Below, piece after piece: positions 1-33,709 of a DNA stretch of 33,709 nt. The position numbers and the translations under genes were made by a program. Origin of the DNA: Nanobdellota archaeon. GTDB taxonomy: Archaea; Nanobdellota; Nanobdellia; SCGC-AAA011-G17; GW2011-AR17. The notes under the pieces are model-generated. The model made no database searches and had not been told where the DNA came from. It worked only from the letters and a program-made list of their open reading frames with translations. Every line of letters starts with the position of its first letter. The first letter of the stretch is position 1. The stretch spans positions 1 to 33,709 of the forward strand of contig DUKS01000022.1 of assembly GCA_013329215.1 (NCBI GenBank), written 5' to 3'.

Positions 1-157
1 CTGAGGATTATTGCAGAGGAGAATTCTGCCGAATTGCTTGTTGCGGAAGCAAGGAAGTGCAGGAGAAGATAGAGAAGGAGCGGCCTCCGGCTTGGAGATC
101 TGAGTTTATTCTTAAATTGCATTAAAGATCAGTTTTATAAATAAACGCGCTATTCTT

Positions 158-781
158 ATGCTTATGAATAAAGAAGAAATGTTTAAAGTTGTAAAGGAAT
201 TGCCTTTTGATTCCAAAAAATCAGTATTCAAGGATAAAAATGGTGTTGAAGTATTGCTCTTCAGGCCTTCTGAATTGTCCAGCAGGTTCAAAGATTATGA
301 TAAAACCAAGAATTTTCAGATTTGGCTGAAAGATGGCGACAGGGAGTTTAGGCCAAATCATTTGAGAATCTTGATTGACTTGAATCTAAGAATTAGGAGC
401 AGGTCGGAATTAAAGGAAAAATTACTTATAGCATTTGATAATATTTTCTATGGTAAAGACCCTGAAGAGGAGCTTAAACAGCTTGAAAAAGAGAAGTTTG
501 CGCATTATTTGAATAACCTTACTTTAATGGGCGTTTTGGCGCAGCTGTTTATTATAGAGCAGGAGCATGGCTATCATAAGGAAAGCAACTTTGATCCGCC
601 AAGCCTGTTTCTACAAGGTTGGATTCGAGAATTCATTGACAGCCCTAAAGAGATTGATAATATGTGCATGAGCGTTTGCAGCGGCCAGCCCCCGAAAGCA
701 GATTATGTCAATAAAGAGAATAAAAAAGGCAATAAATTTGTTAAAGATCTGAAACCCCTGTGGTATTTACAGGATAATTAG
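158..781 (+). CDS. Hypothetical protein, 207 aa, convergent with and overlapping a Dam-type methylase (possible R-M partner)
   Basis: Complete ORF preceded by a TATA-like TTTATAAATA (~131-140); its 3' end overlaps the convergent methylase ORF. Alternative ATG at 164. Confidence 0.75.
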   Translation: MLMNKEEMFKVVKELPFDSKKSVFKDKNGVEVLLFRPSELSSRFKDYDKTKNFQIWLKDGDREFRPNHLRILIDLNLRIRSRSELKEKLLIAFDNIFYGKDPEEELKQLEKEKFAHYLNNLTLMGVLAQLFIIEQEHGYHKESNFDPPSLFLQGWIREFIDSPKEIDNMCMSVCSGQPPKADYVNKENKKGNKFVKDLKPLWYLQDN

Positions 782-1607
782 TGATTACCAATTCGTTTAT
801 TTTTCCTCTTTTGCTTCCGTCAGAGTTTATCATTCTGCTTGCCTTGACTGTGTTAATGTTGAATCCTTTGTACAATTTTTTGATTAAATCAGTATCGCTG
901 TTGCTTAACATGACAGAGCAGCCTTTTTTGTCTAATGCCCTGAATAGTTCGGCTAGCCTTTTCTGGTCTTCTTCTTTGAAATCATCTTTTGTATAAGTTG
1001 TAAAGCTTTTGCTATTATTTAAGGGATGATATGGCGGGTCAAAGTAAATAAAATCGCCTTTCCTTGCTTCCGGCAGTATTGCTTCAAAGTCTTTTGCGCT
1101 TATTTGTATGTTTGCGAGCATTGAGGCGATTACGCTCATTTCTTCTTCATCAGGAAATGCCGGGCTTTTGTAAGTGCCCATAGGGACATTGAATTCCCCC
1201 TTGGAATTAACCCTGTATAACCCATTAAAACATGTCTTGTTAAGATATATGAATCTTGCAGCCCTATAAATGTCCAGCAATTCTTTGGGGTTCTGGCTTC
1301 TTATTTTATAATAGGTTTCCTTGGTGTGATTTTCTTTGTATGTTTGAAGAATCTCTAAAAGCTCATCCTTATTGTATTTAATCATATTATAGCAGTTGAT
1401 AAGCTCTTCATTAATATCAGATAAGAATACTTCTTTTGGATTATGATTCTGGGCTATATGGAATGCTATGGCACCGCTGCCTACAAAAGGCTCAAAATAT
1501 CTTTTTAGTTGTTTTGGGAAGAAGTTTTTATATTGCTCTAAAAGCTGCTTCTTTCCTCCCGCCCACTTGACAAAATTCGAAATTTTTGTTTCACCCCAAG
1601 CGTTATT
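741..1607 (-). CDS. dam: Dam-type (D12 class) N6-adenine DNA methyltransferase; start codon unresolved, probable frameshift at the 5' end
   Basis: The frame stays open upstream of the track's start at 1385 to a TAA at 1608-1610 and encodes FVKWAGGKKQLLEQ...YFEPFVGSGAIAFHI...YFDPPYHPL, i.e. the Dam N-terminal, SAM-binding and DPPY motifs. No in-frame ATG/GTG/TTG precedes FVKWAGGK. Confidence 0.85.
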   Translation of the reverse strand, partial: NNAWGETKISNFVKWAGGKKQLLEQYKNFFPKQLKRYFEPFVGSGAIAFHIAQNHNPKEVFLSDINEELINCYNMIKYNKDELLEILQTYKENHTKETYYKIRSQNPKELLDIYRAARFIYLNKTCFNGLYRVNSKGEFNVPMGTYKSPAFPDEEEMSVIASMLANIQISAKDFEAILPEARKGDFIYFDPPYHPLNNSKSFTTYTKDDFKEEDQKRLAELFRALDKKGCSVMLSNSDTDLIKKLYKGFNINTVKASRMINSDGSKRGKINELVITNYPVNTTGVSDL

Positions 1608-1741
1608 TTAGGTTTGAAGTATATATAGTTTGTGGCGGGTTTTGAAGGATTTGCGGGGAAGGCGGAAGGATGTGGTGGGAGTGTGGAAAAGTGAACGAAA
1701 AAGACGAAAGATAGAGCTATAATTTATGTATTGCTTTGAAT

Positions 1742-2506
1742 CTAACCAAATGGAGAATCAAGACCCGTATCGCTTGCATATAATAAACCTAAAAATTGAT
1801 TAAACCCTGAGAGGGTAAGATTTTTTGACCAGAGAATATATTTTCCCACAAATACTTTTTTATTTGATAAATCTGCAATTGCAAGATGAGCTCTTGGCAC
1901 TGCACTTTCGGAAGCATATACAATAATTATAGGCACCTTTTTGGTTATTAGACTCTGAATATTGTTTTTTATAGTTGTCTCATTATCCTCTTTTTTTACA
2001 GGCACGCCAATCTCTTGCCATATGCGTAATATTCTCTTAAATTCTTCTCTAATTGCATAATCGGATAACTTGTTGGTATCTTTAAAATATGTAAGATAGT
2101 CCAAGATATGAAGTAATACTCCTGTTGAAGCAATATGGATAATCTTTTGGACATACCGATTGCTATATTGGCTATTATATATCTCGCTTCTTATCTCTTT
2201 TACCCTGTCTTTTTCTCCTCGTGAATTAAGCTCGTATAATAAAAGCCCTACTTTGATAAATCTTGTAAATGGGGATTTTGTACCTATAGCTGATTTAAAT
2301 GCAATGTAAGTAGGATTTTTAGCAATATCATTAAGCGTATTCGCTTCGTCTTGAGTAATGGTAAAACCATATCTAGAAGTAATATCTATTCTTAACCAAG
2401 CCTTCTTGATAGTATCGAATGTCCTTTTTCCTATATTCTCTAAGCCGATTATAGCAGCATTAGCTAAAATCTTATTTATATCTGGTTCGGTATTATCTGG
2501 CGTCAT
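1742..2506 (-). CDS. Hypothetical protein, 254 aa (second gene of a two-gene module)
   Basis: Long ORF, 14 nt downstream of the 84-aa ORF on the same strand. Confidence 0.7.
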   Translation of the reverse strand: MTPDNTEPDINKILANAAIIGLENIGKRTFDTIKKAWLRIDITSRYGFTITQDEANTLNDIAKNPTYIAFKSAIGTKSPFTRFIKVGLLLYELNSRGEKDRVKEIRSEIYNSQYSNRYVQKIIHIASTGVLLHILDYLTYFKDTNKLSDYAIREEFKRILRIWQEIGVPVKKEDNETTIKNNIQSLITKKVPIIIVYASESAVPRAHLAIADLSNKKVFVGKYILWSKNLTLSGFNQFLGLLYASDTGLDSPFG

Positions 2507-2520
2507 GACTATTAAGGTTA

Positions 2521-2775
2521 TTAATTCTCTAAATATTCTTCTATATAGCTAGAAAGAGACACAGGGTTTGTGTTTATAATTACAGTTGACCCGGGTAAAA
2601 TAGATGCTTCATTGAAATGAACGGGTCTTCGTGTATATTTGCATATTACTCTCCTTCTAGTATTGTCAACAACAAACCCTCTTGCATCTAAATCATATCC
2701 CAATGCCTTTAATAATATCATCTTTTTTTGAGGATCTATATATACAAATTCTTTGAAATTATCAACTTTTGCCAT
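2521..2775 (-). CDS. Hypothetical protein, 84 aa (first gene of a two-gene module)
   Basis: ORF with a minus-strand TATA-like CCTTTATAAATTAG about 40 nt upstream. Confidence 0.65.
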   Translation of the reverse strand: MAKVDNFKEFVYIDPQKKMILLKALGYDLDARGFVVDNTRRRVICKYTRRPVHFNEASILPGSTVIINTNPVSLSSYIEEYLEN

Positions 2776-2869
2776 TTGTAATAGGTTATATGCACGGAAA
2801 CTATTACTAATTTATAAAGGTTTGGAATATATTAGTCTATCGATTTTTGTTATTCATCTTATCCATAAG

Positions 2870-2891
2870 CTTGCTCACTGGCGTTCGCAGG
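2870..2891. repeat. Hairpin repeat copy: CTTGC-TCACTGGCGTTC-GCAGG
   Basis: 12-nt loop matches the conserved family loop TCRCTRNNGYTC; 5-bp stem with one G-T. Confidence 0.6.
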
Positions 2892-2914
2892 TTCTCCCTC
2901 ATACGGCGAAACCT

Positions 2915-2934
2915 TTTCTCGCTGCGGCTCGAAA
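2915..2934. repeat. Hairpin repeat copy: TTTC-TCGCTGCGGCTC-GAAA
   Basis: Same conserved loop and C-G closing pair. Confidence 0.6.
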
Positions 2935-2951
2935 CCTCACCGTTCGCCTTC

Positions 2952-3010
2952 TAACAACTAACGACCACATACTCGTTCGTCCACTAATAACTAACGACTA
3001 CGTACCCGTT
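2952..3010 (+). repeat. Direct repeat, two 26-bp copies at a 33-bp period
   Basis: TAACAACTAACGACCACATACTCGTT (2952-2977) vs TAATAACTAACGACTACGTACCCGTT (2985-3010): 22/26 identical. Confidence 0.8.
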
Positions 3011-3020
3011 AACTCACCAA

Positions 3021-3034
3021 AACCTTTATAAACA
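3021..3034 (+). promoter_or_regulatory. BRE/TATA-like element of the L3 operon promoter (AACCTTTATAAACA)
   Basis: Archaeal TATA consensus about 25-30 nt upstream of the structured leader. Confidence 0.6.
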
Positions 3035-3060
3035 ACCTCGATTATCCATTCTCCTAATAA

Positions 3061-3257
3061 GTGAAGCCCGTAAAGGGCTTTTCTAACAGGCGAGTGCGAA
3101 ACCGAAGTCTTTAGTTTCGCTATCCGGAAGGATAATCTCATGTGATGCTCTTGAAGCGCTGCTTGCGCTATGCTGTTAGGCACCAACCTGCAGACAGGTT
3201 GATCATCAGGGCGGGCTAAAGCCCACCTATGCGCTACGACGCAATCATGGCGCACTA
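3061..3257 (+). ncRNA. Candidate structured 5' leader RNA of the L3 operon
   Basis: At least seven helices: GAAGCCC/GGGCTTT, long-range CTAACAG(3083-3089)/CTGTTAG(3173-3179), GCGAAAC/GTTTCGC, TATCC-GGAA-GGATA, AGCGC/GCGCT, CAACCTG-CAGA-CAGGTTG, GGGC-TAAA-GCCC, TGCGC/GCGCA. Confidence 0.6.
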
Positions 3258-3279
3258 TATATAACAAAGGTAACACACA

Positions 3280-4260
3280 ATGGCAGGCTCTAATCAAATG
3301 CACCACCCCCACAGGGGAAGCATGCAGTTCTGGCCCAGGAAAAGGGCAGCGAGAGCTTTGCCGAGAGTGAGAAACTGGCCCGTAACAAAAGAAGTCAAGC
3401 TTGAAGGCTTCATAGGCTACAAGGCAGGCATGACTCACGCAATGGTTACAGACAAAAACCCCGGCTCTCCTACAAAAAACATGGACGTCAGCAGGGCTGT
3501 GACAATAATCGAGTGCCCGCCCATGAAAGCAATGGCAATAAGGTTCTACAGGAACACGCCTTACGGATTAAATCTTGTTTCTGAATTATTCTCGCAAAAG
3601 TACGAAAAGGAGCTAATCAGGAAAACAAGGCCCGGCAAGAACACTGAAGTGCCTGCTGAGTTTGACGACCTGAGATTAGTCGTGTACACGCAGCCGAAGC
3701 AGACAGGCATCGGAAAAAAGCAGCCTGACGTGCTTGAAATAGGCATTGGCGGTACTGACAAGGCACAAAAGCTGGAATATGCAAAAGGGCTTTTGGACAA
3801 GGAAATAAAAGTTTCTGAGCTGTTCAAGGAAGGCCAGCTGATTGACGTGCACGGAGTCACAAAAGGAAAGGGCTTTCAGGGCACTGTAAAGAGGTACGGA
3901 GTCAAGAGGCGCCAGCACAAGTCAGAAAAGACAATAAGGGGCGTTGGAACACTAGGCTCATGGCACCCCAACAGGGTCCAATATACAGTTGCGCAGCCAG
4001 GCAAGATGGGCTATCACCAGAGGATAGAATACAACAAGATAATATACAAGATAGGCAGCAACCCGGCTGATGTCAACCAGGACGGCGGAATCACGCATTA
4101 CGGAATAATAAAGAACGATTATGTCTTAATCAAGGGCTCTGTCCCGACTGTAAAGAAAAGGGCGCTTGTCATTGCGCAGCCGATGAGGCCGTGGCAGAGG
4201 TTCAAGCAGACGCAGCCTGAGATAACATACTTAAGCACAGCATCAAAGCAGGGATTATAA
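3280..4260 (+). CDS. rpl3: 50S ribosomal protein L3 (uL3)
   Basis: MHHPHRGSMQFWPRKRA..., GTVKRYGVKRRQHK..., first gene of the S10/spc-type cluster. Confidence 0.96.
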   Translation: MAGSNQMHHPHRGSMQFWPRKRAARALPRVRNWPVTKEVKLEGFIGYKAGMTHAMVTDKNPGSPTKNMDVSRAVTIIECPPMKAMAIRFYRNTPYGLNLVSELFSQKYEKELIRKTRPGKNTEVPAEFDDLRLVVYTQPKQTGIGKKQPDVLEIGIGGTDKAQKLEYAKGLLDKEIKVSELFKEGQLIDVHGVTKGKGFQGTVKRYGVKRRQHKSEKTIRGVGTLGSWHPNRVQYTVAQPGKMGYHQRIEYNKIIYKIGSNPADVNQDGGITHYGIIKNDYVLIKGSVPTVKKRALVIAQPMRPWQRFKQTQPEITYLSTASKQGL

Positions 4261-5060
4261 TGAAAACAGACGTATTGTCATTGGAAGGCGCAAAGCAGAA
4301 AGAGATAGCTCTGCCAAGCCAGTTTGAAGAGGAATACAGGCCAGACGTAATCAAGAGGGCTGTTTTGGTTGTGCAGGCAAACAGGCGCCAGAAATACGGC
4401 GCAATGCAGGAAGCTGGCGAAAGGTACTCTTCAAGGCTTTCAAGAAGGAGAAGGCAGTACAGGGGCAGCTACGGAAAGGGAATTTCAAGAATCCAGAGAA
4501 AAATCATGTCCAGAAGGGGCGCGCACATTAATATGGTCGGAGCTTTTGTCCCCGGCACAGTCGGCGGAAGAAAGGGAGCACCGCCAAAGGCGTCAAAAGA
4601 ATGGGGCCAGAAAATAAACCAGAAAGAGAAGAGGCTTGCAATCAGGTCTGCAATAGCAGCAACCGCAAACAGGGAGATTGTAAAGCTGAGGGCGACATAC
4701 TCAAACGTTCCATTGGTGCTTGTGCATGACATGGAGTCATTAAGCAAGACACAGGATGTTGAAGACCTGCTGCTTAGGCTCGGCATGGAAAAGGAAGTTG
4801 AAAGGATTAAGAGAGTCAAGATAAGGGCAGGCAGGGGAAAAACAAGGGGAAGAAGATACAAGGGCAAGGCAAGCGTCCTGTTCGTTGTGTCAGGAAAATG
4901 CCCGCTGCAGAATGCCGCAAGAAACCTTGACGGAGTTGATGTTTCATTTGTCAATACGCTGAACGCAGAGCTTTTGGCGCCCGGAACAGTTCCGGGAAGG
5001 CTTACTATATGGAGCGAGAAAGCGATTGAAAGGCTTGCAAAGGAGAAGCTGTTCATATGA
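4260..5060 (+). CDS. rpl4: 50S ribosomal protein L4 (uL4)
   Basis: Archaeal L4 sequence (GTVGGRKGAPPK...); start overlaps the L3 stop. Confidence 0.96.
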   Translation: MKTDVLSLEGAKQKEIALPSQFEEEYRPDVIKRAVLVVQANRRQKYGAMQEAGERYSSRLSRRRRQYRGSYGKGISRIQRKIMSRRGAHINMVGAFVPGTVGGRKGAPPKASKEWGQKINQKEKRLAIRSAIAATANREIVKLRATYSNVPLVLVHDMESLSKTQDVEDLLLRLGMEKEVERIKRVKIRAGRGKTRGRRYKGKASVLFVVSGKCPLQNAARNLDGVDVSFVNTLNAELLAPGTVPGRLTIWSEKAIERLAKEKLFI

Positions 5061-5356
5061 GCAAAGAAAAAAAGCAGGCAAACCTGAAGGGAGATGCAAA
5101 GGAGTTCTCAGTAATCAAGTATCCGCTTACAACAGAAAAGTCAGTAAGGCTTATGGAATCAGAAAACAAGCTCGTGTTCATAGTTGACAGGAATGCGTCA
5201 AAGTACAGCGTAAAGCAGGCTGTTGAAGCAATGTTCAAGGTAAAAGTTACAAATGTAAACACAGTCATCCTCCCGAGCGGGGAAAAGAAAGCATATGTCT
5301 CATTGTCTCCGGAAACTCCGGCAATGGACGTTGCGACACAACTGGGATTGCTATAA
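5057..5356 (+). CDS. rpl23: 50S ribosomal protein L23 (uL23)
   Basis: YPLTTEKSVRLMESENKLVFIVDR...; ATGA overlap with L4. Confidence 0.96.
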   Translation: MSKEKKQANLKGDAKEFSVIKYPLTTEKSVRLMESENKLVFIVDRNASKYSVKQAVEAMFKVKVTNVNTVILPSGEKKAYVSLSPETPAMDVATQLGLL

Positions 5357-5365
5357 AGGTATAAA

Positions 5366-6088
5366 ATGGGAAAAAATCTAATACAGCAGAGGCATGGAAA
5401 GGGTTCGCTTACTTACAGGGCTCCAAGCCACAGGTATGTAGGAAAGCTCGAGCACAGGCCTTATGATGAAGCTGAAAGGCAGGGAGTTGTTTCAGGAAGA
5501 ATAACGGATTTCGTGCACTGCCCCGGGCATTCTGCGCCGCTGGCAAAAGTTTCTTATGGCAAGGAAGAGGTTCTCATGCCTGCGCCTGAAAAAGTCAGGG
5601 TTAATGACGAGATTCAGTCAGGCCTTAACGCAGCAGTTTCATCAGGAAATACGCTTCCTCTGAAAAACATCCCGGAAGGGACTTTAATATTCAACCTTGA
5701 GCTTAACCCCGGAGATGGGGGGAAACTTGTAAGGACAGCAGGCTCATTTGCAAGGATTGTCACAAAGGCCGGCAACAAGGTAACCATTGAGCTGCCTTCA
5801 AAAAAGCAGAGGGAATTCATAGACGAGTGCAGGGCTACAGTGGGTGTCATTGCAGGCGCAGGCAAGCAGGAAAAGCCGTACCTCAAGGCCGGAAAGAAGT
5901 ATCACGCAATGAAAGCAAGAAACAGGATGTACCCGAGAACAAGCGGAGTTGCAATGAACTCAGTTGACCATCCGTTTGGTTGCGGAAGGGGCAGGCACGT
6001 TGGCAAGCCGAAGACATGCTCGAGGTTTGCACCGCCGGGAAGAAAGGTCGGTTTAATCGGCGCAAGAAGGACAGGAAGGAAGAGATAA
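5366..6088 (+). CDS. rpl2: 50S ribosomal protein L2 (uL2)
   Basis: GVAMNSVDHPFGCGRGRHVGKPKT...GARRTGRKR. Confidence 0.97.
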   Translation: MGKNLIQQRHGKGSLTYRAPSHRYVGKLEHRPYDEAERQGVVSGRITDFVHCPGHSAPLAKVSYGKEEVLMPAPEKVRVNDEIQSGLNAAVSSGNTLPLKNIPEGTLIFNLELNPGDGGKLVRTAGSFARIVTKAGNKVTIELPSKKQREFIDECRATVGVIAGAGKQEKPYLKAGKKYHAMKARNRMYPRTSGVAMNSVDHPFGCGRGRHVGKPKTCSRFAPPGRKVGLIGARRTGRKR

Positions 6089-6089
6089 A

Positions 6090-6488
6090 ATGGTAAAGAA
6101 AGAATTCACATATAGGGGAAAGACAATTGAAGAGCTGCAGAAGTTAAGCATTGAAGAGTTTGCAAAGCTCACCCCCGCAAGGCAGAGAAGGTCATTGCTC
6201 AGGGGATTCAACGAGGCTGAGAAAAAGCTTCTTGCAAAGATAAAGAAATACAAGGCAGGCAAGACAAAGAAGCCGGTAAAGACGCACTGCAGGGACATAG
6301 TCGTGCTTCCCGACATGGTGGGCCTGACAATACACATTCACAGCGGCAAGACATTTGTGCCGATAACAATAGAGCCGGACATGATAGCTCATGTGCTCGG
6401 CGAATTTACAATGAACAGGCAGAAGGTTTCGCACTCAGCGCCCGGAATCGGGGCAACAAGAAGCAGCGCCTCTGCATCGGTGAAGTAA
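6090..6488 (+). CDS. rps19: 30S ribosomal protein S19 (uS19)
   Basis: THCRDIVVLPDMVGLTIHIHSGKTFVPI... Confidence 0.96.
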   Translation: MVKKEFTYRGKTIEELQKLSIEEFAKLTPARQRRSLLRGFNEAEKKLLAKIKKYKAGKTKKPVKTHCRDIVVLPDMVGLTIHIHSGKTFVPITIEPDMIAHVLGEFTMNRQKVSHSAPGIGATRSSASASVK

Positions 6489-6490
6489 AA

Positions 6491-6985
6491 ATGGGAAAGT
6501 TAATGGCGAAGGCAAAAGGACTGTCGCTTCCTATTTCAAGGAAGCAGGCTGTTGAAGTATGCAGGTTCATAAAGAAAAGGGACGTTGCGTCCGCAAGAAA
6601 GCGCCTTGAAAGGGTAATGGCCCTGAAGATGGCAGTGCCTTCAACAAAGTTCAAGAGGGACATACCTCACAGGTCCGGCTCAGTCGGTCCCGGAAGGTTT
6701 CCGATAAAGGCTGCAGAAGCAATATTGGGAATACTGAATTCGGCTGTTTCAAACGCTGAAAACAAGGGAATGAAGGCAAGCTCGCTTTACATTTCAATGG
6801 CATCGGCGTGCAAGGGCCCGACAGCATGGAGATACGGCAGGCTGTCAAGAAGGCATGCAAAGAGGACGCATGTTGAGCTGTGGCTTGAAGAGGCTGCAGA
6901 GAAGAAGCAGGAAAAGCCCAGGGCGGTTAAGAAAGAGCAGGCGCCTTTGGAGAAAGAGAAACACCAAGAGGTAAAGAAACAATGA
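6491..6985 (+). CDS. rpl22: 50S ribosomal protein L22 (uL22) with charged C-terminal tail
   Basis: L22-like sequence, position in operon. Confidence 0.94.
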   Translation: MGKLMAKAKGLSLPISRKQAVEVCRFIKKRDVASARKRLERVMALKMAVPSTKFKRDIPHRSGSVGPGRFPIKAAEAILGILNSAVSNAENKGMKASSLYISMASACKGPTAWRYGRLSRRHAKRTHVELWLEEAAEKKQEKPRAVKKEQAPLEKEKHQEVKKQ

Positions 6986-7788
6986 TCGAGCGAAAATTCG
7001 TTGCAGAGAAGATGAAGGAACTTGAAGTTGAAGAGTACATTGCAAGGGAAATTGGAAAGGACAAGTACAGCTTCCTGCTTATCAAGAAAACGCCTCTCGG
7101 AGAAAAAATCACAATATACACTTCAAAGCCGGGGTTCATTGTCGGAAAGCGCGGCGAAACAATCAAGAAAATGACTGAAGTGCTTAAGCACAGCTTCCAC
7201 ATGGACAACCCGCAGGTTGAAGTTGCAGAGTTTGACAACCCTGACCAGGAAGCAAAGTCAGTGGCAGACTACATTGCAGGCTCATTGGAAAGGTTCGGCT
7301 CAAACAGGTTCAAGTCAGTCGGGTACAAGGCGCTGCAGAGGATAATGGATGCAGGCGCGTTGGGTGCTGAAATCAAAATCAGCGGAAGGGGAGTCCCGAG
7401 CAGCAGGGCAAAGAGCTGGAGATTTTATGCTGGCCTTCTGAAAAAGGCAGGCGACATATCAGACTCAAAAGTCAGGAAAGCAATAACATCAGCAAACCTC
7501 AAGTCAGGGACAATCGGGATAAAAGTAAGCATAATGCCGTCCGATGTTGAGCTGCCTGACAAGATCACGTTCATCACAGCTGTTGAAGATAAAAAGGAAG
7601 AAGAGCCTGTTAAAGAGGCAACTGCCGAGGAAAAGCAGGCAGAGGAAAAGGCTGAAGAGGCTGTGAAGGAAATCAAGAAGGAGAAGAAGCCGAAGAAGAA
7701 GCCTGCCGAGAAAAAGGAAAAGCAGGCAAAGCCAAAGAAAGAAGAATCCAAAGAAGAGAAAAAGGCAGAAGAAGAGAAGAAAGATTAA
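6982..7788 (+). CDS. rps3: 30S ribosomal protein S3 (uS3) with long Lys/Glu-rich C-terminal tail
   Basis: KH region (PGFIVGKRGETIKK), GAEIKISGRG; ATGA overlap with L22. Confidence 0.96.
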   Translation: MIERKFVAEKMKELEVEEYIAREIGKDKYSFLLIKKTPLGEKITIYTSKPGFIVGKRGETIKKMTEVLKHSFHMDNPQVEVAEFDNPDQEAKSVADYIAGSLERFGSNRFKSVGYKALQRIMDAGALGAEIKISGRGVPSSRAKSWRFYAGLLKKAGDISDSKVRKAITSANLKSGTIGIKVSIMPSDVELPDKITFITAVEDKKEEEPVKEATAEEKQAEEKAEEAVKEIKKEKKPKKKPAEKKEKQAKPKKEESKEEKKAEEEKKD

Positions 7789-7789
7789 A

Positions 7790-8068
7790 ATGTCAAAGAA
7801 AAAATCAAAGGCAGTCAGGCAGATGGGAAATGAGCAGGCGCTTGAAAAGCTTGCAGAGCTCAGGAAAGAGCTTTTGAAGGCGAATTCCCAGATTGCAGTA
7901 GGCACTGTGCCTGAAAGCCCGGGAAAGGTAAAGCAGATAAAGAAGGAGATTTCCAGAATACTCACTATCATAAGTGAGCCTGTGCAGCAAAAGGCTGCAA
8001 AGGCAGCAGTGGCGCCGCAAGGTGCTGCTGTGCAAGAAAAACCCAAGGAGGCTAAGCGAACTAAATGA
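7790..8068 (+). CDS. rpl29: 50S ribosomal protein L29 (uL29) with C-terminal extension
   Basis: EKLAELRKELLKANSQIA..., position in operon. Confidence 0.9.
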   Translation: MSKKKSKAVRQMGNEQALEKLAELRKELLKANSQIAVGTVPESPGKVKQIKKEISRILTIISEPVQQKAAKAAVAPQGAAVQEKPKEAKRTK

Positions 8069-8379
8069 GCGAGGTATGCTCAAAATGCGGCCTGCCCAAA
8101 GACCTTTGCGTCTGCGAGACAATAGCAAAGGAGGAGCAGAAGATTGAGGTCAAGCTCATCAAGAAGAAGTTCGGAAAGTTTTCGACTGTTGTCACGGGCA
8201 TAAACGACAAGAGCATAAACCTGAAGGAGCTTCAGAAAGGGCTCAAGTCAAAGCTTGCCTGCGGCGGCACTGTCAAGGACGGAGTCATCGAGCTTCAGGG
8301 GAACCACCTCGCAAAAGTGAGGCAGTACCTGAGGGAGTTCGGGTTTCCGGCAGAGTCAATCAAGGTCGTGGAATGGTAG
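8065..8379 (+). CDS. Translation initiation factor aIF1 (SUI1 family)
   Basis: MSEVCSKCGLPKDLCVCE...KFSTVVTGI...LKSKLACGGTVKDGVIELQGNH. Confidence 0.95.
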   Translation: MSEVCSKCGLPKDLCVCETIAKEEQKIEVKLIKKKFGKFSTVVTGINDKSINLKELQKGLKSKLACGGTVKDGVIELQGNHLAKVRQYLREFGFPAESIKVVEW

Positions 8380-8634
8380 ATGACTGCAGACATATTGCGG
8401 CACGAGCTCATCGGGCTTGAGATTGAAGTTGTCACGTCGCCGAACAGTAGCCTCGTGGGAATCAAAGGAAAAATCATAGACGAAACGCGCAATACGCTGC
8501 GCATACAGGGCCGCGGAAAGGTGCTGACAATCATGAAAAACGCAATCGTGTTCAGGGCGAGCATCGGAGGAAGGATTGTTGAGATAGACGGCTCTTCAAT
8601 TATGGGAAGGCCGGAGGACAGGATTAAAAAATGA
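8380..8634 (+). CDS. rnp1: Ribonuclease P protein component 1 (Rnp1/P29)
   Basis: HELIGLEIEVVTSPNSSLVGIKGKIIDETRNTL..., position between aIF1 and S17. Confidence 0.93.
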   Translation: MTADILRHELIGLEIEVVTSPNSSLVGIKGKIIDETRNTLRIQGRGKVLTIMKNAIVFRASIGGRIVEIDGSSIMGRPEDRIKK

Positions 8635-8969
8635 AAAAAGCAAGAAACATCGGATTCGAGGTAAAAGCGCCGAAAGGCACATGCGTTGACAGGCACTGCC
8701 CTTTTCACGGCGAACTTAGCCTGCGCGGCAGGACGTTTACAGGCACAGTCGCAAGCACTGACTTCAACAAGACAGCAAGCGTCAAGTGGGAAAGAAGCGC
8801 TTACATATCAAAATACGAAAGGTACGAGGTAAGAAACAGCAAGATAAAGGCGCACAACCCTGACTGCATAGGCGCAAAAGTCGGGGACCTGGTGAAGGTA
8901 ATGGAGTGCAGGCCCATCAGCAAGACAAAAAACTTTGTAATCATAGAATTACTGGAGAAGAAGGAGTAA
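8631..8969 (+). CDS. rps17: 30S ribosomal protein S17 (uS17)
   Basis: Archaeal S17 (CPFHGELSLRGRTFTGTV...). Confidence 0.95.
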   Translation: MKKARNIGFEVKAPKGTCVDRHCPFHGELSLRGRTFTGTVASTDFNKTASVKWERSAYISKYERYEVRNSKIKAHNPDCIGAKVGDLVKVMECRPISKTKNFVIIELLEKKE

Positions 8970-8970
8970 A

Positions 8971-9024
8971 ATGATTACCGAGCAGAAGGCGAAGGGAATC
9001 TTCGAACGAAGAGGAGTGGAGTGA
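8971..9024 (+). CDS. Candidate 17-aa coupled mini-ORF MITEQKAKGIFERRGVE upstream of L14
   Basis: ATG to TGA immediately before the L14 start (TGAgaATG); paralogous to 11309-11359. Confidence 0.4.
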   Translation: MITEQKAKGIFERRGVE

Positions 9025-9026
9025 GA

Positions 9027-9428
9027 ATGAAAGCAGTTCCGGCATATGTCACAAGGGTATTGCCTCTTGGCGCAAAGATCGCTACATGCGACAACTCTGG
9101 CGCAAAGATAATACAGCTTATGAACGTAAGGACAATCAAGACAATAAGGAGAAGGACGCAGCAGGCTGGTGTAGCAGACCTGTGCATGGCTGCTGTCATA
9201 AAGGGAAAGCCGGAAATGAGAAAGCAGGTGGTTTTCGCAATCATAGTCAGGCAGAAGAAGGAGTACAGGAGGCCGTCAGGAGAAAGGATTAAGTTCGAGG
9301 ACAATGCGGCAATCGTGCTTAAGGATGACAAGGGCAACCCGAAGGGAACTATCTTCAAGGGTCCGATAGCAAAGGAAGTAGCTGACCGCTGGCCGCTGGT
9401 TGCAAAAGTGGCAAGCATGGTTGTATAA
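9027..9428 (+). CDS. rpl14: 50S ribosomal protein L14 (uL14)
   Basis: MKAVPAYVTRVLPLGAKIATCDNSGAKIIQLM...; the track's GTG at 9021 is an alternative start. Confidence 0.95.
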   Translation: MKAVPAYVTRVLPLGAKIATCDNSGAKIIQLMNVRTIKTIRRRTQQAGVADLCMAAVIKGKPEMRKQVVFAIIVRQKKEYRRPSGERIKFEDNAAIVLKDDKGNPKGTIFKGPIAKEVADRWPLVAKVASMVV

Positions 9429-9439
9429 GGTGGAAAAAA

Positions 9440-9829
9440 ATGGTTAAATGGAGCAAGGACTGGAAGGCAAGCACAAGGCCGAGGAAGCAGAGGAACTACA
9501 GGACAAGGGCGCCCCTGCACATAAAGCAGAAAATGCTTGCAGCGCACCTTTCAAAAGAATTAAGGGCAAAATATTCAAGAAGAAGCATAGCATTGAGAAA
9601 AGGCGACAAGGTAAAAATCGCAAGGGGCCAGTTCAGGGGCAAGTCAGGAAATATCACAGAAGTAAGGGTAAAGGAAATGAAAGTTGCTGTGGAGGGTATT
9701 GAAAACATAAGAAAGGACGGCTCAAAGATGCCTTACATGCTTGAGCCTTCAAACCTCACGGTCACAGAGCTGAACATTGAAGACAAGAGAAGGAAAGAAT
9801 CGCTTGAAAGGAAGAAGGGAGCTAAGTAA
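9440..9829 (+). CDS. rpl24: 50S ribosomal protein L24 (uL24)
   Basis: LRKGDKVKIARGQFRGKSGNITEV. Confidence 0.95.
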   Translation: MVKWSKDWKASTRPRKQRNYRTRAPLHIKQKMLAAHLSKELRAKYSRRSIALRKGDKVKIARGQFRGKSGNITEVRVKEMKVAVEGIENIRKDGSKMPYMLEPSNLTVTELNIEDKRRKESLERKKGAK

Positions 9830-9830
9830 A

Positions 9831-10538
9831 ATGGTAAAGAATCATCTCAAAAGGCTGAATGTGCCGAAGTCATGGCCGGTTAAGAGGAAAACAAGCAAGT
9901 GGATAGTGAAGCCGAGGAGCTCGCACCCTCTTGGCCAGTGCCTGCCTGTATCAGTAATACTCAAGGAAGTGCTCGGGTTCGCGGCAACAGCGAAAGAAGC
10001 AAAAGTAATACTCAACCAGAAGCTCATGCTTGTGAACAAGAAGGCAAGGAAAGAGCCTAAGTTCGGGGCAGGATTGCTGGATGTTGTTGAGCTGCCGGGC
10101 ATGAAGCTGCACTACAGGATTTTGCTTAGCAAGCAGGGCAAGCTGGTGCTCCATCCTATTGATGAAAAGGAAGCGTCAATAAGGCCGTGTAAGATACAGT
10201 CAAAGAGAATTGTTGCGGGCGGAAAAATACAGATTGCGTTTGCAGACGGCACAACAATGTTCACAGACAACAAGGAATACAAGGCAGGGGACACTCTTGT
10301 GCTCTCAATGCCTGACAACAAGGTCAGGGAACACCTGAAGTTTGAGAAGGGCGCGATGTTATACATCACTGCTGGAAGGCAGGCATCGCTTTACGGCACA
10401 TTTGAGGAAGTAAGGCAGTTCAGCGGCGCGCAGCCTGACAATATAGTTGTTTCCCACGCAGGCAAGCATTATGAAACAAGAAAGGATTATGCAATGGTTA
10501 TCGGCAGGGAAAAGCCTGCTATATCAATGGTAGACTAA
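9831..10538 (+). CDS. rps4e: 30S ribosomal protein S4e
   Basis: MVKNHLKRLNVPKSWPVKRKTSKWIVKPRSSHPLGQCLPV; ATG at 9831, not the track's 9777. Confidence 0.95.
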   Translation: MVKNHLKRLNVPKSWPVKRKTSKWIVKPRSSHPLGQCLPVSVILKEVLGFAATAKEAKVILNQKLMLVNKKARKEPKFGAGLLDVVELPGMKLHYRILLSKQGKLVLHPIDEKEASIRPCKIQSKRIVAGGKIQIAFADGTTMFTDNKEYKAGDTLVLSMPDNKVREHLKFEKGAMLYITAGRQASLYGTFEEVRQFSGAQPDNIVVSHAGKHYETRKDYAMVIGREKPAISMVD

Positions 10539-10539
10539 G

Positions 10540-11067
10540 ATGGAAAAAGCACAAAACCCAATGAAGGAAATCCAGGTTGAGAAAGTAACGCTCAACATCG
10601 GGACAGGAAAGCCCGGGGCAGAGCTTGAGAAAGCGCTGAAGCTGCTTCAGGCTCTCGCGGGGAAAAAGCCTGTCGAGACAAAAACAGTAAAGAGAATACC
10701 TACATGGGGTCTGAGGCCCGGCCTTTCAATAGGCGCGAAAGTGACATTGAGGGGAAAGGAAGCAGAGGAAATGCTCAAGAGGCTGCTGCAGGCAGTCGAG
10801 CACAAGCTGCGCAACTACCAGATAGGAAAGGACGGAAATTTCGCTTTCGGCGTAAAGGAATACATTGATATACCCGGAATGAAATACAACATGGAAATAG
10901 GGATGATGGGACTTGAGGCTGCTGTCACGCTTAGAAGGGCGGGCTTCAGCATAAGGCGAAGGAAAATAAAGCCCAAGAAGCTTCCGGACAGGCACAAGAT
11001 TCACAAGGACGAGACAAAAATGTTTTTGCAGACGAAATACAATGTAAAGTTTGACGAGGAGAAGTAA
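10540..11067 (+). CDS. rpl5: 50S ribosomal protein L5 (uL5)
   Basis: [25 protein letters not shown]... Confidence 0.95.
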
Positions 11068-11069
11068 GA

Positions 11070-11300
11070 ATGACAGCAGGAAGCCACACAAAAATGCTTA
11101 ACCAGCTTTCAGGAAAGCCGGCTAAGCTGAAGAAATATGAAAAGTTCAACGTGCCCAAGAAAAGGACAACAGGGTACAACCTGAAGCCGTGCAGGCTGTG
11201 CGGCAGGATTGGTGGGCACATGAAGATATACGGGCTTGAGCTGTGCAGGCAGTGCTTCAGGGATAATGCAAAAAGGCTTGGGTTCAAAAAATACAGGTAG
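11070..11300 (+). CDS. rps14: 30S ribosomal protein S14 type Z (uS14)
   Basis: [36 protein letters not shown] zinc-binding motif. Confidence 0.93.
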
Positions 11301-11308
11301 GTACAAAA

Positions 11309-11359
11309 ATGGTTAACGAGCATAGCGAAGGGAACCTTCGAATGAACGGGAGTGAATGA
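11309..11359 (+). CDS. Candidate 16-aa coupled mini-ORF MVNEHSEGNLRMNGSE upstream of S8
   Basis: ATG to TGA immediately before the S8 start (TGAgaATG); nucleotide similarity to 8971-9024. Confidence 0.4.
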   Translation: MVNEHSEGNLRMNGSE

Positions 11360-11361
11360 GA

Positions 11362-11754
11362 ATGAGCATGAACGACACACTGGCAGCCGCAATGTCAAAG
11401 ATGCAGAATGCGGAAAAAATAGGAAGGGACAGTTGCTTAGTAAGCCCTGTATCAAAAATGCTTACTCAGGTGCTTGACCTAATGCAGGCAAAGGGATATG
11501 TCTCTGGCTATGAGGTCGCAGACAAGGGCAGGGGTGGCGTGCTCAAGATAGGCCTGAACGGCGGCATAAACAAGTGCGGTGTGATAAAGCCGAGGTTTGC
11601 AGTTACAAAAGCAGACTTTGAAAAGTTTGAGAAAAGATACCTGCCTGCTAAGGATTTCGGATTCATAGTCATATCGACAACAAAAGGCCTGATGACCCTT
11701 GAGGAAGCAAGGGAGAAAGGGCTTGGAGGAAGGCTAATCGCCTATGTATACTAA
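11362..11754 (+). CDS. rps8: 30S ribosomal protein S8 (uS8)
   Basis: MNDTLAAAMSKMQNAEKIGRDS...GFIVISTTKGLMTLEEAREKGLGGRLIAYVY; alternative ATG at 11356. Confidence 0.95.
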   Translation: MSMNDTLAAAMSKMQNAEKIGRDSCLVSPVSKMLTQVLDLMQAKGYVSGYEVADKGRGGVLKIGLNGGINKCGVIKPRFAVTKADFEKFEKRYLPAKDFGFIVISTTKGLMTLEEAREKGLGGRLIAYVY

Positions 11755-12300
11755 ATGATAGAGGAAAGAAGGCTTACAAAGGAAGTTACAGTGCCCGAGG
11801 GCGTAACAGTCAGCGTGCAGGGCAAGGAGGTCCATGTGAAAGGGCCGAAGGGGGAGATAGTGAGAAAACTGTTTGACCCGACTGTAAAAATGGAAGTCAT
11901 TGAAAACAAGGTTAAGCTAAGCCCAAAGAGGCTTACGAAAAAACAGAAAATGCTGATAAACACTTATGTTTCACACCTCAAGAACATGATAAGCGGGGTT
12001 CAGAAGCCGTTCATATACAGGCTCAAGGTATGCTCAAGCCACTTCCCAATATCAGTTTCGGTTGAGGGAAGCACGTTTGTAATCAAGAACTTTTTCGGTG
12101 AAAAAGTCCCGAGAAAGGCAAGAATTGTCCAGGGAGTCAAAGTTGAGGCAAAAGGCGATGTTGTGACAGTAAGCGGCGTTGACCTTGAAGCGGTCGGCCA
12201 GACAGCGACAAACATTGAGCTTGCGTCAAGGATAACAGACAGGGACAGAAGGGTATTCCAGGACGGGGTATGGCTGTTCGAGAAGGCGGTGCAGGAGTAA
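11755..12300 (+). CDS. rpl6: 50S ribosomal protein L6 (uL6)
   Basis: VPEGVTVSVQGKEVHVKGPKGEIVRKL... Confidence 0.95.
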   Translation: MIEERRLTKEVTVPEGVTVSVQGKEVHVKGPKGEIVRKLFDPTVKMEVIENKVKLSPKRLTKKQKMLINTYVSHLKNMISGVQKPFIYRLKVCSSHFPISVSVEGSTFVIKNFFGEKVPRKARIVQGVKVEAKGDVVTVSGVDLEAVGQTATNIELASRITDRDRRVFQDGVWLFEKAVQE

Positions 12301-12305
12301 AAAAA

Positions 12306-12890
12306 ATGGAAAAATTGCTTGCTCTTAAAAAGCAGATCAACAAAAGAAGGCCGAAGTTTGTGAGACAGGAAGGCACAAGCAAGAGAATGCTTCAGAAAGT
12401 CGGCTGGAGAAAGCCGAAAGGGTACCATTCAAAAATCAGGAGAAGGTTCAGGGGCCGCAGGAAAATGCCGTGCTACGGCTATGCATCCCCGAATGCAGTC
12501 AAGGGAATGACAATGCAGGGTCTTTTGCCTGTGAGAGTTGAGAATGTTGCGGAAGCTGCAAGGCTTGTTGCAAAAAGGGACACTGCGGTCATAGCTGCAG
12601 TTGGAAAAAGGGCAAAAGTTGACATAATCAAAAAGCTGCTTGAGGCGAAAGTTAAGATACTCAATGTGCTCAACCCCGAGAAATTCATACAGGATGTTGA
12701 GGCTAAGCTTAATGAAAGGAAAGCGGCAAAGAAGTCAAAGGAAGACAAAAAGAAAAAGTCAAAGGAAGAAAGCCTGAAGAAGGCGGAAGAAAAGAAAAAG
12801 GAAGAGAAAAACGCTGAAGAAAAGACAGAAGAGGAAAAGAAGAAAGAACAGGTTGAAGAGCATAAGAAGTTGCTGGAGAAAGGGCAGTAA
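12306..12890 (+). CDS. rpl32e: 50S ribosomal protein L32e with long Lys/Glu-rich C-terminal tail
   Basis: RRPKFVRQEGTSKRMLQKVGWRKPKGYHSKIRRRFRG; ATG at 12306. Confidence 0.93.
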   Translation: MEKLLALKKQINKRRPKFVRQEGTSKRMLQKVGWRKPKGYHSKIRRRFRGRRKMPCYGYASPNAVKGMTMQGLLPVRVENVAEAARLVAKRDTAVIAAVGKRAKVDIIKKLLEAKVKILNVLNPEKFIQDVEAKLNERKAAKKSKEDKKKKSKEESLKKAEEKKKEEKNAEEKTEEEKKKEQVEEHKKLLEKGQ

Positions 12891-12905
12891 TCAAAGGTGT
12901 AAAAA

Positions 12906-13367
12906 ATGAATCTTGCAAATAAAAAAAGGCTTGCAGCGCAGGTCCTGAAGGTAGGGGAATCAAGAGTATGGTTTGACCCTGAAAGGCTTAACGAGATAAA
13001 GGAAGCCATAACCAAAAGGGATATAAGAAAGCTTGTGGGGGACCTGGCGATACAGGCAAAGCCGTCAACAGGCGTTTCAAGGTTTGGGGCAAGGAAGATT
13101 GCAACCCAGAAGCGCAAGGGAAGAAGGCAGGGGGAAGGCTCAAGAAAGGGCACGCCCAATGCAAGAAAATCCAGGAAAGACCTGTGGATGGCAAAGATAA
13201 GGTCGCAGAGGGATTTCCTCACATCATTGAAAGAGAGCGGCCTGATAGCGCCCGCCTCATACAGGAAGATTTACCTGATGTGCAAGGGCGGATATTTCAG
13301 GAGCATAAGGCATATAAAGATGTACATGGAAGAACACCAGATGTTTATCAGGAAGGAGAAGAAATGA
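12906..13367 (+). CDS. rpl19e: 50S ribosomal protein L19e
   Basis: MNLANKKRLAAQVLKVGESRVWFDPERLNEIKEAITKRDIR... Confidence 0.96.
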   Translation: MNLANKKRLAAQVLKVGESRVWFDPERLNEIKEAITKRDIRKLVGDLAIQAKPSTGVSRFGARKIATQKRKGRRQGEGSRKGTPNARKSRKDLWMAKIRSQRDFLTSLKESGLIAPASYRKIYLMCKGGYFRSIRHIKMYMEEHQMFIRKEKK

Positions 13368-13870
13368 AACGAAGAAAAAGGTTCATACCGTTCAGGAGAA
13401 AGCTTGAGGGCAAGACTGATTACAGGAAAAGGCTTGCAATGCTTAAGTCAGGCAAGTTGAGGCTGGTAATAAGAAAGTCCCTCAACAACATATCTGCGCA
13501 GCTGATAGGCTATGAAAACGCCGGAGACAAGGTTTTTGTATCAGCGCACAGCAGGGAGCTTCTCAAGCTCGGATGGAAAGGCAAAAGGAAAAATATGCCT
13601 GCTGCATACCTGGTCGGTCTTCTTTGCGGGGTTAAGGCAAAGCAAAGCAAGATAACAGAGGCAATACTTGATGCAGGATTCTATACAAAAGTGAACGGCT
13701 CTGTGGTTTTTTCAGCGCTTAAGGGCGCTGTTGACGCAGGTTTGAAAGTGCCGCATGATGCTGCCGTGCTCCCGAAGGAAGACAGGGTGAAGGGAAAGCA
13801 TATAAAGAACGCCAATATTGAAGCAGAGTTTGAGGCTGTAAAGAAAAAAATACTCGGTGGTGCCAAATGA
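13364..13870 (+). CDS. rpl18: 50S ribosomal protein L18 (uL18)
   Basis: IPFRRKLEGKTDYRKRLAMLKSGKLRLVIRKSLNNI; ATG at 13364 overlaps the L19e stop. Confidence 0.95.
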   Translation: MKRRKRFIPFRRKLEGKTDYRKRLAMLKSGKLRLVIRKSLNNISAQLIGYENAGDKVFVSAHSRELLKLGWKGKRKNMPAAYLVGLLCGVKAKQSKITEAILDAGFYTKVNGSVVFSALKGAVDAGLKVPHDAAVLPKEDRVKGKHIKNANIEAEFEAVKKKILGGAK

Positions 13871-14634
13871 GAAAACGAAACAGGAAAGATGCTGAGACAA
13901 CCGGAATCTCAAAGGAGAGGGCATTTGACATATCAGCATGGACCCCGAAAACAGACATTGGCAGAAAGATAAAAGCCGGAGAAATTACAAACATTGACAT
14001 GATACTTGATGCAGGCAAGAGGATAATGGAGCCCGAGATTGTGGATGCGTTGCTGAAGGGTCTGCAGGTTGACCTGCTTGAGATAGGCCAGTCAAAGGGA
14101 AAGTTTGGCGGCGGAAAAAGGACAATATGGAAGACTACCCAGAAAAAGAGCAAGGAAGGAAACAAGCCCTCGTTCACTGCAATGGCTGTTGTCGGAAACA
14201 AGGACGGCTATCTGGGCATAGGAATGGGCAAGTCAAAGGAGACAATGCCTGCAAGGGAAAAGGCAACAAAGCAGGCAAAGCTGAACATAATCAAGATAAA
14301 GAGGGGCTGCGGCTCATGGCAATGCAACTGCAGGGAGCCTCACTCGCTACCGTTTGCTGTTTCAGGCAAGAACGGCTCTTCACAGTTGAGGATAATGCCT
14401 GCCCCGAAGGGGACGGGGCTGTGCATGGCCGGCGAAGCAAGGAAAATGCTCGCGCTTGCCGGAGTGAAGGATGTATATTCAAGGACAAAAGGCCAGACAG
14501 TCACAAGGGTAAACCTTTTGATTGCATGCTTCAAGGCGCTGAAAGAGCTCAGCAAGGTAAAGGTAATGCCTGAGTACGTGGCAAAGGCAGGCATAGTGTC
14601 CGGAAGAAAGGAAAACAAAGAGGTAACACAATGA
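13867..14634 (+). CDS. rps5: 30S ribosomal protein S5 (uS5)
   Basis: GCGSWQCNCREPHSLPFAVSGKNGSSQLRIMPAPKGTGL. Confidence 0.95.
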   Translation: MRKRNRKDAETTGISKERAFDISAWTPKTDIGRKIKAGEITNIDMILDAGKRIMEPEIVDALLKGLQVDLLEIGQSKGKFGGGKRTIWKTTQKKSKEGNKPSFTAMAVVGNKDGYLGIGMGKSKETMPAREKATKQAKLNIIKIKRGCGSWQCNCREPHSLPFAVSGKNGSSQLRIMPAPKGTGLCMAGEARKMLALAGVKDVYSRTKGQTVTRVNLLIACFKALKELSKVKVMPEYVAKAGIVSGRKENKEVTQ

Positions 14635-15101
14635 AACGCGTTGCAATCATAAGAATACACGGGGATTCAAAGCTGAGGCATGATGTTGTAAAGACATTTG
14701 ACCTGCTCAGGCTTTACAAGAAGCACACATGCATTGTTGTTGCAAATAACTCAACATACTCCGGGATGCTTCATAAGATAAAGGATTTTGCCACATGGGG
14801 CGAGCTGAAGCCTGAAGTGTTCAGGAAAATGATTGAGAAAAGGGGGAGGCTGCCCGGCAACAAGCCGCTCACAGAAGCGTACCTGAAAGATAAAACAGGG
14901 CTTGGCTTTGACGATTTCACAAAACAGTTCATGGAAGGCAAGAAAGAGCTGAACGATGTTCCCGGATTAAAGCACTTTTTCAAGCTTTGCCCGCCGGTGA
15001 AAGGATTTGAAAGGAAAGGGATAAAGATGCCTTTCAGCATGGGCGGCGTTGTAGGGTACAGGAAAGAATACATTAATGATTTGCTGGAGAGGATGCTATA
15101 A
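14631..15101 (+). CDS. rpl30: 50S ribosomal protein L30 (uL30)
   Basis: Archaeal long-form L30; ATGA overlap with S5. Confidence 0.94.
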   Translation: MKRVAIIRIHGDSKLRHDVVKTFDLLRLYKKHTCIVVANNSTYSGMLHKIKDFATWGELKPEVFRKMIEKRGRLPGNKPLTEAYLKDKTGLGFDDFTKQFMEGKKELNDVPGLKHFFKLCPPVKGFERKGIKMPFSMGGVVGYRKEYINDLLERML

Positions 15102-15589
15102 TGAGCGTTAACAAGCGAAAGAAAAATTCAAGGTACCGCGGCAGCAAGACGCACGGCTGCGGCTCAATGAAGAAAAGGCGAGGGGCCGGCAATAAGGGCG
15201 GAACAGGCATGGCTGGAAGCGGCAAGAGAGCCCAGTCAAAGAAGCCGACGATTTTGAAATTATACGGAAACGAATACTTCGGCAAGCACGGCTTCAATAG
15301 GGTTGCGACACAGCATTTCAAGACAATCAATATTGCATTTTTGGAAGCAAAGTTTGAAGAGCTTCTTGCAAAGGGCACAATCAAGAACGAGAAAGGCATG
15401 TTCGAAGTTGATATTGAGGCGCTTGGCGCTGACAAGCTTTTGGGCACCGGAAACCCGACAAGAAAGTACCGCGTTAAGGCTATATTTGCCTCAGGCAGCG
15501 CTGCTGAAAAGATAACAGAAGCCGGCGGGGAAGTCATTGCAGAAAGCGCTTCTGAAGAGAAAGAAGAAGCAGAAGAAGAAAAGCAGTGA
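15101..15589 (+). CDS. rpl15: 50S ribosomal protein L15 (uL15)
   Basis: KNSRYRGSKTHGCGSMKKRRGAGNKGGTGMAGSGKRAQSKK. Confidence 0.95.
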   Translation: MSVNKRKKNSRYRGSKTHGCGSMKKRRGAGNKGGTGMAGSGKRAQSKKPTILKLYGNEYFGKHGFNRVATQHFKTINIAFLEAKFEELLAKGTIKNEKGMFEVDIEALGADKLLGTGNPTRKYRVKAIFASGSAAEKITEAGGEVIAESASEEKEEAEEEKQ

Positions 15590-15614
15590 TTTTTCAGGTA
15601 TAAAATCGATTAAA

Positions 15615-16007
15615 TTAGTTTTGGGCTCCATACTTGTCTAATGCAAAAGAAAGTTTCTCTTTTAAATCCCCTAACTTTTCATATTCAATAATCTGTGCCT
15701 TCGGTATTCCTTGTGCAAGAGAGGTAATATAATTCCCTTTCTGATGAAGCAAAATTATTTCGTGGCCTAAACAGAAAGATATGCCTATTTCAATACCTAC
15801 ACCATGGCTTCTTTCAGAAACTTCAGCAATTAAAATATTGCATGCCTTCAGTTGCTCATAATCTCTTTTGAATATTTCAGCAGGTTTTCCGCCAATTTGA
15901 AATATAAAAGTATCAATTCTTTTACTTTGGGTCACCCGCTCTATTTCAGGGAGCAGATTAAGCCTTTCTTTTGTGTGAGTGATGGGGCATGTAATGTATG
16001 CTTTCAT
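15615..16007 (-). CDS. Nucleoside 2-deoxyribosyltransferase / DNPH1(RCL)-like protein
   Basis: MKAYITCPI...IFKRDYEQLKACNILIAEVSERSHGVGIEIGISFCLGHEIILLHQKG matches the family pattern. ATG at 16007 preferred: a TATA-like element lies ~30 nt upstream. Confidence 0.75.
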   Translation of the reverse strand: MKAYITCPITHTKERLNLLPEIERVTQSKRIDTFIFQIGGKPAEIFKRDYEQLKACNILIAEVSERSHGVGIEIGISFCLGHEIILLHQKGNYITSLAQGIPKAQIIEYEKLGDLKEKLSFALDKYGAQN

Positions 16008-16173
16008 AGATACAGTACCTGAATGAATTAATATAAAGTTATCTATATGCGCCAAAAACTAATCGAGCCTGCCCGTTTATATGCCAGAAAATGGTATCTC
16101 TTCTCCTTCAACAATGCCCCTCACGAGATTTCCGGCGGGGCTCTGCCTTCCTGCCAGCATAGCACTCGAAAGC

Positions 16174-16193
16174 TTTCTCACTATCGTTCGAAA
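16174..16193. repeat. Hairpin repeat copy: TTTC-TCACTATCGTTC-GAAA
   Basis: Conserved 12-nt loop, C-G closing pair; just upstream of the SecY TATA box. Confidence 0.65.
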
Positions 16194-16208
16194 CTTCCTG
16201 CTCGTTGA

Positions 16209-16228
16209 AACTCGCAGAAAGCTTTAAA
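16209..16228 (+). promoter_or_regulatory. SecY promoter TATA-like element (GCTTTAAATATA region)
   Basis: AAAGCTTTAAATATAC upstream of the SecY start. Confidence 0.5.
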
Positions 16229-16272
16229 TATACTCTGATGCTTCCTTCCTTGAATATTATCGGTGATAATGA

Positions 16273-17685
16273 GTGGTTAACTTCAACAGCATACTGGCGA
16301 ACCTTCCAGAGGTCAAAGGGCCTTTGCAGAAGCATCTGCCTTTTAAGGAGAAATTAAAATGGACAGGCATTGTGCTTGTATTGTTCTTCTTATTGGGATT
16401 AGTCCCGCTTTACGGGCTTGGTGTCAATGCACTGCAGCAGTTTGAGCAGCTGTCAATCATATTGGGCGCAAGCTTCGGCTCGCTTGCCACGCTTGGAATA
16501 GGGCCTCTGGTTACTGCTTCAATCGTATTGCAGTTGCTGAACGGGTCAGGCATAATGAAGTTTGACCTGACATCGCCTGAAGGCAAGAAGAGATTCCACG
16601 CGCTTCAGAAGCTGCTTGGGGTGTTTTTCATATTCTTTGAGGGCGCGATATACGTGTTTTTGGGCGGGCTTCTGCCTCCTGAAGCGCTTCCGCCTGCAAC
16701 TTACAGGACAATGGAGCTGTTGCTTGTTGCGCAGATTGCGCTTGGCGGCATTGCAATCATGTTCATGGATGAAGTCTGCAACAAATGGGGGTTTGGAAGC
16801 GGCATTAGCCTGTTCATAGCAGCAGGAGTTTCGCAGGAAATAATCATAAGGGCGTTCAGCCCGCTGACAACAGCAGGCAGCTTTGCATTCGGAAGTTCGC
16901 AGCCCCCAATAGGAAAAGTCTGGGTATTTTTCATTTCATTACTGAGCAGGAATCCGACAGGAGCCGCGCTTGCTTTGTCCGCAATAATAGCAACTATCAT
17001 TGTGTTTATATTTTCGGTTTATGCGCAGTCAATGAAAGTTGAAATCCCTCTATCTTTTGGGAGGGTGAGAGGGCACGGCATAAGATGGCCGCTGCACTTC
17101 ATATACACATCCAACATCCCTGTCATATTGGTTGCGGCTTTAATGGCAAACATGCAGCTTTGGGCGCGTTTGCTCCAAAACTGGGGGCATCCCATACTGG
17201 GAACGTTCTCAGGCAATACGCCTGCTTCAGGTTTAATCGCATGGATTAACCCACCTAACATGGTTGAAAGCATTATCACAGGCAGCTTCAGGGGGATTGA
17301 CATGGGGCATGCCCTGATTTATATGCTGTTCATGATTGTCGGCTCAATAATATTTTCAATATTCTGGGTGCAAACCTCTGGGATGGATGCAAAAAGCCAG
17401 GCAAAGCAGATACTTGCTTCTGGCCTGCAGATACCCGGCTTCAGGAGGGACGAGAGGATTCTTGAGCATATTCTTTCAAGGTATATATTCCCGCTGACAA
17501 TAATGGGCGCCGCGCTGGTCGGATTCCTTGCTTCGACAGCAGACCTGCTGGGCGCGTTGTCAAGGGGCACCGGTATACTTCTTACTGTCATGATTGTGTA
17601 CAGGATGTATGAGGACATTGCAAAGCAGCACATGATGGACATGCATCCTGCATTGAGAAAGATGATGGGCGGCGGCTCTGAATAG
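16273..17685 (+). CDS. secY: Preprotein translocase subunit SecY
   Basis: 470 aa, multiple TM segments, plug region, MAKQHMMDMHPALRKMMG C-terminus; GTG start. Confidence 0.97.
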   Translation: MVNFNSILANLPEVKGPLQKHLPFKEKLKWTGIVLVLFFLLGLVPLYGLGVNALQQFEQLSIILGASFGSLATLGIGPLVTASIVLQLLNGSGIMKFDLTSPEGKKRFHALQKLLGVFFIFFEGAIYVFLGGLLPPEALPPATYRTMELLLVAQIALGGIAIMFMDEVCNKWGFGSGISLFIAAGVSQEIIIRAFSPLTTAGSFAFGSSQPPIGKVWVFFISLLSRNPTGAALALSAIIATIIVFIFSVYAQSMKVEIPLSFGRVRGHGIRWPLHFIYTSNIPVILVAALMANMQLWARLLQNWGHPILGTFSGNTPASGLIAWINPPNMVESIITGSFRGIDMGHALIYMLFMIVGSIIFSIFWVQTSGMDAKSQAKQILASGLQIPGFRRDERILEHILSRYIFPLTIMGAALVGFLASTADLLGALSRGTGILLTVMIVYRMYEDIAKQHMMDMHPALRKMMGGGSE

Positions 17686-17725
17686 CTGGTTGGTGGCTTG
17701 TAGCTGGTAGGCAGTGCGCGGTTAG
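17683..17725 (+). repeat. TAGCTGGTTGGTGGCTTGTAGCTGGTAG 3'-flank repeat
   Basis: Internal TAGCTGGT repeats; similar to 31674-31724 on the opposite strand. Confidence 0.55.
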
Positions 17726-17744
17726 CAAAAGAGGGTGATGATTA

Positions 17745-18167
17745 GTGGCAAAGGATTTTGATGGGATTGTTGCAATTGTATTCAGGCGCGGAAGGCCTGA
17801 CAAGTTTGTTCTTGTGCAAAACAGGAAGACAGGCAATGTTTCTTTCCCTTCCGGCGCAATGCTTGAATCTGAGGATTCTGCAGCAGACGCCATGGCGCGG
17901 GAAGTCAGGGCGCAGACAGGATTAAAGCCTGAAGACTACGAGGCAAAGCAGATTCCGCTCGGCTTTGAGTTTGTTTCTTACAACGGCACGAACGCAGAAA
18001 GGACAAGGCAGGTTGTTTTTCTCGTTGAGACCTTGAACACAATAAGCGCGCCTGAAGATGTTAATTTTAAAATCAGGGTATGGACCACTGCTGACGAGAT
18101 TATCCAAATGCTTGCTGTGAAGGAAGCAAAGCAGCTGTTTGAGAAAGCGATTAAGTTTATCAGATAA
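17745..18167 (+). CDS. Nudix-fold protein with degenerate Nudix box
   Basis: GAMLESEDSAADAMAREVRAQTGL: Nudix-like helix, but the EE pair of REUxEExGU reads AQ, with a one-residue insertion. GTG start. Confidence 0.75.
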   Translation: MAKDFDGIVAIVFRRGRPDKFVLVQNRKTGNVSFPSGAMLESEDSAADAMAREVRAQTGLKPEDYEAKQIPLGFEFVSYNGTNAERTRQVVFLVETLNTISAPEDVNFKIRVWTTADEIIQMLAVKEAKQLFEKAIKFIR

Positions 18168-18243
18168 GGCAATGCCCTAAGCTTTGTTCGCTGCGCCCCC
18201 CTTATTCGGAAGATTTTTAAACCATTGCGCAATCTATAACCTC

Positions 18244-18690
18244 ATGTTTGACTCATTTTTCAATACAGTGCTCGGCCCTTTGATGAAGCTGCCTGAGCCT
18301 TTTCCGATTATTGCAATAAGCTTTCTTATAACCATGGTTACAACGCTTGTTTACAAGTATGCTACTGACCAGGAAGTCATGAAGACGCTGAAAGAGGACA
18401 TGAAGGCGATGCAGGCTGAGATGAAGGGCCTCAAGGACCAGCCTGATAAGCTGATGTCAATGCAGAAGCAGGCAATGGAAAAGAACATGAAGTACATGAT
18501 GAAGAGCTTCAAGCCCATGCTTATTACATTCCTGCCTGTGATTATATTTTTCAGCTGGCTAAACAAGTATTACGCTGCTGTGGGAAAGATAATGTTCACT
18601 GACACTTGGGGCATAAACTGGATATGGCTTTACATCATATCCTCGCTGGTGTTCAGCATGGCAATGAGAAAGATTCTGAAAGTGTATTAA
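18244..18690 (+). CDS. EMC3/TMCO1 (DUF106) family membrane protein, YidC/Oxa1-superfamily insertase homologue
   Basis: TM-coiled-coil-TM-TM layout, location near SecY; ATG 18244 preferred over TTG 18184. Confidence 0.85.
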   Translation: MFDSFFNTVLGPLMKLPEPFPIIAISFLITMVTTLVYKYATDQEVMKTLKEDMKAMQAEMKGLKDQPDKLMSMQKQAMEKNMKYMMKSFKPMLITFLPVIIFFSWLNKYYAAVGKIMFTDTWGINWIWLYIISSLVFSMAMRKILKVY

Positions 18691-19511
18691 AGAGACGTTG
18701 CTTTTGACCTGGCCATATGCCTCTCGTGGTCCACAACTGTCCTCTGCAATATGCATTCCAGAGATTCTGTTTTTAGGTCCCCGATGACTTCTTCGGAATC
18801 GCCTGATGTTATGCTCATTGTAAAATCAGGATTGACAAAGATATACGCCCGTTCGGTGTCTTTGCGCCCTGAACAAAAAGAAAGCCTGAACGGATAATTT
18901 CCCTGCCCTAACCTCTCCTTTAGCTCTTCAAACTCAGCCTGTGCAATTTCCAGGTCGCCGTATGCTTTTGCGCCCAATGACCTTTTTACAACACCGTTAA
19001 GGCCATAAATTCTTGGATGAATTTCATCAGCCAGGTATTGGGCAATGTTTTGGGCATCCCCTATGTTTCTTCTGCTGACTGCTGTTGTAATCTTGACAGG
19101 TATTCCCAGTTCCGTTGCTATGCTGCTTATGTTCCTTACAATCTCAAAATGGCCCTGCCTTCTGGCGATTGAATCATGCAACTGGGCAGTTGAGCCGTGC
19201 AGGGGCAGCCCGAGAATGGACAAATATTCCTGCAATGACGCCAGATACTCCCTGTTAAGGTTTATGCCGTTTGTATCCAATCTTACATTAAAGCCATATG
19301 ATGAGCATTCCCGGACCAGGCCCGGCAAATCATCCCTTAATGTAGGCTCGCCGCCTGTCAGTATTATTGCGGAAAAGCCGGCTGATTTCGCTTCGGTTAA
19401 TAGTTTGGTTTCATATCCTCTTACAATTCTTCTGGTATGGTCCCTGAAGCACATGACACAGCCCATATTGCAGCCTGATTCAACCTTCCAATATAGGTTC
19501 ATGTAAGCCAT
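18687..19511 (-). CDS. Radical SAM protein
   Basis: CNMGCVMC (CX3CX2C), LTGGEPTLRDDL, LDTNGINL; ends 4 nt inside the convergent DUF106 gene. Confidence 0.9.
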   Translation of the reverse strand: MAYMNLYWKVESGCNMGCVMCFRDHTRRIVRGYETKLLTEAKSAGFSAIILTGGEPTLRDDLPGLVRECSSYGFNVRLDTNGINLNREYLASLQEYLSILGLPLHGSTAQLHDSIARRQGHFEIVRNISSIATELGIPVKITTAVSRRNIGDAQNIAQYLADEIHPRIYGLNGVVKRSLGAKAYGDLEIAQAEFEELKERLGQGNYPFRLSFCSGRKDTERAYIFVNPDFTMSITSGDSEEVIGDLKTESLECILQRTVVDHERHMARSKATSL

Positions 19512-19563
19512 AAGGCTGGGAGTTGGTTTAATCTATATAAACATTTGCGTGTTTTCTGTAAGA

Positions 19564-19591
19564 AAGGGCGCGTTTCCACGGCGTCGCCCTT
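19564..19591. repeat. Inverted repeat AAGGGCG-N14-CGCCCTT
   Basis: Perfect 7-bp arms in the radical SAM/L34e divergent intergenic region. Confidence 0.5.
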
Positions 19592-19617
19592 CCTTCCTTG
19601 CGGCGATACGAACCATT

Positions 19618-19767
19618 AGAAAGTTTTCTCGCTGCCACTCGAAAGTTCCTGCTCCTTCGTCGCAGAAACTTTTCTCGCTATAGCCCAAAACTTTCCTCGT
19701 CATGCTCAGAAACCTTTCTCGCTATCGCTCGAAAGTTCCTGCTCCATTGTCGCAGAAACCTTTATAA
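19618..19767 (+). repeat. Tandem ~46-bp promoter repeat array (three units) ending in the L34e TATA box
   Basis: Units begin AGAAAGTTTTCTCGCT..., AGAAACTTTTCTCGCT..., AGAAACCTTTCTCGCT..., then AGAAACCTTTATAAAC. Confidence 0.8.
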
Positions 19768-19813
19768 ACCCCCTCAATCTTCTGCATACAAGTAATTTAC
19801 GAGGTAAATCAAA

Positions 19814-20083
19814 ATGCCAGCACCAAGATTCAGGTCAAGAACATTCAGGAGGGTTTTTGTAAAGCTCCCAGGCGGGACTACAAAGATTCAGTACAGGAAG
19901 AGAAAGCCTGCAAAGGCACACTGCGCAGGATGCGGAGCTTTGCTTCCGGGCGTGCCCAGGGAAAGGCCGTACAAGATGCAGAGAATGCCAAAGACACAGA
20001 AGAGGCCGGAAAGAAAGTTCGGCGGCTTATTCTGCACAAGATGCTCAAGGCTCAGGCTCAAACAGGCCGCAAGGCATCTGTAA
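19814..20083 (+). CDS. rpl34e: 50S ribosomal protein L34e
   Basis: MPAPRFRSRTFRRVFVKLPGG...CAGCGALLPGVPRERPYKM...CTRC. Confidence 0.94.
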   Translation: MPAPRFRSRTFRRVFVKLPGGTTKIQYRKRKPAKAHCAGCGALLPGVPRERPYKMQRMPKTQKRPERKFGGLFCTRCSRLRLKQAARHL

Positions 20084-20100
20084 TATTCCTTTCATCCTTA

Positions 20101-20160
20101 ATGGAATGGAAGAAGCGCAACTGGCGACAGGGCGCGGACGAACATCGAGGAGGAATCTAA
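20101..20160 (+). CDS. Candidate 19-aa mini-ORF MEWKKRNWRQGADEHRGGI upstream of L14e
   Basis: ATG to TAA one nt before the L14e start; contains the GAGGAGG Shine-Dalgarno-like sequence of L14e. Confidence 0.25.
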   Translation: MEWKKRNWRQGADEHRGGI

Positions 20161-20161
20161 A

Positions 20162-20473
20162 ATGATGGACATAGGCAGGGTCTGTATGAAAATTGCAGGC
20201 AGGGATTCTGGCAACGTAGCCATAATTGTTGACAAGATAGACGAGAACTTCGTTGTTGTAAACGGCAATGTAAGAAGGAAAAGATGCAACATAAAGCACC
20301 TTGAGCCGACTGAAAAGCTCGTTGCAATACAGCAGAACGCTTCCACAGAGGAAGTGCATGCTGCAATGAAGGATGCAGGCTTTGAAGTCAAGAGGCACGC
20401 AGAGCCGAAGGCTGAGAAGCCCGCAAAAGCTGAAAAAAAGGCAGAGAAAGCGCCTGTTAAAAAGGTAAAGTAA
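20162..20473 (+). CDS. rpl14e: 50S ribosomal protein L14e with Lys/Ala/Glu-rich tail
   Basis: MMDIGRVCMKIAGRDSGNVAIIVDKIDENFVVVNGNVRRKRCNIKHLEPT. Confidence 0.95.
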   Translation: MMDIGRVCMKIAGRDSGNVAIIVDKIDENFVVVNGNVRRKRCNIKHLEPTEKLVAIQQNASTEEVHAAMKDAGFEVKRHAEPKAEKPAKAEKKAEKAPVKKVK

Positions 20474-20474
20474 G

Positions 20475-20879
20475 ATGGAAGAAGAAGCGCAGCAGAAATA
20501 CCTTGAATACCAGATGCTGAACAACCAGGTCAGGCAGCTTATGCAGGAAATCCAGTCAATGGAGCAGCAGGTGAAAGAGCTTGAAATGCTTGTTGAAGGC
20601 GTTGAAGAGCTGGGCAAGGCAAAGGCAGGCACTGAAATACTCTCGTCGCTCGGCGGCGGCATTTACGTGAAGACAACTCTTACCAATAACAACGAGATAC
20701 TTATCAATTCGGGCGCAAGGATCATGACAACAAAGACACGGGATGAGGCAAAAGCTTTGCTTTCAGAGCAGCTTGAGCAGGTTAAGAAAGTTGTCGCGCA
20801 GATGCAGGCTGACTTCCAGGGCGGAGTGCAGAGGCTTGTGGTGCTTGAGTCAGATCTGAAGAAAGCGCAGAAGAAATGA
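20475..20879 (+). CDS. pfdA: Prefoldin subunit alpha
   Basis: N/C coiled coils around TEILSSLGGGIYVKTTLTNNNEILINSGARIMTTKTRDEA. Confidence 0.92.
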   Translation: MEEEAQQKYLEYQMLNNQVRQLMQEIQSMEQQVKELEMLVEGVEELGKAKAGTEILSSLGGGIYVKTTLTNNNEILINSGARIMTTKTRDEAKALLSEQLEQVKKVVAQMQADFQGGVQRLVVLESDLKKAQKK

Positions 20880-20943
20880 GGCTCAGAAGTAATTATAGCA
20901 GGTAGGCGGTAGTTATAATAAAGAGCAGTGGGGGGCAAATAAA

Positions 20944-21309
20944 ATGGCAAGATACGAAAAAGTAAGCAAAGATGAGACAATAGCAGATATTTGGAGGAGG
21001 AGGGTTAATCCAGAATCTCCAGGAGGGCCATGCCTGGAGCTTGAAGGCATTTGCAGGGGAGTAATAAGCACGCCTTTAGCGGAGGACCACCGCCATGCCA
21101 ACTATAGATACGAAGGAGTTCTCCAAAGGCCGAATGGCGAATTTATTGGATTTTGGGGAATAGGGTATTCGCTTGAAGGCGCAATAGCAAAAGCCAGCTC
21201 TGAAACAGCAATGCCTGTAACAATGCAGGTATGTTTCTCAGGGGAATTACTTTCAGTGCAGGGCTTGAAGTTAGGCAATATAAAATCCTATAACTATCAA
21301 GAAGAATAA
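20944..21309 (+). CDS. Hypothetical protein, 121 aa (partner of the nucleotidyltransferase)
   Basis: ORF two nt upstream of the next gene; contains VQGLKLGNIKSYNY. Confidence 0.65.
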   Translation: MARYEKVSKDETIADIWRRRVNPESPGGPCLELEGICRGVISTPLAEDHRHANYRYEGVLQRPNGEFIGFWGIGYSLEGAIAKASSETAMPVTMQVCFSGELLSVQGLKLGNIKSYNYQEE

Positions 21310-21311
21310 AA

Positions 21312-22211
21312 ATGGCAAAATTCACTGAAAACATTTTAATGAAGAACATTGCAATACTTCAAAGGCTTGCAAAAGGCAATGCAACTCTTGAAGAGCTTGC
21401 GGCAGAAGCAAAATGCACAGTCGGCGACTTGAGAGGGCCCTTACAGCTCCTTTGGGAGCAGAGGCTTGTGGCAGCAGATGATAGAAAATGTTATCTTATT
21501 TCTGCAAAAAAAGTTGAGGAAATACTAGCAATAGTTGCGCCATGGGCTTCTTATTTCAACGCCTCTTTTTATGAGATTGCAAAAGATACTGCAAGGATAA
21601 TAATTGAGAAGTCATGGGAAGAGGCTGAAGTGGAAGGAGTAATGCTTTTCGGCTCAACATTGAGAAGTAAAACTCCTAATGATATTGATTTGCTTGTTCT
21701 GCATTCGGGTTTGAGGCTAAAAGCTTATTCGCCTTATGAAAAGCCTGTGTTTGACAAGCCGGCCGGAACAGGCAATGGAAGGGACGCGGCGGCAGAAATT
21801 TTATTTAGGCTTGGATATAAAGAGACAGTTCTTGACAGAGTAGATGATGCAATAAAAAGAAGGATAGAGCCTCTTGGCCTAAACAGCCGCGATGGGCTTA
21901 ACAGCCTTTTTGATATCCAGGTAATGCACGCAGCGCTTCTTGGCGATACTAGAACAATAGAAGTTTTCGCAAGAAGATATGCCGTCTGGGGTTCTGAAGA
22001 AGAGAGACAGGTTGATTATCAACGTTGTTATCGTTCTGAGCTGGGAAAAGTTGCGGCTCAGAGGCGGGAAACAATCCAAAGCTGCAGGGACCCTACATTC
22101 TGGCGCACTATCCTTGCAAAAGGGAGGATTTACGATCCCGCTAAGCATGATTTTACAATACCAATAGAAGAGAAGTACTCTGGAGCATTGGCTTTGTTCC
22201 CTTCAGGGTAA
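21312..22211 (+). CDS. N-terminal helical/wHTH-like domain fused to a minimal nucleotidyltransferase domain
   Basis: [27 protein letters not shown] (GS-x9-DxD NTase signature). Confidence 0.75.
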
Positions 22212-22222
22212 GGAGGAAGAAA

Positions 22223-22771
22223 ATGAAAGCAATATACATCTTTTTGGTTTTCGCTTTGGTTGCGTTAAGCGGATGTGCAAAGAATAACATTACAGGGGAG
22301 GATACAATGGACACTAAAATAATGCTTGAAACGAGCATGGGAAACATTAAGATACAATTGTTTGATGACAAGGTTCCTGTTACTGCAGGAAACTTCAAGA
22401 AGCTGGTTGAAGACGGCTATTACAACGGAATCATATTCCACCGTGTGATTGACGGCTTTATGATACAGGGTGGGGATCCGACAGGCACTGGAATGGGCGG
22501 GCCTGGATATGCAATAAACGACGAGTTTAATCCATCTTTAACACATTCAAAAGCAGGCATCCTGTCAATGGCAAATTCAGGCCCAAACACAGGCGGCTCG
22601 CAGTTCTTCATAACACTTGCAGCAACCCCGTGGCTTGACGGAAAGCATGCAATATTCGGTGAAGTGATTGAAGGAATGGATGTTCTTTCTGCAATCGGAA
22701 AGGTTCCGGTTGGAGCGCAGGACAGGCCGCGTACGGATGTTGTGATAAAGAAAGCGTATGTTGTGAAGTGA
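22223..22771 (+). CDS. Cyclophilin-type peptidyl-prolyl isomerase with lipoprotein signal peptide
   Basis: [18 protein letters not shown] lipobox; [52 protein letters not shown]. Confidence 0.95.
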
Positions 22772-22784
22772 AGGGGTAAACAAA

Positions 22785-23261
22785 ATGGTATATGAATGCA
22801 GTGAAAGGATGGAAACAGACTTGCAAAAGAAAGCAGTAAAGAAAGGATTATTCCAGATAGTGCAGGCAGTTGCGAGAGAATTGGGGGATTATACAACTGA
22901 TAGTATGATACTTCCCGGTACTAATGTTCCATCTCTTTGTACGGGATATTTTTTAATAAAAGCAGGGTTGAGGGCAGCTGTAGGATACAGGCAGCTCTAT
23001 GACAATAAATACGGGATTCTGGGGCATGTTAGTACGCATGTTTCTATAAATGTAAATGGCAAGGAAATGTTCCATGCATCAATAGACCAATCATCTATAG
23101 AACAGTATGTGCAAACATATGAACCCGGCGATTGGGAAAAACAGCTTCGGGGATTCTATGAGCAGGCGCTGCACATGAAATCTGCGAGAAAGGCAAGAAC
23201 AGAAGGTATAAGGCAGAGGATAAGGGCTGCAGGAAACAGAAGAAGCGCGAGCATCTGGTAA
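22785..23261 (+). CDS. Hypothetical protein, 158 aa, possible transglutaminase/papain-like fold
   Basis: C-TGYFLIKAGLRAAVGYRQL...HVSINVNGKEMFHASID: Cys-His-Asp order. Confidence 0.5.
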   Translation: MVYECSERMETDLQKKAVKKGLFQIVQAVARELGDYTTDSMILPGTNVPSLCTGYFLIKAGLRAAVGYRQLYDNKYGILGHVSTHVSINVNGKEMFHASIDQSSIEQYVQTYEPGDWEKQLRGFYEQALHMKSARKARTEGIRQRIRAAGNRRSASIW

Positions 23262-23263
23262 TC

Positions 23264-23428
23264 TTATTTATTCATCCGCTTTGACAAATACGCGCAGACT
23301 GCGGCTGCCCCCAGGAATATCCATGTGAGAAGCATGCTCTTGCGTGCCATTAGGTTATAGAACCACATTATCAGAAATACAAGCCCGATAGTCGCGAATC
23401 CCATTGAAGCTGCTTTCTTTTTGTTCAT
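23264..23428 (-). CDS. Small (54 aa) predicted two-TM membrane protein, absent from the ORF track
   Basis: MNKKKAASMGFATIGLVFLIMWFYNLMARKSMLLTWIFLGAAAVCAYLSKRMNK. Confidence 0.55.
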   Translation of the reverse strand: MNKKKAASMGFATIGLVFLIMWFYNLMARKSMLLTWIFLGAAAVCAYLSKRMNK

Positions 23429-23535
23429 GAGATTATAAAAGATAATTTGTGTTTAATAAGATTGCTATATGCAAAATCTGAAGAAAGACAAGATATTTAA
23501 ACTTAAACGGCATACATAAACAAAGGGATGATAAA

Positions 23536-23700
23536 ATGAGAATATCTAATGAACAAAGAGAGGATCTTTTGAATGAAAAGAGGAGATTTGAAAGTGTCCT
23601 GCGGCAGGGTGACCGTAAGGTCAGGGGTGCCATGAAAGCCATAGAGGATTCCAGCAGGGAATTTGACAGGATTATGCTGAGAATAAGAAAAGCGCTTTAA
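23536..23700 (+). CDS. Small (54 aa) charged helical protein, absent from the ORF track
   Basis: MRISNEQREDLLNEKRRFESVLRQGDRKVRGAMKAIEDSSREFDRIMLRIRKAL; TATA-like AGATATTTAAAC upstream (~23490-23500). Confidence 0.55.
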   Translation: MRISNEQREDLLNEKRRFESVLRQGDRKVRGAMKAIEDSSREFDRIMLRIRKAL

Positions 23701-23764
23701 GAACAAATCCTAATTCTCCGCAACAGCAAACATTATAAGCATCGCAGTTCTAACTTTCTCATAT

Positions 23765-25306
23765 ATGGAGCCCAATGAAATAGTCGCGTATTACTCCAGA
23801 AGGGACATACAGCGCGCGATATGGGAAACTGCAAAAGACAGGGAAATGGCTGTAAGGATTGGAGAGTCTTTTGCAAAAAGGCCCGACACTTTAGAGCTTC
23901 CGGGCGATGTTGCAGACTGGGCAAGGAACGGCGCAACCTCTTTTCACATTTCAGAGGAAAGGTGGTCAAACCCGCTGGACCTGAAGACAGGGCTTACCAA
24001 GAAGCAGCTTGACGAGCTCAGGATAGGCTGGGACCTGATCATTGATATTGACACCCCGTTTTGGGATTATGCAAAGCAGACTGCATATTATGTTGTTGAG
24101 GCGCTGAAATTCCACAATGTAACCTGCATTGGGGTGAAGTTCAGCGGCAACAAGGGATTTCACATTTCTGTGCCGTTTGAGGCGTTTCCTGATGAGGTAA
24201 ACGGGATACATATAAAGGATTGGTTTCCTGAATGTCCTAAATTTATAATTGAACATCTAAAGAATATGGTTAAGCCCTATCTCCTTGACAAAATGCTTAA
24301 AGATCCGGATATAATAATGAAAGCAACTGAAAAAGGAATTGTATTCTCTCAAGAGAAACTAACAAACCAAATAGACAATAAGAATGAGAGTAGGGGATTT
24401 GGCGGCATTGTTGATAGATATCATGCTGGGACTAATGTTCTTAATAATTCTGGAAGAAACTATCTTAATACGACACTTTCTGATATTGATCCATTTAAGA
24501 TATTAGAATTAGATATGGTGCTGATTTCAAGCAGGCACATGTTCCGCGCCCCTTACTCATTGCATGAAAAAGCAGGATTGGTCTCACTGCCAATAAATCC
24601 CGATGAAATACTGGATTTTGACAAGGCAAGGGCAAAGCCGTTTGCAGTAAAGCCCCTGCTAAAATTCATTGACAGGGAAGCTGCAAAAAAGAATGAGGCT
24701 GCGACACTTATCATACAGGCGTTTGACTGGGACAAGAAGGCAAAACGTGAAGGAAAGCAGGAAGACAAGCTGAAAATAACATCTGAGCAGAAAAAGGCGG
24801 CTGGCATTAATGATGAAAAGGTTGTTGTTAAGGAAGAAGCGTTCCCGCCATGCATGAAAAAGATTCTTGAAGGAAATATGGAAGACGGAAAAAAGCGCGC
24901 ATTATTCCTGTTATTGAAGTTCCTGATGTATGCAGGCTGGTCCTGGCCTGACATAGAAGAAAGGCTGAACAAGTGGAACAAAACGAATCCTGAGCCGATA
25001 CGCGAGAATTACCTTGCAGAGCAGATTTCGTGGCACAAGAAGCAGAAAACAGTTGTTCTGCCCCCGAACTGCGATAAGGCAGAGTATTATAAGGACCTGA
25101 AGTTCTGCTCTCCCATGCCCTTGTGCAGCAGAATACACAATCCTGTGAACTATGCAAAGATAATGGCAAAACGGCAGATTGAGATAGCTGCAAACCAGAA
25201 AGTGGAGCAGGAAAAGGCGGAGAGGCGCGCCAGCAGGATGAAAAAAGAGAATGCGCCCAGAAAGAAAGCACCAGCGCAGAAAACAGACGCTAAAAAATCA
25301 GAATAG
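23765..25306 (+). CDS. priS: Fused DNA primase: PriS catalytic domain plus PriL-type C-terminal Fe-S domain
   Basis: WDLIIDIDTPFWDYAKQ..., GVKFSGNKGFHISVPFEAFP, SSRHMFRAPYSLHEKAGLVSLPI; then four spaced Cys (FPPC, PPNC, LKFC, PLC) of PriL-CTD type. Confidence 0.88.
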   Translation: MEPNEIVAYYSRRDIQRAIWETAKDREMAVRIGESFAKRPDTLELPGDVADWARNGATSFHISEERWSNPLDLKTGLTKKQLDELRIGWDLIIDIDTPFWDYAKQTAYYVVEALKFHNVTCIGVKFSGNKGFHISVPFEAFPDEVNGIHIKDWFPECPKFIIEHLKNMVKPYLLDKMLKDPDIIMKATEKGIVFSQEKLTNQIDNKNESRGFGGIVDRYHAGTNVLNNSGRNYLNTTLSDIDPFKILELDMVLISSRHMFRAPYSLHEKAGLVSLPINPDEILDFDKARAKPFAVKPLLKFIDREAAKKNEAATLIIQAFDWDKKAKREGKQEDKLKITSEQKKAAGINDEKVVVKEEAFPPCMKKILEGNMEDGKKRALFLLLKFLMYAGWSWPDIEERLNKWNKTNPEPIRENYLAEQISWHKKQKTVVLPPNCDKAEYYKDLKFCSPMPLCSRIHNPVNYAKIMAKRQIEIAANQKVEQEKAERRASRMKKENAPRKKAPAQKTDAKKSE

Positions 25307-25314
25307 CCAGAGCC

Positions 25315-26166
25315 TTATACCTTTAGGATTATACTGCCTGCAATTATTATTACGACTGCAATTATCTTTTGCCACATATGTTCTCTTTCTTTCATAAATA
25401 TTACTCCCCCTATCACAGTCAATAGCATTGTAAGCTGCAATAGCGGATAAACTATCGTAACATCTGCCAATGTGAATGCCTTCAGCGTAAAATAATAAGC
25501 TGTTAGGGCCAAGGCTATTCCGGCTAAAGCAGACTTCCATTTGGTTTTTAACAAATGCCTGACATGTTGCGTTCTTTTGGATAGGAAGAATAACAAAATT
25601 ATGCTTGGAAAGAAATACACCAGAAAGCCGTAAGTCTCCAAATTGAACCAATTTAGCGCGGCTTTGTCTGCGATAGACACCAATGCGCTAAGCAAGGCTG
25701 CAAAAAATGTCCATTTAACGCCTTTGTCAGAAAGCCTGCCGAAACGCCTTTCCGGATGATAAATCAATAAGGTTATTCCTAAAAAGATTACTATCGTGCC
25801 GATTATGCGGCCTGCCGAGACAGCCTCCCTTAAAAAAAGGATGCCTAATATCAATGTGATAATTGTTTTTGACTGGCTCAATGGCTCACGTATAGAGACA
25901 TCTGTTGTTTTATAAGAGATTAAGCTTGAAACAGCAATGATTGTCCAAAGTATGGATGCAATGCCCAATACAATCCATGCCATCGGCTCTTTTGGCAGGC
26001 TGAAACTCTTTAATGCCAAAAGAAAAAATATTACTGCTGATACTATGTTTGTTATTAATGCGAATGCATAAGGCTCTGTCTCTTTTAAGACATATTTATG
26101 TATCAGCTTGCTTCCTGTGCCTGCAATGATTGCAAGCGCCACAAACAAAAGCATGTTATCCAGCAT
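25315..26166 (-). CDS. EamA/DMT-superfamily transporter
   Basis: About 10 TM segments in two halves, PLSQSKTIITLILGILFLRE, VIFMKERE. Confidence 0.85.
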   Translation of the reverse strand: MLDNMLLFVALAIIAGTGSKLIHKYVLKETEPYAFALITNIVSAVIFFLLALKSFSLPKEPMAWIVLGIASILWTIIAVSSLISYKTTDVSIREPLSQSKTIITLILGILFLREAVSAGRIIGTIVIFLGITLLIYHPERRFGRLSDKGVKWTFFAALLSALVSIADKAALNWFNLETYGFLVYFFPSIILLFFLSKRTQHVRHLLKTKWKSALAGIALALTAYYFTLKAFTLADVTIVYPLLQLTMLLTVIGGVIFMKEREHMWQKIIAVVIIIAGSIILKV

Positions 26167-26222
26167 GATATTCTATCAGTTTCCTGCTGTTTTAATACCT
26201 TTCTAAAAAGAAATGAAAGCCA

Positions 26223-26355
26223 ATAGGGGCAAATCCCCTATAACCCCTTCTTTATCCGTTTTGTGGCATCGAACGCAGTGAGAATGCCACTCTGATGATC
26301 AAACAATCGAAAATCACAGATTTTCGGTGTGCCGAGAACAGCGGTTCTCAAGCAC
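26223..26355. repeat. Cluster of four consecutive hairpins
   Basis: ATAGGGG/CCCCTAT (26223-26241), GTGGCAT/ATGCCAC (26263-26290), CGAAAATC-ACA-GATTTTCG (26308-26326), GTGC.GAGAAC-AGCG-GTTCTC.GCAC (26329-26355). Confidence 0.75.
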
Positions 26356-26370
26356 TGTCTGCAGTTTGCG

Positions 26371-29274
26371 CTATAGCCCTTTCTTTATCCTTTCAAGCTC
26401 CAGCATCAGCTTTAGCTCTTCCTGCTCTATTGGCGAAAGCGCTTTCTTCTTTTCTGCTTTCGCTTTCTTCACCATGCTTTCACGCAGCCTTCTTGCCTCC
26501 ACTTCGCGCTTCACAATCTCCGCCTCGCGTGCAAGCTTTGCCTTCATGTCCTCTTTTGCAACGGGCTTTGCAGCCTGCTTATCCATTGATGCAATCATGC
26601 CCTTAAGCTGGTCTTCCAGGTTTTCAAGCGCTGCAGCGCTGCTTCCCTTCATTGACTTTTGCCACTGCTTTTCTTTCTCAGCCCGCAGTTTCTCTGATTC
26701 TTTTCTCCTCGCCTCAAGCTCTTTCCTTCTCTTATCTTCCTCTTTTTCGAGCTCAGCCTCTTCGTTCTGCCTTCTGAGCTCTTCCCTTCTGAAATGCTCT
26801 TCAACCTCTTTCCTGAGCTTCTTTTCCTCAATCCTTTTTTCCTTATCCTCTTTCTTTTCAATCTCTTTTGCTTTCTTCCTGAACTCAAGGTCAAACTTCT
26901 CAAGCTCCCTCAGGACTTCGGATTTCTCCCTTCTTGCAGCTGCCTTATCCCTCTTCTGCTTTAGCAGCTCTTCTCTCAGCACCTTTTCAGTCTCTTCCTG
27001 CTTAAGCCTTTCCTGCTCTTTTATTGCCCTGTCAAGCTCTTCTGCCTCTTGCAGTGCCTTCAGCCTTTCGCCTCTCTTTGCAGCTGTCTCATGCATCCTC
27101 TTTCTCTTGCCTGCCCATGACAGCAGCTCCTCTTCTTCCCTGGCCAATTCTTCCTGCTCTTTGATGTAAGAATCAATCTTTTCAGCTTCTTTTATCGCCT
27201 CAAGCCTTTGCCTTCTCTTTTCAGCAAGTGCCTGCCTCTTCTTCCTTTCGTCTGCCCACTCAAGCAGCTCATCTTCCTCTTTTGCAAGCTCATCCTGCTC
27301 TTTGAAATATGCGTCAATCTGCTCAGCTTCCTTCAGCGCTTCCAGCCTGTCTTTTCTTCTTGCTGCATAACCCTGCCTCTTCTTTCTCTCTTCCTCAAGC
27401 TTCAGCAGCTCTTCCTCTTCCCTTGCAAGCTCTTCTTCCTCTTCGAGTTGATGCTGTATCTCGCCGAGAATCTGTGTTGCCTCCCCCCTGACTTCCTCTT
27501 TTTCCTTTTCTTTCTCTGCTTGCTGCTGTTCCCTCTGCTTTATCTCCTGCTCCTCTTCTGCCTTCTTTCTTTCAATTTCTTTCTTTGCAACATCAGCGGC
27601 ATTGTAAAGGGCTTCAACTTTCGGGCCTATTGTTTTTTGCTCTTCTTCTGACAGGTTGACAAAGTCAAGCTTGACTGCTTCGTACAATGCATCAAACCCG
27701 TCAAAATCGCAGCTTGCCACAAGGTTCCAGCCGTTTGTTATCTTCTCGTTCAGCTTGCCTGCATAATCCACTTTTTGTATTCCAGGCGCAGACTCAAGCA
27801 GTTTGCCTATCTCGTCTATCGCTATCTTCCCTTCGCCTGACGGCTTTGGTATCTTTATTTCAGTGGTTGGTATGGGCTTCCTGAACATGCTCTTTATGAA
27901 GCCGAACCTTTCAGTTATCGGCTTTAATGAAGGTTCTTTCAGCTCGACTTTCTTTTCAGCCTTTGGCTTTAGCATCTTCTTTGCTTTCTTCTCGCTTATC
28001 TCTTCAGGCCTGAACACTTTCAGCAGCTTGTCAAACAGCGGCTTGATTTTTGGCAGCTCTTCAGCAGCGGCCTTTACTTTTGCTTCAGGCGCCTTTGTCG
28101 CTGGCGCTCCAAGCCTCCCCTCGCCTCGCTCGGAAGGTTTCACAGCCCCTTTTTCAGGCTTCTTTGCCGCTTTCTTCCCCGCATTTGGCATTGTGAATGA
28201 ATTCTTCAGCCTTACAAGCCATGGCTCCCTTCTCGGCATTGTCTTGAGCCTCTGCAGCTCTTTCACAAAGTACTCAAGCTCTTTCCTGCTCTTCTCGCCG
28301 TAAACGCTTGAGAATATTGCCTTGTTTGCATTATTGTAAAACGCCACAAGCTGCGGGTAAACAGTTGCCTTTTCATTCGGAGAAAGGTTGACATACATTT
28401 CCAGTATGCGGTTGTATGTCTTCTTCATTGAGCTTACGTTTCTGTTCAGTATTTCCTGCTCATCCTCAAGCAGCGATTCAATCTGCTGCTTCCTGTTCTC
28501 ATGCTTCAGGAAATCAACATACTGCCTTACGTTTGCAACTATCCTCTTGTCCTGCTCTGCAAGCCTTTCAATAACACCTCTTGCAACCCTCTTCGGCTTC
28601 CATCCCGCCTCAACGTGCCTGTGTGCTATTGCCCTGAACTCTTTCAGCAGCGCCTCAATCTCTTTCTTTGACGGCTTCTTGCCGCTGTACTTTATCTCTG
28701 AAATCTTCTGCGCAAAATCAACAAGGTTCTTTTTCTTCTTTTTCAGGACCTCGACCATCTCGTCTTCTGTGAATGCATAATGCATGTTAAGAAGAGCTGC
28801 AAAAAAATCGCGTATCAGCCCTGTAAGGCTCCTGAAGACTTCATCATCATCCTTTGACTTCTCGAGCTGCTTTTCAAGCGCCGCAATCTTGTCAGGGAAC
28901 TGCGAAAGGTCCCTTTTTGCCTCAGGCACTTCCTCTGCTGCTTTCTTTTCTTCGCCTTCCTTTTCCTCTTCTTCCTGCTTTTCCTTAAGCTTTTCCCTGA
29001 GTTTTCTTATGCCCGCGAACGGCCCGAACTCGGATATGAACCTGCCAAGGTTGAAGAAAAAAAGCGAAACGCCTTTGAAGTGCCTGAATACCCATCTTGC
29101 TATCATTAACACCCAAACCAGCGCTATAAGCAGGAGAGGTATGAAAATGAATGCAGGGTATGATTTGCTGCCTATGTTCACTTCAAGCGCATAAGCACTT
29201 TTTGAGGCTAAAGCAAATATCAAGCCAAATAGCAAAATCCCTCTTTTTTCTATTCTCATTCCGTAGCACTCCAT
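26371..29274 (-). CDS. Giant membrane-anchored coiled-coil protein with 47-aa tandem repeats
   Basis: N-terminal signal/TM (ILLFGLIFALASKSAYA; AFIFIPLLLIALVWVLMIARWV), then long Lys/Glu/Arg coiled coil. Alternative start M6 at 29259. Confidence 0.85.
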   Translation of the reverse strand: MECYGMRIEKRGILLFGLIFALASKSAYALEVNIGSKSYPAFIFIPLLLIALVWVLMIARWVFRHFKGVSLFFFNLGRFISEFGPFAGIRKLREKLKEKQEEEEKEGEEKKAAEEVPEAKRDLSQFPDKIAALEKQLEKSKDDDEVFRSLTGLIRDFFAALLNMHYAFTEDEMVEVLKKKKKNLVDFAQKISEIKYSGKKPSKKEIEALLKEFRAIAHRHVEAGWKPKRVARGVIERLAEQDKRIVANVRQYVDFLKHENRKQQIESLLEDEQEILNRNVSSMKKTYNRILEMYVNLSPNEKATVYPQLVAFYNNANKAIFSSVYGEKSRKELEYFVKELQRLKTMPRREPWLVRLKNSFTMPNAGKKAAKKPEKGAVKPSERGEGRLGAPATKAPEAKVKAAAEELPKIKPLFDKLLKVFRPEEISEKKAKKMLKPKAEKKVELKEPSLKPITERFGFIKSMFRKPIPTTEIKIPKPSGEGKIAIDEIGKLLESAPGIQKVDYAGKLNEKITNGWNLVASCDFDGFDALYEAVKLDFVNLSEEEQKTIGPKVEALYNAADVAKKEIERKKAEEEQEIKQREQQQAEKEKEKEEVRGEATQILGEIQHQLEEEEELAREEEELLKLEEERKKRQGYAARRKDRLEALKEAEQIDAYFKEQDELAKEEDELLEWADERKKRQALAEKRRQRLEAIKEAEKIDSYIKEQEELAREEEELLSWAGKRKRMHETAAKRGERLKALQEAEELDRAIKEQERLKQEETEKVLREELLKQKRDKAAARREKSEVLRELEKFDLEFRKKAKEIEKKEDKEKRIEEKKLRKEVEEHFRREELRRQNEEAELEKEEDKRRKELEARRKESEKLRAEKEKQWQKSMKGSSAAALENLEDQLKGMIASMDKQAAKPVAKEDMKAKLAREAEIVKREVEARRLRESMVKKAKAEKKKALSPIEQEELKLMLELERIKKGL
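26908..27471 (-). repeat. Four 47-aa (141-bp) repeats within the 967-aa protein
   Basis: ILGEIQHQLEE...RLEALK / EAEQIDAYFKEQ...RLEAIK / EAEKIDSYIKEQ...RLKALQ / EAEELDRAIKEQ...KSEVLR, each 47 aa. Confidence 0.85.
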
Positions 29275-29280
29275 TCGGAA

Positions 29281-29305
29281 CTTCCCTTCACTAATGCTCG
29301 GGAAG
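29281..29305. repeat. Hairpin repeat copy: CTTCCC-TTCACTAATGCTC-GGGAAG
   Basis: 6-bp stem; loop resembles the family loop. Confidence 0.5.
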
Positions 29306-29390
29306 CATGCAGTTTATATGGCTCTTTTGGTATAAAAATGCTTCTGTGCATGCCAGAATATATTTAAGCCTGCTTTGCGTGCTTATTGCC

Positions 29391-29813
29391 ATGAAAGTCC
29401 CTGTAAAGCCGATACTGCTTGCTCTTTTGCTTGTCGCAGCAGACCAGATTACAAAAGCAGTTACAGAAGGCAAATCCTATATGCTTGGAAGCGTTGGCAT
29501 TGATTATGTAGTAAACAGAGGAGCTGCCTTCGGCGTGATGCAGGGCTGGAACTGGCTTTTGATAGGTGTTTCGTTCGCAGTTATCGGCTGGATTGCAATA
29601 TATTATCATAAGGAGAAAAGCAGGCTGATGCGGTATGCGCTTGTCTTCATATTCTCAGGCACGTTCGGCAACCTCATAGACCGGCTGTCTCTCGGCTATG
29701 TGCGGGACTTCATAGCAATTGGTGCATGGCCTAATTTCAACATTGCAGACTCGCTTAACGTGATTGGAGTTGCGCTCGTGATGCTAACACTCATTAGAAG
29801 GGAAATGAAGTAA
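29391..29813 (+). CDS. lspA: Lipoprotein signal peptidase (signal peptidase II)
   Basis: AADQITK, VVNRGAAFGVMQG, GTFGNLIDRLSLGYVRDFI, WPNFNIADSLNVIGV; both catalytic Asp motifs present. ATG 29391 preferred, with a TATA-like element ~29358-29367. Confidence 0.93.
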   Translation: MKVPVKPILLALLLVAADQITKAVTEGKSYMLGSVGIDYVVNRGAAFGVMQGWNWLLIGVSFAVIGWIAIYYHKEKSRLMRYALVFIFSGTFGNLIDRLSLGYVRDFIAIGAWPNFNIADSLNVIGVALVMLTLIRREMK

Positions 29814-29885
29814 GACTTCTGGCAAAACTTGCCCTTCTTAAGCAAGGCAAGGTTAATAAAGGGGAAGAGAAGGCAATGAGAAACA

Positions 29886-30734
29886 ATGGAATACTTAATC
29901 CCCGCAGGGAAAACGCAAGCTGGCAAACAAACGATTTTGGAAAATATTGTTAATATCAGCGGGCCGGATAATTTAATAAGCATAAATGGCTATTTAACCG
30001 GCATGGCAGAATATGACTTTTGGGCAAACTGGCGCAACAAGTCAGAGATAGAAAAGAAGGCAATAGATTCTGTTAAAAAAGCGATGGCGCTTGTTATAGG
30101 CTCTGTTCCACAAAATGCATTGGTTGCTATTTATATCAAGGGGAGTTTTGCCAGAAGGGAAATGAAAGAAGGCAGTGATGTGGATATGGTTCCGATAGTT
30201 GCAGAGAATAAATATGAGGGTGCAGTGTTTGGGGTAAACAGCCCGGAAATCGAGCCTGTATGTGTTGTGCCTTTGTCTTTATGGGAATTCAGGCATAATA
30301 AATTATTTACCAAGGGCAATTATACGCCTGATCTGCGGGCAGAGCCTGATTTATTCCTTAAAAAATTAGATGAGTTTAAACTTATTTATGGCCAACCGTT
30401 GGATGCGGCTCAATTTCCAATTAGGGAAGACAGAGGTATTATGAGGAGTGAAATACACAAAATAAGAGAAGGATATATTCCTGCATATCGTGAAGGCGTA
30501 ATTGATTTCCTGCCATTGTTAAAAGAAGTTTTCTGGCTGGCGGAATTAGAGCAGGCTCTTAAGGGAAAGAGACCAGGGCATTCATTTAATGGAATCGTTA
30601 AATCAGTTAATAGCACTCATATTGCCCATGCTGCCTTTGGGCTTAGAAAAAAACGGGTCCATAATAAGGCGGAGGAAAAAAGATTTATTTCCCAATTAAA
30701 TAGATATCTGGCTGAATTGGAAAATCTGGTATAA
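29886..30734 (+). CDS. Minimal nucleotidyltransferase domain protein with possible HEPN-like C-terminal half
   Basis: VAIYIKGSFARREMKEGSDVDMVPIV (GS-x9-DxD); C-terminal helical half contains RKKRVH (Rx4H). Confidence 0.7.
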   Translation: MEYLIPAGKTQAGKQTILENIVNISGPDNLISINGYLTGMAEYDFWANWRNKSEIEKKAIDSVKKAMALVIGSVPQNALVAIYIKGSFARREMKEGSDVDMVPIVAENKYEGAVFGVNSPEIEPVCVVPLSLWEFRHNKLFTKGNYTPDLRAEPDLFLKKLDEFKLIYGQPLDAAQFPIREDRGIMRSEIHKIREGYIPAYREGVIDFLPLLKEVFWLAELEQALKGKRPGHSFNGIVKSVNSTHIAHAAFGLRKKRVHNKAEEKRFISQLNRYLAELENLV

Positions 30735-30746
30735 TCCTTTTTACAA

Positions 30747-31631
30747 CTAAAAATTCTCCGTATCCTCGTACTCGCCCTGCAGTGTGATAATATCCTCAGT
30801 GGTAAGGACCTTCTTGTTCTTGAGCTTTTCCTCAACGCCTTTTGCCTTTTCATGCAGCTGCCTTGACATCTCATTCTTTCTCTCGCGCTGCTTGTTTTTG
30901 CGCTCATTTCCTTCTGCGGCCTCGGCGCCTTTCATCTCGCCGAACTTCTCCTTCAGCTGCCTGCTTACCTCTGCGTATTCCTGCTTGAACTTGATGAAAT
31001 TGTTGAAAGCCTCTTCCTGCGTCTTCTTGAGCTTGCCTATGTCCTTTGAAAGCTGCATGAACGACTCATAGCTGTCTTTGTTTGCGCCTGTGTTCTCCCT
31101 TAATTTATTGTGGAACTCGTCGCCTTTCTTCTTTGCCTCTGTTATCTGCCTGGACACTTCATTGATTTCCTTTACAACTGAATCAACGCCCTTGACAGAC
31201 TCATACTGCTTGCGGAGCGTGTTAATCTCCTTCATTATCTTCTTTTCCTTGTCAAACGAATATGCCTGTGTCTCAAGCGACTGCTCCATCCTTTCAATCC
31301 TTGATTTTAGCTCAACAGGATTGCCCTGGAACTTTGCCTTTGCAAGCATCTCATCTTTCTTCTTGTTAAGGTCTTTTATTTTAGCAATCAGCTCTTTCAC
31401 CTGGCTGTTGAACTCATCCCGCTTTGCCTTGAACTCTGAAATGTCCTTGCTTAAAACGTCGTTCTGGCCTTTTGCGGATTTTATCTTAGAAATAGTCTCG
31501 GCAATCTGCGCTTTCAGGTCTTCCTTCTTCTTAAACCATTCCTCTTTTTTCTCATTCAGCTCATTGAGTTTGTTCCGAAGCTCATTGATGCCTGTTTTGA
31601 TTTCGTCCTTTTTTAGCGTGTCTTCTGCCAT
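30747..31631 (-). CDS. Archaeal coiled-coil protein (COG1340-like)
   Basis: MAEDTLKKDEIKTGINELRNKLNELNEKKEEWFKKKEDLKAQIAE...; ATG 31631 preferred over 31709. Confidence 0.8.
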   Translation of the reverse strand: MAEDTLKKDEIKTGINELRNKLNELNEKKEEWFKKKEDLKAQIAETISKIKSAKGQNDVLSKDISEFKAKRDEFNSQVKELIAKIKDLNKKKDEMLAKAKFQGNPVELKSRIERMEQSLETQAYSFDKEKKIMKEINTLRKQYESVKGVDSVVKEINEVSRQITEAKKKGDEFHNKLRENTGANKDSYESFMQLSKDIGKLKKTQEEAFNNFIKFKQEYAEVSRQLKEKFGEMKGAEAAEGNERKNKQRERKNEMSRQLHEKAKGVEEKLKNKKVLTTEDIITLQGEYEDTENF

Positions 31632-31673
31632 TAAGCAGCGTACCTCACATTTGTAAATTATAGTAAGTAGGAT

Positions 31674-31724
31674 GTAGCCGGTAGCACTTAGCCACCAGCT
31701 ACGAGCCACTACCTAATAACTATG
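31674..31724 (-). repeat. TAGTTATTAGGTAGTGGCTCGTAGCTGGTGG 3'-flank repeat downstream of L12
   Basis: Shares GTGGCTyGTAGCTGGT with 17690-17708. Confidence 0.55.
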
Positions 31725-31727
31725 TTT

Positions 31728-32033
31728 TTAACCGAACAGTGCGCCAAGCCCTGCTGCAGCCTGCTCTTCGGTCACCTTTTTCTCTTCTTCCTTCTTTGCC
31801 TCTTTCTTCTCTGCTGGTGCCGCTGCTGCGCTGGCCGCTGCCACTGGGGCTGCGCATACTGCTGCTTCCTTTATTGCAGCATCTATGTCAACTCCTTCAA
31901 GAGCCGCCACGAGTGCCTTAGTTCGCCCTTCATCCACTGCCACACCGGCAGCTTCCAAGACTTTCTTTACTGCCGCCTCAGTTATCTGCTTTCCTGCCTT
32001 GTGCAGCAACATTCCGGCGTATATGTACTCCAT
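31728..32033 (-). CDS. rpl12: 50S ribosomal protein L12 (P1)
   Basis: [19 protein letters not shown]...[13 protein letters not shown] 32033 preferred. Confidence 0.95.
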
Positions 32034-32061
32034 TTTATTCTCCTCCTGCATTTCAAATATT

Positions 32062-32937
32062 TTACAATCCAGCCTTGCTTTTTACAGCATTTCCCTGGGC
32101 TTCTGCCTTAGCAAGAAGCTCTTTGAAGTTTTCGCTGGTGACTATGTCTTTTGAGTAAGCAAGGCCCTTTGAGTCATTAAATGCCTTTGTAATCAGGACC
32201 TTAATTGTGTCCTTTGCAGGGTACGCCGCGTACACAGCGAGGTTCATTGCCTCCCTTGCAAGCTGCATTATTGTCTCTTTTGTCTTCCTGTCGTCTATTG
32301 ACAGGACCTCTGCCTTGAGCACAATCCCGTTTTCAAGCAGCGCGACAAGCGTGAGCCCTATTTCCATTGGCTGTATGCCGAACTTTGTGAGCAGCGCGGC
32401 CGCTTTTCCGTCAACAACAGCGCCCTCCTTTGCAACAACTTTCTCGGCCTTTACAGCCACTTTCCCGCCTTCAATTCCCGCCTTTATTCCCATTGACGCA
32501 AGCTCGCTGATAATCGGGCCCGGTGCGAATGGTGTAGGCCCCGGCGGTATGACCAGGTCAAAAGGCGCTTTCTGCCCGGGCTTGATAGGGGTGCTTGACT
32601 TGCACTTGTCAATAGCCCTGCACAGCTTGAACGGGTTTTCCTTTGTGAATATAAGCGCAGGCATGCCCTTTATGCATGACACAAGATTGTCAATGCCGTT
32701 AACGCTACCCTTTACTTCTTCCAGTGCGATTTTTATGAGCCTTGCCTTGCTCATCTTGATTTCCATCATGCTGCGCAGCTGCTTCTTTATCTTCTCCATC
32801 TGCGCTGACGGAAGGTTTTCAATATCAACAACCCCGACAATCGGGTACTGCTTTATCAGCCTCACAAGCTCTTTTACTTCCTTCTTCTTGCCCTCTGCAA
32901 CATGCGCCTTGTGCTTGGCCTTTGGTGCCGCGCTCAT
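32062..32937 (-). CDS. rpl10: 50S ribosomal protein L10 (P0), lacking the acidic C-terminal tail
   Basis: P0-like sequence ([19 protein letters not shown]..., [26 protein letters not shown]...). Confidence 0.94.
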
Positions 32938-33596
32938 TGTGCACCGCCCATCTTGACAGGAGTTCCCATTGTGAATTTTAATATTACGGACTTGACATTG
33001 TTGTCCTGCTGCGGCAGGGCTTTTGAAACAGCTGTGTAAACAGCCATTATGTTCTCTGCCAGGTCATCGTCGCTCATCTTTTCATCGCCTACAGCGCATT
33101 TGACTATGAGGTCATTCTTTGTTGCAAGCCTTACTGTTTTTCTCAGCTTGTCAACAATCGGCTGCAGCGGCGCTTTTGGCGGTATGATGCAGCCTGACTT
33201 CGGGTTTGGCATTTTTCCTTTTGTGCCCAATATCTTACCCAGGTTTGCAGCCAGGTCTTTCATTAAGTGGGGCTGTGTTATGAAGAATGCAACCCTTCTT
33301 GCAAGCTTTTTCATTTCCCTCTTCTTTTTTGCCTCTTCAGGCAGCCTGTCAAGCGGGATTACAACATCGCATGCCTTTTTTGCCTCTGCAACAAGCGAAT
33401 CGTCAACAACAGCGCCGATTTCCACTTTTTTTGCCCTTGCGTGCGGCAAAGGAAGGAATATGTCAACTTTTTCATTCGGGTTTTTCAGGTCAATGCCCTT
33501 AAGATTGAGAATCAGGTCAACCGTCTGGTTAAATCCCCTCTTCGGGCTGTCCTTCCGGATTTTTTCAATTGCAGTTAATATTTCCTTTTTGTCCAT
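32934..33596 (-). CDS. rpl1: 50S ribosomal protein L1 (uL1)
   Basis: GTKGKMPNPKSGCIIPP...; ATG 33596 preferred over 33626. Confidence 0.95.
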   Translation of the reverse strand: MDKKEILTAIEKIRKDSPKRGFNQTVDLILNLKGIDLKNPNEKVDIFLPLPHARAKKVEIGAVVDDSLVAEAKKACDVVIPLDRLPEEAKKKREMKKLARRVAFFITQPHLMKDLAANLGKILGTKGKMPNPKSGCIIPPKAPLQPIVDKLRKTVRLATKNDLIVKCAVGDEKMSDDDLAENIMAVYTAVSKALPQQDNNVKSVILKFTMGTPVKMGGAQ

Positions 33597-33628
33597 TTTG
33601 CTCCCTTCTGCAGGCGCCTGTTTCACTC

Positions 33629-33647
33629 GCGCTTTGGCTTAAAGCGC
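33629..33647 (-). promoter_or_regulatory. Hairpin in the L1 mRNA leader (GCGCTTT-N5-AAAGCGC)
   Basis: Perfect 7-bp stem between the TATA box (TTTATAAAT, ~33699-33707 on minus) and the L1 start. Confidence 0.5.
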
Positions 33648-33709
33648 AAAAGCCCCTGTAGTCGTGCGGGTTTTATCTTCCTATGATAAATGGGGGTTAT
33701 TTATAAACC

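Follow-up and report, generated by a model that had tools for sequence, protein, structure and literature searches.

The segment preceding the ribosomal protein L3 gene in a 33,709-nt stretch of archaeal DNA (the window) is most likely a new archaeal ribosomal leader, which would control the L3-L4-L23-L2 operon. Judged from the sequence, positions 3056–3182 are the predicted 5′ untranslated leader of the operon mRNA; the last third of the stretch singled out in a preliminary description is excluded. We consider it probable that the hairpin/pseudoknot of this leader, together with the next hairpin, is a protein-binding cis-regulatory RNA of the ribosomal leader type, because such a role fits its location, its restriction to one site, its structure, and the invariant letters of its loop. 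Regulatory RNAs known from archaea are few, and our searches turned up no described example from this lineage of tiny, symbiont-like organisms, in which the leader would probably act as a switch matching ribosomal-protein synthesis to need. The features of the region are collected in Table 1.

Table 1. Positions of features around the L3 operon leader in the window
Feature	Positions	Strand	Basis
L3-operon TATA box TTTATAAA	3025–3032	+	Read in sequence
5′ hairpin, GAAGCCC-GUAAA-GGGCUUU	3063–3081	+	Genus comparison
Long-range helix, 5′ arm CUAACAG (partner 3173–3179)	3083–3089	+	Sequence kept in genus
Proposed H-type pseudoknot, 5′ strand AGGC (partner GUCU, 3107–3110)	3088–3091	+	Alignment
Core hairpin S2, GCGAAAC, 11-nt loop CGAAGUCUUUA, GUUUCGC	3096–3120	+	Covariation
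Hairpin P3, UAUCC-GGAA-GGAUA, directly after S2	3121–3134	+	Compensatory changes in genus
Long-range helix, 3′ arm CUGUUAG	3173–3179	+	Sequence kept in genus
Inserted dispersed repeat: hairpin CAACCTG/CAGGTTG, ATCATCAG, hairpin GGGCTAAAGCCC	3184–3255	+	Absent in G001 and G002
Ribosomal protein L3, first gene of the operon	3280–4260	+	Pfam PF00297, E 1.3e-82

Locus and predicted transcript

The window is one contig of a 1.4-Mb archaeal draft genome, and its L3 gene is followed by L4, L23, L2, S19, L22, and S3. Across the taxonomic order to which it belongs, we located L3 in 98 of 103 genomes and obtained 95 usable upstream regions; L4 lay directly 3′ of L3 at each locus with enough sequence. 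The TATA box that the preliminary description had placed before the leader was borne out by reading the sequence. It began 30–33 nt 5′ of a conserved CCCTACTG in 33 of 40 relatives; the first base of CCCUACUG lay 30–33 nt from the TATA start in 33 of 40 cases, and this fixed spacing places CCCUACUG at the predicted RNA 5′ end. From the TATA spacing alone, we predict that transcription starts near 3056, about 31 nt from the first base of the TATA box. The distance from the core motif to the start codon varies among genomes, so that no sequestration mechanism is evident, and the leader sequences, read by eye, contained no conserved start codon of an upstream ORF.

Compared with 200 dinucleotide shuffles, none of which folded as well, the full 224-nt leader had a folding z-score of −3.9, and the 127-nt leader preceding the insertion gave z = −2.7 (again 0 of 200 shuffles). 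Folding energy by itself is weak evidence for a structured RNA.

Core hairpin, proposed pseudoknot, and inserted repeat

The core motif consists of UUCU, an A-rich linker, AGGCGA, 1–3 bases, the hairpin S2 of 4–8 bp, and then a second hairpin. It was present before L3 in 36 of the 95 usable regions, representing 10 families of the order, and the 11-nt loop of S2 has the consensus NGAYGUCUWWA. We aligned 30 distinct rows from nine families, excluding G032 because of its longer loop. The inner four pairs of S2 were 100% standard in these 30 sequences, and 55 of 120 cells carried changes in both partners. Pairing fell to ~51% when the partner strand was shifted by one base, and slid controls reached at most 52%. 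Relatedness was handled by thinning, without a tree, and the covariation held in 18 near genus-level representatives (31 of 72 cells). The outer pairs of S2 were padded with N to fit and are not countable as independent evidence. The homology search upstream of L3 in relatives, which the preliminary description had suggested, revealed a conserved leader in which S2 covaries strongly. The broader proposal of that description, a structured leader before the L3 operon, is supported by the exclusive location, the conservation in 10 families, and the strong covariation, but the part after ~3183 turned out to be a repeat.

A second hairpin follows S2 directly or after 1–3 nt in most members of families f1, f4, f6, f9, and f14 (combined p 2.7e-17 versus shuffles, relatedness not modelled), and the sequences of these hairpins are unrelated. 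Differing hairpin sequences with a kept structure argue for RNA rather than DNA recognition. In the window this hairpin is P3, a GGAA-capped hairpin found where it had originally been drawn and bearing compensatory changes within the genus. The best-supported helices are 3096–3102/3114–3120 and 3121–3125/3130–3134. In a DNA search of 60 relatives, 3043–3173 was conserved in each of the three congeners. Comparison of the four genus members showed that a single pair of the 5′ hairpin had changed in a compensatory way (C-G to U-A), and there was also a single change on one side only.

We judge it probable, from the alignment, that an H-type pseudoknot forms between the GUCU of the S2 loop and the preceding AGGC; the list of helices in the preliminary description did not include it. 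This pairing was possible in 30 of 30 aligned sequences, and a fifth pair failed in 5 rows. The changes noted were G-U to G-C, seen twice (G004 and G039), and, in the G032 row outside the alignment, GGGC facing GUCC by inspection, an A-U to G-C change. Because the strands are mostly invariant, the support that they give is moderate.

The pseudoknot strand has bases 3088–3089 in common with a 7-bp long-range helix (CTAACAG/CTGTTAG) that had been proposed to enclose the hairpins. This helix can form where it was described, and all four genus members retain it, with six of seven pairs in G002 and G003. No covariation was seen in it among these four genomes, and covariation is therefore uninformative for this helix; it is also missing when the full 224 nt are folded to minimum energy. 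Other families do not generally have a counterpart of it (combined p ~0.15), and we dropped the idea of a general closing helix around the core as unsupported across families. Because both pairings use bases 3088–3089, they may be competing, alternative states in the window's genus.

The 7-bp hairpin CAACCTG/CAGGTTG, which had been counted among the leader helices, does exist at 3184–3190/3195–3201, but it belongs to a genus-specific repeat and not to the leader. We assign 3184–3255 to an inserted repeat because it is absent in G001 and G002 and related copies are scattered elsewhere. In those two of the three congeners, TGTTAG is joined directly to ACACTATATATA, where the window has ~72 nt in between, bounded by GCAC at 3180–3183 and 3252–3255. 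The DNA search of 60 relatives detected 3184–3216 as a separate, scattered repeat, and each of the four genus genomes has related copies at other sites. The 5′ hairpin of the copies differs compensatorily (CAACCTG/CAGGTTG, CAAACTG/CAGTTTG, CAAATTG/CAATTTG, and CAAGCTG/CAGCTTG) and is followed by ATCAWCAG, a GGGC/GCCC hairpin, and sometimes extra hairpins. The repeat is ~55–150 nt long and often lies at gene ends or beside tRNA genes. Near L3 it was inserted twice independently, in the window's genome (G000) and in G003, where the beginning of L3 holds the copy and ~27 nt of the start region stands on either side of it; G003 therefore has two copies of the L3 start codon region.

Distribution and upstream elements

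When the core covariance model was run over the 103 whole genomes, matches with E < 1e-4 occurred once per genome, all just before L3, and the core was always on the L3 strand and adjoining L3. The weaker matches away from L3 that we inspected had no leader context and were discarded as chance: those in G044, G056, G066, and G168 lay inside KH-domain genes, and those in G046, G001, and G012 fell within or close to other coding sequence. Extending the scan to 377 genomes sampled from the phylum yielded a sole new match, again inside a KH-domain gene, and none that was real outside the order. At the sensitivity of the model and the stricter filters used, the motif looks restricted to the window's order.

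No Rfam 15 family reached its gathering score in the window. The preliminary description had not recognized the leader as RNase P, SRP, or tRNA; the archaeal RNase P and SRP models matched above cut-off elsewhere in the genome and not in the window, confirming that the leader is neither of these two. We found no leader of this lineage in Rfam or in the open-access literature searched.

Two further elements lie upstream: GCCGCUGAUUCUAG and, where the RNA is predicted to begin, CCCUACUGAU. CCCUACUGAU occurred in 41 of the 95 upstream regions, versus 8% in shuffled sequence, and GCCGCUGAUUCU in 54 of 95, versus 5%; at least one element, core or upstream, was found in 79 of 95. Counting against a regulatory leader, the pseudoknot is missing from many families of the order, which retain just the upstream elements, and several genomes lack both. 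The window's genus has lost both upstream elements in recognizable form and kept UUCUAACAGGCGA.

Family f10 (G026, G043, and G060–G064) has a different conserved leader before L3, GCGUUGC...GCAAAAA...CGCU.AUUCU with a CACACCCUGAAAAGGAUGCG hairpin, and may have the AUUCU element in common with the leader of the order. In families f2, f8, and f13 (e.g. G037 and G041), an apparent second TATA ~30 nt before the L3 start codon, 3′ of GCCGCTGATTCTAG, suggests an additional leaderless transcript. The pseudoknot core of G051 and G073 seems to sit inside a long helix, AAAUGGUGGC/GCC(A)UUUAAUA; their relatives have a similar AUUUAAUA hairpin 5′ of the core instead.

Candidate ligands and alternative readings

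If the leader is regulatory, an operon ribosomal protein in excess over rRNA would bind the folded core, and the bound core would lower the translation or transcript yield of the operon. L4 and L3 would be the first binding candidates, from the content of the operon and from precedent. In E. coli, the leader of the S10 operon, which holds L3, L4, L23, and L2, is regulated by L4. That leader differs in being bacterial and in having the S10 gene first; its comparison with the window in sequence and structure is through the Rfam scan. Pseudoknots in ribosomal mRNA leaders are known from the S4 leader of the alpha operon and the S15 leader, which serve other operons and proteins; in the window, the proposed pseudoknot does not include the start codon. 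In position, the nearest precedent is the Archaeoglobi L4 leader candidate, which is likewise upstream of rplC-rplD-rplW-rplB and is proposed to bind L4 (Eckert and Weinberg 2020, PMC7247131). That survey listed four archaeal leader candidates. The L4 candidate is reported only from Archaeoglobi and rated borderline there (PMC7247131); we liken it to the window's leader by position.

A response to something other than an operon protein, such as a small molecule (riboswitch), another RNA-binding protein, or an RNA partner, is unlikely in our estimation, even though the invariant unpaired GGCGA, loop GA, and GUC and a compact pseudoknot are also typical of ligand-binding RNAs. Mimicry of 23S rRNA, whose absence would favor such a ligand and count against an operon protein, was sought by sequence and with the core model at the 23S loci, and nothing beyond chance was found. 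Riboswitches usually control multi-gene pathways, however, and this motif was found only before the L3 operon; ribosomal operons are moreover classic targets of their own proteins (PMC7247131). Separately, a weak match between GATGTCTTTAG and 23S UAUGUCUUGAG was dropped, as the strand pairs with the 5′ region of the rRNA in the Rfam LSU structure.

We give still less credence to a passive 5′ UTR element that has no regulator of its own and would serve to stabilize the mRNA or to load ribosomes. The motif is modular and has been lost or replaced in several families, and in some families a second TATA seems to lie near the start codon, all of which would suit such an element; the invariant loop letters and the covariation across 10 families nevertheless exceed what a generic hairpin needs.

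The upstream elements bear a resemblance to rRNA. The CUGAU of both equals the 5′ strand of 16S helix 11, and CCCUACUGAU is complementary to 16S GATCAGTAGGGG (helix 11/12 region, 3′ strand) in most genomes carrying CCCUACUGAU. No covariation between CCCUACUGAU and 16S was visible in the 16S genes compared, where the letters hardly vary when the element is present. It is conceivable, and in our view very improbable, that the leader senses ribosome assembly via RNA, in which case unassembled 16S could pair with CCCUACUGAU at the mRNA 5′ end. Families f1 and f7 lack CCCUACUGAU and mostly differ at the 16S GATCAGTAGGGG stretch; G009 (f1) and others break this pattern.

A free-standing small RNA located before L3 by chance is more improbable yet: it would explain a TATA box of its own at a fixed distance, but not why the motif is always on the L3 strand, adjoining L3, and never elsewhere. 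Least probable of all are DNA sites for promoter or factor binding, to which CCCTACTG at the predicted start site (a potential initiator) and GCCGCTGATTCTAG, often just 5′ of the second TATA in f2, f8, and f13, might point, as the core hairpin is located 3′ of the TATA box and shows the covariation of an RNA helix.
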